A stretch of 64,000 nt of DNA from Leptospiraceae bacterium (GTDB taxonomy: Bacteria > Spirochaetota > Leptospiria > Leptospirales > Leptospiraceae): NCBI GenBank assembly GCA_022402465.1, contig JAKRSH010000024.1:1-64000 (forward strand), given 5' to 3'. Both the position numbers and the translations under genes were made by a program. Shown here one piece after another: positions 1 to 64,000 of the stretch. Position 1 is the first letter of the stretch; each line of letters opens with the position of its first letter. A model generated the notes under the pieces. The model was not told the DNA's origin. It did not search any database and saw nothing but the letters and a program-made list of their open reading frames with translations.

Positions 1-264
1 TAATGGGAGAGTTTTTGAAGTTCCAATTTTGCGAAAGATTTTGGACGTTATCTAAAAATATAAAACTGTAGATTGTCAAATCAAGTATTTATTTCTCATT
101 TGCTGATGTGAATTTTTTTAAAAAACCAAATCATTTAAAATCATAAAATTTACTGCACAAACTTAAATGTGCAAAGTGGACAGGAAGCTTAAAGTCGAAT
201 TCTTATAAAAAGAATTGATTCTTAGTTGAGTCTTATAATTGATATGGAAATAAAAGCTTGGAAT
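1..264. other. AT-rich intergenic stretch with no gene
   Basis: No convincing open reading frame or RNA gene is visible here. The only structure seen is an AT-rich inverted repeat at 198-216 (AATTCTT, five-base loop, AAGAATT). It lies downstream of the minus-strand tRNA-Phe and could help end its transcript, but the stem has a single G/C pair per arm and is weak. Confidence 0.5.
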
Positions 265-337
<73 letters not shown>

Positions 338-585
338 GCTTCCAAAGTCAGTATTTTTTGAGAAGGGCATTTGTCAAATACCAAAAGGAAACTTGAATCA
401 GAAATCTTTGCAACCTGAACTATAACTCTTTCTACAGATGATCTCTCTTGATAGGCAAGTAAGCTTTTTTTCTAAATTTATGGGAGAGATGCTGAAAGCC
501 TTCCGTAGACCAAGCTTGATCTATCTTCGAAACAAGCTAAAAGCTTAATCTTAAGGCTAGTCTTAGAATGAGAAGGAGGTAGATT

Positions 586-1617
586 TTATTTTTTGTCAAT
601 GGATTTGTTTTTCTCCAAATATTCTAAGGCATGCAGTAAAAATTTTATATTAGGCAGAGATGTATTTGAACTCTGGGCGCGCTTCAAAACAGAACGGTAG
701 ATGGCGTCCAGTTCCATTGCTCGTCCATTCTCATAATCCAATTTCATAGAAGTGGGATAGGGCTTCATGGAAAAGGTTCTTTTTACACGATCTTCTAGAA
801 AACTTGTTGGAATCAACCTGCCTTCCGCTTTTGCAGCTAGCTGAACTTCTGCCATAAGATCCCGAACAAGAGTAAGGGAGTCTTGATTCTGGACGATCTG
901 ATCTGTTTCTGCATTCAGAAGTACAGAAAGTCCATTGAAAGGAATATTCCAAAATAGCTTCTTCCACCTTGCAAGAATTAAATCATCTTCTAAGTTAACA
1001 GGAATGCCAGCTTTCTGAAAAAGATTCCCCAGATCTTTCAACTCCGATCCAATACCACAAGCAGTTTGATCCGGTTGCGATTCTGCTAATGTCAATTCTC
1101 CATAGTCAATGTGTTGGATACAATGGGGGGATTTTTTGACGGAACAAAGAAAAGCAAGGCCTGCAAAAACCTTTGCAAAAGGAAGCAATTCGTGGATAAA
1201 AAGTTCCTGGCCTATCCCATTTTGGATGAGTACGATTTGTAACTTTTTCTGATGAGAGATATCTTGGAAGGCTTGCAGTAAATATGCCAGTTGCTTGTTC
1301 TCTGTGGATTTAAGGCAAATCAAGATTGTATCCACATCGGAACCAAAATCTTTACTATCATTTACGAAGTATGCTTGGTAAGAATTTTTATAATTCGGAT
1401 TCGAGATTTTGTCCTGGTTGACTCTTCCCTTTGACAAAGGCAATACACCAAAGTCACCCCAAATGGATTCAATCTTTAATCCTTGCTTACTGATTTTTTC
1501 AAAATCTGAATGAATGAGAAAGCTTACTTCACATCCAGATTTAGCTAAAAGAGAGCCATAGAATCCTCCTACGGCTCCAGATCCTATAACGGCAATTTTG
1601 CGAAAGCTAGAATCCAA
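586..1617 (-). CDS. panE: 2-dehydropantoate 2-reductase (ketopantoate reductase family)
   Basis: This is an NADPH-dependent ketopantoate reductase of the ApbA/PanE family, which makes pantoate for pantothenate and coenzyme A. The 343-residue protein has the dinucleotide-binding motif GSGAVG at residues 12-17, LKSTEN near 102 and QNG near 132. The C-terminal helical domain carries the family's WKKLFWN (218-224) and the SM...D...NGR..E stretch (290-303). The start is TTG at 1617: only seven codons lie before the nucleotide-binding strand and no ATG is available there. It follows the radical SAM gene by six bases, so the two are probably co-transcribed and perhaps translationally coupled. The family also contains reductases of other 2-oxo acids, so the substrate is inferred. 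Confidence 0.85.
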   Translation of the reverse strand: MDSSFRKIAVIGSGAVGGFYGSLLAKSGCEVSFLIHSDFEKISKQGLKIESIWGDFGVLPLSKGRVNQDKISNPNYKNSYQAYFVNDSKDFGSDVDTILICLKSTENKQLAYLLQAFQDISHQKKLQIVLIQNGIGQELFIHELLPFAKVFAGLAFLCSVKKSPHCIQHIDYGELTLAESQPDQTACGIGSELKDLGNLFQKAGIPVNLEDDLILARWKKLFWNIPFNGLSVLLNAETDQIVQNQDSLTLVRDLMAEVQLAAKAEGRLIPTSFLEDRVKRTFSMKPYPTSMKLDYENGRAMELDAIYRSVLKRAQSSNTSLPNIKFLLHALEYLEKNKSIDKK

Positions 1618-1623
1618 GCTTGA

Positions 1624-2946
1624 TTATGCGCGTCCCTTGTATCCAATAACATCCATAAATGCGGAGACACTAAAAACAGCCTTACCTGGACCAGGTTCTC
1701 CGTATCCAGGAGGAGTGGGCAGATTGTATTTTTCGAAAATACTTTTCCAGGATGTGAGTAGTTCACAGAAATACTCGAGAGGTGGACCAGCCTGAGTTCC
1801 TAGAGTCGTATAAGGTTCTGGGCACCAAGCGGTGAACCTTGGAACAATTCCCTTAGACATAAAGAAATCCAAACCTTCGCTTGTTGAATGTATTGCCTCA
1901 GCTACAGTTTTAAATCCCCACGGTTCCGATAGTTCTACACCACCTACAAAGTTAGGAATAACATTTTCTGGGCCAAAGACTTCAGCAGAATCAACCACCC
2001 TTCGTATCCAAGTATCATAACCTATCCATGCTTCTTTTCCTGGGCAGATTTTTTTGAAGAGTTCTCTATCCCAAACTTCATAATTGGGATGGTAGATTTG
2101 AATTCCTGCATCTTTAAATTTTTGGCAATCCTCTTTTTCAAATGCTTGGGCAACTAATTTACCCATCCAACGTTTTGGAAATTTTTCTTCTATAGCCTGG
2201 GGATATTGCAAATAAAAATCAACTTCAGATTTTTTCTTAAGATTTGTAAGCACCGAACCACCAGTAATGGTGTAAACTTTTGCAATCTCATCCTCTGCAT
2301 CTATCCAAGACAAGACTTCTAGAATATCATCAGTATCCTTAACTCCAGTGTAAGGACGACCGGCTCCTTTTTGTTGGCGGTAGTTGTGATTGATATCGCA
2401 ATAAGCGCATTCTTCTTCTTTTCCAAAATATTGGCAGTTGCGAAACACAGTGAGATAGATTAAATATCCCCATTCGATAACGGGTGCTATCTCTCCAGGT
2501 AATTTTCCATTTTTTGTAGTATGCCTATACCAGGCAGGTTTGGGTGGGTAGGCTGCAACACCCATAGAAATATCTTGTAAAAAGAGAGTTGGAATTCCCT
2601 CTACAGATCTCATCTGATAAGGTGAGTTGGGGTTGTTTCGAGTGGAAATTACCGTAGGTTTGAGGTCAAAATGTCCACCTTGTATACGAATTTCTTCGGG
2701 AGCCTTGGTATCAGCACCTCCGCCTAGTTCAGAAAGAGGAGTATGGTCAAATGAAAAGATAAAATAATCCTTAGCCTTGTAATCTCCCTGATTGAGGAAG
2801 GATTCAGGAAGAAAATGAATTCCTTGTCTTAAAATGTCCTGCTTTACGATAGCTTCTATGGGAATGGATTTGTATTTCCTTTCCATCTCTTCCAAAAGAG
2901 CGAGATTGGAAACTTGACGAATTTGTGTGCTTTCTATTTTAGCCAT
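1624..2946 (-). CDS. Radical SAM domain protein of unassigned function
   Basis: This 440-residue protein carries a cysteine cluster C171-x8-C180-x2-C183 inside the strand-loop expected for the [4Fe-4S]-SAM site. The spacing is CX8CX2C rather than the common CX3CX2C. Just after it come glycine-rich (TGGSVL) and acidic segments typical of a radical SAM barrel. The N-terminal 160 residues do not match a domain I recognise. There is no signal peptide or membrane segment. The ATG at 2946 is preceded by AGGAAAG at good spacing. It leads a two-gene transcript with panE, but nothing ties it to pantothenate chemistry. The radical SAM assignment rests on the cluster and overall layout; the substrate is unknown. 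Confidence 0.75.
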   Translation of the reverse strand: MAKIESTQIRQVSNLALLEEMERKYKSIPIEAIVKQDILRQGIHFLPESFLNQGDYKAKDYFIFSFDHTPLSELGGGADTKAPEEIRIQGGHFDLKPTVISTRNNPNSPYQMRSVEGIPTLFLQDISMGVAAYPPKPAWYRHTTKNGKLPGEIAPVIEWGYLIYLTVFRNCQYFGKEEECAYCDINHNYRQQKGAGRPYTGVKDTDDILEVLSWIDAEDEIAKVYTITGGSVLTNLKKKSEVDFYLQYPQAIEEKFPKRWMGKLVAQAFEKEDCQKFKDAGIQIYHPNYEVWDRELFKKICPGKEAWIGYDTWIRRVVDSAEVFGPENVIPNFVGGVELSEPWGFKTVAEAIHSTSEGLDFFMSKGIVPRFTAWCPEPYTTLGTQAGPPLEYFCELLTSWKSIFEKYNLPTPPGYGEPGPGKAVFSVSAFMDVIGYKGRA

Positions 2947-3130
2947 ACTTTCCTATTAGACCAATCTATATTTTAAGATTCATTGGAATTCTTTCCACCG
3001 GGTGTTGAACTTAGTGTTTTTTACAATCTATTCCTATGCAAAATTTCTCTTTTGGATTGGGAATAAAAAATCTCTCTAGAGGAATGATTTTAAATTTTTT
3101 ATCTTGATTTGTAGTTAAAAACTGCTTGAA

Positions 3131-3157
3131 TTGAACAAAACTTGATATTTTTATAAT
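3131..3157 (+). promoter_or_regulatory. Possible sigma-70 promoter for the FecR lipoprotein
   Basis: TTGAAC at 3131-3136 and TATAAT at 3152-3157 are separated by 15 bases, slightly short of the 17-base ideal. They lie about 80 bases ahead of the lipoprotein start. The whole stretch is AT-rich, so chance matches are likely and the call is weak. Confidence 0.3.
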
Positions 3158-3239
3158 TTCTTGTTTTTTTTGAAAAAATCTCCAATCTAGGTGTTATTTT
3201 GAATATGCCATCATAGATGGAAAAGGTAGGTAAGCAGGT

Positions 3240-4418
3240 ATGAAACAATTTTCATGGAAAGTATTATTCCCCATTTTGATTCTTTCTCTAGCTTTCGGTC
3301 TTTGCAAGAAGCCCGATTCTGAGTTAGGAAGCGGAGACAAGAAAGACAGTAGCTTAAGTGCTGTGGTTGTATTCAGTGTTGGAGAATCTAAAATTTCCCA
3401 CTTTGATGGAACCGAAGAAAAAGCACAACTTGGCTCAACTGTTAAGACTGGTGACACGATCAACACTGGCGATAAGGGCAAAGTTGATTTACAATTCACC
3501 AATGGATCATCCATTCGGGTATCTCCTTCAACGATTTTAGATTTTGCTAAATTAGCTATGAATACAGATGGTGCTGTGGATACTCAAGTATCTTTAGTTT
3601 CAGGGAAAGTTTTTGCAAATGTAAACAAGGCTAAGAAAGAAGATAATTTTTCTGTAATCACACCGACTGCAATTGCGGGTGTTCGTGGAACTTCTTTCAT
3701 TGTTGAAAACGATGCTAAGACAAATAAAGCAAAAGTAAGAGTTGTTGATGGTGCTGTTGCTATGGCTCCAAGAATTCCTGCTCTTGAAAATTTATCAGAC
3801 AAAGAAATAGAAGAAAATGCTGAATTCCAAAAATTGAGAAACTCAGTGATTGCTGCTGAAGTTATTTTGGAAAAAGGTCAAGAAACAAGTATTACTTCCA
3901 AGAATGATAAATTAGAAAGCAATATTGAAACTCTGGATCTTAAGAAAGCAACACAGACAGTTGAATCTGAAAAACTTATAGTCAAAACTGCTAAAGTAAC
4001 TAAATCAGAAGAGCAAGAGTTGAGCACTATCGTTAAGGTAGATGAGAAAACAGCTGCTGAATTAGTAGAGCTTAACCAATCTGGTTCAAAAGAAGATAAC
4101 GCTGCAAAAGTAGCTGAAATTGAGAAAAAAAGAAAAGCAATAGAAGAAGAATTAGCAAGTAAGCAAGAAGCTCAAAAGAAAAAATTTGAATCTTCTTTAG
4201 CTGAAAAACCTAAAGAACTTAACAACAAAAAAGATATCGTATCTTACTATGAAAGAATTGAAAAAATCGTTCTTACTAGTGGTAAATATGAAATTGGTGC
4301 AATTATCAACCAAGAAAATAATATGATGATTGTTCATACTGAACAAGGCATTAAGAAAATTAACTTGGATGATGTAGAAGAAGTAGTTTACGACTACCAA
4401 ACTAAAGTTAAATTCTAA
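3240..4418 (+). CDS. FecR-domain lipoprotein, LipL45-like
   Basis: A 392-residue exported lipoprotein. The N-terminus has a basic start, a hydrophobic core and a loose spirochaetal lipobox ending in FGLC, making Cys22 the likely lipidated residue. Residues about 45-155 form a FecR domain: a G-E-V-x-V type opening, TGDTINTGDKG, FTNGSSIRVSPST and a strongly conserved AIAGVRGTSF. Residues about 240-340 are highly charged and probably helical. The C-terminal 50 residues form a small beta-rich tail. FecR-domain lipoproteins of this size are known in Leptospira (LipL45/Qlp42 group), and I infer that relationship from domain order and length. The gene stands alone, has AGGTAGG upstream, and is closed by a strong terminator. 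Its role in the envelope is unknown. Confidence 0.82.
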   Translation: MKQFSWKVLFPILILSLAFGLCKKPDSELGSGDKKDSSLSAVVVFSVGESKISHFDGTEEKAQLGSTVKTGDTINTGDKGKVDLQFTNGSSIRVSPSTILDFAKLAMNTDGAVDTQVSLVSGKVFANVNKAKKEDNFSVITPTAIAGVRGTSFIVENDAKTNKAKVRVVDGAVAMAPRIPALENLSDKEIEENAEFQKLRNSVIAAEVILEKGQETSITSKNDKLESNIETLDLKKATQTVESEKLIVKTAKVTKSEEQELSTIVKVDEKTAAELVELNQSGSKEDNAAKVAEIEKKRKAIEEELASKQEAQKKKFESSLAEKPKELNNKKDIVSYYERIEKIVLTSGKYEIGAIINQENNMMIVHTEQGIKKINLDDVEEVVYDYQTKVKF

Positions 4419-4442
4419 AATAAAATAAGCTAACAAATTCAT

Positions 4443-4482
4443 CCTGCTCACTCTAGCCCTTCAGTGGGCTAGTTTTAGCAGG
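4443..4482 (+). terminator. Two-tier hairpin terminator after the FecR lipoprotein
   Basis: An inner 7-bp stem (CTAGCCC / GGGCTAG, six-base loop) is followed by TTTT. An outer 6-bp stem (CCTGCT / AGCAGG) encloses it. It sits 25 bases after the lipoprotein stop codon with no other gene until 4607. Confidence 0.8.
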
Positions 4483-4606
4483 AATAAACTATCACCTCAA
4501 TCTCTTAATCCTTCCCAACTTATCTGCAAATCAATAGTGGGTCATTATACACCCATATACATAATATTCCGCAAAAAAATATAATACTTTATGAGTTTGG
4601 ATGGTA

Positions 4607-4975
4607 TCAATCCGCATTCTGAGAGCTAAAATACGTATTCCAAACTAATTTCAAAGCTTGAATAACAGGTGTAATATCTAGCACAGCTATTTTTTCTTGG
4701 GTTCCCATAAGCACTCTATTTTTGCCATAGATTCTTGGATCCCCCCATTCAACTTTAACATTGGGTATGCGGTCAAGGGAACGAAAAACAATTTCCTTAG
4801 CTGTGTACTCGCCTATTTCTTCTTGTAGCTCTGAGAGTTCTGCCATAATGGAATGAAAGAAAATCTTAGTGATTTCTTTATTAGGCAAGATGCCTAAAGA
4901 TTCCTCAAGTAAGGCTGTGTTTAGATTGTTCATCTGCATGGTAGGAACTTCTAACGAGTGGACTTGAAGCGACAT
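4607..4975 (-). CDS. Small protein of unknown function overlapping the end of lipA
   Basis: A 122-residue soluble protein with no signal peptide, membrane segment or motif I recognise. Its central part is acidic and helical (around MAELSELQEEIGEYTAKEI). The C-terminal part is mixed beta/alpha. The start at 4975 has AGGA seven bases upstream and therefore overlaps the last 71 bases of lipA in another frame. ATG codons at 4939 and 4933 would shorten the overlap but have no ribosome site. Position and strand suggest co-transcription with lipA. The codon usage and composition look like neighbouring genes, so it is probably real, but the function cannot be read from the sequence. Confidence 0.6.
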   Translation of the reverse strand: MSLQVHSLEVPTMQMNNLNTALLEESLGILPNKEITKIFFHSIMAELSELQEEIGEYTAKEIVFRSLDRIPNVKVEWGDPRIYGKNRVLMGTQEKIAVLDITPVIQALKLVWNTYFSSQNAD

Positions 4976-5810
4976 TGGTAAATCCTATCTCTCGTGCAAT
5001 CTTGCCTAATCGTACAAATTGTTCAGGCTTTACATATTCGACAATTGGAAGATGAGTAGGTGTAGGTTGCAAATACTGACCTATAGTAATCATTCTTACT
5101 CCAACATGATAAAGATCCTTGAGTGCTTGAATGACTTGTTCTTCTGTTTCTCCCATACCAAGTATGATTCCACTTTTAGTGGGAAATCCATGCTCGGAAG
5201 CATCTTTCAAGACGATAAGTGAGGTTTCATAATTTTTGGATGGAGCAACTTTTGCAAATAAGTCACGAACAGTTTCAATATTATGATTGAAAAGATCTGG
5301 TTTTGCTGCATAAATTCGATCTAAAGATTCTCTTTTTGCTTTGAAGTCGGGGACCAGAACTTCAATCTTACAGTTAGGGAGTCTTTTTTTTATTTCGTAA
5401 ATGGTTTCTGCAAAATGCGCAGAACCACCGTCTGCAAGATCATCTCGGTTGACAGACGTGAGAACCACATAATTTAAATTCAATTCAAGAGCAGATTCTG
5501 CCACTTGTATGGGTTCCATAGAGTCAAGACTGGAAGGTTTTCCAAAGGCTACATCGCAGTACTTACACCTTCTAGTGCAGACATCCCCAGCTATCATATA
5601 GGTTGCTGTCTTACGAGACCAACAATGGTTGAGATTGGGACAAGATGCTGATTCACAAACTGTATGTATGGTTGATTTAGAAACTGTCTTTCGGACAATT
5701 CCCACAGCATCGTCTTCAACTGGAAATCGTAGACGAACTTTCATCCATTCAGGTCTTTCTGGAATTGTTGATCTTTCCTTGGTTCTTGGCTTCTTTTTAA
5801 GAGGATTCAT
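4905..5810 (-). CDS. lipA: Lipoyl synthase
   Basis: LipA is the radical SAM enzyme that inserts two sulfur atoms into octanoyl groups on lipoyl domains of 2-oxoacid dehydrogenases and the glycine cleavage H protein. The 301-residue protein shows both iron-sulfur signatures: the auxiliary cluster cysteines C52, C57 and C63, and the radical SAM C78-x3-C82-x2-C85. The C-terminal RSSYHAD supplies the conserved RSSY serine ligand. Length is normal for the family. It is divergent from the pseudouridine synthase gene, with about 50 bases between them, and overlaps a small unknown gene downstream. No octanoyl transferase (lipB) is seen in the window. Confidence 0.96.
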   Translation of the reverse strand: MNPLKKKPRTKERSTIPERPEWMKVRLRFPVEDDAVGIVRKTVSKSTIHTVCESASCPNLNHCWSRKTATYMIAGDVCTRRCKYCDVAFGKPSSLDSMEPIQVAESALELNLNYVVLTSVNRDDLADGGSAHFAETIYEIKKRLPNCKIEVLVPDFKAKRESLDRIYAAKPDLFNHNIETVRDLFAKVAPSKNYETSLIVLKDASEHGFPTKSGIILGMGETEEQVIQALKDLYHVGVRMITIGQYLQPTPTHLPIVEYVKPEQFVRLGKIAREIGFTNVASSPLVRSSYHADEQSKHSLT

Positions 5811-5860
5811 GCCTATTCTTTAGACTTTCCTTGGAACTCGTATTTTGTAAAATGGAATTT

Positions 5861-6592
5861 ATGAGGATCAATCGTTTCTTGGCAGAAGCAGGAGTAGCAA
5901 GTAGGCGCAAGGCTGAGAATTGGATACGAGAAGGTCGTGTCCAAGTGAATGGTATTTTCATTCAGGATCTTACAATACAAATTGAGCCGGGAAAGGATGA
6001 GGTTTTGGTTGATGGTGAAAAGGTTGATATCAGTCCTGAATCTCATCCTGATCAACTGATTGCACTCAACAAACCTCCCGGATATCTAACATCCCACAAA
6101 GACTACCATCATAGCCAAACCATCTTTGATCTTCTTCCCCAAGAATTTGAAAAATTTCGGTTTTCTGGAAGATTGGATTTGGAATCTCGAGGTCTATTGC
6201 TTCTTTCGCCAAATGGTGATTTGATCCAAAAATTAACTCACCCTAGCTTAAGCCCAGATAAGGAGTATGAAGTGATTCTACAAGAGTCTATTGATGCGAA
6301 AAGTATTTATAAAGAATTTATTGTTGGAATGAGAGATAAGGGAGAAACTCTTCGTGCATTAAGTTTGTCACCTAAATCTGGTAATACGAAAAAATTTATA
6401 GTAACCTTAAAAGAAGGTCGCAAGCGACAACTTCGTAGAATGTTTCAAAAAGTTGGTGCTAGAGTAATTGATTTGAATCGCACTAGAATAGGAAATCTTC
6501 AATTATCAAATATAAATCTAGAAATGGGCAAGTGGAAATGGATTTCCATAGCGTCTGTAATGAACGAGGAAGGCTGGAAAGATGAAAGATAA
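5861..6592 (+). CDS. 16S/23S rRNA pseudouridine synthase, RsuA/RluB family
   Basis: This enzyme isomerises a specific uridine to pseudouridine in ribosomal RNA. The N-terminus is an S4 RNA-binding domain (RINRFLAEAGVASRRKAE). The catalytic domain carries the GRLDLESRGLLLL motif whose aspartate (residue 106 from this start) is the nucleophile, and a C-terminal GRKRQLRRMF segment. The start at 5861 places the S4 domain at the very N-terminus as in relatives. ATG at 5852 is also possible; neither has a good ribosome site. RsuA, RluB, RluE and RluF cannot be separated from sequence alone, so the target uridine is left open. It overlaps the next gene by 11 bases. Confidence 0.85.
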   Translation: MRINRFLAEAGVASRRKAENWIREGRVQVNGIFIQDLTIQIEPGKDEVLVDGEKVDISPESHPDQLIALNKPPGYLTSHKDYHHSQTIFDLLPQEFEKFRFSGRLDLESRGLLLLSPNGDLIQKLTHPSLSPDKEYEVILQESIDAKSIYKEFIVGMRDKGETLRALSLSPKSGNTKKFIVTLKEGRKRQLRRMFQKVGARVIDLNRTRIGNLQLSNINLEMGKWKWISIASVMNEEGWKDER

Positions 6593-7619
6593 GAAATTTT
6601 TACTTGCACCGATTGTATTTTTATTAATTTTATTTTTGGTAGATAAGATATTTCTTTTAGAATATTTTCAGACAAAATTCATCCAACCTGGAAATGCCAT
6701 CTTCTACCACCATCGCAAAGTGCTCATGAAGCGTATGTTAGAGAACCCCATCCTTAAAGATCGCTCAAAGAAAATTGCAGTAGCTTTAGGAGATTCTAGA
6801 GCTTATCCATTTTCAGAACCTGGACTTCCTAATTCTGAAAAAGAGAAATGGCTTATATATAATTTTGCCGCTCCCCAAGCTGTTCCTATGTATGCTTTTA
6901 TGCAATACGAGAAAATGGTTCAAGCTGGATTTGTTCCTGACATGGTTTATTTTTCAGTGAGTCCTGAAGCCTTTGATGATTCTAAAGGTATGATCTACGA
7001 TCCATTCATGCGATTGGGAATGGATGATGAATTTTATCAAAAATACAAAGATTTGATTCCTTGGGAAGATAAATATAAATATTGGCTAGGAAAGGCTTTT
7101 GTCTTTAAATCAATGCAAATCGAATTTAAAACATTTATTGATAGACTCAAATCCAAAAGAATGCGAGAATATGATCCTGACTTTAACGAAGATATGATGG
7201 TTCTAAATATTGGAAAAGGAGAATATTTGGGATATGCAACGCTTTCCAATAATGAAAAAAAATTAAAAAAAGATGCTGCAAGAATTAAAGGAATCTATCT
7301 CTCCAAATTTCACTTATCTAATACTCAATTTATTTTTGTTGAAAAACTTTTAAAGTTAGCAGAAGCAAAAGGGACTAAGGTATATTTAGTTTGGCCAAGA
7401 GTATATGATGATTACAGAAATGCATACTATGAGCTGGAAATTGATAAGACTTGGTGGATAAAAATTCAACAACTAGCTAAGGAGAACCAAGCTATTGCTA
7501 TTGATTTTAATGTGGAATCAAGTTGCAATTTCTTCAATGATGCAAGCCACCAATCAGTTCAGTGCTTCCTAGAAGAAATGCAAATTATTTTGAAGAGATT
7601 CAATTCGTCTTCTTTTTGA
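6582..7619 (+). CDS. DUF1574-type membrane-anchored SGNH-like protein
   Basis: A 345-residue protein with one N-terminal membrane anchor (about residues 6-24) and the rest probably outside the membrane. Two motifs point to an SGNH hydrolase/acyltransferase fold: GDSR at residues 70-73, supplying the serine, and D320-A-S-H323 near the C-terminus, supplying the Asp-His pair. It resembles the DUF1574 family common in Leptospira. It overlaps the pseudouridine synthase gene by 11 bases and is convergent with a second DUF1574-type gene. An MBOAT acyltransferase follows on the other side. By analogy with AlgJ/AlgX partners of MBOAT proteins, I infer transfer or removal of acyl groups on a surface glycan. 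The substrate is unknown. Confidence 0.7.
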   Translation: MKDKKFLLAPIVFLLILFLVDKIFLLEYFQTKFIQPGNAIFYHHRKVLMKRMLENPILKDRSKKIAVALGDSRAYPFSEPGLPNSEKEKWLIYNFAAPQAVPMYAFMQYEKMVQAGFVPDMVYFSVSPEAFDDSKGMIYDPFMRLGMDDEFYQKYKDLIPWEDKYKYWLGKAFVFKSMQIEFKTFIDRLKSKRMREYDPDFNEDMMVLNIGKGEYLGYATLSNNEKKLKKDAARIKGIYLSKFHLSNTQFIFVEKLLKLAEAKGTKVYLVWPRVYDDYRNAYYELEIDKTWWIKIQQLAKENQAIAIDFNVESSCNFFNDASHQSVQCFLEEMQIILKRFNSSSF

Positions 7620-7645
7620 TTTACCTTTTCTGAATTTCGATGAGA

Positions 7646-8740
7646 TCAATGTACAGCACTTAAAACTTTATTTAAAATTTCAGGTGCACAACGTCCAGAA
7701 TGGTGACTCGCATCTGTAAAATAATCACAATTCATTTTGGTTAGTTGAAGATTGATATAAGGGTAGCCAGCATTTCTAATCTTAGTTTCAATAATTTCGT
7801 CAATTTTTCCAAGCCCAGAATCTAATTGCATAGTGTAGTAATAATTGTGAACTTTGGGTCTCCAGAATATTACATTAAGATTAGACTCATGGATTTCTTT
7901 TAAAAGTAAATCCAATAAGGCAAGTTCCGATTTTGATATGCTATAATCTCTCAAAATATTATCTTGCTTTAGAAAATTAGAATAATCCAATATCCTCTCC
8001 TGGTATTTTTCTGGAGGAAAATTATCTGATCGGTAATCTTCATAAGATGTTGGTAAAGGAGTAGTCGAAGGGAAAAATTCATAAGCTGCTATAACATTAT
8101 TATTCGTAAGGTAGTCTTTGTTTGTGAAAAAATTTGATATAGCTTTCTCAGGTTTAAACTTATAATAGGATGAGGGAAAAATTGCACTCGTTAATACTTG
8201 TTTAAACCAGGATTTCTCTGCTATCGTAACAAGGTTGAGTAACAATTTGTAAGGTATAATATTCGTTGAATATTGAGAACTAACATGGAATGGGCTATTC
8301 AGATTAGTTGTTTCTGGTGATACTTCAATCAATACGATTTCAGGCTTAAAACCAGAGTCTTTAATGTTCTTAAATAAAAAATAATTGTAAAGAAAATCAG
8401 ATGCTTTAACAACTGATCTTGTTTCTACATCATAATGTAAGAGCATTTTCTTTTCATCAAAACTAATGAATTTCGAATCTCTAATAAAATCACTAGAACT
8501 GAATTTCAAAATATCAGATCTTGATGTTCCAAGAATGATAGCTGTTTTTTTATTATATATAGTTTTTTCTTTATCTAGTTTTTTACTTGCATAGATTCTT
8601 CTGACTCCATCCGCTATATTTTCGAGAGGAGAGTTCTCGATACGACCTAATTCATGAATGCCAGGTATAATTGAGATTTTATCAATTAAGAAAATAAATA
8701 AGAACAAACTAATAGGTAAGAAGAATATTTTATATTTCAT
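7646..8740 (-). CDS. Second DUF1574-type membrane-anchored SGNH-like protein
   Basis: A 364-residue relative of the protein at 6582. The start at ATG 8740 places the membrane anchor (about residues 5-22) at the N-terminus; a longer frame reaching 8800 would overlap the MBOAT gene and add a non-membrane leader. Serine motif GTSRS lies at 71-75 and D343-A-S-H346 near the C-terminus. The two DUF1574-type proteins share layout and motifs but little sequence in between, so they are diverged rather than recent copies. It follows the MBOAT gene by four bases on the same strand, strongly suggesting co-expression and a shared task in envelope acylation (inferred). Confidence 0.72.
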   Translation of the reverse strand: MKYKIFFLPISLFLFIFLIDKISIIPGIHELGRIENSPLENIADGVRRIYASKKLDKEKTIYNKKTAIILGTSRSDILKFSSSDFIRDSKFISFDEKKMLLHYDVETRSVVKASDFLYNYFLFKNIKDSGFKPEIVLIEVSPETTNLNSPFHVSSQYSTNIIPYKLLLNLVTIAEKSWFKQVLTSAIFPSSYYKFKPEKAISNFFTNKDYLTNNNVIAAYEFFPSTTPLPTSYEDYRSDNFPPEKYQERILDYSNFLKQDNILRDYSISKSELALLDLLLKEIHESNLNVIFWRPKVHNYYYTMQLDSGLGKIDEIIETKIRNAGYPYINLQLTKMNCDYFTDASHHSGRCAPEILNKVLSAVH

Positions 8741-8744
8741 AGGC

Positions 8745-10109
8745 TTAGAACTGGAAGTAAATAAACTGATCCTGTTGGATTTTGATTCTAGCAATAGCAA
8801 AATACATTACAGTACTTAAGATAAAAATCATTGCCATTTTATTCCATTTTATTGCTTCGGAGAAAAAGTTCTTCAATTCTAAAAATTGTATTCCATAACA
8901 TAGTATTGTAATCTCAAGGAATGTTTGCCAGTAAATATTTACCTTACCTGGATTATTCATAGCTCCAACCATAGATACAAATGTTTCCCAATTGCCTGAT
9001 CTAAACATCAATGCGCCTATTAGCCAACCAATAGTAACAATAATCCAACCAGATAAATAATTTATTATTGAGCTTCTAGTTTGAATGGTTCCCCATTTCC
9101 TTTCAAGAATTAATAAGGTTCCGTGAATTAGACCCCATAAAAAGAAGGTATAAGTATCACCGTGCCAAAGTCCACCTAAGGACATGACAATTAAGGTATT
9201 AAAATATAATCTAATCTGAGTTACTCGACTTCCGCCTAATGGTATAAATAAATAATCTCTGAGCCATGTGGATAGGGTAATATGCCACCTGGACCAAAGT
9301 TCTGAAAAACTAATACTAAAATATGGTGATTTAAAATTCTCTGGAATTCTATAACCTAGAAGTAAAGCAGAACCTCTAGCTATATCAGTATATCCTGAAA
9401 AGTCAGAATATACCTGAACAGAGAATCCAATTACAGCCAGAAATATATCAACTCCACTATTGCTCGCTGGATTTGACCATATTGGATGAATTAACTTAGC
9501 CATTTGATCAGCGATTAAAACTTTTTTGAATACACCAGAAAGAATTCGAAGAATTGCTTCTTGTGTATCCTTCCAATTCATATTTACTTTATCTAATTGA
9601 TAGAAAAAGTCTGTGTGTCTCATAATCGGTCCAGCTATCAATTGTGGAAAGAAAAAGATAAAAAGGATAAAATCTATAAATCCAATACCATCAGTATCTT
9701 TACGATATGTATCTACAATAAAAGCAATTATCTGAAATGTGTAAAAACTGATTGCAAGTGGTAGGATAATTTTCGGAAAGGAAACAAAAAATAAATCTTC
9801 ATTGCCTGGGATACTTAATATACCATTGATAAATGATTGGCTATATTTAAAAAAGATCAGATTGAAAAGGTTTAAACCTACACCTATTATCATAATAGAT
9901 TTTTTCTTTTCTTTCCGGAGCAAGTATACAATTCCGTAACTAAAAATTGTAGTTCCAAGAAAGTGAAAGAAAAAGCTTAGATCCCAATAAGCATAGAAAA
10001 AGAAGGATGCAAATAAAAGTATGTATTTTTTGAAAAGACTAGGAACTATCCAATAGAAACTAAAAACAATTAGAAAAAAGAAAAGATAGTCTAGAGAATT
10101 AAACCACAT
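8745..10109 (-). CDS. MBOAT family membrane-bound O-acyltransferase (AlgI-like)
   Basis: A 454-residue polytopic membrane protein with about ten hydrophobic segments. It carries the AlgI/DltB/PatA-type signatures: Y-S-D-F-S-G-Y-T-D-I-A (235-244), SELWSRWHITLSTWLRD (269-285, His276) and GGLWHG with the presumed catalytic His316. Family members move acetyl or other acyl groups across the membrane for O-acylation of polysaccharide, peptidoglycan or teichoic acid. The ATG at 10109 is preceded by AGGAAG. It forms a pair with the DUF1574-type gene just downstream, the usual MBOAT plus SGNH arrangement. The acceptor here is unknown; a surface polysaccharide or lipopolysaccharide is a reasonable guess. 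Confidence 0.88.
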   Translation of the reverse strand: MWFNSLDYLFFFLIVFSFYWIVPSLFKKYILLFASFFFYAYWDLSFFFHFLGTTIFSYGIVYLLRKEKKKSIMIIGVGLNLFNLIFFKYSQSFINGILSIPGNEDLFFVSFPKIILPLAISFYTFQIIAFIVDTYRKDTDGIGFIDFILFIFFFPQLIAGPIMRHTDFFYQLDKVNMNWKDTQEAILRILSGVFKKVLIADQMAKLIHPIWSNPASNSGVDIFLAVIGFSVQVYSDFSGYTDIARGSALLLGYRIPENFKSPYFSISFSELWSRWHITLSTWLRDYLFIPLGGSRVTQIRLYFNTLIVMSLGGLWHGDTYTFFLWGLIHGTLLILERKWGTIQTRSSIINYLSGWIIVTIGWLIGALMFRSGNWETFVSMVGAMNNPGKVNIYWQTFLEITILCYGIQFLELKNFFSEAIKWNKMAMIFILSTVMYFAIARIKIQQDQFIYFQF

Positions 10110-10165
10110 ATAGTAGCTTCCTATCTTTGTAACTTAGATAGATAGGTCAATTGAAAATTAAAATT

Positions 10166-11833
10166 CTAAGCCTTTACAAATTCTTTGCGTACACAGAAAT
10201 CTCCAAAAGTTTCACTTGGATTCTTTTCTGATTTAAATTGTGTAAATATACCTTTTAAAACTTCTAAGATATTTGCTTCATCTAAGTTCTCTTTGAATTT
10301 TTGGTTCAATCGTTTGCCCTGGAAATCTGCACCAAGATGAAGATTATAATGACCATATGCTGTTCCAACTAATCCAATCTCCGCCATATAAGGTCTTGCG
10401 CAACCGTTGGGACAACCAGTCATTCTTATGGTGATAGCTTCTTCTTTGACTTGGCATTCATCCATAAGGTTTTCTAGTTTATCAAGGAATAAAGGCAGAT
10501 ACCTTTGCCCCTCAGCCAAGGCGAGAGGGCAGGTGCTTAGTGCAACACATGCCATAGAATTTTTCCGTATGTTGGATGTATTCTCTTGGATTTTATCAAG
10601 TTTATATTTTTCTAAAATTGCTTGGATAAGATTGAGATCCTTAGGTAATATATCCGAAAGGATTACATTTTGGTTGCAAGTAAATCGAAAGATTGCTCGC
10701 CTAGTAAGAGCAATTTCCATCAATGCAGTTTTGATCTTATAGGAATCGGAATCTACAATCAAACCATTTTCAACAAAGAGAGTAAAGTGCCAGAAGCCTT
10801 TGTGATCTTGTGCCCAACCAAAACTATCTGACCTAGTTTGAAAGGTAAATGATTTCTCATTTTCAAAAGGAAGTCCAACTCTCTTTTCTACTTCTGCTTT
10901 GAAATTACCAAGTCCCATTCTATCAATAGTATATTTCAATCGAGAAAGTTTACGGTCTTCTCTGTTCCCAAAATCTCTTTGAGTACTTACGATTTCGTAA
11001 ACAAATTTAAGAACATTTTCTTTGGAAGCATAACCTAACATAGTCGCTATTCTGGGATATGTTTTCTCATTCCCGTGAGTAGTTCCAAGTCCACCACCAG
11101 CTACAACATTGTAGCCTATGATTTTTCCTGCTTCTTCTACCGCAATTAAACCAATGTCATTAGCGTATACATCCACATCATTCCATGGTGGAATTGCGAT
11201 TGCGATTTTAAATTTTCGAGGGAGGTAGAGTTCTTTATAGAGTGGATCTTCTTCCGATTTTTCTGCAATTTTTTCTTGGTCTAGCCAAATCTCATAATAT
11301 GCTCTTGTTTTTGGAAGCAGTAATTTTGATATTTCTCCTGCCAATTGATTGATTTCAGTATGATGAGTGGAGCTTGCAGGGTTTGCAGTAGCAACTACAT
11401 TTCGATTTACATCACCACAGGCAGCAATAGAATCTAAGAATACTTCATTAAACGATTTAATAGTAGGTTTAAGGTTTGATTTAATGATACCATGAACTTG
11501 TAGAGTTTGTCGTGTTGTTATCTTTAAAGTTCCTGTTCCATAATCACCCGCTATTTTCTGAGAGCGTTCATAATGAACGGGTCCTATGGATCCACCAGGA
11601 ATTCGAAGGCGAATCATAAATGTATAATGCTTATCTAATTTTTTTTCTTCTCTCTCTGCTCTTCTATCTCTGTCATCCTGTTGGTAGATGCCATGGAATT
11701 TTATAAGCAGTTGATCTTGTTCACGTAGGGAACCTGTATGTTCATCTAATAAAGATTCTACAAGACTTCCTCTAAGTCCCTTACTGAGTCTCTTGGCTTT
11801 TTCAGCAGCTGATTCTTTAATCTCTTCAGGCAT
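10166..11833 (-). CDS. cysI: Sulfite reductase hemoprotein (beta) subunit
   Basis: CysI reduces sulfite to sulfide with six electrons using coupled siroheme and a [4Fe-4S] cluster. The 555-residue protein has the cluster ligands C429-x5-C435 and C474-x3-C478 in the classic TGCPNGCARPY context. The N-terminal part shows RLRIPGG and the GTLKITTRQTLQ siroheme-side motif of the sulfite/nitrite reductase family. The start lies three bases after the cysJ stop. The flavoprotein partner next door supports an NADPH-dependent sulfite reductase rather than a ferredoxin-nitrite reductase. Siroheme would be supplied by the cobA and sirC genes at 17.8-19.3 kb. Confidence 0.95.
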   Translation of the reverse strand: MPEEIKESAAEKAKRLSKGLRGSLVESLLDEHTGSLREQDQLLIKFHGIYQQDDRDRRAEREEKKLDKHYTFMIRLRIPGGSIGPVHYERSQKIAGDYGTGTLKITTRQTLQVHGIIKSNLKPTIKSFNEVFLDSIAACGDVNRNVVATANPASSTHHTEINQLAGEISKLLLPKTRAYYEIWLDQEKIAEKSEEDPLYKELYLPRKFKIAIAIPPWNDVDVYANDIGLIAVEEAGKIIGYNVVAGGGLGTTHGNEKTYPRIATMLGYASKENVLKFVYEIVSTQRDFGNREDRKLSRLKYTIDRMGLGNFKAEVEKRVGLPFENEKSFTFQTRSDSFGWAQDHKGFWHFTLFVENGLIVDSDSYKIKTALMEIALTRRAIFRFTCNQNVILSDILPKDLNLIQAILEKYKLDKIQENTSNIRKNSMACVALSTCPLALAEGQRYLPLFLDKLENLMDECQVKEEAITIRMTGCPNGCARPYMAEIGLVGTAYGHYNLHLGADFQGKRLNQKFKENLDEANILEVLKGIFTQFKSEKNPSETFGDFCVRKEFVKA

Positions 11834-11836
11834 AGA

Positions 11837-13837
11837 CTAATAAACATCCTTTTTGTAGCGTTCAGTATCAATTAGGTTGGAAAGAAATTGCTCGGCTTCT
11901 GATTTTTTGAGATTTTTTTCTTTCATAAATATTTCAATGAGCGTCTTATCAACATCATAACTCATAGGTTCTTTGCTACCGCAAATGTAAAGAATAGCTC
12001 CAGCATCTAGCCATTCCACTAACTCTTTCCCATTCTCACGAATTCTATCTTGTACATAAACTTTTTTAGAATTATCTCTTGAGAAAGCTGTATTGAATTT
12101 TGTTAGGACCCCACTGTCAAAAAATTCCAAAAGTTCAGTTTGGTAAAGAAAATCGTATGAAAAATTTCTATTCCCAAAAAATAACCAATTCTTGCCTGTA
12201 TGACCAAGTGAGTCTCTTTCAAACAAGAAAGATCGAAAAGGAGCTATTCCTGTTCCAGGACCTATGTAAATCGCATTTGCATCAGGGGCAGGGATTCTAA
12301 AATTATCATTTTTTTGAATTCTAAAATTTACACTACTTCCTTCCATTAGTTCAAAAAGATAATCCGAACAAAAGCCTTTTTGAGTTTTTCCTTGTGCGGT
12401 TTTAAAATCTACTTCTGCCACTGTTAAGTGGATAGAATTCTTTCCTTGGGCTTCTGGTGATGATGAGATTGAATAGTATCGTGGAGTGATAGGCTCTAGT
12501 ATTTCCAGAATAGATTCTTTGGAAATAGAATCATGAGGTGGATAATTCTGCACTATATCAATTAAATCCAAACGAGCATTTGGCAATTTTTTTCTAGTTA
12601 TTGCTTCTAGACTGTCCATTACCCTTTTTGATAAATAACGAATGGAGGCTTTCTCTTCTAGCAGAGTTTGTATACTCAGAGTTTCTTTCCTCCAAGTAAT
12701 GGAATCCTCACTGTTAAGTCTAAGTCCACGCAAAATGGCTGAGACTTCTTTAGGGTCATTCTTTGGAATAAACCCAGCACTATCTCCAGGAAGATAATCT
12801 ATTTCTTCTTCTGTTTCAATTTCTATGTGACGGATAATTTTGCTAGCAGCAGCATCCGTTAGATCGATACTCTTTGTTATAGTTCCTAGGTGGAATTTTC
12901 TAGCAGTGGATTTAGAAGTTCCATTTTGTAATTTAGCATCTCCCTTATCATCTGCTAGGTGAGCACCATTCCCATTATTCCTGGAAATTGAATGGGAAGA
13001 AGATTCTTGGTTTTCTTGCGAGCCTTGGTTATTAGAGATAGCAATTCCGGAAGAAAGTAAGTTGCAGATAGCATCCATCCATTCATCTGCTGTTGCTTCG
13101 TAATCTACATCACACATTGCAATGTTGAGTATTCTGGTTGCTTGGAGTCTATCTAAGAATACATCCACATCTTCTCCTGCCTTGCAGAAGAGCGGATAGG
13201 ATGTATCACCAAGAGCAAGAACAGAGTATTTTAATTTTGGTAAAGACTCTTTTCTGTTTTTCAAAGATTCATGAAATTTGCGAGCAGCCTCAGGAGGGTC
13301 TCCATCTCCATGGGTACTAATAATTGTTAGAAGAAGCTCTTCCTTATCTAAATCTTTAGGATTGTATTGGTTTGTACTAGATACTTTTGCTTTAACACCT
13401 ATTGCTTTCAATCGGTTTTGCAAAACGGAGGCTAGTTTTTTGGAATTTCCAGTTTCAGTTCCGAAGACTATAGTCGCTGTTTTGATAGATTCTGATCCAG
13501 TCTTTTGCAAGACTGCTACATTCGATTTATTCTGGTCAGGTGCAACAAGTGTTGCCATGGAAATGTAAGAGGAATCAGTTTTGCTTGCTGAACTAGCAGC
13601 TTGGCTTGCACCATTGTTAGAGCTTTGGGTTTGTTTTTGGGTGATGGCTTTTTTTGCTTCTATGGCAGCTTCGGATTCTTTCTTAGCAGGAACATCTTTG
13701 CCAGAATCTGTATTATTGGGAGGTTCGGTATATCCTTCTTCAACAATTGCTTCCAAGAATCCAAACATCCAGATTCTTTCTTTGGGTGAGGCAACTTTTA
13801 CAATTTCTTTAAAATCTTTTTTTAAATCCCTATCCAT
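11837..13837 (-). CDS. cysJ: Sulfite reductase flavoprotein (alpha) subunit
   Basis: CysJ passes electrons from NADPH through FAD and FMN to CysI. The 666-residue protein has, in order: a 115-residue N-terminal extension, a flavodoxin domain beginning FGTETGNSKK, an FAD-binding domain with RYYSISSSP, an NADP-binding domain with GPGTGIAPFRSFLFER, and a C-terminal tail ending in YKKDVY as in other CysJ proteins. The extension has a helical start and then a Ser/Gln/Ala/Lys-rich linker. A second polar linker rich in Asn and Ser separates the FMN and FAD domains. AAGGAACGAAA precedes the ATG. It is the first gene of the cysJ-cysI pair. Confidence 0.93.
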   Translation of the reverse strand: MDRDLKKDFKEIVKVASPKERIWMFGFLEAIVEEGYTEPPNNTDSGKDVPAKKESEAAIEAKKAITQKQTQSSNNGASQAASSASKTDSSYISMATLVAPDQNKSNVAVLQKTGSESIKTATIVFGTETGNSKKLASVLQNRLKAIGVKAKVSSTNQYNPKDLDKEELLLTIISTHGDGDPPEAARKFHESLKNRKESLPKLKYSVLALGDTSYPLFCKAGEDVDVFLDRLQATRILNIAMCDVDYEATADEWMDAICNLLSSGIAISNNQGSQENQESSSHSISRNNGNGAHLADDKGDAKLQNGTSKSTARKFHLGTITKSIDLTDAAASKIIRHIEIETEEEIDYLPGDSAGFIPKNDPKEVSAILRGLRLNSEDSITWRKETLSIQTLLEEKASIRYLSKRVMDSLEAITRKKLPNARLDLIDIVQNYPPHDSISKESILEILEPITPRYYSISSSPEAQGKNSIHLTVAEVDFKTAQGKTQKGFCSDYLFELMEGSSVNFRIQKNDNFRIPAPDANAIYIGPGTGIAPFRSFLFERDSLGHTGKNWLFFGNRNFSYDFLYQTELLEFFDSGVLTKFNTAFSRDNSKKVYVQDRIRENGKELVEWLDAGAILYICGSKEPMSYDVDKTLIEIFMKEKNLKKSEAEQFLSNLIDTERYKKDVY

Positions 13838-13956
13838 TTTCGTTCCTTACTGCTATTTAGCGAAAGAGAAAGCTTCACTCCCAAGAATAAAGTTTTCCAA
13901 AGAGAGACTCTTGCCTTTATTAGTATCGGCAGTCCTCCCTCTTTTTATAGACTAGC

Positions 13957-14592
13957 TTATTTATTCGGTTGTGGTGTCAGTCTTAAATATGGTTTTACTG
14001 GCTTCCATCCCTTAGGAAATTTTTTCTTAGCATCTTCATCTGATACGGAAGGAACGATAACAACATCTTCTCCGTCTTTCCAATCAACTGGTGTAGCAAC
14101 AGAATGGTTGGCTGTGAGTTGAAGAGAATCTATGACTCTGAGAATTTCATCAAAATTTCTCCCAGTAGACGCTGGGTAGGTGATGATGAGTTTGATTTTC
14201 TTATCGGAACCAATTACAAATACAGACCTTACTGTGTGAGTGGTATCAGCATTTGGGTGAATCATGTCATAGAGGGTAGAAATATTTTTATCTTTATCAG
14301 CAAGAATTGGATAGTTTACGTGAGTATTTTGGGTCTCGTTTATGTCCTTGATCCACTCTTTGTGGGAGTCTACTCCGTCTACGGAAAGGGCAATTACCTT
14401 TACATTTCGTTTTTCAAATTCACTTTTCAATTTGGCTACTCTACCAAGTTCTGTAGTACAAACTGGGGTAAAATCAGCCGGGTGAGAGAAAAGAACACCC
14501 CATCCATCCCCTAAATATTTATGAAATTCTATCTTGCCTTCCGATGAATCCGCAGTAAAATCCGGCGCTGTATCTCCAAGTCTAAGTCCCAT
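13957..14592 (-). CDS. Peroxiredoxin, Prx6 (1-Cys-like) type
   Basis: A 211-residue thiol peroxidase that reduces hydrogen peroxide and organic peroxides. The peroxidatic cysteine lies in the signature HPADFTPVCTTE, and the long C-terminal dimerisation domain (after RVIDSLQLTA) with a closing KPYLR segment is typical of the Prx6 group. ATG at 14592 is chosen because GGAG lies six bases upstream; an in-frame extension to 14634 lacks this. It sits between cysJ and the divergent cysHD gene and shares the intergenic promoter region with the latter. A link to sulfur metabolism or oxidative protection of the iron-sulfur enzymes is plausible but inferred from position only. Confidence 0.9.
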   Translation of the reverse strand: MGLRLGDTAPDFTADSSEGKIEFHKYLGDGWGVLFSHPADFTPVCTTELGRVAKLKSEFEKRNVKVIALSVDGVDSHKEWIKDINETQNTHVNYPILADKDKNISTLYDMIHPNADTTHTVRSVFVIGSDKKIKLIITYPASTGRNFDEILRVIDSLQLTANHSVATPVDWKDGEDVVIVPSVSDEDAKKKFPKGWKPVKPYLRLTPQPNK

Positions 14593-14793
14593 GAGTATCT
14601 CCTTAAAATCTGTTAAATTGGAATTTATATTCACTATTTAAAACGTATTCTACTATGGCAAATGAAAAAATCCGAACTAACAGAAAAATTGTATGATTTA
14701 TAAGAAAAAATTTCAAAAATCACCCCAAAATTTCCATTTTTATTTGTAAAATTCTTGCTAAAATCCAGTATATAAAACTATTTATTTAATATA

Positions 14794-16449
14794 ATGGACA
14801 AAATCCAAGAACTCATCACAGAAAATCCACTAGAATCTTTGCGAAATCTAGCCACATCCTACCCAGGTCAGGTCGCTTTTTCAACCAGTTTTGGCCTAGA
14901 AGACCAGGTGATCACAGATTTGATTTCTAAAGAAAAACTTCCCATTCGCATCTTTACCTTAGATACTGGAAGATTGTTCGGAGAGACTTATAAACTTTGG
15001 CAGTCTACGATTGAAAAATACTCTATAGAAATCGAAGCTTTTGCACCCAAGGCAGAAGATATTCAAAACTACATAGCGTCCGTTGGGCCGAATGGATTCT
15101 ATGATTCTATAGAAAATCGAAAAGAATGCTGTAGAATTCGTAAGCTTGTTCCCCTTCAAAGAGCACTTTCAGGGGTGAAAATTTGGATCACTGGAATCCG
15201 AAGCGAGCAGTCTCCGGAACGAAGCCATCTTACCCAATTGGAAAAGGACGAGGCGAATCGACTGTGGAAATTTCATCCACTCTTAGCTTGGGATTTAAAA
15301 ATGGTTGAGGATTATATCAAAACGAACCAAGTTCCTTATAACATTCTCCACGACCAAGGTTATCCTAGCATAGGTTGTGCACCTTGCACTCGAGCTGTCC
15401 AAGCAGGTGAAGACGCAAGAGCTGGTCGTTGGTGGTGGGAGGCAGATTCTGCTAAAGAATGCGGTCTTCATTGGAAGGATGGAAAGCTTATTCCCAATAA
15501 AAAAGAAATCAGTGATGATAAATCCATCATACACTCAGCGAATAAACCACTTCCTAGTATGACTAGACTCGACCAATTGGAGTCAGAAAGTATCTATATA
15601 CTCAGAGAAGTTGCAGCTCAGTTTAATAGACCCGTCTTGCTTTTTTCTGGTGGAAAAGATTCTATAACACTGGTTCATCTAGCAAAAAAGGCTTTTGAAC
15701 CTGGCAAAATTCCATTTACTCTGGTGCATATTGACACGGGGCATAATTTTCCCGAAGCCTTGGAATTTAGAGATGAACTTGTCAAGCAGTTTGATGTAAA
15801 ATTAGAAATCGGCTCTGTGCAAGAGAGTATTGATGCTGGTCGGGCTGTGGAAGAAAAAGGAAAATTTCCTAGCAGAAATGGAATCCAAACCGTAAGTCTA
15901 TTGGAAACAATTACTCGATTGAAGGCTGATGCCTGTATCGGTGGAGCTAGGAGAGACGAAGAAAAAGCTAGAGCCAAAGAGAGAATTTTCTCAGTAAGAG
16001 ATGTGTTTGGTGGTTGGGATCCAAGACTTCAGCGACCTGAATTGTGGAATCTTTATAATGGTAAGATTCATAATGGAGAAAACGTAAGAGTCTTTCCTAT
16101 TAGCAACTGGACGGAGTTAGATGTTTGGGAATACATAGAAAGAGAAAATATTAAACTACCAAATCTTTATTTCACCCACACAAGAGATGTTCTAAGGGTT
16201 GATGGGCATTTATTTCCTGTATCCGAGTTTGTGAATCTAGAACCAAGCGACAAAGTCTTCTCGGCTAAGGTAAGATTTAGAACTGTGGGTGATATGACAT
16301 GTACGGCTGCAGTTGAATCGGAAGCGAACTCTTTGTCCGAGATTATCCAAGAAATTAGAGATTCTCGAACAACGGAAAGAGGAAGTCGATTGGATGATAA
16401 AAGATCGGAAGCTGCAATGGAAGAAAGAAAAAGAGGAGGATATTTCTGA
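14794..16449 (+). CDS. Fused APS reductase (CysH) and sulfate adenylyltransferase subunit 2 (CysD)
   Basis: One 551-residue frame joins two steps of sulfate assimilation. Residues 1-232 are CysH: TSFGLEDQ, LDTGR near 57, cluster cysteines C112-C113 and C195-x2-C198, and the catalytic ECGLH with Cys223. The paired cysteine clusters mark an iron-sulfur adenylylsulfate (APS) reductase. Residues about 255-551 are a full-length CysD: SGGKDS (285-290), GGARRDEEKARAKER, RVFPISNWTE and the closing RGGYF. A 20-residue linker joins them. There is no stop or frame change between domains. CysN follows with a one-base overlap. No Shine-Dalgarno is visible before the ATG; the short AT-rich leader suggests weak or leaderless initiation. 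Domain identity is certain; substrate channelling is inference. Confidence 0.93.
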   Translation: MDKIQELITENPLESLRNLATSYPGQVAFSTSFGLEDQVITDLISKEKLPIRIFTLDTGRLFGETYKLWQSTIEKYSIEIEAFAPKAEDIQNYIASVGPNGFYDSIENRKECCRIRKLVPLQRALSGVKIWITGIRSEQSPERSHLTQLEKDEANRLWKFHPLLAWDLKMVEDYIKTNQVPYNILHDQGYPSIGCAPCTRAVQAGEDARAGRWWWEADSAKECGLHWKDGKLIPNKKEISDDKSIIHSANKPLPSMTRLDQLESESIYILREVAAQFNRPVLLFSGGKDSITLVHLAKKAFEPGKIPFTLVHIDTGHNFPEALEFRDELVKQFDVKLEIGSVQESIDAGRAVEEKGKFPSRNGIQTVSLLETITRLKADACIGGARRDEEKARAKERIFSVRDVFGGWDPRLQRPELWNLYNGKIHNGENVRVFPISNWTELDVWEYIERENIKLPNLYFTHTRDVLRVDGHLFPVSEFVNLEPSDKVFSAKVRFRTVGDMTCTAAVESEANSLSEIIQEIRDSRTTERGSRLDDKRSEAAMEERKRGGYF

Positions 16450-17678
16450 TGGATATGTTACGTTTTATAACCGCAGGATCTGTGGATGATGGCAAAAGTA
16501 CTTTGATCGGAAGACTACTCTATGATACCAATTCTGTATTTGCTGATCAATTAGAAGCTATTACAAATAAAGAAGATGGTGAAGTCAATCTTGCTCACCT
16601 AACTGACGGTCTTAAGGCTGAGAGGGAGCAGGGTATCACCATTGATGTTGCATACAAATATTTTTCTTCTGCTACTCGCAAATTTATCATCGCCGATGCA
16701 CCAGGTCATGTTCAGTATACACGAAATATGGTTACTGGAGCATCAAACTCTGATTTAATGATTATACTCATTGATGCTAGAAAAGGTGTCATTGAACAAA
16801 CCAGAAGGCATACTCTGATTGGTTCCATACTAAAAATTCCAAGAATCCTGGTCGCAATCAATAAAATGGATTTAATGAATTTTGATGAGAAAGTTTTTCA
16901 GAAAATTGATTCCGACTACCGAAATTTTGCAAGAAATCTTGGCTTTGAACAAATAGAAACTATTCCTCTTTCCGCCTTAAAGGGTGATAATGTTGTGAAT
17001 CCATCAACATCCATGCCTTGGTATAAAGGTGAATCTATTATGCAATACTTGGATACTGTCTCCCTTGAATTAAAATCAGAGTTAAATTCCGCAAGATTGC
17101 CTGTTCAAATTGTAATTCGCCCTGATTCAGAATATCGTGGTTATGCGGGTAAATTGAGTGGCGGCATACTTCGAAAGGGAGATCGCATTACCGCCTTTCC
17201 TTCTGGTATGCAATCAAGAGTTGCTGCAATTGATTTTGATGGCAAGGAATGGGAAGAAGCTATTCCTGGAATGTCAATTTCAGTTCGCCTAGAAGATGAA
17301 TTGGATATCAGTCGTGGAGATGTGATCACTGGGCCTGGAAGTTATCCAAAGCTTGGAACACAATTCCAAGCAGCAATTTGTTGGATGGAGCCGACTCCCT
17401 TGTATGAGAAGAATCGATTTTTGCTTCGGCAGGGAACCAAATCAGTTCGAGCAGAGGTTTTTACTATAGATAGTAAATTGGATATTTCTACTGCAACAAG
17501 ACAAGATCCAGCTTCCATAATGAATCTGAACGAGATAGGCTTAGTTACAATTCGTACGGCTCAACCCGTAGCATGGGATGACTATAGCCAGAATAAGGAG
17601 ACGGGTTCCTTTATTCTCATTGATGAGAATACCAATCAATCTGTTGGTGCTGGAATGATAGGTGGTTTACCTATATAG
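16449..17678 (+). CDS. cysN: Sulfate adenylyltransferase subunit 1 (GTPase)
   Basis: CysN is the GTPase partner of CysD in ATP sulfurylase; GTP hydrolysis drives formation of APS from sulfate and ATP. The 409-residue protein has the G1 loop GSVDDGKST near residue 10, the G3 DAPGH, the G4 NKMD, and the elongation-factor-like beta-barrel domains. The start overlaps the cysHD stop by one base, with AGAGGAGG ten bases upstream. Length fits CysN alone: no C-terminal APS kinase (CysC) domain is attached and none is found nearby. That agrees with reduction of APS itself by the fused CysH domain. Confidence 0.95.
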   Translation: MDMLRFITAGSVDDGKSTLIGRLLYDTNSVFADQLEAITNKEDGEVNLAHLTDGLKAEREQGITIDVAYKYFSSATRKFIIADAPGHVQYTRNMVTGASNSDLMIILIDARKGVIEQTRRHTLIGSILKIPRILVAINKMDLMNFDEKVFQKIDSDYRNFARNLGFEQIETIPLSALKGDNVVNPSTSMPWYKGESIMQYLDTVSLELKSELNSARLPVQIVIRPDSEYRGYAGKLSGGILRKGDRITAFPSGMQSRVAAIDFDGKEWEEAIPGMSISVRLEDELDISRGDVITGPGSYPKLGTQFQAAICWMEPTPLYEKNRFLLRQGTKSVRAEVFTIDSKLDISTATRQDPASIMNLNEIGLVTIRTAQPVAWDDYSQNKETGSFILIDENTNQSVGAGMIGGLPI

Positions 17679-17816
17679 ATTTGGTAGGAACGAAATTTTT
17701 TATCCTGAAAGAATAAATGAAAAGAAACAAAGTTGATTGGAACTGTATCATAACAATAGACAAAGGAAAGAAAATAGTCAATCTATTTGAATTTTCTAAT
17801 AGGATAATTTAAGAGC

Positions 17817-18620
17817 ATGAATCATAATACAAAAGCTAAGCTAGTATCCTTAGTAGGTGCTGGACCAGGTAATCCAGATCTACTTACGATTCGTGGTTTG
17901 AACCGCATCCAAGCAGCAGAAGTAATTTTATATGATGCACTTTTGGATTCTTCCTTCTTAGAGATCTTTCCCAAGGATGCTTTGATTTTATATGTGGGTA
18001 AAAGATCAGGTATGCACTCTGCAACCCAAGAAGAAATTAATAATCTACTCATTCATTATGCAAGACTTGGGAAGAGAGTTGTTCGACTCAAGGGAGGAGA
18101 TCCTTTTATCTTTGGTCGAGCTGGTGAAGAAATTCTAGCTCTCGCCGAACAAGGTATAGAGTTTGAGGTGATTCCAGGAGTAAGTTCTGTTCAAGCAGGT
18201 GCTGCAGAAGCCCTGATTCCCTTAACCCACCGTGCCATATCTAGACAATTGTTTGTAATGGATGGGCATACAATTCTTCGAGATGGAACAGATTGGAATT
18301 GGTTGATTCATTTTCCTGGAACCATAGCAATACTAATGGGAACTAAAAATATCCAAACTATAGCATCCAAACTCATAGCCCATGGTATGAAGGGTGATAC
18401 TCCAGTTGCTATGGTAGTGGATGCAAGCCTTAAGACCTCAGAAACTTTGTATTCTAATTTAATGCAAATTCAAGAGAAGGGTCTATCTAAGTCTACTGAT
18501 GGGCCAGGAATTATATATATAGGTGAATCCATACGTATATCACAGGATTTAGATCAAAAGAATTTCGAACAAAAGAAAAATTCTTCCAACTTAGATAAAC
18601 TTATTACCAAACTAGAATGA
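17817..18620 (+). CDS. cobA: Uroporphyrinogen-III C-methyltransferase
   Basis: This SAM-dependent enzyme methylates uroporphyrinogen III twice to give precorrin-2, the first step towards siroheme and cobalamin. The 267-residue protein has the typical VGAGPGNPDLLTIRG at the N-terminus, the YVGKRSG loop, the RLKGGDPFIFGRAGEE motif and the VIPGVSS segment. It is the stand-alone form (also named SumT), without the CysG dehydrogenase domain. It lies 138 bases after cysN and just ahead of sirC, so its main job here is probably to supply siroheme to CysI. Confidence 0.94.
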   Translation: MNHNTKAKLVSLVGAGPGNPDLLTIRGLNRIQAAEVILYDALLDSSFLEIFPKDALILYVGKRSGMHSATQEEINNLLIHYARLGKRVVRLKGGDPFIFGRAGEEILALAEQGIEFEVIPGVSSVQAGAAEALIPLTHRAISRQLFVMDGHTILRDGTDWNWLIHFPGTIAILMGTKNIQTIASKLIAHGMKGDTPVAMVVDASLKTSETLYSNLMQIQEKGLSKSTDGPGIIYIGESIRISQDLDQKNFEQKKNSSNLDKLITKLE

Positions 18621-18683
18621 ATAATTCTTTGCAAACAGGTGCTTTAATTAAATTTTAAAATACTTTATGAAGCCTACAAAATT

Positions 18684-19331
18684 ATGATTGAGCCCCAAGA
18701 CGAATCAAATACGAAACAAAGAGATTCATCTATATCAGAATTAGGTGAAATTATTAAAAAGTATCCAGCTTTCCTCAACTTAGAGGGACGAAATGTACTT
18801 TTAATTGGTGGTGGAAATGTTGCAATGGAGAAACTTCCCAATTTAGTTTTAGCACATGCAAAAGTTACTGTTATCTCACTTCATTTTAATGAAGAATGCC
18901 AAGCTTTCTTGCTAAACCACCCTCAAATTCACAAAGAGCAAAGAGAAATCCAATTTGAGGATTTGGATGGAAGAGATTTAATCTTCTCTGCAACAAACAA
19001 TAAACAATTGAATGCCTCTATGGTTTCTTATGCTAGAGACAAAAAAATTTGGATTAATTCTTGTGATGATCCCACTAATTGCGATTTTTATTCTGCTTCT
19101 GTTTTCGACCGTGGACCAATACGTATTGCTGTCTCGACTGATGGAAGATTTGCAGGACTTGGCTCTCTTGTCAAAAAGATTTTGAATGATTTATTGCCCG
19201 AAGATCATAATACCGAGTGGGAAGATATCTTAGAATTTCGAAATAAACTCAAATCCCAAGAACTAGATCCAGCCAAAAGAAAGAAAATCCTACAAGAACT
19301 ACTGAAAGATTTAGAAGCTAAGTATTTTTAA
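18684..19331 (+). CDS. sirC: Precorrin-2 dehydrogenase / sirohydrochlorin ferrochelatase-like
   Basis: This 215-residue protein matches the N-terminal part of CysG and yeast Met8p, which oxidise precorrin-2 to sirohydrochlorin with NAD and may insert iron. It opens with FLNLEGRNVLLIGGGNVAMEK, whose GGGNVA is the nucleotide-binding loop, followed by SATNNKQLN and NSCDDPTNCDFYSAS, the active-site region. No methyltransferase domain is attached; cobA next door provides that. Whether it also has chelatase activity cannot be judged. No good ribosome site precedes the ATG at 18684. Confidence 0.88.
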   Translation: MIEPQDESNTKQRDSSISELGEIIKKYPAFLNLEGRNVLLIGGGNVAMEKLPNLVLAHAKVTVISLHFNEECQAFLLNHPQIHKEQREIQFEDLDGRDLIFSATNNKQLNASMVSYARDKKIWINSCDDPTNCDFYSASVFDRGPIRIAVSTDGRFAGLGSLVKKILNDLLPEDHNTEWEDILEFRNKLKSQELDPAKRKKILQELLKDLEAKYF

Positions 19332-19566
19332 TCACTTAGACATTAGCTATTTTCTAGAAAAGGGATATTTGGGGCAATTAGCATCAACCTATCTCTATCA
19401 TTACTTTTAGTTTACTTTATTTAATTTAAAAGGAGAGAAAATGAAAAGCTTTCAATGATTAATTTAATAATTTATTGAATATTTTAACAAAAACAGTAAA
19501 TAATTTCTTGCAATAATCAAGGTTTTATGAAATATACTTATACCTATCTTGTTATAAATTATACAA

Positions 19567-20958
19567 ATGATAAATATTAAATTATGTATTCAAAAGTTTG
19601 TTCTTCCTTGGATTCTTTTGTTTTTTGTTACAAATTGTATCTTATTCAAAGAAAGTGAATTGGATACAGACTCTTCCTTATTGGAAACATTATTTACACT
19701 TAGAATCATTCAATCTGCCTCAATTTCGATTAGTCCAACTCCTGCCCATTATATAAATCCTCAATACATTACAATGACAGCAGCCTCTGGCACAAAGATC
19801 TATTTCACAGTCGATGGTTCTGAGCCAACTTCAAGTTCAAATGAGTATTTAGAACCCATTCATATTTGGAAATTAGCAGGAGCTCAAATCACAGCAGTAG
19901 CTATTAAAAATGGATATATCTTAGCTAGAACTTCTCAGCTTGACTATTATAGCTATCCAATTCTCAAGACAGGTAAGACACAATGTTTTGATCAAGCTGG
20001 AGCAGGTATTACTTGTGCGAACTCAGGTCAAGATGGGGAATACAAAAATGGAGTAGCGAGAAATTTCACAGGTCCCATCGCAAATGCTAAATACCCAAAT
20101 GATTATATTACAACAGATGAATCTACTGGTATTATTTGGAAATCCTGTACTCAAGGTCAATCTGGTGCAAATTGTACGGGTTCCAGTACAACCCAAGATT
20201 GGAATTCAGCACAAACCGGACCGAATGGATGTTCCTCATTAAACTCGGCTAATGCCGGGGAAGGCTATGCAGGTAGAAAAGATTGGCGCCTACCTAAAAT
20301 TGATGAACTCAGAACTTTAATAGATTACAGTGGTCAGAATTTAAATAATACTATTCCAAGAACTTTTGCCTCAGCCTTTCCAAATACTCCATCGGGTGCA
20401 GGAAATATAGGTACATTTTGGACTATAACTCAATCGGTAAGTGGTTTCTTTCCATTTAATGTTTCATTTTCTACAACTTTAACAGACTTTAATTCCATTA
20501 CTCCAGCTAGCTTATTGAATGTCCGTTGTGTTGCTGGTTTTCCTTCTCTTCGTTCCTTTCGATACACCGACAATGGAAATCTTACTGTAATAGACCACAA
20601 AACAAGAATGAGTTGGCAGAAATGTACGAATAACCAAACAGGTTCTAATTGTACGGGAACAGCTGGACTATTTTTGTGGGATAATGCTACGAGCTTTTGC
20701 AACTCCTTGAGTTTAAATTCCCAAAAGTGGAGACTCCCCTCTGCAAATGAATTGGAAGATTTTTTTAATTTTATAAGATTCGATGCCAATCCCAGGGTGG
20801 ATCTTTCCATTTTTCCTAATACTCCCGCAGGCCAAGGCTATTGGTCGAGTACTACGTCCACAGAATTGCCAGATTTTAAAATTTCCATTCTTACTAACGG
20901 TAACTATTCAAGTATAGGTGGAAGCAATAATGGATCTCTAAGATGCGTAAGTAATTAA
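19567..20958 (+). CDS. Lipoprotein with a chitobiase C-terminal-like domain and two DUF1566 repeats
   Basis: A 463-residue putative lipoprotein: hydrophobic signal ending in FVTNC with Cys24 as the likely lipidated residue. Residues about 60-115 match the chitobiase/beta-hexosaminidase C-terminal type fold (TAASGTKIYFTVDGSEPT). Two copies of a DUF1566/Lcl-type module follow, each with W-x-K/Q-C..., NCTG and a W-R-L-P-x-x-x-E-L core (about 190-250 and 350-410). DUF1566 proteins are common on the surface of Leptospira and related bacteria; their function is not known. The gene is monocistronic, with 235 bases of AT-rich DNA ahead of it. Confidence 0.8.
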   Translation: MINIKLCIQKFVLPWILLFFVTNCILFKESELDTDSSLLETLFTLRIIQSASISISPTPAHYINPQYITMTAASGTKIYFTVDGSEPTSSSNEYLEPIHIWKLAGAQITAVAIKNGYILARTSQLDYYSYPILKTGKTQCFDQAGAGITCANSGQDGEYKNGVARNFTGPIANAKYPNDYITTDESTGIIWKSCTQGQSGANCTGSSTTQDWNSAQTGPNGCSSLNSANAGEGYAGRKDWRLPKIDELRTLIDYSGQNLNNTIPRTFASAFPNTPSGAGNIGTFWTITQSVSGFFPFNVSFSTTLTDFNSITPASLLNVRCVAGFPSLRSFRYTDNGNLTVIDHKTRMSWQKCTNNQTGSNCTGTAGLFLWDNATSFCNSLSLNSQKWRLPSANELEDFFNFIRFDANPRVDLSIFPNTPAGQGYWSSTTSTELPDFKISILTNGNYSSIGGSNNGSLRCVSN

Positions 20959-21001
20959 AAAAAATCTGGATAAAGCTTGGAGCATTTAAAAAATAGAATA
21001 T

Positions 21002-21715
21002 ATGCAGATGCTTTTTCTAAAAAAGTTGAAACTCGAACTTTCCATTCCTTACTTTTTTCTTTTTATGAGTTTATTTTTTATGACTCATTGTTCCGAACCA
21101 AGTCCCAGTTCTGATTCCAAAATACCTTCCGAAGATGTCTCGGGTTTATCTGATGCTACTTCAAAACCAACCATTGTCTTCTTCGGTGACAGTCTCACAG
21201 CTGGTTTAGGACTTCCTTCCCAGGATTATGCCTGGCCAAGCTTAGTAGAAAAAAAATTACTAGAAGAGGGTATCAAAGTACAGGCAATCAATGCTGGGCT
21301 TTCTGGTGATACGAGTTCTGGTGGTTTGTCTAGAATTGATTGGGCTCTTCGCAATCAAATCTCAATCTTTGTTTTAGAGTTAGGTGCCAATGACATGATG
21401 CGAGCAGTGAAAGTTTCTTTAATCAAAAGCAATTTAAAGCAGATCATTCAGAAGGTTAGGGCAAAGAATCCTGAGTCTAAGATTTTACTTATAGGAATGA
21501 GAACCTTTCCAAACTTAGGAAAAACATATCGTAAGGAATTTGATGCCATTTACTCCGAAATAGCCAAGGAAGAAAAAGTTGACCTACTGCCTTTTCTACT
21601 CGAAGGGGTAGCTGGTGAAAGAAAGCTAAATCAGGCAGATGGTATCCATCCGACCAGTGAAGGTCACGAAATTTTGGCTGAAACAGTATATCCTTATATT
21701 CGAAAGATGCTATAG
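21002..21715 (+). CDS. SGNH-hydrolase lipoprotein, TesA-like esterase
   Basis: A 237-residue exported esterase/lysophospholipase of the GDSL type. A signal segment ends in FFMTHC, with Cys30 the likely lipid attachment site, followed by a Ser/Pro-rich spacer. Catalytic blocks are clear: FFGDSLTAGLGLP (serine), NAGLSGDTSSGG, LELGANDM and ADGIHPTSEGH (Asp-His). These match TesA/arylesterases more closely than plant-type GDSL lipases. It follows the DUF1566 lipoprotein by 43 bases and may share its transcript. Substrate is not predictable beyond short acyl or phospholipid esters. Confidence 0.87.
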   Translation: MQMLFLKKLKLELSIPYFFLFMSLFFMTHCSEPSPSSDSKIPSEDVSGLSDATSKPTIVFFGDSLTAGLGLPSQDYAWPSLVEKKLLEEGIKVQAINAGLSGDTSSGGLSRIDWALRNQISIFVLELGANDMMRAVKVSLIKSNLKQIIQKVRAKNPESKILLIGMRTFPNLGKTYRKEFDAIYSEIAKEEKVDLLPFLLEGVAGERKLNQADGIHPTSEGHEILAETVYPYIRKML

Positions 21716-21726
21716 GATTTCCTTTC

Positions 21727-22029
21727 TCATAATCTCCATTTCCCTGGTCTTGATAGATTGTTGTATCTTGATTTTGGAACATAAAGTGGATTGTGTTGCC
21801 TAGGGGGCTGGTTTGTTCGGAAGGAATTCATGTGATTTCTTTGGTTGTATTGGTTCCAATAGTTACGATCTGTTCGGTAATTTTGGTAGTAGCCTGATTG
21901 ACAGGGGTACTTGTTATCGTAGTAGGTATTGCACTCATTTTGTCTATTGCCACTCAAACTTACACATTGTGGAATCAGAAAAATCAAACTAGTTGCTAAA
22001 ATAATTTTAATACTCATAATCTTTTTCAT
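21727..22029 (-). CDS. Small Asn/Tyr/Arg-rich putative lipoprotein
   Basis: A 100-residue protein with a clean signal peptide (MKKIMSIKIILATS...) ending in LIPQC, so Cys22 is probably lipidated. The mature part is unusually rich in Asn, Tyr, Arg and Gln and has two more cysteines (near 33 and 43). No domain is recognised. It is convergent with the esterase gene 11 bases away. Low-complexity composition and small size make the function unreadable. Confidence 0.6.
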   Translation of the reverse strand: MKKIMSIKIILATSLIFLIPQCVSLSGNRQNECNTYYDNKYPCQSGYYQNYRTDRNYWNQYNQRNHMNSFRTNQPPRQHNPLYVPKSRYNNLSRPGKWRL

Positions 22030-22195
22030 AGATAATATTCTATCTCATTGATTTAGTAAGTCTATAGGAGAATTCCGCAATGCGGTAAATACCTAAGCAT
22101 GCTGTAAAAAAACTTAGCATTCTCTTTCAAAAATCACCAGAAATCCCTTTACACAGCTATTCCCTAAAAAATCATGTCAATAGCTTTAAGCTCAT

Positions 22196-22267
22196 GCGGG
22201 AATAGCTCAGTGGTAGAGCATCTCCTTGCCAAGGAGAGGGTCGCGGGTTCGAATCCCGTTTCCCGCT
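22196..22267 (+). tRNA. tRNA-Gly (anticodon GCC)
   Basis: A 72-base cloverleaf: acceptor arms GCGGGAA and TTCCCGC, D-arm GCTCAGTGGTAGAGC, anticodon loop TTGCCAA with GCC for glycine, and T-arm GCGGGTTCGAATCCCGT. The discriminator is T and CCA is not encoded. It lies 100 bases ahead of tig; a TTTT tract follows directly. Confidence 0.96.
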
Positions 22268-22367
22268 TTTTAAGACCGCATAAAATCAAGGCAAATTGGA
22301 ATGGGATTTTTCTTACAGAAATTTTTCAGTTTTTGCCTAAATCACAACGCCAAACCGGAACAATACT

Positions 22368-23717
22368 ATGGAATACTCTACAAAAAAAAATAAAAACGCA
22401 ACTGTCGATCTAACTGTTCATTTTACTGCAGAAGAATTGGAACAGGGCTTTCAGAAAGCTTATGAAAAAGCCCGCCACAAAGCAAAAGTGCCTGGCTTTA
22501 GAGTGGGAAAGGCTCCTCTGAAAACGGTTGAAAAACTGCTTGGTGATTCTGTAGCGGAAGATGCTATTAATTTTTCACTCAATGAAGGGATAATAGAATT
22601 CTTCCCTAAACTAGATCCAAAACCTTTTCGCATGCCCAAGTTCAATGTGGACACCTTTGATAGAACTAAGGGATTCACGGCAAAAACTGTTTATCTTACT
22701 TACCCTGAGGTTACTCTTCCCAAAATAAAAAAAGTAAAGATAGAGCCCTACCAAGTGACTCCAAGCAGTGCCGACATACAGAAAGAATTAGAAGCCATTC
22801 AGAAAAATATGGCGAGAAATGTTCTGAAAGAAGAAGGGGAAGTTCTACAAACTGGAAACCTTATAGAGATGAGCTATAAATTTTCTTTAGAGGGATCAGA
22901 GCTCCCTGTAGAATCCACAAATGGCAAATACCAAATTGGCGATGAGAGAAATCCACAAGGTTTTGATGAGAAAATTCTTGGTATGAAAGTCGGTGAGACT
23001 AGAACCTTTTTATATACCTATCCTTCCGATTTTCCAATCTCACCTGAATCAGCTGGTAAGACCTACCAATATGAAATTACTTGCACAGCGGCTTACAACG
23101 TAAATTACCCAGCCATTGATGATGATTTTGCAAGCGAGTATGATGGCTCCGAAAATTTGGAAACACTGAAATCAAAATTGCAAGAATCTTTAGCTAAGTC
23201 TTCTACCGAAGAGCTCAAGAAAAAGTCTATGACAGAAATCTATAATAAATTGATTGATGATGCAAAATTCATTATTCCAGATGAGCTTATTGCAGAAGAG
23301 GCAGAATTTGTGTACCAGACTATGTTTGAGCAGTACAAAATTCCTTTCATTAGTATGGAAGATTATGCAAAAAGTACAAACTCAAGTATAGAAGAAACCA
23401 AGGAGAAATTCACCTCCATGGGGCTCAAAAGATTGCAAGGGTACTTCCTAAGACAAAAGATAGCTGAAGAAGAAAAAATATCTGTTCCAGAAGAGGAACT
23501 CAAACAAAAACTAGAGGACGTAGCCAAAGTCTATGGCCAGACCTATGAGGCTTTTCTTCAAAGTTTGCAAAAAGACGGTCGATTGGGAACAATTCAGGAG
23601 AATATTCTGATGGAAAAGGTCGATAATTTTGTATACGAATCAGTTGAGAAGAAAAATCCCAAGGTGATTAACCTAGAGGAAGCGTCCAAGATATTGAACG
23701 GGGAGAAACAAGTATAA
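22368..23717 (+). CDS. tig: Trigger factor (ribosome-associated chaperone)
   Basis: Trigger factor binds at the ribosome exit tunnel and shields new chains. The 449-residue protein has the N-terminal ribosome-binding signature GFRVGKAPL, a central FKBP-type domain (about 155-240, with [21 protein letters not shown]), and the long helical C-terminal chaperone arms. The stop overlaps the clpP start by one base. The tig-clpP-clpX order is the classical arrangement and ties folding to regulated proteolysis. Confidence 0.96.
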
Positions 23718-24307
23718 TGACATTAATGCCATACGTAATTGAACAAACAAGTCGCGGTGAAAGACAATACGATATCTTTTCAAGATTGTTGAAGGATAGA
23801 ATTATTTTCCTAGGATCTGGAATCGATGAAACCTATGCAAATGTGATCACAGCGCAGATGCTTTTTCTGGAAGCAGAAAATCCTGACAGAGATATCTATC
23901 TATACATCAATTCCCCAGGTGGTTATGTGAGTGCAGGTATGGCTATTTACGATACTATGCAATACATTAAACCAGAGGTTCGCACACTTTGCATAGGACA
24001 GGCATCATCTATGGCTGCCTTGCTGTTAGCGGGTGGTGCTCACGGCAAAAGATCGGCACTTCCTAATTCAAGAATCATGCTTCACCAGCCCTTTGGTGGA
24101 GCTACAGGCCAAGCCAGTGATATAGAGATTTCTGCCAAAGAAATTATCAAAACTAAAGAAACATTGATCAATATTTACGAAAAACATACAGGTAAAACTG
24201 CCGACCAGATCAGAAAAGATACAGAGAGAAATTTTTTCATGAGCGCGGAAGAAGCAAAGGCATACGGAGTCATCGACAATGTAATTGCTGACCGCAAGAA
24301 AGCCTAA
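23717..24307 (+). CDS. clpP: ATP-dependent Clp protease proteolytic subunit
   Basis: ClpP forms the two-ring serine protease chamber used with ClpX. The 196-residue protein has the nucleophile Ser98 in GQASSMA, His123 in MLHQPFGG, and the [19 protein letters not shown] segment, all at family spacing. It overlaps tig by one base. A stable hairpin begins at its stop codon, ahead of clpX, and may reduce clpX expression relative to clpP. Confidence 0.97.
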
Positions 24308-24329
24308 CAGATTGCTCCTGTTAGGTTTT
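24303..24329 (+). terminator. Intrinsic terminator or attenuator between clpP and clpX
   Basis: CCTAACAG (24303-24310) and CTGTTAGG (24318-24325) form a perfect 8-bp stem with a seven-base loop, followed by TTTT. The stem includes the clpP stop codon, so ribosomes ending clpP would cover it. It ends five bases before the clpX ribosome site AGGAGG. The short T tract suggests partial rather than complete termination. Confidence 0.65.
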
Positions 24330-24339
24330 AGGAGGTTGA

Positions 24340-25602
24340 ATGAGTAAAAAGGTAGCTCCGACTAAGGAGAAATTACATTGTTCTTTCTGTGGAAAGGCAC
24401 AAGATGAAGTTCGTAGATTGGTTGCTGGTCCAGGTGTTTACATTTGTGACGAGTGTATTTCTCTTTGTAATGAAATCATAGCCGAAGAACCTGCAACAAC
24501 AGATAAACCAGTCGTTGTTGGAGATATTCCGAAACCAGTTGAAATCAAAAAAATACTAGATCAATATGTGATAGGCCAAGACCGAGCGAAACGTGCTCTA
24601 TCTGTTGCTGTCTACAACCACTACAAAAGAATTTACTTCAATGATAAGAAACAAGAAGTTGAATTAGAGAAATCGAATATTCTTCTCGTTGGTCCTACTG
24701 GTTCCGGTAAGACTCTCATGGCTCAGACACTTGCTAGAATTCTTAAAGTACCTTTTGCGATTGTAGATGCAACCGCATTAACAGAAGCAGGTTATGTTGG
24801 CGAAGATGTAGAAAATATCATTCTAAAGCTCATACAAAATGCGGATAATGATATCAAAAAGGCAGAACTTGGAATCATTTACATAGATGAAATTGATAAG
24901 ATTACACGTAAATCAGATTCAGCCTCCATCACAAGAGATGTAAGTGGAGAAGGTGTACAGCAAGCCTTATTGAAAATCATAGAAGGAACTGTAGCTAATG
25001 TTCCACCCCAAGGTGGAAGAAAGCACCCTCACCAAGAATACATCACTATAGATACCAAGAATATCTTATTCATCTGTGGTGGAGCCTTTGTAGGATTAGA
25101 TGGTATCATTAAGAATCGAGTAGGTGCTAAGACAATAGGCTTTACTCATGAAGATTCTAAACCTAAGAAATATGAAGAGCAAGATGAATCGATTATCCAC
25201 CAGGTGATTCCAGATGATCTTTTGAAATTTGGTTTGATTCCTGAATTTGTTGGAAGACTTCCAATTATGGCAACTCTGGATGAACTCACTTTGGAATCTT
25301 TGAAATCTATTTTCTGTGAACCTAAGAATGCTATCATGAAACAATACATCAAAATGTTTGAGCTTGAGAATGTTCGTTTGAAATTTACAGATGATGCTAT
25401 TTCTGTTATCGCTGAAGAAGCGATCAAAAGAGAATCGGGAGCACGTGGTCTAAGAGCAATAGTTGAAGATACTATGATGGACCTCATGTTTCATATTCCT
25501 TCTCGAAAAGATGTTTTCGAGGTTGTAGTTACTGGGGAAGTGATTCGTAAGGAAGAATCACCCTTGGTGATTTTGAAAGGCGATATTGAAAAGATTGCTT
25601 AG
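24340..25602 (+). CDS. clpX: ATP-dependent Clp protease ATPase subunit
   Basis: ClpX unfolds proteins and feeds them to ClpP. The 420-residue protein has the N-terminal zinc-binding domain (C14, C17, C36, C39), Walker A GPTGSGKT at 118-125, Walker [11 protein letters not shown], the pore loop region GYVGEDVE, sensor motifs and the C-terminal small domain with [17 protein letters not shown] lies five bases before the ATG. It is separated from clpP by the hairpin at 24303-24329. Confidence 0.97.
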
Positions 25603-25637
25603 ACAAAGATTCTAAACTGTGATTTAAGAAATTAAAT

Positions 25638-25663
25638 AAGACCTTTCTTAGCGGAAAGGTCTT
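25638..25663. terminator. Bidirectional terminator between convergent clpX and the phosphatase-like gene
   Basis: AAGACCTTTC and GAAAGGTCTT form a perfect 10-bp stem with a six-base loop. The loop holds the stop codon of the minus-strand gene, and one arm encodes its last residues. AT-rich tracts lie on the clpX side. It probably ends both transcripts. Confidence 0.65.
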
Positions 25664-26781
25664 CGTATAGCAATAATTCCTAGGTCCTCTAGGGATTTCT
25701 TTCCGTATTTTCCAAGAACCCACTTGGCTATGGAAATACTAGTTTCCCTTGAATTGCTTGTCCTATATTTTCTTTCAGAAAGCTCTCTTTTTAAAGAACT
25801 AATAAAAGAAAATCTGTTGATTGCATGTTTACTTGTAATTTGATCTGACAAAAGAACAAAGGTCTCGCCTTCTTCTAGTTGTTCTTTGAATATCTCAGAA
25901 GTTAGATTCAAGGCTTCTCCACCAAATGGAACATGTAGATTGGATCCAGACTCCAATTCGCGGACATTCTGTTCGTTGATAATATATCCCGAGCTTAACT
26001 TCCAAGATGTATAAGAAAGTTCTCCTGTCATTGAATGATAATCGAAGATAAAGGCATTTAAAAGGGAGGTCGGATTTAATTCTATAGAAAGTATCAAGTC
26101 TTTCAATTGAATTTGGTGGGAATTCTTGGAAGCGGCTTCTGCTAGGGTCATAATACCATGTAGTCTAGCTTTATATGAATTTTCATTGATACCTGACTGT
26201 TCAAATCCTGCCATTATACCTAGGCAACCATTAGCATTTGGTACTATATTAAAATAGTCCATATTAGGATTTTTAGATTTACTTGGAAAGACTGAAGCAT
26301 CAATTCGTTTCATCTTCTTCAATTGAATATTAGAATAGGTAGATTGAATATTAGATGCTAGATTGCGTAAATCGTTTTGGTGGTGTTCAAAGGCTGAGAT
26401 TTCAGCATTTTCTCTTTCTTGAAAAATAGTGAGCTTCAAACTTCTAGCAAGGTCACCCAGTTCATCATTAGCCGTAAAATCGTTGTTACTCTCTGAATCA
26501 TGATTCCAATTTTGTAATATAACAATAAGATTATTTAAACTATCATAGAATAGATTAAAGGAAAAGGCTGTGATGATAGCGATGAGAACAGAAAAACACA
26601 TTCCAAAAGCCAATCGAATTCCCCTTCGGGAGGATTCAAATCCATCGACATTTTTAAAGATAGCAGCAAAAACTAAGAGATCTTCAATGAGGATAAATGC
26701 CATATAGAATATAATTGAGACAAGAAAAACGAGGATAGTGATTTTGTAACGGAAGGAAAGTTTCTCAAATCTTTGGATCAT
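25648..26781 (-). CDS. Membrane protein with HAMP-like linker and degenerate SpoIIE/PP2C-like domain
   Basis: A 377-residue protein with two N-terminal membrane segments (about 12-34 and 53-77), a HAMP-like linker (about 75-120, with [12 protein letters not shown]) and a helical connector. A domain laid out like SpoIIE/RsbU phosphatases follows from about 155. Landmarks remain ([45 protein letters not shown]), but metal-binding aspartates are missing: the usual GDVSGHG position reads IMAGFEQSG, and the closing Asp-Asp pair reads EDLG. It is probably not an active phosphatase and may sense or scaffold. It overlaps tatC by four bases, so the two are co-transcribed after tatA-tatC. Confidence 0.65.
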
Positions 26782-27542
26782 TTAGAATCACGCTTCTCAA
26801 AGAATTTCATAAGAAGAAGGGAAATTAGGAACAAAAGAACTAAAGGTGCAAAAAGCATAAGCATAGAAATTACATCTGGCCCTGGAGAGAAAACTGCAGA
26901 AAAAACAGATAAGGAAATGATAATTTCTCTCCACCTCCTTCCGAGGAAGGCAGAAGATATGATACCAATCCTTCCTAAAAGAACTAAGACAACTGGAAGT
27001 TGGAAGGAAATACCAAAAACCAAATGAAGGTTGAAGAAAAGATCGTAGTATTCATCAATAGGAAGCTTGGCTTCCACTCCTTCGGGCATCCATGTAACAA
27101 GAAATATGCGAAGAAAATTTTCAAAAACTGTAAGCCAACAAAGTGCGATGCCTGACCAGAAAAGTAAGGTGCTGAATATTATAATTAACAGACCATACCT
27201 TTCTGTTCTTTCATCCAAGGCTGGAGCTACAAAACCCCATAAAATATAAAATAAAAATGGAAACGCAATTAAAATCGAAAGCAAAAAAGCAGTTTTTAAA
27301 TAAATTAAAAATGGAGCCATGAGCTTTATTTGGTAGAATGTTGCCTTAGGATCATCTAAGGCGTGTTTGTAGGGACTTATGAAGTAGGAATGGATTTCGG
27401 CACCGAAGAAGAGTGCAATTATGGTAATTGTAGCTGTAAGTAGAACACCTTTAATCAAACGCTGGCGAAGTTCCTCTAGGTGGTCCCCAAGGGTCATGAA
27501 TTTTTCTCTATCGTCAATTGGTATAGATTTGTTGGTGCTCAT
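26778..27542 (-). CDS. tatC: Sec-independent protein translocase TatC
   Basis: TatC is the twin-arginine signal receptor in the inner membrane. The 254-residue protein has six hydrophobic segments, the cytoplasmic N-terminal motif [11 protein letters not shown], and the FF.PGPDVIS region between the last segments. It follows tatA by about 53 bases and overlaps the phosphatase-like gene, giving a tatA-tatC-x transcript. No separate tatB is seen. Confidence 0.95.
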
Positions 27543-27595
27543 TCTTGCTATTAGATCAATTCATAAATCGTGAAAGTCTTAGATTGATTCTTTAA

Positions 27596-27880
27596 TTACG
27601 CTTTTTTCTTTTTATTCGTTTCAGATTTTACTTTCGGTTTGGATGCTTTTGATTGAGAAGCTTCTTCCTCTTTCGCAGGTGATGAAGCGATTTCTTTGCG
27701 ATCCTCATCTACCTGGGTCGAAAGTGATCTACGAAATTCACGGATTCCCTCACCTAAGTCTTTGGCAAGTCCAGGTAGCTTTTTGCCACCGAAGAGTAAC
27801 AAGGCAAGAAAAAGTATTAAGGCAATTTCCCAAGGTCCAAGGTTTAGAAATCCAAGTGGGGGAAGAAGAAATGAGTTCAT
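27596..27880 (-). CDS. tatA: Twin-arginine translocase TatA/TatB-type subunit
   Basis: A 94-residue protein with one N-terminal membrane helix (about 9-28), the FGGKKLPGLAKDLGEGIREFRRSL amphipathic region split as in TatA, and a charged Lys/Glu/Ser-rich tail. The FGxKKLPGL hinge is diagnostic for the family. TatA cannot be told from TatB with certainty; a minimal TatA-TatC system is likely because only one such gene lies here. Confidence 0.9.
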   Translation of the reverse strand: MNSFLLPPLGFLNLGPWEIALILFLALLLFGGKKLPGLAKDLGEGIREFRRSLSTQVDEDRKEIASSPAKEEEASQSKASKPKVKSETNKKKKA

Positions 27881-28123
27881 AATTTACTCCTAAAGAATCG
27901 TTTAATTATAGATTTTGAGATGCATGGAAATCGTCAAAACATAAAACAATCAAATTCTTTGAATTCAAATGAGGACTAGCTTCCTCTATTGAATCGTTTA
28001 AGATTTTTCATTTCAAAATCCATAGGATCCAAGATTTCTGAAAAGGAATTTACTCTTAATTTTCCTTAAGGAAAGAATGGAAAAATAATTTACGCAAAAA
28101 CTCTCTCTTTCTAAACTGAGATT

Positions 28124-28615
28124 ATGGCTGATCCAAGTTTTGATATAGTATCTGAAGTAGAAACCTCCGAATTAAAGAATGCAATTGCACTGGCAATGAC
28201 AGAAATCAATACGAGATTTGATTTCAAAGGATCCAAATCAGATATTAAATTAGAAGATAAGACTATTACAATAACAAGCGATAATGATATCAAGATCAAA
28301 CAAGTAATTGACGTCCTCACTGCTAAGATCGCGAAAAGAGACATCAGTCTAAAGGCATTTGATTTTTCTGCAAAACCAGAAGCGGCTTCTGGCCAAACTG
28401 CAAGACTCAAGGTCAAGATTCAGAATGGTTTAGAAAAAGAACAAACCAAAGAAATCACTAAATTGATAAAAGAATCCAAACTGAAAGTAACGCCTACAAT
28501 TATGGGTGAATCAGTTCGAGTTACTGGTAAGAAGAAAGACGATCTGCAAGAAGTAATGGATTTGATTCGTAAGGCTGATTTTCCTTTTGATGCTAAGTTT
28601 ACGAATTTTAAATAG
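28124..28615 (+). CDS. YajQ family nucleotide-binding protein
   Basis: A 163-residue cytoplasmic protein of the YajQ/DUF520 family, some members of which bind cyclic di-GMP. The N-terminus PSFDIVSEVETSELKNA, the FDFKGSKSDI segment and the closing VMDLIRKADFPFDAKFTNFK-type region (shortened here) are highly characteristic. Two ferredoxin-like halves are expected. It stands alone, with about 240 non-coding bases upstream that show nothing distinctive. Nucleotide binding is inferred from family knowledge. Confidence 0.92.
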   Translation: MADPSFDIVSEVETSELKNAIALAMTEINTRFDFKGSKSDIKLEDKTITITSDNDIKIKQVIDVLTAKIAKRDISLKAFDFSAKPEAASGQTARLKVKIQNGLEKEQTKEITKLIKESKLKVTPTIMGESVRVTGKKKDDLQEVMDLIRKADFPFDAKFTNFK

Positions 28616-28762
28616 ATAGTAATAGTTCGATTTTACCTAAATTTTTTTTCAAAAGATCTCTTTAGATAGTTATTTTTTGTTAGTAAGAACAATTTAGATC
28701 GTTTTGATTTTTCCCATTATTTATAAATTTAAATTTATAGCTTCAGTTTTTGGTATCAAATT

Positions 28763-30226
28763 TTGCAATCTTTAGAATCAGTTAAAAAATTATTTCAAAT
28801 CGAGACATTTCGTTCCTACCAAGAAGATATCATTCTAAGAATTTTGAGCCACAAACATTGCTTTGTGATCATGCCAACTGGTATGGGCAAATCACTTTGT
28901 TACCAGATTCCAGCTTTACTCTTTGAAGGAGTAACGATAGTAATTTCTCCACTCATAGCACTTATGTATGACCAGGTAAATGCCTTACAAAAGATTACAG
29001 ACCAAGTTACATTTATTAATTCCTCCTTAAGCAAAGAAGAAAGAAGTTATCGTTTAGATGGTATGAAGCAGGGAAGGTATAAAATTCTCTATATCACTCC
29101 AGAGCGTTTCAGGAGTTCACTATTCCTAAATACGATTCGTAACATAAAAGTTGATTTGCTTGCAATAGATGAGGCACATTGCATCAGTCAATGGGGACAT
29201 GACTTTCGGCCAGACTATTCTCGCATTGCAGAAATTAGAGATATTTTGGGATCGCCAACAACCTTGGCTCTCACTGCAACCGCAACCAAACAAGTCCAAG
29301 CTGATATTCTCCAAGAGCTTAGATTCAATGAGGAAGAAATGAAGCTTTTTCATTCTGGTATTGCTCGTTCCAATCTTTACCTTCATGTAGAAAAGAATGT
29401 CGACGAACCCATGAAGTGGAAATCTATTTTGGATTTGATTTCAGCTAAGCTAATAACTAGGAATGAAAATAAATCATCAACTTTGGTGTATTTCAATCTC
29501 ATTGATAAATTAGAAAAATTTTCAGATTTCCTTTCTACCAATAAAATTTCTCATTCTGTCTATCATGGTCGATTGAATGCTAAAGATAGGAATCGTATCC
29601 AAAATAATTTTTTAGAAAATAAAACTCAAATCTTACTTGCAACCAATGCATTTGGGATGGGAGTAGATAAGCCTGATATTAGAAACATCATCCATGCTGA
29701 ATTAGCTATATCTATTGAATCCTATTACCAAGAAATAGGAAGGGCAGGTAGAGATGGACTGGATTCCTCTTGTTATCTTTTTTATGTAGAGAGTGATCTT
29801 GCCGTTCTTATGGATTTTATAGATTGGCAGAATCCTTCTGCAAGTTTTATAAAAAAAGTATATGATCTCTTTCGTCAGGAAGGTGAAAAGTTAGCATCCT
29901 TGGACTATAAAGAACTCCAGGCTAAGGTAGTTTTTAAAAACAGAGGCGATCACCGTTTACAAACAGTCTTAAATTTATTTGAAAGGTATGCAGTAACAAG
30001 TGGGGATGTGGAAAGCTACAATCTCAAGTTAGTTGGAGGCTTACCTGATGAATTGAGTGCTGAAACCAAATTAGAGGAAAAAAAACAGAATTCCTTAAAA
30101 CGCTTATATGAGATGCTGATGTACACTAAATCAACGAATTGTCGTAGAGACTTTTTGTACAAGTATTTCGGTGAAAATCCTACGTCCTGTGACAATTGTG
30201 ATTATTGTCTAAGTCTTAAATCTTGA
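28763..30226 (+). CDS. RecQ-family ATP-dependent DNA helicase, short form
   Basis: A 487-residue 3'-5' superfamily 2 helicase. Motif I MPTGMGKSLCYQ (37-48), the DEAH box in IDEAHCISQWGHDFRPDY, motif III ALTATAT and motif VI EIGRAGRDG are intact. The zinc site is C460, C476, C479 and C482. The protein stops right after the zinc domain, so the winged-helix and HRDC domains of full RecQ are missing. The start appears to be TTG at 28763, because no upstream ATG is in frame and the first internal ATG would remove motif I. Likely role: DNA repair or replication restart. Confidence 0.88.
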   Translation: MQSLESVKKLFQIETFRSYQEDIILRILSHKHCFVIMPTGMGKSLCYQIPALLFEGVTIVISPLIALMYDQVNALQKITDQVTFINSSLSKEERSYRLDGMKQGRYKILYITPERFRSSLFLNTIRNIKVDLLAIDEAHCISQWGHDFRPDYSRIAEIRDILGSPTTLALTATATKQVQADILQELRFNEEEMKLFHSGIARSNLYLHVEKNVDEPMKWKSILDLISAKLITRNENKSSTLVYFNLIDKLEKFSDFLSTNKISHSVYHGRLNAKDRNRIQNNFLENKTQILLATNAFGMGVDKPDIRNIIHAELAISIESYYQEIGRAGRDGLDSSCYLFYVESDLAVLMDFIDWQNPSASFIKKVYDLFRQEGEKLASLDYKELQAKVVFKNRGDHRLQTVLNLFERYAVTSGDVESYNLKLVGGLPDELSAETKLEEKKQNSLKRLYEMLMYTKSTNCRRDFLYKYFGENPTSCDNCDYCLSLKS

Positions 30227-30319
30227 GCCTTAAATTTGAGGTAAAGAATCCTTCTATGGACGCATTTTCTTTCGAAATTGTAACCTTGGTTTCTTGTTTT
30301 ACGAAAGAAGGAATATCCT

Positions 30320-31159
30320 ATGAATCAAGCTGCAATATTTCCAAAACGATTTCTATCTACAGCATTTAACTTCTCAGTTTTTCTTTTGAAATTGCTTGCT
30401 GTAGTCCAATTTAGTATAAGTTCTGTTAATGCAGAGAAGCGAGGAGGATCTGATACCCAGAATTGTTCCGAATCAAAAGGGTCTTGGGGAAATTTTGCAG
30501 TAGTAGAATTATTTACCTCCCAGGGTTGTTCATCTTGTCCAAAAGCGGATGAAATTCTAGCAGAACTCAGTAAAATGTATCCCAAGAAGAAGATCTACCC
30601 ACTGTCCTTTCATGTTACTTACTGGGATTATATTGGTTGGAAAGATCCTTATGGAAATGAAGAATTTTCCAAAAGGCAAGAACGATATGCCAAGGCTATA
30701 CCAACACGGCTCTACACTCCCCAAGTTGTTCTCAATGGAAGTCGAGATTATGTAGGTTCCAATCGATCTGCCATCTTCTATTCCTTGGATGCTAGCCTGC
30801 AAGAGAGAAAAGAACAGGAAGCAAAGTATCTTCTAAATTTGAAGTCAAAACTTAGCTCTGATTCAGTGGAAGTAAGTTATTCACTGCCTTGCTCTTTGGA
30901 AAACTTGGAACTTCAATTTGCCTTAGTGGAAAAGGGAATTACCAATTCTGTAAAGCGAGGAGAGAATGCTGGTAAAACTTTAAAGCATGAAAATGTAGTA
31001 AGACGTTTTCAGAGCCTGAAGGAACCCTTTCCGCAAGGATCCATTTCTATGGATTTTTCTCAGCTAGAAAAGAATGCTTCTCATTTTGCAGTCATAGTCT
31101 ATTTGCAAGATCCACAAACTATGAAAATTTTAGCTGCGAATTACCTAGCACTCAAGTAG
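30320..31159 (+). CDS. Exported DUF1223 thioredoxin-like protein
   Basis: A 279-residue protein with a signal peptide (hydrophobic core about 18-34, likely cut after VNA near 38). The DUF1223 signature is clear: VVELFTSQGCSSCPKAD with C70 and C73, HVTYWDYIGWKDPYG, and YTPQVVLNG. The fold is thioredoxin-like and the CxxC could be redox-active in the periplasm. AGAAGGA lies ahead of the ATG. It sits before ftsK with 46 bases between. The physiological partner is unknown for the family. Confidence 0.85.
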   Translation: MNQAAIFPKRFLSTAFNFSVFLLKLLAVVQFSISSVNAEKRGGSDTQNCSESKGSWGNFAVVELFTSQGCSSCPKADEILAELSKMYPKKKIYPLSFHVTYWDYIGWKDPYGNEEFSKRQERYAKAIPTRLYTPQVVLNGSRDYVGSNRSAIFYSLDASLQERKEQEAKYLLNLKSKLSSDSVEVSYSLPCSLENLELQFALVEKGITNSVKRGENAGKTLKHENVVRRFQSLKEPFPQGSISMDFSQLEKNASHFAVIVYLQDPQTMKILAANYLALK

Positions 31160-31205
31160 ATATTTTTCTTCAAAATTTTGAAATCTCTTCCGACATTAGC
31201 AGTAT

Positions 31206-34070
31206 ATGTCTCCCAAGAAAGAGTTTATTCCCTATGCTTTGCTATTTGCTGGTGTATTTTGTCTATTTTCCCTACTTTCCTTCCAAGAGGCTGACCTTGA
31301 GGGTGCCTTAAATTGGTTTGGGAAACTGGGATTTTATTTTTCTTACGGTGTTTTCTTTCTTTTGGGAAAAGCTGGCTTCCTTCTTGCGATAGGACTTTTA
31401 GCTCTAGGAGCTGCTTCCTTTCGCAACAAAGAAATAGATCTTTTGGGCAAATTGTTACTTCTTCCCTTGCTCATTCTTTCAATATCTATGGCTTTAGGCT
31501 TTTTAACTGAGGACGGCGGTAAGGTGGGAGACTCTGGTGGAGTTCTTGGTATGGCTGTTGGTAAGGTTTTAGATTTTACTATAGGATCTACAGGTAAGGC
31601 GATTTTGACTGCCTTCCTCTTTACCTACTCTTTATTTGTAATTTTAAAAGATGAGAACCTAGCAACGACTAGAGACAAGCTCATTGCCAGAATGAAAAAA
31701 ATGAATTCTTTGCTGCAAGGAAAATCAAATTTTCAATTTCCATCCAGTTGGATGGATTTGAAATCTTATTTCCAAGCTCCTCTCTTGGCTTCAGATTCCT
31801 ATGCCTACCAAACTGGATCTTCAAGGCAAGCGGCTCCTGCACCTTGGGAAATGGAAGAATACTTGAAGCATAAGTCTACCTCTACTTCCCCAAGAAATCA
31901 AATTGTACCAGAACGTACGCAGTCAGCTACTGTCTTGGATAGAATTTGGGGGAATAAGCTTGAAAATCATTCTTCCTCTACTAAGGAAACTTCCAAGAAG
32001 GAAGGTATTTTTCAATTTGGAAAAGAAAGGAATACTGGCACTGCAATCGAAAACGGAAATGTAAAAAGAAAAGTTTATCCAAAATACAAGAACACCAATT
32101 ACTACAATGGTAATTTTGAGGAAAATAGAATTTATAAATTTCATGATGCAAGTCTAGACTTACAAAGAAAATTATCAGAGACCAAGGATTCTTCAAGTTT
32201 TGGCTTCAAGATACTCGACTATAGAACGAACCCAAAAGAAAAAAACAGAGAACCATCCAGGCTAGATAAGATAGAAGATTCATACTTTGAAGATGAGATG
32301 GAAAATGAAAGTCTTGCACATGAAAATCATTTTGACACTCAGGAAACCAATGGTAGAGAAGAAGACAGAGAATCCTTCGGCCCATCTTCTCTTGAAAAAT
32401 CGCATTCTATTTTGGACTGGGATGAATCTCAATTCGAACCTGTGGATTGGGAGAATGAAGAATTGGGATCGCAAAGTACAAGTAATCCAAGCCAAGATGA
32501 TTTCGAAGAGGAAGCAGAAGAAATCAACTTAGATGATCATGAATTGGAAGAAGAAAGAGATGAGTTGCGTAAAGATCTCATCCAAGCGAATTTCAAACCT
32601 ACAGTAAAAAAAGTTAGCATGGAGGAAAGCCCTAAGAGTTTTGTTCCTCCTGTTCCACTAAAGAAAGGTTATTATATATCACCCAAACTTCTAGGTGCTG
32701 CAAAACCCAAAATCCAACCCTTAGAATCCAAGGCAGATTCTGATAAGGTAGCTAGAAAAATCGAAGAGATCATCTCCCAATTTGGAATTGAATCCAAGGT
32801 TGTTTCTATGGAAAGAGGACCCATCATCACAAGGTATGAATTGACAATACCCAATGGAGTGAGACTTTCTAAGATTACTTCTCTTTCTGATGAATTAAAG
32901 TATTTTCTAGCAGTAACAAATATTCGAATTGTAGCTCCAATTCCAGGCAAATCAACCATAGGAATTGAAGTTCCTAATCTACATAGAGAAGATGTGCATC
33001 TAACGGAGCTTTTGCGTGAATCAAGCCTAGCAAAGGTACAAGGTGGATTAACAATTTGCATAGGGAAGGATATTTCTGGTAAGTCCATGAATATTGATTT
33101 AACAAAACTCCCACACCTTCTTGTGGCTGGAACTACAGGTTCTGGTAAATCAGTTTGTTTGAATTCCATGATTACTAGTTTGATATTTACTAGATCACCG
33201 GAAGAACTTCGTTTCATTATGATAGATCCCAAGATGGTTGAGATGACCTTATATGAAGATATTCCTCATCTTCTTATGCCAGTGATTACTGATCCGAAGA
33301 AAGCTACCCGTGCGCTAGCCTGGGCTATCCAAGAGATGGAAGCAAGGTATCTTTCGGTATCATCTTTGAAGTGCAGAGATTTCCAAAGCTACAACCAAAA
33401 GGTAGAAGACTGGGCACATAAGAAAGGTTATATGAAAATGCCTTATATAGTTATTTTTATAGATGAGCTTTCAGATCTTATGATGGTTTCTGGAAGAGAC
33501 CTAGAGGAACAAATCACTCGTATCTCCCAAAAGTCAAGAGCGGTAGGCATACATTTGGTTATGGCTACCCAAAGACCTTCCGTAGATGTCATCACTGGCT
33601 TGATCAAGGCGAACTGTCCAGCGAGGATGGCTTTTCAAGTTGCACAGAAAACAGATTCTCGTACAATTTTGGATGCAAATGGTGCAGAGAGTCTTCTAGG
33701 AAAAGGGGACTTTTTGTACAGATCTCCTACTGCCTCTGATCTTGTAAGAGTGCAAGCTCCTTTTGTTACTGAGGCTGAAATCGAAAGTATAGTGGAAGAA
33801 TCTAAGAAATTAGGACAGCCCAATTATGTAGAAATTAATCTAGATGAGGAAACCTCAGAGTCCTCCGATGCCTTTGAAGAAGATGAGAAGCTTATTGAAG
33901 ATTCTTGGAGGGTCATAAGCTCAGAAGGAAAGGCTTCTGGTTCCTTGCTTCAGAGACATCTAAGAATTGGATACAATAAGGCAGCTAGAGTCATAGAGAT
34001 TTTAGAAAAACGTGGGATCATATCAGCGCAAATTGGTTCGAAACCACGCGAGATTCTAAAACAACTTTAG
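31206..34070 (+). CDS. ftsK: DNA translocase FtsK/SpoIIIE
   Basis: FtsK pumps DNA through the closing septum and helps resolve chromosome dimers. The 954-residue protein has about four membrane segments (residues 10-150), a long acidic, Ser/Glu-rich linker (about 160-530), the motor with Walker A GTTGSGKS near 642-649 and Walker B VIFIDELSDLM, the ATQRPSVDVITGLIKAN region, and a C-terminal gamma winged-helix domain (about 890-954, SLLQRHLRIGYNKAARVIE). Length fits the medium-linker class. Confidence 0.95.
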   Translation: MSPKKEFIPYALLFAGVFCLFSLLSFQEADLEGALNWFGKLGFYFSYGVFFLLGKAGFLLAIGLLALGAASFRNKEIDLLGKLLLLPLLILSISMALGFLTEDGGKVGDSGGVLGMAVGKVLDFTIGSTGKAILTAFLFTYSLFVILKDENLATTRDKLIARMKKMNSLLQGKSNFQFPSSWMDLKSYFQAPLLASDSYAYQTGSSRQAAPAPWEMEEYLKHKSTSTSPRNQIVPERTQSATVLDRIWGNKLENHSSSTKETSKKEGIFQFGKERNTGTAIENGNVKRKVYPKYKNTNYYNGNFEENRIYKFHDASLDLQRKLSETKDSSSFGFKILDYRTNPKEKNREPSRLDKIEDSYFEDEMENESLAHENHFDTQETNGREEDRESFGPSSLEKSHSILDWDESQFEPVDWENEELGSQSTSNPSQDDFEEEAEEINLDDHELEEERDELRKDLIQANFKPTVKKVSMEESPKSFVPPVPLKKGYYISPKLLGAAKPKIQPLESKADSDKVARKIEEIISQFGIESKVVSMERGPIITRYELTIPNGVRLSKITSLSDELKYFLAVTNIRIVAPIPGKSTIGIEVPNLHREDVHLTELLRESSLAKVQGGLTICIGKDISGKSMNIDLTKLPHLLVAGTTGSGKSVCLNSMITSLIFTRSPEELRFIMIDPKMVEMTLYEDIPHLLMPVITDPKKATRALAWAIQEMEARYLSVSSLKCRDFQSYNQKVEDWAHKKGYMKMPYIVIFIDELSDLMMVSGRDLEEQITRISQKSRAVGIHLVMATQRPSVDVITGLIKANCPARMAFQVAQKTDSRTILDANGAESLLGKGDFLYRSPTASDLVRVQAPFVTEAEIESIVEESKKLGQPNYVEINLDEETSESSDAFEEDEKLIEDSWRVISSEGKASGSLLQRHLRIGYNKAARVIEILEKRGIISAQIGSKPREILKQL

Positions 34071-34140
34071 GAAATGGGAATAATTACTAGCTTGGATGTC
34101 CATTTTCTGGACTATAGTCATTTTAGAGGAAAATTTCTCA

Positions 34141-34872
34141 GTGAATTTATCTAAGATCCGCTTATCATTCACATTTGCCATAGCAATACTAATACTATCT
34201 TCTGCAAGTTACGCAGAAGAGGAAAACCCGTCTCATAATTGGCATTCGCCTTCTGAGGTAGTTAAGAAAGTTAAGAAGAAGTTTACAGAAATCAAATCTT
34301 ATTCTGCGGATTTTAAAATAACAACAACGGAAGGGAAGACAATTCGAAATATGAATGGAACCTGCCTTTATAAAAAAGATGGTAAGATCCGTTATGACTT
34401 TACTTCGCCTGAAGGTGATGCCATTGTTTCGGATGGAAAGACTCTTTGGATTTATATTAAGAAATTAGGTGCAGTTGGAAAACAAGATTTGGAATTAGAT
34501 AAGAAAAATTCTTCTGGTCCTGTCTTTACTTCCGCATCCCCAGAAGGTTTGAATAGACTCTTTCGCAAATACCATTATAAATTTGATACAACAACTCAGC
34601 CCCGCCTAATCGATGATAAGGATCCAACTCTATATTTCGTATTAGCCCTAGACCAAAGGGAGAAAATAGGTGGATTTGAGAAAATGACATTGTATATAGA
34701 TTCTACTTCTTACCTTGTCCGAAAGGCCACAGCTTATGATGGCAGAGGGAAAGAAACAAATATCAGCTTTTCAAACATGGATTTGAACCGCGAGATTGAA
34801 GATGGATTATTTAATTTTCATATTAGCGGAAATGCGAAAATCGTAAACAACCCGCTTGTCTCAGAAGACTGA
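34141..34872 (+). CDS. LolA-like outer-membrane lipoprotein carrier
   Basis: A periplasmic protein of the LolA/LolB-like fold that would carry lipoproteins from the inner to the outer membrane. GTG at 34141 is preferred: AGAGGA lies ten bases upstream and the product opens with a clean signal peptide (core [16 protein letters not shown]). An ATG at 34096 in frame adds 15 residues and has no ribosome site. Mature landmarks are SYSADFKI, the Y-K-K-x-G-K-I-R-Y-D-F strand, [10 protein letters not shown] and a closing FNFH. LolA relatives diverge widely, so the assignment rests on strand pattern and spacing. It lies between ftsK and the RodZ-like gene. Confidence 0.75.
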
Positions 34873-34892
34873 GTTTAACTAGGAGTATAGCA

Positions 34893-35999
34893 TTGAATCA
34901 AAAGAGAGTAGGACAAATTCTCAAAGAAGCACGAGAAGAAAAAAAACTTACCGTCAAAGAAGTCGCCAAAGATACCAATATTTCCATGAAATATATTATT
35001 GCACTCGAGACGGAAGATTATGGACAATTTCCAGCAGAAACATTTGCACTTGGGTTTTTAAAAAATTATGCAACCTATTTGAAATTAGACAATGGCATGC
35101 TTATGAATCTCTATAGGGGAGAACAAATTGAGGAAGCACAAGCTCCTCTTGAGGAATTAACAAAACCAACCTCATCCACACTTATAGATAAGAATCAAAT
35201 GATGACCTTTGTTTCTGTTTTTTTGATTTTTGTGGCTATTTATATTGCTTACTTATCTTTCTCTGATTCATCAGGTATATCCACCGATCAATTGAATTCA
35301 GATACTGTCAGCTCTTCGGATAAGGATTTATTAATACCAGCTTCCATTCAATTTGTGAATCAATCTATACCAGAAGGGACTTCTGTCCCCTTTATTCTAA
35401 CAGAAGATAGGGGAGTTAGCTTTTCTGTTAGCAATCAGCAATGCAAGATTTTTATTAAGTCGGTCCAAGAAGGAAGAGATGCAGATAAAAATAAGGCTGA
35501 AATTGGATTCAATATTTTTCCTGAGAAAGAAATATACAGCTTCAAGACTATGGTAGGTGAAGAGACTGTTCTCAATCCTAAGATTTCAGAACTTGCCAAT
35601 TTGAGAAGAGACATACGTATCTATACCCAAGCTGTTACAGAAAAATCAGCTAAGGTTCTGGTTACTCTAGGCCAAGAAAGAGAAGGAGTTGTTGCCAAAC
35701 CTGTTGGTGATGTTCCCATTCAAGTATCTTTAATCTTTAATAAGAATTCTTATGTTGAATTCATTATTGATGGACAGCCAGGAGAGAGAGGAATTGTTTC
35801 TGCTGGTGATTTGAAAACCTTGGAAGCAAGAGATCGATTGGAGATTAAAGTCGGTGATGGTGGTGCGGTAGAAATGATCCAAAATGGAAAAGAAAAAGTT
35901 CTACTCGGTAAGCCTGGCAAACTTGTGAAAAAGATTTTCGTTCGGACTCAAAACCCTTACGACAGCACTCAGTCCATTATCAAAGAACTGGGGGAATAA
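34893..35999 (+). CDS. RodZ-like protein with cytoplasmic HTH and one membrane segment
   Basis: A 368-residue bitopic protein. Residues 5-70 form an HTH_25/XRE-type domain (VGQILKEAREEKKLTVKEVAK, LETEDYGQFPAETFALGFLKNYA). One membrane segment lies at about 108-127. The outer part has a C-terminal beta domain resembling DUF4115. This layout matches RodZ, which links MreB to the envelope and affects cell shape. The start is TTG at 34893 with AGGAG seven bases upstream. The next gene, rimO, begins five bases later. Confidence 0.8.
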   Translation: MNQKRVGQILKEAREEKKLTVKEVAKDTNISMKYIIALETEDYGQFPAETFALGFLKNYATYLKLDNGMLMNLYRGEQIEEAQAPLEELTKPTSSTLIDKNQMMTFVSVFLIFVAIYIAYLSFSDSSGISTDQLNSDTVSSSDKDLLIPASIQFVNQSIPEGTSVPFILTEDRGVSFSVSNQQCKIFIKSVQEGRDADKNKAEIGFNIFPEKEIYSFKTMVGEETVLNPKISELANLRRDIRIYTQAVTEKSAKVLVTLGQEREGVVAKPVGDVPIQVSLIFNKNSYVEFIIDGQPGERGIVSAGDLKTLEARDRLEIKVGDGGAVEMIQNGKEKVLLGKPGKLVKKIFVRTQNPYDSTQSIIKELGE

Positions 36000-36004
36000 T
36001 TGCT

Positions 36005-37336
36005 ATGGGTGAATCCAGGAAGTCATTTTACATTACGACCCTGGGTTGTCCCAAGAATACTGCCGACTCAGCAAGCATACACCAATCCTTGTTAGAAGAG
36101 GGGCTAAAACCTTCTTTAAGTCCTGAGGACAGTGATTTTCATTTTATCAATTCATGCACTTTTATTCAATCAGCCACGGAAGAAACCATTCAAACAATTC
36201 TTACTGCTGGGGAAATTAAGAAATCTCGTGACCAAAAGTTAATCGTTGTTGGGTGCTTCTCTCAGCGCTATCCGGATGCAATCCAGCAAGATATGCCTGA
36301 AGTTGATTTGCTTTTCGGAACGGGAAAGTATGCTGAAGCAGGAAGAATACTCCGAGAACACTTCCCCTTAGATTTTGGAAATCAAAAAGAATTTAACAAA
36401 GAAATGCTTTCTAAGCTCAGTGTTTCGGATATCGTAGAAAATTATTCTAAGCCATATTCCTATGTCAAAATCTCGGATGGTTGCAACCGTGGCTGTGCAT
36501 TCTGTATTATACCCTCCCTCAGAGGTAAATTCAAGGATTCCACTGAGGAAGATATCATTACTCAAACCCAAAGAGCCTTAGTCTCGGGTGCAAAAGAAAT
36601 CTGTTTAGTTTCCCAGGATACAATTTACTACAATAAATCCGAAGAAAAATTAGCAGAGCTTCTCAAGAAAATTTCAGGCATGCAAGGTTTGGAAATACTG
36701 CGTCCATTGTATCTTTACCCAGATAAAAAAACCTATCGATTGTTAGATTATTTTCCAGAAATTCCTAAGCTTGCACCTTACTTAGAAAGCCCTTTGCAAC
36801 ATGTATCTGCAAATGTGCTAAAAAGTATGAACCGCTCAGGCGATTTTGAATTTTTTAAAGATTTGTACAATAAGGCAAGAGCAGTGATGCCTGGGCTAGA
36901 GATTCGAACTTCTTTTATCTTGGGATTTCCTGGTGAGAAGGCTGAAGATGTAGATTTGATCTTGAGATTCTTAGAAGAAGTAAAACCCGAAAAGGTAAAT
37001 CTTTTTCCCTATTCACCCCAAGAAGGAACCAAGGGGGAACACATGAAAGGTAAGCCAGCCGACCGAGAAATTGCTCGTAGGGTGAATCTTGTCAGAGAAT
37101 TGCATCTATCTAATTTGGAAACTATCCACCAAGAGCGACTTGGCAAAACTTATGATGCTATAGTAGATGAAAAAGCGGAAGATGGCATCTGGGTTGTTAG
37201 ACGATTCCAAGATGCGCCTGAAATAGACGAAATTGTTTTTGTTGAATCCGATTCCTTGAAAGTCGGTGACATAGGCAAGGTTCTCATCGATTCCTACCAA
37301 GAATATGATATGACTGGAACTTGGGTGGAATCTTGA
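36005..37336 (+). CDS. rimO: Ribosomal protein S12 methylthiotransferase
   Basis: RimO is a radical SAM enzyme that adds a methylthio group to an aspartate of ribosomal protein S12. The 443-residue protein has an N-terminal UPF0004 domain with cysteines in TLGCPKNTADS, NSCTFIQ and VVGCFSQRY, the radical SAM motif C160-x3-C164-x2-C167 (CNRGCAFC), and a C-terminal TRAM domain. The GCPKN-x-x-D signature separates RimO from the tRNA enzyme MiaB. It is followed by pgsA after one base. Confidence 0.93.
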   Translation: MGESRKSFYITTLGCPKNTADSASIHQSLLEEGLKPSLSPEDSDFHFINSCTFIQSATEETIQTILTAGEIKKSRDQKLIVVGCFSQRYPDAIQQDMPEVDLLFGTGKYAEAGRILREHFPLDFGNQKEFNKEMLSKLSVSDIVENYSKPYSYVKISDGCNRGCAFCIIPSLRGKFKDSTEEDIITQTQRALVSGAKEICLVSQDTIYYNKSEEKLAELLKKISGMQGLEILRPLYLYPDKKTYRLLDYFPEIPKLAPYLESPLQHVSANVLKSMNRSGDFEFFKDLYNKARAVMPGLEIRTSFILGFPGEKAEDVDLILRFLEEVKPEKVNLFPYSPQEGTKGEHMKGKPADREIARRVNLVRELHLSNLETIHQERLGKTYDAIVDEKAEDGIWVVRRFQDAPEIDEIVFVESDSLKVGDIGKVLIDSYQEYDMTGTWVES

Positions 37337-37337
37337 A

Positions 37338-38099
37338 ATGGAGGAACTTAAGAAAAATTTCAATTTGCCCAATGCTTTAACTCTGCTTAGAGTATTGAGC
37401 CTTCCTGTATTTATCTATTTTTTATTTCAAAAAGAATTGGTTTATCAAGTTTGGGCTTTTTTTATTTTTGCTCTGGCATCTATCACGGATTTGGTGGATG
37501 GCTACCTTGCCAGGAAATGGAACCAAGAAACAGAATTCGGCAAATTCTTAGATCCCCTAGCTGATAAATTCTTGGTAATTGGAGCCTTTACTACTTTCTT
37601 ATTTCTTCACATGCAGATAGAATTATGGATGGTTCTAGTAGTTATAATTCGAGACATGCTAATTACTATTTTAAGATGGCTAGCTATACGAGAAGGACTT
37701 TCCCTGCGTACTACTATGATGGGTAAGGTAAAGACTGCATTCCAAATGGGTACTATATTAATAATTTTAGTTATCTTCATGTTGATATCAGGACCTAGGC
37801 GAGCTATGATCAATGACATTTATTCTTTGGGAATCGCTAATGGACTTAGTACATTTCAAATTGCAAGTCAGAATTTTAGCCTTTTCATGGATGAGTGGAA
37901 TAGTAGTACAGGGATGAATCTGCAGCAATTCTTCAATCGAATTGCAAGCTTTCTCCCTTATTTTGGAATGCTCATCACAACAATTATAACTCTTTTATCT
38001 GGACTTAGGTATATGATATCTAACTCAAGACTTTTGAAACCTAAACATATAATGATAGCTATACGAGGATCTCATGCAAGCCAAAGACATTCTTCATAA
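37338..38099 (+). CDS. pgsA: CDP-diacylglycerol-glycerol-3-phosphate 3-phosphatidyltransferase
   Basis: PgsA makes phosphatidylglycerol phosphate, the precursor of phosphatidylglycerol and cardiolipin. The CDP-alcohol phosphatidyltransferase motif D-G-x2-A-R-x8-G-x3-D-x3-D is complete (residues 54-76: DGYLARKW...GKFLDPLAD). The 253 residues include about five membrane segments. A longer loop than usual lies at about 160-195. It starts one base after rimO ends and overlaps trpD by 26 bases. Confidence 0.9.
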   Translation: MEELKKNFNLPNALTLLRVLSLPVFIYFLFQKELVYQVWAFFIFALASITDLVDGYLARKWNQETEFGKFLDPLADKFLVIGAFTTFLFLHMQIELWMVLVVIIRDMLITILRWLAIREGLSLRTTMMGKVKTAFQMGTILIILVIFMLISGPRRAMINDIYSLGIANGLSTFQIASQNFSLFMDEWNSSTGMNLQQFFNRIASFLPYFGMLITTIITLLSGLRYMISNSRLLKPKHIMIAIRGSHASQRHSS

Positions 38100-39087
38100 A
38101 GTTGCAAGTGGACAAGATATCAATAGAGATGAAGCAAGATCATTTCTAGGTTTTGTTATGCGAGGCGAGGTATCCGAAATCGTTCTTGCTGCTTTTCTTG
38201 CTGCTATGAAAGTAAAGGGTGAAACTGGGGAAGAAATACTAGGCTTTGCCCAAGCTATGAAGAAGGCGGCTCTTGCCCCTAAGACAACACACTGGGATTA
38301 TCCAGTGATAGATACCTGTGGAACAGGTGGAGATGGCAAAGGAAGTATCAATGTATCTACACTTTCTGCGCTTACACTTGCTTCTATGGGAATTAAGGTT
38401 GCAAAACATGGCAATCGCTCGGTTTCTTCCGTTTCTGGTTCTAGTGATTTACTGGCAAGTTTAGGGATTCCTTTAGATATGAGTCATGAAGAAGTTGAGT
38501 CTAGATTCTTACACACGGGATTTGCTTTTTTATTTGCACCAGCTTGGCACCCTGCTATGAAATTTGCAGGTAATGTAAGGAAAGAATTAGGGATGCGTAC
38601 CTTCTTTAATTTGATTGGACCGCTAAGCAATCCCTTTCATCCCACTCACCAAGTAATAGGAGTATTCTCTAAGGATTGGATAGATAGAGTAGCCTTCGCG
38701 CTTTCGGAACTCGGAATTGAATCTGGTCTTGTCTGTCACTCTCGGGATGGCTTAGATGAATTTTCCGTATTTGGAATTACTGATTATTGCTTCTTCAAAA
38801 ATAAAAAAATGACTTACGGCGAATTCGATCCCCAAGTTTTGGATCTTCCTAAACTGAATCCAGATGAAATTTATATCTCCACTCCTGAAAAAGCTTTGGA
38901 AGTTTCTAGAAGAATCATCCAAGGAGAGGATTTATCTGGAACACATCTTGTAGCACTCAACGCAGGAGTAGCATTATGGGTTCTGGGCCAAGCAGAAAGC
39001 ATACTTATGGGCTATAAACATGCTTTAAAAGAGATTTTAAATAAAAAGGTTGCCCAATTCGCAAGTGAGATTTTGCTTTTAAAATAG
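38074..39087 (+). CDS. trpD: Anthranilate phosphoribosyltransferase
   Basis: TrpD joins anthranilate to PRPP in tryptophan synthesis. The 337-residue protein has the PRPP-binding glycine loop in DTCGTGGDGKGSINVST, the KHGNRSVSSVSGSSDLL motif, and FAPAWHPAMK and RTFFNLIGPLSNP, all hallmarks of the family. No other trp gene is in the window, so it is a stand-alone copy in a mixed operon. It begins inside the pgsA gene (26-base overlap). Confidence 0.95.
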   Translation: MQAKDILHKVASGQDINRDEARSFLGFVMRGEVSEIVLAAFLAAMKVKGETGEEILGFAQAMKKAALAPKTTHWDYPVIDTCGTGGDGKGSINVSTLSALTLASMGIKVAKHGNRSVSSVSGSSDLLASLGIPLDMSHEEVESRFLHTGFAFLFAPAWHPAMKFAGNVRKELGMRTFFNLIGPLSNPFHPTHQVIGVFSKDWIDRVAFALSELGIESGLVCHSRDGLDEFSVFGITDYCFFKNKKMTYGEFDPQVLDLPKLNPDEIYISTPEKALEVSRRIIQGEDLSGTHLVALNAGVALWVLGQAESILMGYKHALKEILNKKVAQFASEILLLK

Positions 39088-39089
39088 GT

Positions 39090-39407
39090 ATGCAAATAAA
39101 TTCAGCAATTAGTTTAATTCTCGCCCAAGCGGGCAAAGATAGCGGTTTTGGAACGCTAATGTTAATCCCCATCATGCTTGTTGTCATGTATTTTCTCGTG
39201 ATTCGTCCCCAAAGAAACGAAGAGAAAAAAAGAAAAGACATGATCGCTTCCTTGACCAAAGGGGACAGTGTTATAACTTCGAGTGGAATTCATGGAAAAG
39301 TAGTCGAAGTTCGGGAAGCAGAACAAACTGTCGTTCTAGCTGTAGCAGCTAACACGAATGTTACCTTTACTTCCAATTCTATCCTTTCCAAGAAAGAGTC
39401 AACCTAA
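39090..39407 (+). CDS. yajC: Preprotein translocase accessory subunit YajC
   Basis: YajC associates with SecDF at the Sec translocon. The 105-residue protein has a single membrane segment (about 22-38), the YFLVIRPQRNEEKKRK motif directly after it, and the GDSVITSSGIHGKVVEV strand typical of the family. It leads yajC-x-secD-secF, where x is a Ser/Thr-rich protein. Confidence 0.93.
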   Translation: MQINSAISLILAQAGKDSGFGTLMLIPIMLVVMYFLVIRPQRNEEKKRKDMIASLTKGDSVITSSGIHGKVVEVREAEQTVVLAVAANTNVTFTSNSILSKKEST

Positions 39408-39412
39408 TATTC

Positions 39413-40159
39413 ATGAAATTATCTTGGATTCCAAAAGCATTGACGGTTCTAATAATGGGAATAGTCATGCCTTTGGCAAGCCAAGGTTCTGATGGCTTGG
39501 ATTTTCTAGATAAGGTTGAAAATATCAAGATCCCTGTGGAAAAGGAGCCAGTTCAAAAAACTGCTCCTAAATCCAGCAGCACTTCCTCAACTTCTACGAC
39601 CAAGTCCACCAAACAAAGTACTACGATTAAGAAGTCAAGCACTTCGACTGCTAAGAAATCGACCAGCACCACAACAAAAAAAACTAATCCGATTTCTTCT
39701 ACCCTAACAAGTCCTAGCACTATTACAAACACTAATACGAAGCCACCAAGTACAACTTCGACTTCTAAGTCTTCGATTACCTCCCAGGACTCAGCAGGGG
39801 ACACAGGAACCAGCCTAGATTCTACTAGCAATGAAAGTTTGGAATCGGCAGAATGGATAGATGATTCTCTTGCAATGAATCCAGATTATTTACCAGGTTT
39901 TGTAGCTGAGATTTCCCAAGAGGAAGCTAAAGACCAAGCCAGCAAAGACCAAGAATCAGAACCTTCTAAGATTCATCCCCTGCCACAAATAACAGGCAAT
40001 TATAGCATCTGGAATTCATTTGTAGAATTTCTTTCCAAATACCAGAAGGCATTTTATATATTCGGAATTTTAATACTATTTGGTTTGTACAGACTGCGAT
40101 CAGGCGGTTCTTCTTCTTCTCGTAAGTCTTCACCGACCATTAGAAGAATGAGACGTTAA
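39413..40159 (+). CDS. Ser/Thr/Lys-rich secreted or membrane protein between yajC and secD
   Basis: A 248-residue protein not recognised from any family. It has an N-terminal signal-like segment (about 8-24), a stretch of roughly 75 residues (50-125) made almost wholly of Ser, Thr and Lys with Pro, an acidic region (125-190), and a C-terminal membrane segment (about 208-225) with a basic tail (RRMRR). The likely topology is an exported, disordered domain held by one helix. It starts six bases after yajC and ends 29 bases before secD, so it is expressed with the Sec genes. A role in translocation is suggested only by position. Confidence 0.7.
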   Translation: MKLSWIPKALTVLIMGIVMPLASQGSDGLDFLDKVENIKIPVEKEPVQKTAPKSSSTSSTSTTKSTKQSTTIKKSSTSTAKKSTSTTTKKTNPISSTLTSPSTITNTNTKPPSTTSTSKSSITSQDSAGDTGTSLDSTSNESLESAEWIDDSLAMNPDYLPGFVAEISQEEAKDQASKDQESEPSKIHPLPQITGNYSIWNSFVEFLSKYQKAFYIFGILILFGLYRLRSGGSSSSRKSSPTIRRMRR

Positions 40160-40188
40160 AAATTATCAATAAAAATTAGGAGTGGAAA

Positions 40189-42117
40189 TTGAAATCTTCC
40201 CGAGCATCTATAATACCTATACTCGCAGTAATTGCGTCTATTCTAATCCTCTATCCATCGTTTGGTGAAAGAGAATTAGAGTTAGCAATCCGCCCTGAGT
40301 TTAAAGAGATTAGCCAAGAATCAAAGAGCTTAGTTCTTAAGTCCTTTGAAGAAAAATGGAAATCAGACTACAATGCAGATGGAGATTGGAGAATAAGTCC
40401 CAATCCTAGTGAATATAAATCTGAAGCTTTTTTCCTCATTACTGGTCGTTTCATAACTTCAGCCAAAATCAACCAAATTTCTCAAGAGAATCCTGAATTA
40501 GTTTGGGAACCTAAGAATCGTTTGGTGCCAACACAAATTGAAGAACTTATAAAAGGTGGCAAGCCACTTGCAATCAAATTTGGTTTGGATTTACAAGGCG
40601 GTATGAGAGTTGTTCTGAAGGGTGATTTTGAGACATATGTTTCAAAATTGCGGGACATTTACTCGCAAGAATTCAGCGAACTACAAACCAAGAAAAATGA
40701 CCTCAGTCTGAGTGAAGATGAGAGAGCGGAAGTCAATCAGAAGTTAGATGAATTTGAATCTAGATTTGAATTAACACCTTTTCGAAAGCAGTTAGAATTA
40801 GAAAAGGCTAAGACTATCATTGATAATAGACTTACTAACCAAAATCTTACTGAGCCTCAGGTTCGTATCCAATCAGAGCAGGGTGCAGTGGAAGTTTCTC
40901 TTCCGGGAGTTTCCAATTCATCAAAGATCTTAGAAATTTTACAATCGACTGAAACTGTTGAATATCGTTTGGAAGAACCCGATCCTGGAGTCTACGGTCT
41001 TAAGATTGCAGACGAAGAGAAACGATTATTGGACTTGGGTAAGCGAGAAGAAACTGATATTGTAAAATACCAAAAAATCATAAAAGATAGACTAGGGCGT
41101 GAAGCTCAAACGAAATTTCTCTCAGAACTAGAAACGAAATATGCGATTCCAGTTGATAAATACAAATTATTTGCCTTATGGGCAAGGGGTGCAAATTCTA
41201 ACTCTCCCTTGCTTCCTAGATCTTTTATTGTTTTGGAAAAAGCTATAGCTCTCTCTGGAAATGATCTTACGAATGCACAGCCTTCGTACAATCCAAATAG
41301 TTTTGCTTGGACTGTCTCCTTTTCTCTCACTCCCCAAGGTGCTGACAAGTTCTTTGAGCTTACATCGGCAAATCGAGGACGAAACCTAGCAATTGTTTGG
41401 GGAGATAAGGTAGTTTCGAATCCAAAAATCAATGATCCTATCGCTGGGGGAAGGGCTGAAATTTCTGGTTCTTTCAATCAGGAAGAATCTTCTCGCCTTT
41501 CAAATGTTATCTCAGAGGGCTCCCTTCCAATTCCTCTTAGTATCTTAGAAATGAGATTTATTGGACCTACACTAGGACTAGAGTCTATCAAAGTGGGTAT
41601 GAAGTCTGTATTGATAGGATTCATATTGGTTATGGGCTATATGATTTTTTATTATGGTATAGCAGGATTTATTGCAGATATCACACTACTGGTAAACGTA
41701 ATTATACTTTTGGCACTACTCAGCTTAATGGATTTTACCTTAACCTTACCAGGTTTTGCAGGTATAATTCTGACAGTGGGTATGGCAGTTGATGCAAACG
41801 TAATTATCTATGAAAGAATCCGAGAAGAACTAGATGCTGGAAAGCATGTTACTCTGGCTGTTTCTAGAGGTTTCGAAAATGCCTTCTGGACTATCATTGA
41901 TGCCAATGTTACCACCTTAATTTCAGGTATCTTAATGATACGTTTAGGGAATGGACCAATCAAAGGTTTCGCCATTACACTTTGTTGGGGTATTATAACT
42001 TCATTGTTTACATCTTTGGTCTTAAGTAGAATTCTAATGGAATTTACTGCTAATAAAACGCCTCTCAAAACATTCCGATTGGGATTCAAATTCCTAAGAA
42101 AGAAAGGAGCTAACTAA
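40189..42117 (+). CDS. secD: Protein translocase subunit SecD
   Basis: SecD works with SecF to pull exported proteins across the membrane using the proton gradient. The 642-residue protein has one N-terminal membrane segment, a large periplasmic P1 domain with FGLDLQGGMRVVL, and five C-terminal segments with GPTLGLESI, the conserved VGMAVDANVIIYERIREEL and FTSLVLSRILME. The P1 domain includes a helical insertion (about 150-195) and another near 290-350, longer than in many relatives. secF starts at its last base. Confidence 0.95.
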   Translation: MKSSRASIIPILAVIASILILYPSFGERELELAIRPEFKEISQESKSLVLKSFEEKWKSDYNADGDWRISPNPSEYKSEAFFLITGRFITSAKINQISQENPELVWEPKNRLVPTQIEELIKGGKPLAIKFGLDLQGGMRVVLKGDFETYVSKLRDIYSQEFSELQTKKNDLSLSEDERAEVNQKLDEFESRFELTPFRKQLELEKAKTIIDNRLTNQNLTEPQVRIQSEQGAVEVSLPGVSNSSKILEILQSTETVEYRLEEPDPGVYGLKIADEEKRLLDLGKREETDIVKYQKIIKDRLGREAQTKFLSELETKYAIPVDKYKLFALWARGANSNSPLLPRSFIVLEKAIALSGNDLTNAQPSYNPNSFAWTVSFSLTPQGADKFFELTSANRGRNLAIVWGDKVVSNPKINDPIAGGRAEISGSFNQEESSRLSNVISEGSLPIPLSILEMRFIGPTLGLESIKVGMKSVLIGFILVMGYMIFYYGIAGFIADITLLVNVIILLALLSLMDFTLTLPGFAGIILTVGMAVDANVIIYERIREELDAGKHVTLAVSRGFENAFWTIIDANVTTLISGILMIRLGNGPIKGFAITLCWGIITSLFTSLVLSRILMEFTANKTPLKTFRLGFKFLRKKGAN

Positions 42118-43049
42118 TGTTTGATTTTATTAAGTATAAATATTTTAGTATTTCCATCTCTTGGATTCTAATCTTTGCAGGTTTCGGCGTAACATATGGA
42201 GTTTATGGAGGATTTGCTAATTCCTTAGACTTCAACGGTGGAATTCGAACTACCATAGATTTCCAAGCTGAGATCACAAGAGAGCAGTTGAATTCCTATT
42301 TTGCAAATAGAAAGATTGAAGCTGTATTGATTCAATTGGATAAAGATAAAAATATCTGGCAAATAGATACTAGCCTTGCTGTATTGGACCAATATATTTC
42401 AGAAAGAAAGCAAAACAACCAAGTCGATGGTTCTGCTGTTCAAGATTTTATTGCATCCATTACCAAAGATTTTACTCTTTCGGGAGATGATATTCTAAGT
42501 GCAGACCAAGTTGGTGCTATAGTGGGTGGAGAGTTGACTGAGACTGGAATTTCTCTTATACTTTGGACCTTAGTTGTGATGACTGCTTATTTGACCTTTC
42601 GCTTTCGATTCTTTCGATTTGCCTTTGGTGCAAGTTTTGCTCTTCTGCATGATCTCTTCTTTACCTTAGCGATGATTGGTGCTTTTCAAATCAAACCAAG
42701 TATACCTCTGATAGCAGCTATCTTGACATTGTTAGGCTATTCTATCAATGATACTATAGTAGTTTTTGATAGGATACGTGAGAACTCACAAGACAATCCA
42801 GATGTAGCTATGGCTCCCATTATCAATACTTCTATCTTCCAGACTCTAGGTAGAACAGTGAACACCTCCTTTGCTACCTTGATTTCAGTTGTTGCCTTAC
42901 TCATAGGTGGTGCTGTGGAATTGTATGATTTTGCTTATGTATTGTTATTTGGAGTGATTGTAGGAACGTATTCTTCGATTTTCATCGCTGCACCTGCTAT
43001 GGAAATGTTTGATAATTTTATGAGAAATCGTAAATCTAAACAGGCATAA
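42117..43049 (+). CDS. secF: Protein translocase subunit SecF
   Basis: The 310-residue partner of SecD has the SLDFNGGIRTTIDF entry motif, six membrane segments, and the proton-path signature LLGYSINDTIVVFDRIRE followed by the NTSFATLISVVALL segment. The start overlaps secD by one base, so expression of the two is coupled. Confidence 0.95.
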   Translation: MFDFIKYKYFSISISWILIFAGFGVTYGVYGGFANSLDFNGGIRTTIDFQAEITREQLNSYFANRKIEAVLIQLDKDKNIWQIDTSLAVLDQYISERKQNNQVDGSAVQDFIASITKDFTLSGDDILSADQVGAIVGGELTETGISLILWTLVVMTAYLTFRFRFFRFAFGASFALLHDLFFTLAMIGAFQIKPSIPLIAAILTLLGYSINDTIVVFDRIRENSQDNPDVAMAPIINTSIFQTLGRTVNTSFATLISVVALLIGGAVELYDFAYVLLFGVIVGTYSSIFIAAPAMEMFDNFMRNRKSKQA

Positions 43050-43070
43050 ATTTATTAAAACTATGCTGGA

Positions 43071-44519
43071 GTGTTGAAATCTCTTTGGCATAGTTTAGGA
43101 AACTACCTATCGATAATGAAGATTGATTCACCGAAGGAACCAATTCTAGAAAGCATTGTTCGGGAATCATTTCTTGCACTAGGTTATAGCTCTCCCAATC
43201 CACCAGTTGCAGCTTTACTAACTAATACCAACCATCAAATTATCGCTAAGGCACATACCCAAAGGACAGGATACAACCATGCAGAAAGAGAAGCTTATAG
43301 AATTTGGGAGCAAGACAAGAATGGAAAGGAAAGTATTGTAGCCAGTGAAACGAATAAGCACCACCTCTATGTTAGTCTAGAACCCTGCTCTCATTTTGGA
43401 AGAACGGCTCCCTGTAGAGACCTCATACTTTCTAAGAAGCCTTTGTCCATTTCTGTAGGATCTTTAGATCCTAATCCCTTAGTTTCCGAAAAACGTAATA
43501 TTCAAATATACAAGGATGCTGGCATTGAATGGCAACTTTCTCAAGAATTAAAAGATGCATCTAGGGATTTTTTGGAACCCTTCTTCACTCGTATAGAGAA
43601 AAAAAGACCCAAGATGGTTCTAAAATCGGTTGTATCTAAAGAAGGAAATTATGCAAGCAAGGAAGACTTAAGTCAAGCCATCAGCAATTCTTCTTCTAAT
43701 CAAGCTTTGAGTTTACTGAGAGCTAAGGTAGATTGTATCTTAGTTGGACCTAAGACTCTTAAGATAGACAATCCATCCTTGGATTTTCGAATACCCCAAG
43801 CCATTGCTGATACTTTAACAAGGATAGATTCAAATCATAATCTAAAATCAAATTCAAATTCTAGTTCAGGTCAAATTATAAGTTCTAGTTCTAGTAAGGA
43901 AGACTTTTCTAAAAGCTTTGGTTTCTGGCAAAGATTGATAGCTTATGCAAAAGATTCCTCGATTTGGAAAGAACACTTTAATCAGTTTTTCTTTTACCAA
44001 CCCAAACGAGCCTTTGTAGTATCTGAGAGCACAGATCTACATCCCAATTTTTGTGAGAATCAGAAAAAGATTCAAGAGGCTTTATTCATTCAAATTCAAG
44101 AATATTTTAAAATAGTTAATGAGAAAAGCGATGTGGATGTTTCGCTTTTGCCGGAAGTAATTTTCTTTGTAATGAGTGAGTCAAATGCTAAAGGGAACAA
44201 AGATTTTCGTGCAAGGCTGAATGAGCTGCAAGGAATTCCTAATTCTAAATTCATTAGTATACCTGATCAAAATTTTGCAAAAACAATCTTGTCTAAGTTA
44301 GCTGAACTTGGTGTGAATCTTTTGCTTGTTGAGGGAGGGAATCTATTGTATCAGGGATTCTATGATGTCTTAGAATCTCAGGATGAAATTTTATACATTC
44401 AAAGCAAAAATACCAGTATTTCCAGTGGAAGGTCACCAGTATTTGCAGATAAATTGAAAAATGAAATTTATAGAGAAGAATTAGATTCTGATACTTGGAA
44501 GGTTTTTAAAAAGGAGTAA
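43071..44519 (+). CDS. ribD: Riboflavin biosynthesis deaminase/reductase with an internal insertion
   Basis: RibD deaminates and then reduces the pyrimidine intermediate of riboflavin synthesis. The deaminase half has the zinc motif HAE (in YNHAERE) and PCSHFGRTAPC. The reductase half has KMVLKSVVSKEG, LRAKVDCILVGPKTLKIDNPSL and LLVEGGNLLYQGF. At 482 residues it is longer than the usual 360-380. The excess is an insertion at about 245-375 that begins with a Ser/Asn-rich tract. The GTG at 43071 gives the longest form; ATG at 43116 would also keep the whole deaminase. Neither has a well-placed ribosome site. ribE follows two bases later. Confidence 0.87.
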   Translation: MLKSLWHSLGNYLSIMKIDSPKEPILESIVRESFLALGYSSPNPPVAALLTNTNHQIIAKAHTQRTGYNHAEREAYRIWEQDKNGKESIVASETNKHHLYVSLEPCSHFGRTAPCRDLILSKKPLSISVGSLDPNPLVSEKRNIQIYKDAGIEWQLSQELKDASRDFLEPFFTRIEKKRPKMVLKSVVSKEGNYASKEDLSQAISNSSSNQALSLLRAKVDCILVGPKTLKIDNPSLDFRIPQAIADTLTRIDSNHNLKSNSNSSSGQIISSSSSKEDFSKSFGFWQRLIAYAKDSSIWKEHFNQFFFYQPKRAFVVSESTDLHPNFCENQKKIQEALFIQIQEYFKIVNEKSDVDVSLLPEVIFFVMSESNAKGNKDFRARLNELQGIPNSKFISIPDQNFAKTILSKLAELGVNLLLVEGGNLLYQGFYDVLESQDEILYIQSKNTSISSGRSPVFADKLKNEIYREELDSDTWKVFKKE

Positions 44520-44521
44520 GT

Positions 44522-45127
44522 ATGTTTACAGGATTGGTGGAAGGAAAAGGAATCATAACTGAGGTATTGGAAACAGATGGTGGAAAGAAATTTACCGCTA
44601 GATTTTCTTGGTTAGATAATGATTTAAAACTAGGTGATAGTATTTCTATATCTGGAGCCTGCCAAACAGTTACGGACTTAAAGGAGAATAGGGAAGTTTT
44701 TTCCTTTTACTCATCTTATAAGACTCTAGAGCTAACTAATCTAGGTGAGTTAATCGTAGGCAGTGAAATCAATCTAGAAAGGTCAGTAACACCAAGCACT
44801 CGGCTAGGTGGACACTATGTCCAAGGACATGTAGATGGAACAGGACAAGTTGTATTTTCGGAGACAAGGGATAATGGTTTAGTTTGGATTTATCATATTG
44901 AATACAGTGATTGGATGGATAAATACATAGTTACGCGAGGAAGTATAACCGTGGATGGAATTAGTTTAACTGTAGTTAATTTACCTAAGAAAAATCAATT
45001 CGAGTTAGTTCTAATTCCAGAAACGATTCATAAAACTGTAGCCTCGAATTGGAAGCTAGGTTCTAAAGTAAATCTTGAGATCGATTTGATTGCCCGTTAT
45101 TTAGAGAAAATGCAAACAAAAAACTAG
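44522..45127 (+). CDS. ribE: Riboflavin synthase alpha subunit
   Basis: This enzyme dismutates two lumazines into riboflavin. The 201-residue protein starts with the conserved MFTGLVEGKG, has the duplicated lumazine-binding fold, and contains GGHYVQGHVDGTG and SITVDGISLTV. AAGGAG precedes the ATG. It is paired with ribD. No lumazine synthase (ribH) is present in the window. Confidence 0.95.
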   Translation: MFTGLVEGKGIITEVLETDGGKKFTARFSWLDNDLKLGDSISISGACQTVTDLKENREVFSFYSSYKTLELTNLGELIVGSEINLERSVTPSTRLGGHYVQGHVDGTGQVVFSETRDNGLVWIYHIEYSDWMDKYIVTRGSITVDGISLTVVNLPKKNQFELVLIPETIHKTVASNWKLGSKVNLEIDLIARYLEKMQTKN

Positions 45128-45189
45128 TCTCAAGATTAGAGCTATTTGTATACTTTAGCATTTGAAAAGGCTAGCATAGTATCGATGTA

Positions 45190-45558
45190 TTACTTTTTCA
45201 AGAGAGCGTCGATGTCATCATCATCGTCCATGTATTTTGTATCAAAATCTACCTTAGAAGTGATTTCAAAAAACATATCTAGTTTCGCTAATTTAAAGAC
45301 ATTCATAATCATGGGCTTGATTCCAACAAGGATCATCTTCCCATTTTTATTCTTCAAAGAATTCAGACATTTAATTAAGGAACCAATTCCAGATGAATCT
45401 ATGTAATCCAATTTGGTCATATCAATAGCAACAATTTGAGGCTTGGATTCCAATTGTTGGTTGAATATTTTTTCAAATTCTTCGGTGGACTCAATGTCAT
45501 ATTTACCTGAAATTTCTATAATTTTAATCTTTCCAACTTGGTTGAGCTTGAGTTCCAT
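45190..45558 (-). CDS. STAS-domain anti-sigma factor antagonist
   Basis: A 122-residue SpoIIAA/RsbV-type protein. The phosphorylatable serine lies in [12 protein letters not shown] (about residues 50-61), the standard site. The C-terminal helix [11 protein letters not shown] is followed by an acidic tail DDDDDID. Such proteins release a sigma factor or other target from a switch kinase in their unphosphorylated form. AAGGAT precedes the ATG. It is divergent from ribBA and convergent with ribE, with no kinase or phosphatase partner next to it, so the target is unknown. Confidence 0.85.
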
Positions 45559-45678
45559 AATAAATCCTTGAACAATGAATATCTTGTTGTTAATTACTTA
45601 GTTTTGCCATGGGAAATCAATGATTTTTCAGTGTCTTTTTCAACAAATTTTAAAAAATTGGTATTAGGAGAGACCATC

Positions 45679-46881
45679 ATGGTTCAACCAATAGAAAAAG
45701 CAATCGAAGATATCAAAACAGGTAAAATGATCATTCTTGTTGATTCAGAAGACAGGGAGAATGAAGGCGACTTAGTGATTGCAGCAGAATTTGCAACCAA
45801 GGAACAAATCAATTTCATGGCAACTCATGGAAGAGGATTGATTTGTATTCCTATGTCTCAAGATCGTTTGCGCAAATTAGGTCTTGGAAAATTACAGACA
45901 GGATCTGGCGATAAACACGGTACAGCTTTTACACTTTCGGTTGATGCAAAATCAGGGACAACAACTGGGATCTCTGCTGGAGACCGAGCTAGAACTATAG
46001 AAGTTATGTTAGATGAAACCTCCACTCAGGATGACTTAGTTACTCCTGGACATCTTTTTCCCTTGGAGGCTGTAGCTGGTGGAGTTCTAAGAAGGGCTGG
46101 GCATACAGAGGCATCTGTTGATCTGAGTGTTCTTGCTGGACTGAAATCTGCAGGAGTCATCTGCGAAATTATGAACGAAGATGGAAGCATGGCAAGACTT
46201 CCAGACCTTGAAAAATTTGCAGTCAAACACAATCTTAATATATATACCATAGAAGATTTAATTCGTTATAGGCAGCAAAAGGATAAATTAGTTCACCTCG
46301 AAGTAGATACAAGATTGCCAACAGAATATGGTGATTTTCAAATCCGAGCTTATTCGACATTGATAGATGATAAGATTCACGTAGCACTTGTTAAGGGAGA
46401 TATTCAGCCAGGGGATGAGGTTCTTGTTCGTGTGCATTCAGAATGTTTAACGGGTGATATATTTTTCTCCCAGAGGTGTGATTGTGGCTCTCAGCTGCAC
46501 GCTGCCTTAAAGATGATTTCTGATGCTGGAAAAGGAGTTCTTCTTTATATGCGCCAAGAAGGAAGAGGCATAGGACTTATCAATAAGCTGAAGGCTTACC
46601 AATTCCAAGATAAGGGAATGGATACTGTCGAGGCAAATTTGGAATTGGGTTTTGCACCTGACCTAAGAGACTATGGAATTGGAGCTCAGATACTCAAAGA
46701 TATCGGTGTGCAAAATATGAAGCTCATCACCAATAACCCAAGAAAGATAGTCGGCCTTGAAGGTTACCAACTCTCCGTAGTTGATAGAGTTCCTATAGAG
46801 ATAGAATCCCATTCAGAAAATCATCATTACCTCTTAACCAAGAAATTAAAAATGGGCCATTTACTCGGAATCCAGAGTTAG
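45679..46881 (+). CDS. ribBA: Bifunctional DHBP synthase / GTP cyclohydrolase II
   Basis: This enzyme makes both riboflavin precursors: dihydroxybutanone phosphate from ribulose 5-phosphate and the pyrimidine from GTP. The N-terminal RibB half has [12 protein letters not shown] and [12 protein letters not shown], then [22 protein letters not shown]. The RibA half has [20 protein letters not shown] with its zinc cysteines and [13 protein letters not shown] at 45679 is chosen because AGGAG lies eight bases upstream and the product begins exactly at the family start; a longer in-frame reading to 45538 adds an unrelated leader. Length is 400 residues. Confidence 0.94.
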
Positions 46882-46904
46882 GAACTCAAAAAGGGATATC
46901 TATT

Positions 46905-47384
46905 TTACCTATAAGGAAATTTATCTAAGACCTGGTTCCAATGGTCTGCAATTATCTTTGATTCTTTATCGCATAACATAAAATATAAATTTATATCATC
47001 GTCCTTATCAACAGTGATTTGCTCAATATTTAGATTCATTAAAGATGATGGAATAAGAGACTTGTGAATTTGAATCTTTAGATTGGAATCCTCACTGAAT
47101 GAATCAGTAGAAATCTTTGTAAATGTAAGAGTATTTTCTAAATTGATAAAAAAATCATTTAACTTATTATGAGGAAAGTTGTAAAACCATTTCGCTAATT
47201 CTTTACACTCCCAAGTAAGAAGAAAAGGATCTTGTTTCTTATGAGAGATCTCATCGTAGCTGATCTCAAGCTCCATTTTAAGCCAATTGTCATCCCAGTG
47301 GTTGTCATTCTGTCCGGGATATTGATAGTCTATAGCTGTGATGTGAATAGTAAGATTAAATTTGTTCGAATGAAATTGGATCAT
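46905..47384 (-). CDS. WapI-like putative immunity protein
   Basis: A 159-residue acidic cytoplasmic protein. The segments W-D-D-N-W-L-K-M-E-L-E-I-S and DPFLLTWECKELAKWF resemble the WapI family of immunity proteins against polymorphic toxins, and the rest fits that alpha/beta layout. ATG at 47384 is chosen for its GAGGAAG ribosome site seven bases upstream. No toxin gene is next to it. It belongs to a run of three small minus-strand genes that look like accessory cargo. The family call comes from remembered motifs, not a search. Confidence 0.55.
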   Translation of the reverse strand: MIQFHSNKFNLTIHITAIDYQYPGQNDNHWDDNWLKMELEISYDEISHKKQDPFLLTWECKELAKWFYNFPHNKLNDFFINLENTLTFTKISTDSFSEDSNLKIQIHKSLIPSSLMNLNIEQITVDKDDDINLYFMLCDKESKIIADHWNQVLDKFPYR

Positions 47385-47430
47385 AGATTTACTTCCTCTT
47401 TTGATTATCAAGCTATAGATGCAATTGATT

Positions 47431-48036
47431 TTATCCTATTTTAGTCCGACCAATCTCTGACCACTTTCTGCCAAAGTCCAGTCCTAGCTCAGTTTCCTTG
47501 AAGATGGGTTCTTGCCAAATGTAGATAGGACATAGAGGCTTTGGTGGCAAGGAGATGATTAAAAGTTCGGGATAGATGATCGTATTATAGGACAGGTTAT
47601 AAACATCCTTCTTTAAATACTCGATAGCTTCTTCTTCAGAAAATCCAGAAGGTATCTGTACTGTTTTAAAAATCGCTGGAGCTAATCTTTGAATTGCCTT
47701 CTTAGGAAATCTAGACTTATCTTTTTCTTCTTCAAAGGATCTCCAGTCCATTTCTTGGCAAGTCTCTAACTCATCTTTGCTTGCACCAATGAATTGAAGA
47801 TAGGTATAGGGAATCATGCATGTGCAATTTTCCATTGTTTGTATTCTTTTTTCAATCTTGGAAATAAATGTCGATTTACTTGTATTATATCCTAACATTC
47901 TTCCTAATTCGAATCTTTTTTCTTTCGATTCATAAATGCTTTTAGATCGATATTGAAGATACTTTTTGGTATAGTAAAATCGAATATACTCTCCTTGGGG
48001 ATTTGATTTTGGATGAAAGGTATCTAATAGATTCAT
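47431..48036 (-). CDS. Protein of unknown function in the accessory patch
   Basis: A 201-residue protein without signal or membrane segments. The part at about 40-95 (FELGRMLGYNTSKSTFISKIEK...IPYTYLQFIG) weakly resembles a stretched XRE helix-turn-helix, but the resemblance is too loose to rely on. The C-terminal half is proline- and tryptophan-containing (LIISLPPKPLCPIYIW) and matches nothing I know. It lies 46 bases upstream of the WapI-like gene on the same strand. Confidence 0.6.
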   Translation of the reverse strand: MNLLDTFHPKSNPQGEYIRFYYTKKYLQYRSKSIYESKEKRFELGRMLGYNTSKSTFISKIEKRIQTMENCTCMIPYTYLQFIGASKDELETCQEMDWRSFEEEKDKSRFPKKAIQRLAPAIFKTVQIPSGFSEEEAIEYLKKDVYNLSYNTIIYPELLIISLPPKPLCPIYIWQEPIFKETELGLDFGRKWSEIGRTKIG

Positions 48037-48167
48037 GCTATTTCCTTTGATTTATAATACTTTCAGTAAAATACTGCTTAGGTTTCCTGTTATCGAAAAT
48101 ATTCCTTACGTAATCCATCATTTTATTTAAAACAATACGAATCTATTGTTGAATGGGATACTTTAGA

Positions 48168-48572
48168 TTAACTTTGCCATTCTGCCATAGCTATACAAAT
48201 CCTCTCTTGGATAGACTCATTTGAATCGTAAACGTAGAATCGAAGTTCATCGAATTTTAACTTAACCTGGCACAACTTTCTATTCCATCCTAAGTTGATT
48301 AAATCTTTCGCGAGTGGAGTTAAAATTTTCTGAGTGCATTCTCTTGGCACAAATCCATCATAAGCGGTGTAAAGTCCCATTTGTAAAAAATGCAATTGTC
48401 TCTGAATGATTGGAATAGCATTCGCATCTTCATAACCTCCATCTAGCAAACCACGGAGAAAATTGCCTGCAAATTCTTGGTTGTCGTTTAACCCGGAACC
48501 TATTTGAAAGCACTCGACCCAGTCTAAGAAGACATTTAAGTCTTGGATGTGTTCTTTATTATAAAAACTCAT
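48168..48572 (-). CDS. Putative immunity-type protein of unknown family
   Basis: A 134-residue protein. Its C-terminal part, NLGWNRKLCQVKLKFDELRFY followed by a helix ending AMAEWQS, echoes the K-E-K-F-G-G-L-R-F-Y motif seen in many small phage and immunity-type proteins. The N-terminal part is helical with no motif. ATG at 48572 is preferred over TTG at 48602, though neither has a good ribosome site. Its leader, upstream on the minus strand, contains the long inverted repeat at 48617-48681. The function is a guess from motif resemblance and context. Confidence 0.5.
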   Translation of the reverse strand: MSFYNKEHIQDLNVFLDWVECFQIGSGLNDNQEFAGNFLRGLLDGGYEDANAIPIIQRQLHFLQMGLYTAYDGFVPRECTQKILTPLAKDLINLGWNRKLCQVKLKFDELRFYVYDSNESIQERICIAMAEWQS

Positions 48573-48616
48573 AGATATTAGATTACCATCTGGGCCGGAC
48601 AAATTTAATTCTGATG

Positions 48617-48681
48617 AATTTGGTCCAGCACCATTTATAACGCTCAGCTATGCTTTACTAAATGGTGCTGGATACCAAATT
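48617..48681. repeat. Long inverted repeat, 21-bp stem with a two-base bulge
   Basis: AATTTGGT-CCAGCACCATTTA (48617-48637) pairs with TAAATGGTGCTGG-AT-ACCAAATT (48659-48681). The stem is 21 bp, broken only by an extra AT in the right arm, with a 21-base loop. The bulged-stem layout is reminiscent of integron attC sites, but no clear RYYYAAC/GTTRRRY ends are seen. Confidence 0.85.
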
Positions 48682-48763
48682 GGGTCTATTAATATGACAC
48701 TTATTAAATTAAAATATAAAATAATGATAACTACTGCTAAATCATGGTAGGTCTATCCATATT

Positions 48764-48779
48764 TAAGCACCTAAGCACC
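48764..48779. repeat. Tandem direct repeat of TAAGCACC
   Basis: Two adjacent exact copies of TAAGCACC, followed eight bases later by another AGCACC that opens the next hairpin. The AGCACC core thus occurs three times within 30 bases. Confidence 0.7.
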
Positions 48780-48784
48780 CCAGA

Positions 48785-48814
48785 CCCAGCACCAGCTATC
48801 GCGTAGGTGCTGGG
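48785..48814. repeat. GC-rich hairpin CCCAGCACC/GGTGCTGGG
   Basis: A perfect 9-bp stem with a twelve-base loop AGCTATCGCGTA. Arms match the core of the larger inverted repeat at 48617-48681. No T tract follows on either strand, so it is not an ordinary terminator. Confidence 0.8.
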
Positions 48815-48826
48815 CTTGTCGAGCGG

Positions 48827-48889
48827 GGTCAATAAATTGGAAGAAAACGGAGAGTTACGAACTCTAAACCAAATCGCAATTTATTGACC
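48827..48889. repeat. Inverted repeat with nested hairpin
   Basis: GGTCAATAAATTG (48827-48839) and CAATTTATTGACC (48877-48889) are perfect 13-bp inverted copies. Between them, AGAGTT and AACTCT (48851-48865) form a second stem with a three-base loop, and TTGG/CCAA can extend pairing. The result is a compound, cruciform-like or RNA-like structure. Confidence 0.8.
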
Positions 48890-48940
48890 AGAGGGAGAGC
48901 TGGATAAGGTGCCCAAATTGAAAGAGCAAATAAATAATTA

Positions 48941-48960
48941 TAAAAAGCAAATGATTGCTT
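48941..48960 (-). terminator. Terminator for the aminotransferase-pilD-pdxH operon
   Basis: On the minus strand AAGCAA and TTGCTT form a 6-bp stem with a four-base loop, followed by a short T run. It starts 20 bases past the pdxH stop codon. Confidence 0.6.
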
Positions 48961-48979
48961 GACAAACATAACTTATCTT

Positions 48980-49669
48980 CTAAGGACTAAGTCTTTCTAT
49001 ATTCCAAGTTTTCTTTATTTGAGATGGATTGTTGCGTTCTTGATGATCGTTGCTATTCATTCGTACAAAACGTATCCTATCATGCAGACGGCTTGGTCTT
49101 CCTTGCCAGAATTCTATTGAAGATGGTTCGCATTCATAGCCTCCCCAATTCTCAGGCATGGGAATTTCAGTTTTCGTTTGGAAGCTGAGAACTAAATCCG
49201 CGTATTTTCTTTCTAAGGCTTCCCTTGATTCAATTACGGATGATTGAAGAGAAGCATGGGCTCCAATTTGGCTCTCTCTGGGTCTTGTGTGGAAGTAAGC
49301 CTGTGATTCAGCTTTACTCAGTTTGGTGGCAGAACCTTGGATTCGAACCTGACGTTCCAGTTCCGGCCAAAAGAAAAGTAAGGAAATATGGGAATTGGAT
49401 TCCATTTCCTTTGCCTTGCGTGAACTATAGTTTGAGAAGAATTGGAATTTTCCTTTAGAAATGCCTTTTAATAAAAGTATGCGACTGCTTGGTTCTCCCG
49501 ACTTGGATACTGTTGAGACAGTCATAGCAGTTGGTTCCAAAACTTTAGAGGAGATTGCTTCTTGCATCCATGTTTCAAATGCTAAGATGGGATCATGTGA
49601 TAGACTATTTTCTGTTAGTTCTTTTTTGGAATAGTTGATTCGGATGTCGGCTAAATTGATTTCACTCAT
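48980..49669 (-). CDS. pdxH: Pyridoxamine 5'-phosphate oxidase
   Basis: PdxH uses FMN and oxygen to make pyridoxal 5'-phosphate. The 229-residue protein has the FMN-binding SSRILLLKGI and FFSNYSSRKAKE segments, ARLLFFWPELERQVR-like strand (here ISLLFFWPELERQVRI), SYFHTRPRES-type loop, and a C-terminal EFWQGRPSRLHDR. An insert of about 15 polar residues lies just before the closing W-x-I-x-R-L-x-P. It overlaps the upstream pilD-like gene by eight bases and ends the minus-strand operon. Confidence 0.94.
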   Translation of the reverse strand: MSEINLADIRINYSKKELTENSLSHDPILAFETWMQEAISSKVLEPTAMTVSTVSKSGEPSSRILLLKGISKGKFQFFSNYSSRKAKEMESNSHISLLFFWPELERQVRIQGSATKLSKAESQAYFHTRPRESQIGAHASLQSSVIESREALERKYADLVLSFQTKTEIPMPENWGGYECEPSSIEFWQGRPSRLHDRIRFVRMNSNDHQERNNPSQIKKTWNIERLSP

Positions 49670-50513
49670 AAATAGGAATACTCTCTGTTTCTAGGAAGTT
49701 ATAGTAGGTAAAAAGAATTTTGCATGCAAATGTAATAAACAAGCCTAAACAGAAATACACTCCCATTGGGATGGGGGTGTTGGTAATCTTTTGGTCATTT
49801 TTTCTAAAGGCTAAAGAGATTAGAACCGCAGGTATGTAGGATGCATTTAAGAAAAGCATCCACCAAGGATGACCGCATAAGAAGGCAAAGCAGGGTGCAA
49901 AAAGTACGTCTCCAAGTCCAATTCCTCTTGGATAAAAGAAATACAGTAAGACATAGAATCCACCAAATCCTAAGATCACGTAGAAATCTTCAAGGCCAGG
50001 AAATTGATTTGTTAATAAATAGTTAGCTAAAGATCCCCAGAGAAGAATCCAAATGAGATTCTCATAATCCAAAGAAAAGTGTGTAGCATCCGTTGATATG
50101 GAAATAATTAAATGACCCGTAAGTGCAAGACAAGTAAAACTTAGTAAGAAATTGTTGCTTGCCTGAAAGAGGAAAATCGCAACCAAGCCAAAAAATATTT
50201 CCCCGATAGGGTAGATCAGTGGAATGGAGTAGTCACAGTGCTTGCATTTTCCTCGAGTCAGTAGATAGCCAAGTATGGGAACTAAATAAATCGAAGGTAT
50301 ATTTTGTCCGCAATTCTCACAATGACTAGGTGTAATCAAAAGTTCTTTAAGTCTCGGTAAACCTGTATAGACTTTTCGCTTCTGAGTGTAGTAAAGATCT
50401 AATATGCGATAGCTGAGATTGAAATAAAAACTTCCAAGGCTTGCGCCTAAAACAAACAAGGGAAGGTAGAGAGCAAGTTTAGTATTGCCTTGGAGAAATA
50501 AAGAAAGATCCAT
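49662..50513 (-). CDS. Type IV prepilin peptidase (A24 family)
   Basis: A 283-residue polytopic membrane protease that cleaves and often N-methylates type IV prepilins and pseudopilins. The cytoplasmic loop carries the two zinc pairs CENCGQ and CKHCDY. The catalytic aspartates are expected in STDATHF and in GLGDVLF. About eight membrane segments are visible. The first aspartate motif is slightly unusual, because the common L-P-D after it reads L-D-Y. It overlaps the aminotransferase stop by one base. No pilin gene is in the window. Confidence 0.87.
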   Translation of the reverse strand: MDLSLFLQGNTKLALYLPLFVLGASLGSFYFNLSYRILDLYYTQKRKVYTGLPRLKELLITPSHCENCGQNIPSIYLVPILGYLLTRGKCKHCDYSIPLIYPIGEIFFGLVAIFLFQASNNFLLSFTCLALTGHLIISISTDATHFSLDYENLIWILLWGSLANYLLTNQFPGLEDFYVILGFGGFYVLLYFFYPRGIGLGDVLFAPCFAFLCGHPWWMLFLNASYIPAVLISLAFRKNDQKITNTPIPMGVYFCLGLFITFACKILFTYYNFLETESIPIYE

Positions 50514-51622
50514 TAATTTGTAAGTTTAGATAACCTTTGCAAGGCGGAGACACCCTGTTTTAATTGCTCCCAGTCACAGGCAAAAGACAATCTCACATGG
50601 CTATGGTCTTCACAGAATATATACCCTGGAACCAAAATTAATTTTTCTAATTCTACTGCCTTCTTTACAAAATCTTCATCCTGAATTGGAACCTTCAAGA
50701 AGTAATAAAAGGCTCCATCCGATTTACCTATTTCGTAATAGTTCTTCAATTCATCGAATACAAAGTCTCTTTTTTCTTTGTAGTCTTGGATATAAGAACT
50801 CATATCTGTTTGTAAGGCTGTGATACCAGCCCATTGAACGGGTGCTGGTGCACAGACTACTGTGTATTGCTGTAAGGTTGTTAGAGCCTTGGTTACATCC
50901 AAGGGACTCAAAATAGAGGATAGTCTAAGTCCTGTCATGTTATATGTTTTGGAAAATCCAGATAGCGTTATTGTCTTTTCGTAGTCAGCACCAATGGATG
51001 TAAACTTATGATCATAATCAAAGAGTTCATAGATCTCATCTGAAATCAAATAAGCACCTGTCGTCTCAGCGAGTTTTGCCAGTGCAGACAATTGTTCTTT
51101 AGATAGAATTTTACCTGTTGGATTTGAGGGTGTTGAGAAAAGTATGAGCTTTAATTTTTTGGATTCCCATTTCTTAAGATCTGAATCCTTGAAGGATTCA
51201 TGGACAGTATGTACTTTTGCCCCGTAAAAGCCAAGCATGGATGGATACATAAGAAAGTAGGGAGAAACAATTAGGCATTCGTCACCTGGATCAACGAGCG
51301 CATTGAAGAGTAAAAACAAAGAAGAACTTATGCCAGAAGTTACAAGGACTCTATCTGCTGTGGCATAGGAAATATTATTAATGTTTCGATATTTTTCTGC
51401 GATTGCTTCCCTGAGTTCTGGTATACCAGCTGTTAGTGTATAAGAAGTCTTGCCTTCATCCAGTGCTTGCTTCATTGCTTCGACTATGGGTGCAGGACAG
51501 GGAAAATGAGGCTGGCCAATGGAAAAATTGATTGGATTTTCAATACTTCTTGCAAGTTCGAAAGCCTTTCGAATGGGAGAGCTATCTATGCGTGACATTT
51601 TCTGAGAGAGTTGCATAAACAT
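50513..51622 (-). CDS. Pyridoxal-phosphate aminotransferase, class I/II
   Basis: A 369-residue aspartate/aromatic-type aminotransferase. It shows SIGQPHFPCP and TAGIPELREAIAEKY near the N-terminus, STPSNPTG (substrate loop), ISDEIYELFDY, and the PLP lysine in LSGFSKTYNMTGLRLS. The ATG at 51622 gives the longest form; ATG codons at 51616 and 51598 are also possible and none has a ribosome site. Substrate cannot be assigned. Being first in a transcript with pdxH, which makes the PLP cofactor, is a sensible but not proven link. Confidence 0.88.
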   Translation of the reverse strand: MFMQLSQKMSRIDSSPIRKAFELARSIENPINFSIGQPHFPCPAPIVEAMKQALDEGKTSYTLTAGIPELREAIAEKYRNINNISYATADRVLVTSGISSSLFLLFNALVDPGDECLIVSPYFLMYPSMLGFYGAKVHTVHESFKDSDLKKWESKKLKLILFSTPSNPTGKILSKEQLSALAKLAETTGAYLISDEIYELFDYDHKFTSIGADYEKTITLSGFSKTYNMTGLRLSSILSPLDVTKALTTLQQYTVVCAPAPVQWAGITALQTDMSSYIQDYKEKRDFVFDELKNYYEIGKSDGAFYYFLKVPIQDEDFVKKAVELEKLILVPGYIFCEDHSHVRLSFACDWEQLKQGVSALQRLSKLTN

Positions 51623-51635
51623 AGACTCGGAGTCT
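51623..51635. promoter_or_regulatory. Palindrome directly upstream of the aminotransferase start
   Basis: AGACTC-G-GAGTCT is a perfect 6-bp inverted repeat around one base. It touches the start codon of the minus-strand aminotransferase gene and lies about 60 bases before the divergent AAA-VWA gene. It could be an operator or a leader hairpin; no regulator is known. Confidence 0.35.
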
Positions 51636-51694
51636 AGTGCTAAGAGTCAATAGATTTTGGTTGTCACACAGACCCCCAAGCAAATTATTAACTT

Positions 51695-54600
51695 ATGAAT
51701 ACGGTTCGCGTTGCAGGACTGGATCTTCCTCTTTTCCAAGGGGGAAACCCATCACTTTTATTTCCTTCTGATCTTGTCGAAACAGATTCTACAATCAGAA
51801 ATCTACAAAATATCATCTATCCTATGTTAGAAGGAAGACCTGTACTTCTTGTTGGTGATGCTGGTGTTGGTAAAAATGCTCTTGTTTATTATATCAATTG
51901 GAAGATGCAGAAGCCAACTCTACGTTTTAGTCTAAATGAAGATACCTTGCCTGAGGATTTGATTGGATCGTATAGGGTGTTGTTAGATGGAAAGGGTTTT
52001 GAGTGGACTGATGGTATTCTGACCTCTGCTCTAAAATCTGGTTATTCTTTTGTTGCTGACGAAATGAACTTAGCGACTCCTCATATTCTCAAGAGATTTT
52101 CTTCAGTTTATGAATCCGCATTTATTGATATCTTAGAGGGATCAGGGGAACGCATTCTTGGCAATCCGGGATTCCATTTTGTAGGTACACAGAATCCATC
52201 GGAAGGTTTTGAAGGTCGTAAGCCTCTTCCTTTTGATATTACAAAACACTTTTCTGTAGTCTTCATAGATCCGCACACACCAGATGAAATACTTTTTATT
52301 CTAAGCAAATTGTATCCAGATTTGAATTCTGAGTTTCTGAGAAAAGCGATTTCCACTAGTATTCAAATTGAACTGCTTATCAAGCAAGGGGATATTGGTC
52401 GTGGAGATTTAGAAAAATACCATTTTAATATTCGTGTTCTAAAAAAGTTATGCGAAAGAGTTTTGCTTTTTGGTAAATCAGATCCTCAGGTTCAGCTGAG
52501 AGAAGTGTTGCATCTTTACTATGATCCTTTTCGTAAATCAGAAGACCGTGACAAAATTCGTCCTATACTGCAAGAACAGTGGGGACAAATTCCTTCCGAT
52601 ATCAATAGGTCCCAGAACATTGATGTGTCTTTTCACATCAAAGACGAAACTCTTTTCTGCAATGACAAGAAGATCTCTCTCTTAGATGAAAGCAAGGCTA
52701 AGTCTTTGCTTACAAGTGTTCCATTACCAAATCCTATCTTGGATTTTATGGAAAAGGTTACAACAGCTTTCCAGAACAAGGAAAACGTTCTCATCGAATT
52801 CAGAGAAGACCAAGATCCACAAGTGTATTATAAGCTTATAACGGAACTCATAGGCAACCAAGTAGAATTGGTTTCACTTTCCAAAGGAGTTCACACCTCT
52901 GATATCATAGGTGCCCTCAAGCCAATTGCTGCCTCTGAAGTGGGATGGACTGATGGTCCTCTAACAAGAGGAATACGAAAGGGAGCCATGATAGTCATAA
53001 CTGGGCTTGAATCCGCAGGTGCAGAGCTTGTAGAGAAAATGAATATGCTCACCGATGATGCCAAGTCCTTGGCACTACCTCCCGAAAGTGGAGAATCGGT
53101 TCCTATCAAATTAAAAGAAAATTCAAGAGTGATTGCTTTCAAAACTTTCCGTAGTTCTAAATCTCTTCCTACTATCTCAAGAGCCTTCCGAAATAGATTC
53201 ACTTCCATACTTTTTCCTGAGCTAGAAGATATTGACACCATTAAAGAGATCTTAGCTTTTTATCTCCCAGATGAATTCCTTCCTGAAGCTATGGCGAAAT
53301 TCCACCTTAAGGTAAAGAATCTATCACATAAGCGTACAATTGGTTCGGCAAATTTGGTTCCATACTCCTTTGGAATTTCAAACTTGCTCACATGGAAGGA
53401 TCATATCCTACATTTCAACCAACAGAATGTAAAAGATGTTGCTCTACGTGGAGGCAGGATTGCTTACTCCAACCAAGTGTCAGATACTAAGGAAAGAGCG
53501 GAACTCGAGAAGATACTCGACTTTCAATTGCAAGGCATAGAGGCTGTGAGTGAACTCTTCGAGAAGATCGAAGAGAAAAAAAAAACTTTTACTGAACCCA
53601 CCAATATAGAAAAGAAACGTTGGTGGGATCCAGAGCTTCACAAAAGGGAAGCTCTGACTGGAAAGGCTCGCAAAATCAATTCTGGTGATCCACTCAAACG
53701 AGGAATCGAAATCAATACTGCTCCTACAGGTGGCAATGAAAAAGAAGGTGCTGATGCTTGGTATGGAAAGGACACTCGTGGAAATATGGGTCAGGGTGAG
53801 CCAGCCGGTGGCGGTGGTGCTTGGGGTTATAGAACTGAAGAGCTATATAAACAATTTCTAAAGAAACGAAGACTACTTTGGGATTATAAAATGGTAGTCT
53901 CTAGAGAAGAGTTTCTTGAAATTTTTGGAAAAGAATTAGAAGAAGTTGAACTCAATCTAGAAAGACTCTTTGATCCTGAAGTTGATATAACAAGAATGTA
54001 TCGAAATGAAGGATCCAGAATTGATGCACGTAGATATATTAGTTATAAAAACGGCAAGGGAGATGGAAGAATCTTTGATAAGACCCTCATTGAGAAAGAA
54101 GAAGAGAAACTCAAGGGCGTTGAAGTCGCTTTCTTAGTCTCCAAATGCAGAAGAGTATTTAACTTTGATTATTCGGTAGCCGTACTTTCTGCACTTCTCA
54201 CCTCAGCTTATATACTGAGAGATCATGAAGTCAATTTCTCCGTTCATTCTTATTCTGATCTAAAAAATGTTAAAAACAAAATAGATATCATTCATGCAAA
54301 GAAATATGAGGACGAGTTTGACCAAATTGCTGAAGAAAGTCTATTTAATTTTTTTACCCAAGGTTGGGAAGGCGATTCCATTCCAGAGCACCAAATACTC
54401 TCCAATTTGGAAAACTTTTTTACTCCAGAAGCACAAACTAAAATCGTTGTTATACTTTCTGATTTTCGTGGACAAAGAGCCAAGGCTGATATCGAAGATG
54501 AAATTGGTGGACGAGAGACAGTCTTACTCAGAGATATGGTTCGAAAGAACGAAAGTAAAAACTATGTTTTCTTGGGAGTTGGCTTGGGATCTAGATATAT

Positions 54601-54721
54601 AGCTGAGCATATTTTCCACGATTCCATTCAGATTACCTCAGAAAATTTTTATAATATGCCGAATCTTATAGGGAGTGAGATGTCAAGATTGATTTTGACT
54701 CACCACAGCCAAAGGAACTGA
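51695..54721 (+). CDS. Midasin-like AAA-AAA-VWA fusion protein
   Basis: A 1008-residue cytoplasmic protein. Residues about 25-260 form an AAA module with Walker A GDAGVGKN (54-61), Walker [10 protein letters not shown] (119-127) and [13 protein letters not shown] (164-176). The DE-x-N-L-A and TQNP...GRK motifs resemble midasin (Rea1/MDN1). Residues about 340-530 form a second AAA-like module that keeps ISRAFRNRF but lacks a Walker A. A Gly-rich linker (about 670-715) leads to a region with [11 protein letters not shown]...GDGRIF, as in NorD/CbbO/CobT-type VWA proteins. The C-terminal VWA-like domain (about 810-1008) lacks the metal-site DxSxS (LVSKC instead). Bacterial MoxR-VWA pairs are usually separate genes that remodel or metallate target complexes. 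Here they are one chain, ahead of smpB and der. The target is unknown. Confidence 0.75.
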
Positions 54722-54722
54722 A

Positions 54723-55208
54723 ATGGCAAGCGCAGCAAAAGAAAAATCCAAACAAATAGAACCCTTAGTTAATAAGAAAGCAAGGTTCAATTTTGAATTG
54801 GGAGATGAATTCGAAGCAGGAATAGTGCTTACTGGAACGGAAGTAAAAGCCTTGCGAGAGAAGAAAGGAAATCTTACCGATTCATTTGCTAAGGTGAAAA
54901 ATGGAGAAATCTTCTTAGAGAATTTTCAAATCCCTCAGTATAAGAATAAGGGTTATGTTGCGCACAACGAACTGCGAGCTAAGAAATTACTTCTCCATAA
55001 AAAAGAAATTGTTCGTTTGGAAAGAGCTGTGAAGGAAAAAGGCGTTGTATTAATAGCCGTTAAGTGCTATTTTAAAGACAACAGAAAATTTAAAGTTATC
55101 ATCGCAATGGGTAAGCCTAAAAAATTACACGACAAGCGTGAAGATATGATGAAGAAAGAAGCTAAGCTTGATATAGAAAGAGAAATGAAAAATAGGCTCA
55201 AAAGATGA
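54723..55208 (+). CDS. smpB: SsrA-binding protein
   Basis: SmpB binds tmRNA to rescue stalled ribosomes. The 161-residue protein has [29 protein letters not shown] (first part of the OB fold), [10 protein letters not shown], and a basic C-terminal tail with YDKR-like DKRED. AAAGGA lies before the ATG, one base after the AAA-VWA stop. Its stop overlaps the der start by four bases. The tmRNA gene itself is not seen in the window. Confidence 0.95.
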
Positions 55209-56539
55209 AAAAACCACCCATAGTTACCATTCTAGGTAGACAGAATGTAGGAAAATCTACACTTTTTAATCGCATAGCTGGAAAAAAAGGTCATTCCATT
55301 ACCAAAAATATAGCAGGCGTTACAAGAGATACTCTAGAGATTTTAGTTGAAAGAGAAGAATTGATTTCACCTATTATGCTACGAGATACACCTGGTCTAG
55401 ACATTGAATCCATTGATGAGATGAGCACTTCTATCTTGGAGGTAAGCTTCCAGCATTTGAGAGAAAGCGCACTAATCATTCATGTTATTGATAAAAAAGA
55501 TATCCGAGATTATGATTATACTTTGATTCAACTTTTTCGTAAAGATGATAAACTTAAGAATACTCCTATCCTTTTCATTGCCAATAAATCTGACTCCGAT
55601 GCAGATGATGCCGACTTAGAAGAATTGTATAGGATGGGTATACAAGATCCTATTCCTGTTTCTGCCTTGGGTAAAAAAAATCTTGGATTAGTTTTTGAGA
55701 AAATAAATTTTTACCTTCCCACTAAACATTCGCATTCCTTAAATCCTGATCTTAGAATTTCTATAGCTGGTAAACCGAACTCAGGTAAATCTTCCTTGAT
55801 GAATTCTATACTGGGTTATAAGCGTTCTGTTGTTTCTGAGGTCGCTGGAACCACTCGTGATTCTTTGAATTCTTTCGTCCAATATAAGGAAAAATTAATA
55901 GAGATAACCGATACAGCTGGTATTCGTAAGAAAAGTAAGAAAGCGGAAAGTTTAGAGTTCTATTCCTACACTCGATCTCTACGAGCTATGGAAGATTCTG
56001 ATGTTGTCATATTTCTACTAGATGCAACCAAGGGTGTAGGTGAATTTGATAAGAAGATTTTTTCTTATTTAGAAAAGTCTGGCAAACCAGTTGTTATAGG
56101 TTTTAACAAATGGGATTTAGTCCAAGACAAGGATCATAAGACTTTGGATGAGTTTAAGAAGGATGTAATTTCTCGTTTTCCAGCTATGAAGGATAAACCC
56201 ATACTTACACTAAGTGCCTTAACCAGACAAAGAGTGAGCAAAATCATGGATGCTACCTTAGACATGGCCGCTAAGTCTCAACTTAAAGTAACAACCTCTG
56301 TTCTTAATAAGAAGATAAGGGAATGGTTGAGTGATGGGAAAATTGCACGTGCATCCAAGAGACCACCTAAAGTTAAATATGCGACACAAATATCATCTTC
56401 ACCTTTTCATTTAGTTTTCTTTGTGAATAGCAAAGAACTTTTTACTCCACAGGTTCTATCTTATTTTCGTAAAAAGGTAAACGAGGAATTTGAGTTAGGT
56501 GGTATTCCAGTAAAGATTGAAGTGAGGACTAATGAATGA
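55205..56539 (+). CDS. der: Ribosome-assembly GTPase Der (EngA)
   Basis: Der carries two GTPase domains in tandem and helps assemble the 50S subunit. The 444-residue protein shows G1 loops GRQNVGKST (about 9-17) and GKPNSGKSS (about 190-198), G3 DTPG and DTAG, G4 NKSD and NKWD, and a C-terminal KH-like domain with [18 protein letters not shown] overlaps link it to smpB and plsY. Confidence 0.95.
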
Positions 56540-57195
56540 TCATTGTGATTTTGTTTCTAATTGTTTCTTTCATAATTGGTGCCATCCCGAATGGCTATTT
56601 GATTACTAACCTTGTTGCTGGAATAGATATTCGGCAACATGGCAGTAAGAATATTGGAGCGACCAATGTCGGTAGAGTGATTGGTTGGAAATATGGCTTT
56701 ATAGTTTTAATACTGGATGCCTTAAAAGGAATTCTTCCTGTTTTATTTGTGAATTTTTATCTACCTAAATTTGTGGATACAAGCTTCATGCAAGATCCCT
56801 TGTATCTTCCCATAGCAGCAGGTGCCATTGCAATATTAGGACATGTTTATACTCCCTTCCTGGGCTTTCGAGGTGGTAAGGGAGTTGCTACAGCCTTGGG
56901 AGTTTGTTTAACCTTGGTGCCAATCACAACAGTTGTAGCCATCTTTGTCTTCTTTACCGTTTATAAGTTATCGGGTTATGTTTCTTTGGGTTCCATCTTA
57001 GCATCTGGTTCCATGCCAATTATATATAAATTATTTCATATATTCTATAGACCAGATAATTATTCCTTAACTATGCTTGTTATTTTGATTTGTATAGCGC
57101 TATTGATACTGATTCTTCATAGGGAGAATATCATACGCCTAATCAAAGGGGAAGAGCTTAAGGCTGTCGGCAAAGGAAAGACTGGTGAAGCTTGA
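56536..57195 (+). CDS. plsY: Acyl-phosphate glycerol-3-phosphate acyltransferase
   Basis: PlsY makes lysophosphatidic acid from acyl-phosphate and glycerol 3-phosphate at the inner membrane. The 219-residue protein has about five membrane segments and the three conserved loops: GSKNIGATNVGR, GFRGGKGVATALG and HRENIIRLIKGEE. It overlaps der by four bases (ATGA) and the next gene by 11. Confidence 0.94.
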   Translation: MIIVILFLIVSFIIGAIPNGYLITNLVAGIDIRQHGSKNIGATNVGRVIGWKYGFIVLILDALKGILPVLFVNFYLPKFVDTSFMQDPLYLPIAAGAIAILGHVYTPFLGFRGGKGVATALGVCLTLVPITTVVAIFVFFTVYKLSGYVSLGSILASGSMPIIYKLFHIFYRPDNYSLTMLVILICIALLILILHRENIIRLIKGEELKAVGKGKTGEA

Positions 57196-57814
57196 AAGGG
57201 ATTCTATACTAAGTAAACAAGAAAAAGTTTTCTTAACTGCAAATTTCTTAGATAGACATCCAGAAATTGAAATTCAAGACTTATACAAATGGCTGTACTA
57301 CGGAGAATTTGGATACGAGGAACAAAATACCTTCCTAAAAGCATCTAAGAAAATTCCTCCTCTTCAGTTCTTGTTAGACCAGATAGAAGATGAAAGAGCC
57401 TTTGGTAACATTTCAGAAATAGTTTGGGAACCTATGGGAACTTCTCATAAATTTGTCTCTGTTTTTGTTACTCAATACTTCCTCAAAGAATGTCCTTTGG
57501 TTCGACTCATTAACTTAATGGAAAGATCTAGTGCTTTTCGAGGTTCAAGGATGCAATTTAAGTTAGATTGGACCATTGTAAAAGAATATGCTTTAGGAAT
57601 GATGCCCAATTGGACCAAGGATGATTTCTACCAATTTGAAGATAGGATAGGATTTCACCAATTGCCAATATTAGATTATTCAGAAAGATATTTACAGAAT
57701 TACTTTCATAAACATAGAATTATTTCTCAGAAATTATTTTTTGAATATTTTCCAGAATTTCTAGATGAATCAATACTCTACCCAGGAAAGAAATCTTCAT
57801 CCATCATTGGATAG
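57185..57814 (+). CDS. Protein of unknown function at the end of the smpB-der-plsY operon
   Basis: A 209-residue soluble protein rich in aromatic residues (Phe, Tyr, Trp). No motif is recognised, and no signal or membrane segment is present. The probable start is GTG at 57185, inside plsY, so translation is likely coupled. Its 3' end overlaps the convergent Maf/DUF115 gene by 37 bases. Composition is like its neighbours. It is probably lineage-specific. Confidence 0.7.
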   Translation: MKLERDSILSKQEKVFLTANFLDRHPEIEIQDLYKWLYYGEFGYEEQNTFLKASKKIPPLQFLLDQIEDERAFGNISEIVWEPMGTSHKFVSVFVTQYFLKECPLVRLINLMERSSAFRGSRMQFKLDWTIVKEYALGMMPNWTKDDFYQFEDRIGFHQLPILDYSERYLQNYFHKHRIISQKLFFEYFPEFLDESILYPGKKSSSIIG

Positions 57815-59697
57815 AGTTTTCGTTTTAAAATACTTAATTCTTTGGTGATGCTATTTAGAAGAAGCGATTTCTTCTTTTCATCAGACATTTCATCTCTATG
57901 TCTAGCGATATAGATTTCCGATTTACGGTAGATACGCTTCAAGTAGGATTTCTCACGGAACCATGCTTCAATTTTAGAAATCGCATTTTCATCTTTTACG
58001 ATTTCCTTCATAAGTTGCAAAGAGTCATTAATATCTTTCCAGATTTTTATTTTTAGAAGATTCTTGGCATTAGAAGAATCCTTGGTATGAGGATTTTGTT
58101 CTTTGGTAGGGATAGCATCTAGTTTGCCTGCCTTCCAAATAGGATGCATCTTCCAAGGAAAATTATGATTTTTATATTCTCTAAAGTATTTTTCATAATT
58201 CTCAGGGCTATCATTGATCATGCCTTTTATTCTAGCGCCTTTCCTACCTAAATTTACTAATTGCATCCCTTCTATAGAGCTTGCTGATTCTTCAAACCAA
58301 TACCTATATAAATCCAAAACATAGTCTGTAAGGACTTTTTTATTCTCTTGGATTGATTCAACATAACGAGTATCTCGTTTTCTTACAACAGCCTCATTGA
58401 TTTTTTCGAGACTTTGTTTTCGACTAACAAGACTAAGCCATTTTTCATTATGATGAGTTCCTGTTGAATGTATTTCTCTTCCTGTATAAGCAAGATCTTG
58501 ACCTACAAAATATACATGTTCACAACCTAGATACCTTAAGGCATCGAAGGCAGTTGTTGCAACAGATCCTCCAGATTGGATATCACCAATTTCGCCTAAA
58601 TATTCATCAGCAATTTCACCACCAGACGTAACTTCTCGTTTCCATTCACCTCTAGCGTCTTGGATAAATTTTGCAGTCATGCTATAAACTACAGATTTTG
58701 GACGAAGACTATCCAAGAGATAAGGCGAGGTAACCATATCAGCAAAGATAGGAATTTCGGAGAGATCTTCTCCGAGAAAGTGAAAGAGACTATTCATCTG
58801 AGCATCTAAGGTATAAATTGCATCGGGTACTATCCCTGAATTCAGTAGGACTTTCAAAGAGGTATCACAGGAAAGTAAAAACACCTTATTGCGGACAGCA
58901 TGTATCATGGGTAGAGTACTTCGAAGGCTTGGACCTGCCGAAACTAGCATAGCAGGTATGCCCGAAAGCTCTGACCTAAGATTAGATATCTTATAACAAT
59001 GATCTGTTGAGAAGTAGCGAATGGAATTTTTGAGAATATTGGATGTCCATAAGGTTTCAAATTCAAATTTGGTTAATAGATCACTCATCTTTGAACTAAA
59101 TAATTCTCTTATTTTTGTTTCTATCTCATGGTAGAATTCAGGAGCAAGTTGTATGCTTGCTGTGTTCTTAATAAATTTAATGCCCGATAGGCGCTCTATG
59201 GGAAGTCCATCCAAATAATTCCACAGAAGTTGAATAAATTTATCTCCACAGAATAAATGCCTTCCTGGTTCTTGAAGATAAGAAATAAGATAGGGGGACC
59301 AAAGCAAGGGGACAATTTCTTCCATGGCATCAATGGCAAGAATTACAGGATTCTTTGCTAGATAAATATTTGTTAGGTGAGGAAGTATGGGATTTCCAAG
59401 TCCAAGAAGGATTACCAAGTCACTTGGTTTAAAAGGAATAGAAGCAAGACTTCTCTCAGCCTGCTTGGTAGGATCGTAAGAACTAGCTAAGGATTTTTCA
59501 TTATATGAGACATAATCAATACAATCGTCTCTTGAAACAGCAAAATCTGAGAATGAAAAATTTTCCAGTGACTTCCAATGGCTTTTAGAAGGCAGGAGAG
59601 CGAGATTGTTGTTGGTTTGAGTGGAAGAAAAATAATTTTTTAAATAAGGTTTTCTTTTAAAAATTTCACTTTCCAGACTTTCTGGTATTTGAGACAT
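57778..59697 (-). CDS. Maf/DUF115 (MptE-like) motility-associated glycosyltransferase-like protein
   Basis: A large soluble protein of about 639 residues from ATG 59697; an in-frame TTG at 59739 adds 14 residues. The central region has PAMLVSAGPSLRSTLP, LSCDTSLKVLLNSGIVPD, SGGSVATTAFDALRYLGCEHVYFVGQDLAYTG and a following HSTGTHH, the signature of the DUF115 family. Family members include motility-associated factors that add nonulosonic sugars to flagellin and an archaeal pterin pyrophosphokinase. In a spirochaete, glycosylation of periplasmic flagella or of surface sugars is the likely setting (inferred). The C-terminal 130 residues are helical and charged. It is divergent from smc. Confidence 0.82.
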   Translation of the reverse strand: MSQIPESLESEIFKRKPYLKNYFSSTQTNNNLALLPSKSHWKSLENFSFSDFAVSRDDCIDYVSYNEKSLASSYDPTKQAERSLASIPFKPSDLVILLGLGNPILPHLTNIYLAKNPVILAIDAMEEIVPLLWSPYLISYLQEPGRHLFCGDKFIQLLWNYLDGLPIERLSGIKFIKNTASIQLAPEFYHEIETKIRELFSSKMSDLLTKFEFETLWTSNILKNSIRYFSTDHCYKISNLRSELSGIPAMLVSAGPSLRSTLPMIHAVRNKVFLLSCDTSLKVLLNSGIVPDAIYTLDAQMNSLFHFLGEDLSEIPIFADMVTSPYLLDSLRPKSVVYSMTAKFIQDARGEWKREVTSGGEIADEYLGEIGDIQSGGSVATTAFDALRYLGCEHVYFVGQDLAYTGREIHSTGTHHNEKWLSLVSRKQSLEKINEAVVRKRDTRYVESIQENKKVLTDYVLDLYRYWFEESASSIEGMQLVNLGRKGARIKGMINDSPENYEKYFREYKNHNFPWKMHPIWKAGKLDAIPTKEQNPHTKDSSNAKNLLKIKIWKDINDSLQLMKEIVKDENAISKIEAWFREKSYLKRIYRKSEIYIARHRDEMSDEKKKSLLLNSITKELSILKRKLYPMMDEDFFPG

Positions 59698-59785
59698 AAT
59701 ACTATGAGGTAATTCTGCTTGGGTAGATTTGCCTGTCAATAGGGAATTTTCCCTGGATTACCAAGAGACATAAAGAGAAATATAT

Positions 59786-62566
59786 ATGCATTTAAAAAGC
59801 TTAAACATTGTTGGATTCAAAACTTTTGCAGACGAGACAGACATTCCTTTTGACCCAGGTTTCACAGCAGTTGTTGGACCGAATGGTTGCGGGAAATCAA
59901 ACATCGTTGATTCCGTGAAATGGGTGTTTGGTGAAAAATCAGCCAAGGGTCTTCGTGGAGAGAAAATGGATGATGTGATTTTTCATGGCTCCGATGCACG
60001 TAAGGCTTCAGGTTTTGCAGAGGTTTCTATTTTATTTGATAATTCAGATCATTTCTTTTCTGTGGACTTTCCTAATTTTAAGATAACTCGAAGACTTTAT
60101 CCCGATGGGGAAAATGAATACTACATCAATGACTCAAGAACAACTCGTAAAGATGTAGAGAAAACTTTATTGGATACTGGTATTGGCAAATCCAGCTATT
60201 CCATTATGGAGCAGGGCAAGGTTGACCAGCTTCTCAATTCCAAGCCCGAAGAAAGACGTGCCATCTTTGAAGAGGCAGCTGGAATTTCACGTTTCAAGAT
60301 GGAAAGAAAAGATGCTCTCAAAAAATTGGATGACACTGAGAAGAATCTACAAAGAATTTCGGACATTTTGTATTCTATGCAAAAGGATATGGATGTCAAA
60401 GAAAAGCAATCTGAAAAGGCTGAAATTTATTTCAAGCTAAAGAATGATATGAATGAGGCGGACAAAAATATCCGTTATATTAAGATTCGTGATTTCAAAT
60501 CCAGACTTCAAACCTACCAAGATGAATTAGCCGAGATCAAAGAAAAGAACCAATCTTTGCTTTCCTTGATTTCAGAGGAAAATACCATCATAGAAAAGCT
60601 AGGTGAAGAAAAATCTAGTTTAGAAAAAGAAATGATGGAGATTGATAAAAAATTAGCTGAGCATTTTTCTCTATCCCAGGTTCAGAAAGAAAAAATTGCC
60701 AAAAATAAAGAGATCATCCAAGAATATGAGTCTCGAATTTTTGATTTGAACCAAGCTCTCCAAAAAGAAACTCAAACCATCCAAAGAATCCAAGTGGATA
60801 GAGAAGAGACCCAGGCTCTTATTCAGCAATTGCAAGAACAAAGTTCACATCTGAAAATTGAGTGGGAGACCTTGAAAGAGCTCAAACTCGAATTACAAAG
60901 AAAGATTGAGCATGAGTCAGAAGCAATTAAGCTAAGAGAACTTCAATTAAAAGAAAATGAAATTACCAACGCCCAACTCCGTGAACAAACCAAAGATGTA
61001 GTTCTAGAGTTGGTTCAGTTGTTAGAAGCAAGAAAGAAAGATGCAGAAGGTAAGGAAAAAGAGAGAATCCAACTCAAGGAATCCCTATTTGATACCTTAG
61101 ATACCTACATCCAAGATTTTCAAAAAGCAATTCATTACTCAGAAACCAATTCTCATCAGGAAGTTGCGGCAAGCTTACAAGAAATTAATTTACCCAAGCT
61201 AAGAGATGACCTCATTTCCTATACTGAAATTGATGATCATTTTCGTTCTATGTTTCTCGATAAGGATGGAATTCTTTCTAAGAAGGAAGAACTGGATAGA
61301 AGGATGGAAGATTTGATTTTAGAAAATGAAAATCTTACTCGTCTGAATCGTAATTCACATGAAGAAATAGAAAAGCTGAGAATTGAAATTGAAGCCAAGA
61401 ATGTTGATCTCATTGAAATAGAAAAACGCAATTTAGAAATCAATTCTAAACAAGAACTCTTAAAGAATAATCTTACATCTTTGGAAACAAGAGAAAATGA
61501 AATCCAAGAAAGAATGAAAGGTATGAAAGAGTCCATTGAATCTATCAATGAAAGAAAGAAAGAGTTTGAAGATGAAGTTATCAAACTGGAAAAGGAGATA
61601 GAAGAATCCTACCATAGATTTCTTTCTATGAGCAAGGCTTACGAATCTCAGAAAGAAGATTTAAAAGCAATTATGGCTCGCATCCAAGAATTAAAGAATA
61701 ACATAAGCAAAAACCAAGAAGTGTTCCAAGGACTCTTTCCTATACTCACGGAAAAGGAAAAGAATTGTTCCGCTTTAAAGGTTCAGATTGAAGCTATAGC
61801 TGAAGATCTTTACAATGATTATTCCATGACGGAGCAAGAACTTGAGAATGAAAAAGCAAATCTAGTCTTCAAGAAGTCAGAAGAAGAAACAAAACTAAGA
61901 AATGCTAAATTCGAAATACAACAGCTGGGGTCTATCAATCCTCTTGCTATTGAAGAATACAAAAATATCCGAGACATCTACGACCACCACAAGAATCAAA
62001 AGGAAGATATTGAAGCTTCCAAGAAGGCAATAGAAACTGTGCTAGATGCCATCAATCAGGAATCGGAAAATCTTTTTCGTGAGACCTTTGAAAGAATTAA
62101 AGAAAATTTCCAAGAAACATTCTCTACACTCTTTCGTGGTGGAAGGGCAACTTTGGAATTAACCGAGAAAGAGGACTCTTTGAACTCGGGAATTGAAATT
62201 ATGGCAGAACCACCTGGCAAACATGTACAGAACCTAAGACTACTTTCGGGTGGTGAAAAATCACTTACAGCCATAGCCTTGATGTTTGCTATTTACATGG
62301 TGAAACCTTCTCCATTTTGTTTCTTAGATGAAATTGATGCTGCCTTAGATGAAGCCAATAAACTAAGGTTTTGTTCTATCTTAGATAAGTTCAAAGACAA
62401 GACTCAGTTTATCGTAATTTCTCATGCTCAGTCTACAATTTCTCGTGCAAATGCTATCTTTGGTGTAACGAATGAAGAGTCTGGGATTTCCAAATTGGTA
62501 TCCTTGAAATTTGCAGAAGCAAAAAGTTTTGCAGAGAATTCTCACCGTATGGAAGCAGCTGGCTGA
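59786..62566 (+). CDS. smc: Chromosome segregation ATPase SMC, short form without recognisable hinge
   Basis: SMC organises and separates chromosomes. The 926-residue protein has Walker A GPNGCGKSN (31-39), GEKSAKGLRGEKMDDVIF, the ABC signature LLSGGEKSLTA (about 818-828) and Walker B CFLDEIDAALDE. Two long coiled-coil stretches (about 165-400 and 490-700) are rich in Glu and Lys. The usual SMC is about 1150-1190 residues with a glycine-containing hinge between the coils. Here the middle (about 415-490) is a short helical region without the hinge glycine pattern. The ATPase halves leave no doubt of the family. A terminator follows. Confidence 0.92.
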   Translation: MHLKSLNIVGFKTFADETDIPFDPGFTAVVGPNGCGKSNIVDSVKWVFGEKSAKGLRGEKMDDVIFHGSDARKASGFAEVSILFDNSDHFFSVDFPNFKITRRLYPDGENEYYINDSRTTRKDVEKTLLDTGIGKSSYSIMEQGKVDQLLNSKPEERRAIFEEAAGISRFKMERKDALKKLDDTEKNLQRISDILYSMQKDMDVKEKQSEKAEIYFKLKNDMNEADKNIRYIKIRDFKSRLQTYQDELAEIKEKNQSLLSLISEENTIIEKLGEEKSSLEKEMMEIDKKLAEHFSLSQVQKEKIAKNKEIIQEYESRIFDLNQALQKETQTIQRIQVDREETQALIQQLQEQSSHLKIEWETLKELKLELQRKIEHESEAIKLRELQLKENEITNAQLREQTKDVVLELVQLLEARKKDAEGKEKERIQLKESLFDTLDTYIQDFQKAIHYSETNSHQEVAASLQEINLPKLRDDLISYTEIDDHFRSMFLDKDGILSKKEELDRRMEDLILENENLTRLNRNSHEEIEKLRIEIEAKNVDLIEIEKRNLEINSKQELLKNNLTSLETRENEIQERMKGMKESIESINERKKEFEDEVIKLEKEIEESYHRFLSMSKAYESQKEDLKAIMARIQELKNNISKNQEVFQGLFPILTEKEKNCSALKVQIEAIAEDLYNDYSMTEQELENEKANLVFKKSEEETKLRNAKFEIQQLGSINPLAIEEYKNIRDIYDHHKNQKEDIEASKKAIETVLDAINQESENLFRETFERIKENFQETFSTLFRGGRATLELTEKEDSLNSGIEIMAEPPGKHVQNLRLLSGGEKSLTAIALMFAIYMVKPSPFCFLDEIDAALDEANKLRFCSILDKFKDKTQFIVISHAQSTISRANAIFGVTNEESGISKLVSLKFAEAKSFAENSHRMEAAG

Positions 62567-62592
62567 TAGGAAAAAACTTTCCAATTTTATCC

Positions 62593-62624
62593 AACTTAGG
62601 GGTAAAAAAAAATCTAAGTTTTTT
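62593..62624 (+). terminator. Terminator after smc
   Basis: AACTTAG (62593-62599) and CTAAGTT (62614-62620) form a 7-bp stem around a 14-base A-rich loop, followed by TTTT. It lies about 27 bases after the smc stop and just before the promoter of the RNA-binding protein gene. Confidence 0.6.
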
Positions 62625-62630
62625 AAAGTA

Positions 62631-62659
62631 TTGCCTTTTTTTTCTGAATTTTCTACCAT
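62631..62659 (+). promoter_or_regulatory. Probable sigma-70 promoter for the RRM protein gene
   Basis: TTGCCT (62631-62636) and TACCAT (62654-62659) are separated by exactly 17 bases, directly after the smc terminator and 47 bases ahead of the start codon. Position and spacing support it more than the -10 match. Confidence 0.5.
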
Positions 62660-62666
62660 GACTAAT

Positions 62667-62684
62667 AGTGTCCTTATGGGCACT
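62667..62684 (+). promoter_or_regulatory. Leader hairpin upstream of the RRM protein gene
   Basis: AGTGTCC and GGGCACT form a 7-bp stem (one G-U) with a four-base loop TTAT at the very start of the predicted transcript. The ribosome site TAGGAG follows eight bases later. It may stabilise the message or act in temperature or autoregulation, as leaders of cold-shock-type RNA-binding proteins often do. Confidence 0.45.
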
Positions 62685-62705
62685 AAGATTTAGGAGATTT
62701 AGAAA

Positions 62706-62984
62706 ATGAATATCTATGTAGGAAATTTGTCATATGGTATGACAGACAGCGCTCTTGAGGCATTATTTACTCAATTCGGGTCGGTATCAGAAAGCAAGAT
62801 TATTATCGATCGTGAGACAGGAAGATCTAAAGGTTTTGGATTCGTTGAAATGTCAAACAACAAAGAAGGGGAAGAAGCAATTCGCCAGTTAAATGGTAAA
62901 GAAATCGAAGGCCGTGGTCTTCGAGTGAATGAAGCTAAACCACAAGCAGAGAGACCAAGAAGAAATTCCGGACCTCGTTACTAA
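62706..62984 (+). CDS. Single-RRM RNA-binding protein
   Basis: A 92-residue protein made of one RNA recognition motif. RNP2 is IYVGNL (3-8) and RNP1 is KGFGFVEM (44-51), both with the aromatic residues that stack on RNA bases. A short Arg/Pro-rich tail follows. Small RRM proteins of this kind in cyanobacteria and other bacteria respond to cold. TAGGAG lies upstream of the ATG. The gene has its own promoter, leader hairpin and terminator upstream, so it is expressed alone. Confidence 0.93.
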   Translation: MNIYVGNLSYGMTDSALEALFTQFGSVSESKIIIDRETGRSKGFGFVEMSNNKEGEEAIRQLNGKEIEGRGLRVNEAKPQAERPRRNSGPRY

Positions 62985-63070
62985 TTTTTTTATAGTCCTC
63001 ACGATTGGCTTTTGTTAGTCTTGGGGACTCTTCCCACCTAGTTTAAATTTTTTTAACCCAATAAATACAC

Positions 63071-63084
63071 AACTCTTAAGAGTT
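63071..63084. repeat. Perfect 14-base palindrome
   Basis: AACTCTTAAGAGTT is a perfect palindrome in the non-coding DNA between the RRM gene and the decayed lipoprotein fragment. It could be a protein-binding site or chance. Confidence 0.35.
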
Positions 63085-63153
63085 CAGTTTAAAATCATTC
63101 ATACATTTAAGACAAGATACGGAATCCTAGCTATCTCATCTATAAGTAGTTAA

Positions 63154-63348
63154 TTGAGTGAGCAATTTACCTTTAAATTTCAAGAAAATATTGGCCAAGA
63201 TGTACAACTAACATCATTGATTTGCGTCACTCAAGGTGAATTTAAAGGAAATAGTGATTCTGGATTAATGGGTCAGCTTGAATCATTAACATTCAGTCTA
63301 TCTACTACCAAAAAACAAGCAAGAGATCTAGTTTTTTTACAAAGTTAA
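63154..63348 (+). pseudogene. Decayed 3' fragment related to the lipoprotein gene at the window end
   Basis: This short frame opens with the same sequence found inside the lipoprotein gene at 63951-64000: about 42 of 50 bases agree, and the encoded QFTFKFQEN-x-GQDV is shared. Here no signal peptide or proper start precedes it (a stop codon sits directly upstream), so it looks like the surviving 3' part of a duplicated gene. The remaining 50 residues (QLTSLICVTQGEFKG...) may show what the C-terminal half of the intact gene, beyond the window, looks like. Confidence 0.6.
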
Positions 63349-63447
63349 CATCAAATAAAGGATTTGGGAATATTCAGTTAACCACTATTGCAACGTTTAA
63401 TCCATAGAAAAGAGGTCAAATCATGAATCATTCAATAATTACTATCT

Positions 63448-63654
63448 TTGTCTAATTGTGTTAAATTCTTCCAACTTATCAAAGTAAGAGAAAAACTTAC
63501 ACTAAGTCTAGTTATGATTTGCCTTGCAATCGATTATGGAGATACTGATAATGGAATTCCAATGCCTTTCTTGGTAATGGCAAGAGAAAAAGCTGTTGCT
63601 ATTCGCCAAAAGGTGAATGAAGAACTCATCCGAAGAGGTGTCAATCACTTATGA
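63448..63654 (+). other. Uncertain small frame ahead of the last lipoprotein gene
   Basis: A frame of up to 68 residues runs from TTG 63448 to 63654; ATG at 63514 would leave 46 residues (ICLAIDYGDTDNGIP..., ending in NEELIRRGVNHL). Its stop overlaps the ATG of the next gene by four bases, which suggests translational coupling. A separate ATG at 63423, with AGAGG upstream, reads only ten codons before a stop in another frame. That pattern could reflect a frameshifted small gene. No family is recognised. Confidence 0.35.
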
Positions 63655-64000
63655 AAACTGTAAAAATTAAGTATATTATTTTCCTTAAATTGTTTACACT
63701 CTTTATTATTTTTCTTCAATCTAATTGTGAACCACAAGGCGGGAAGTCACTTGAAGAAAAGATAACAGATCCTACTCAGATTGAGTTTCTTATTTTCGCT
63801 CGCTTTTATTTACCTCAACCAGATGCATGTCCCCCTACTGACCAAATTCCAATTTTGGAACCAGGAATCCATAATATCAATCTGGAAGAAGGGCAAAGTT
63901 ATATATTCGATAATAGAGCAAGACTAGATATGGTTGATAATACTGATGCATTGAGTAAACAATTTACCTTTAAGTTTCAAGAAAATCCAGGACAGGATGT
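63651..64000 (+). CDS. Putative lipoprotein, 5' part (cut by the window edge)
   Basis: The frame opens at ATG 63651 and is still open at 64000, giving at least 116 residues. The signal peptide has a basic start (MKTVKIKY), a hydrophobic core and ends in LQSNC, so Cys26 is the likely lipidated residue. The mature part has no domain I recognise; FKFQENPGQDV matches the decayed fragment at 63154. GAAGAGG lies upstream at 63633-63639, and the start overlaps the preceding small frame. The product is incomplete here. Confidence 0.7.
   Translation, partial: MKTVKIKYIIFLKLFTLFIIFLQSNCEPQGGKSLEEKITDPTQIEFLIFARFYLPQPDACPPTDQIPILEPGIHNINLEEGQSYIFDNRARLDMVDNTDALSKQFTFKFQENPGQD

Follow-up and report, generated by a model that had tools for sequence, protein, structure and literature searches.

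We found that a gene of a Leptospiraceae bacterium encodes two AAA modules, a flexible tether and a VWA domain in one chain. The protein is probably a self-contained, two-module mechanochemical remodelling machine of the midasin type, with the VWA substrate-holder fused to the motor. The analysed stretch of DNA (the window) comprises positions 1 to 64,000 of contig JAKRSH010000024.1. The open reading frame lies on the plus strand at 51695..54721, starts with ATG and encodes 1008 amino acids; its parts were delimited using Pfam, profile searches and a structure model. Midasin (Rea1/Mdn1) is a giant eukaryotic AAA protein that remodels pre-60S ribosomes. The bacterial MoxR-VWA pairs that resemble it, such as NorQ-NorD and CbbQ-CbbO, are encoded by separate genes. 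We confirmed that the AAA-AAA-tether-VWA architecture in a single chain is real and that it is unusual for a bacterium. Sequence comparison and the predicted model show that the chain has two AAA folds with lids of the midasin type and a VWA fold, that it is conserved across the class Leptospiria and that its motifs have been lost in a complementary way. By its anatomy, the protein should work like midasin or like a NorQD machine. It is not a midasin by membership, since it has two modules and no metal site.

The large subdomain of the first module (AAA1) occupies 51782..52270 of the plus strand (residues 30-192), and Pfam AAA_5 matches residues 49-176 at 65.1 bits, above the cut-off. On the same strand, the Walker A motif GDAGVGKN lies at 51854-51877, the Walker B motif FVADEM at 52049-52066 and sensor 1, N167, at 52193-52195. 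The lid, which carries sensor 2 (R247) and five predicted helices, follows at 52280..52585 (residues 196-297) and is of the midasin-lid family PF17867. Motifs were counted in 26-28 aligned family members. K60 is conserved in 26/26 and D122, E123, N167 and R247 all in 28/28; N61 and N125 are invariant too. Every member has Asn instead of Ser/Thr in this Walker A. AAA1 has no arginine finger: the finger position is occupied by H, N, Y or L. The AAA_5 match and the predicted AAA fold confirm the first AAA module of the earlier note. The note had called this module intact, which holds for Walker B and the sensors, but needs a caveat for Walker A with its invariant Asn.

The large subdomain of the second module (AAA2) lies at 52727..53218 on the plus strand (residues 345-508) and is recognized by AAA_5 (40.9 bits at 52835-53200, above the cut-off), by a profile match to midasin and in the model. 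Its nucleotide-binding motifs are lost: Walker A is absent and the Walker B positions are variable. The arginine-finger motif SRAFRNRF is retained at 53177..53200, plus strand (residues 495-502), with R499, N500 and R501 present in 28/28 members; the earlier note had already noticed this motif in a second module devoid of Walker A. The lid and the helix that follows it are encoded at 53231..53587, plus strand (residues 513-631), the five-helix lid proper being residues 513-611 in the model.

AAA1 thus has Walker A, Walker B and sensors without a finger, and AAA2 has a finger without the Walker motifs, from which one composite ATP site per chain is predicted. In Rea1, a module lends its finger to the ATP site of its predecessor (PMC6286127). 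By analogy, ATP would bind to AAA1 and be hydrolysed with the help of the AAA2 arginine finger. The site of AAA2 itself is apparently dead, and AAA1 has also lost its finger, for which that site would be the only use. The joint loss of the AAA2 site and the AAA1 finger is what would be expected for modules that alternate in a ring. Three chains would then close a ring of six modules with three ATP sites, provided that the modules follow this order and that the finger acts in cis. It could be proposed instead that the protein is a non-hydrolysing, nucleotide-gated scaffold, in which the VWA would change its position when ATP binds, with no turnover. The invariant Asn61 in Walker A, the dead AAA2 and the lost DxSxS motif of the VWA would suit such a scaffold. 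We consider it highly doubtful: the invariance of K60, D122, E123, N167, R247 and R501 would not be expected without hydrolysis, and the GKN sequence also occurs in other AAA_5 proteins.

The Gly-rich linker noticed earlier proved to be a highly conserved tether (53612..53833, plus strand; residues 640-713) that is predicted to be disordered. In the model the disordered region spans residues 648-717 with its edges, yet it includes many invariant positions. Since the tether is both disordered and conserved, it probably binds something, either the ring or the substrate. With a conserved flexible tether, the VWA of the remodelling machine that we favour could reach the ring and dock there, as it does in NorQD and Rea1, and then be turned or pulled.

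The VWA fold itself extends over 54110..54703, plus strand (residues 806-1003), and was recognized from the model and Foldseek. The C-terminal model has a mean pLDDT of 80, and its nearest solved structures are the NorD VWA (E 1.5e-11) and the MDN1 MIDAS domain (E 1.6e-8). By sequence, Pfam VWA was matched weakly in only 1/20 members (E 0.19), and the PDB profile search gave nothing relevant. The checks proposed in the earlier note had different outcomes: structure prediction gave an AAA fold in the second module and a VWA fold in the C-terminal part, and the profile searches found AAA_5 in both modules but missed the VWA. The earlier claim that the DxSxS metal site is gone proved correct. The equivalent segment is SKCRR (54140..54154, plus strand; residues 816-820). 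It contains no Asp, the metal ligands are replaced in 26/26 members, and K817, R819 and R820 are invariant. The equivalents of the other MIDAS residues are kept in the aligned members, namely the Thr in GD(S/T) (54371..54379, plus strand; residues 893-895) and the Asp in SDFRG (54458..54472, plus strand; residues 922-926; 26/26). A VWA lacking one or both aspartates is known from other AAA-VWA systems (PMC7159879), and NorD, unlike the VWA described here, retains DxSxS-T-D (PMC13036017). We infer that basic residues stand in for the metal. Because Lys817, Arg819 and Arg820 replace the metal ligands, the VWA may hold its target by a salt bridge to an acidic residue and not by Mg2+.

The likeness to midasin turned out to be stronger than could be seen from the sequence alone when the earlier note was written. 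Midasin heads the PDB matches, its lid family is found in most members, the lids are predicted to have five helices, and the VWA fold is nearest to NorD and MDN1 MIDAS. The PDB sequence match to midasin has an E of 4.3e-77 summed over several modules, and CbbQ, NorQ and CobS are far behind. On midasin (6or5), the AAA1-core profile scored 79.7 bits for AAA5, 70.1 for AAA3 and 57.8 for AAA1, compared with 55.7 for CbbQ and 49 for NorQ. The AAA2 profile gave 75.2 bits for midasin AAA4 and 71.5 for AAA5 versus 35.4 for NorQ. The Pfam Midasin AAA lid (PF17867) was detected in 16/20 members (best E 3.3e-14); in the window's own protein it scores 22.1 bits, just under the cut-off of 22.7. Among 292 spirochaete genomes, 25 have PF17867 matches. 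Twenty-four are genomes of the class with scores above the cut-off, all in this gene, and the remaining one scores below the cut-off. In four genomes both modules of the gene match the lid model. PF17867 was silent in 14 control genomes and also in two further phyla, of which 349 and 247 genomes were scanned; such silence is no proof of absence, although the same model is positive in the spirochaete set. The CbbQ_C lid (PF08406) is absent from 20/20 members and present in the NorQ of loci L017 and L018 of the same class. The GvpN model TIGR02640 matches AAA1 in 20/20 members far below its equivalog cut-off of 266.8 bits (39.3 bits in the window protein). The two proteins have the AAA1 match in common, but GvpN has a single module and no VWA.

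The predicted structure points the same way. The full-length AlphaFold model, built from 28 sequences (mean pLDDT 77.5, pTM 0.60), contains two AAA folds, each followed by a five-helix lid (residues 196-296 for AAA1). Dynein is described as having a five-helix small subdomain, which is also predicted for midasin, whereas the MoxR lid is displaced (PMC4047620). By helix count in the model, both small subdomains are predicted to be of the dynein/midasin type, without the H5-H6 displacement of MoxR. The best PDB matches in Foldseek are the rings of dynein and Rea1, typically over about 620-680 columns.

With midasin the protein shares tandem AAA modules, five-helix lids, a flexible tail and a C-terminal VWA/MIDAS fold in one chain. 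It differs in having two AAA modules instead of six (by Pfam and fold) and in lacking the long helical linker and the D/E-rich region. The midasin VWA has the DxSxS metal ligands, and here they are lost with only Thr/Ser and Asp kept. The dynein motor likewise joins AAA modules in tandem within a single chain, some of them catalytically dead, with five-helix lids, and it gives the top Foldseek matches. However, dynein has six modules and no VWA; its linker, stalk and microtubule-binding domain are absent here, and the sequence similarity is weak. The NorQ-NorD and CbbQ-CbbO systems also combine an AAA_5 ATPase with a VWA, and the NorD VWA is the nearest fold, but they consist of separate genes with one AAA module per chain and a CbbQ-type lid. 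The MoxR-VWA ternary conflict systems follow a similar AAA plus VWA remodelling logic, and some of their VWA domains lack aspartates; they differ in having separate components, a third conserved protein and effectors (PMC7159879), none of which was seen beside the gene.

We also calculated an AAA-core tree from eight members, the midasin modules, NorQ and MoxR. The midasin sequences in it were taken over from printed alignments and lack inserts, AAA5 being partial and AAA6 missing, and its results should be read with these partial rows in mind. AAA2 groups with midasin AAA2 and AAA4 at 79/77. Neither a grouping that unites AAA1 with AAA1, AAA3 and AAA5 of midasin (p-AU 0.058) nor one of AAA1 with AAA2 (0.31) was rejected. 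Since the best-scoring midasin modules are AAA5 and AAA3 for AAA1 and AAA4 for AAA2, and since AAA2 joins the even modules in the tree, it could be suggested that the protein keeps the two-module unit (an odd-type and an even-type AAA with a tethered VWA) that was triplicated into the midasin ring, its homotrimer being a living counterpart of the precursor. We regard this origin as a long shot. The opposite course, in which an ancestor of the class acquired a eukaryotic midasin laterally and reduced it, is very unlikely. A transfer would agree with the absence of midasin-type lids from the other bacteria sampled, but within the class the gene is deeply spread and diverged, its products being 39-60% identical to the window protein, the tree gives no supported nesting of both modules within midasin, and the protein lacks the metal site of the VWA and a large part of midasin.

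The earlier note had assigned the gene to a ribosome/translation operon directly coupled to smpB and der. In the window, smpB (54723..55208, plus strand; Pfam SmpB) is the next gene and begins 1 base past the stop; der (EngA), a GTPase gene identified by Pfam (55205..56539, plus strand), overlaps smpB by 4 bases. Upstream lies a divergent aminotransferase-like gene (50513..51622, minus strand; named by sequence appearance), which is common to the window and the second family. The gene is followed by smpB at loci L010-L014, and by smpB-der in the window and at L041-L044. At L045, which belongs to the same family, smpB-der is missing. The second family has a gamma-carbonic-anhydrase-like gene downstream (named by sequence appearance), and the third family has no neighbour in common with the others. 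The ribosome inference rests on one lineage because smpB-der adjacency occurs only within the window's own family; we did not accept the operon as a general functional clue, and the operon role inferred earlier is not supported beyond that family. The earlier note had also named what would speak against it, a separate partner gene elsewhere and a gene unrelated to smpB-der. The latter was found, but no separate VWA partner is shared within 8 kb of the gene.

A bacterial ribosome-assembly factor, acting on the 50S with Der and SmpB as the functional counterpart of midasin, would agree with the midasin similarity, with its place just before smpB-der in the family of the window and with the housekeeping-like spread across the class. 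It is nevertheless quite unlikely. In the second and third families, and at L045, smpB-der does not adjoin the gene. The MIDAS metal site, which midasin uses on Rsa4/Ytm1, is lost, and eight well-completed genomes of the class are without the gene. The proposed ribosome link is weak. As the neighbours change and there is no partner gene, the target of the remodelling machine that we favour is most likely a housekeeping assembly.

The nearness of the VWA fold to NorD would also suit a machine that matures a metalloenzyme or a respiratory complex, like NorQD, CbbQO or CobST, but fused in one chain. We compared COX1 in 30 genomes of at least 90% completeness and at most 5% contamination, counting by hand the genomes with a match of E under 1e-130. 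High-scoring COX1 was present in 20/22 genomes with the gene versus 3/8 without it, a weak co-occurrence, as the threshold was set after the data had been seen and related genomes are not independent. Such a maturation role is unlikely: three gene-less genomes have high-scoring COX1, the comparison is affected by kinship and the post hoc threshold, no metalloenzyme gene was found as a conserved neighbour, and the lid is of the midasin type and not of the CbbQ type.

Counted the other way, high-scoring COX1 is missing in 5/8 genomes without the gene versus 2/22 with it, an observation that is likewise post hoc, confounded by kinship and opposed by three counterexamples. At L017:80-2211 and L018:47-2208, a NorQ-type ATPase gene directly follows a NorB-like gene of the COX1 family. 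This is the usual separate MoxR-type arrangement, and these genomes also hold the fused protein.

The gene is widely kept in a whole bacterial class and is undescribed as far as our search reached. In a profile search, 36/48 genomes of the class Leptospiria carry it, which is more than chance; matches were obtained in 41/48, five of which have only other AAA proteins, and 7/48 have none. The window's family and a second one from its order have full-length relatives, as do two more families of the class. The tether-VWA part matches 34/292 spirochaete genomes, all of the class, and gave no match in viral contigs. A scan of genome contigs gave 29 loci named Leptospiraceae, Leptospirales, Turneriella or other spirochaete bins, none titled Leptospira. 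In this one scan the family was not found outside the class, where there were only AAA-core matches of 28-37% identity. We found no paper naming a bacterial midasin; a long review that names midasin nine times (PMC7203096) may contain an earlier mention. A bacterial chain of 1008 residues would be a tractable model of force transfer from an AAA ring to a VWA and could be used to ask whether a VWA needs a metal to hold its target. The chain also bears on the origin of the tandem architecture of dynein and midasin.

Several loci call for separate comment. The bin of L061 (RFJE01000391.1) is labelled Candidatus Hydrogenedentota and carries the gene; this label is probably wrong, because the contig coordinates are the same as in the class genome G163. 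The gene is split into two open reading frames between AAA1 and AAA2 at L039:444-3534 and between AAA2 and the tether at L068:395-3614. We did not accept these splits as evidence of natural fission: assembly frameshifts are possible, and we discounted the splits since the genome of L039 (G181) also has a broken COX1. The Aquificota matches of about 935 amino acids were rejected as relatives; they represent another protein, whose single AAA_5 domain is C-terminal. They form a conserved family (L071-L099, e.g., L075:6045-8852) whose Walker A is likewise GDAGVGKN, and the N-terminal part, with no Pfam match above the cut-off, looks propeller-like by eye.
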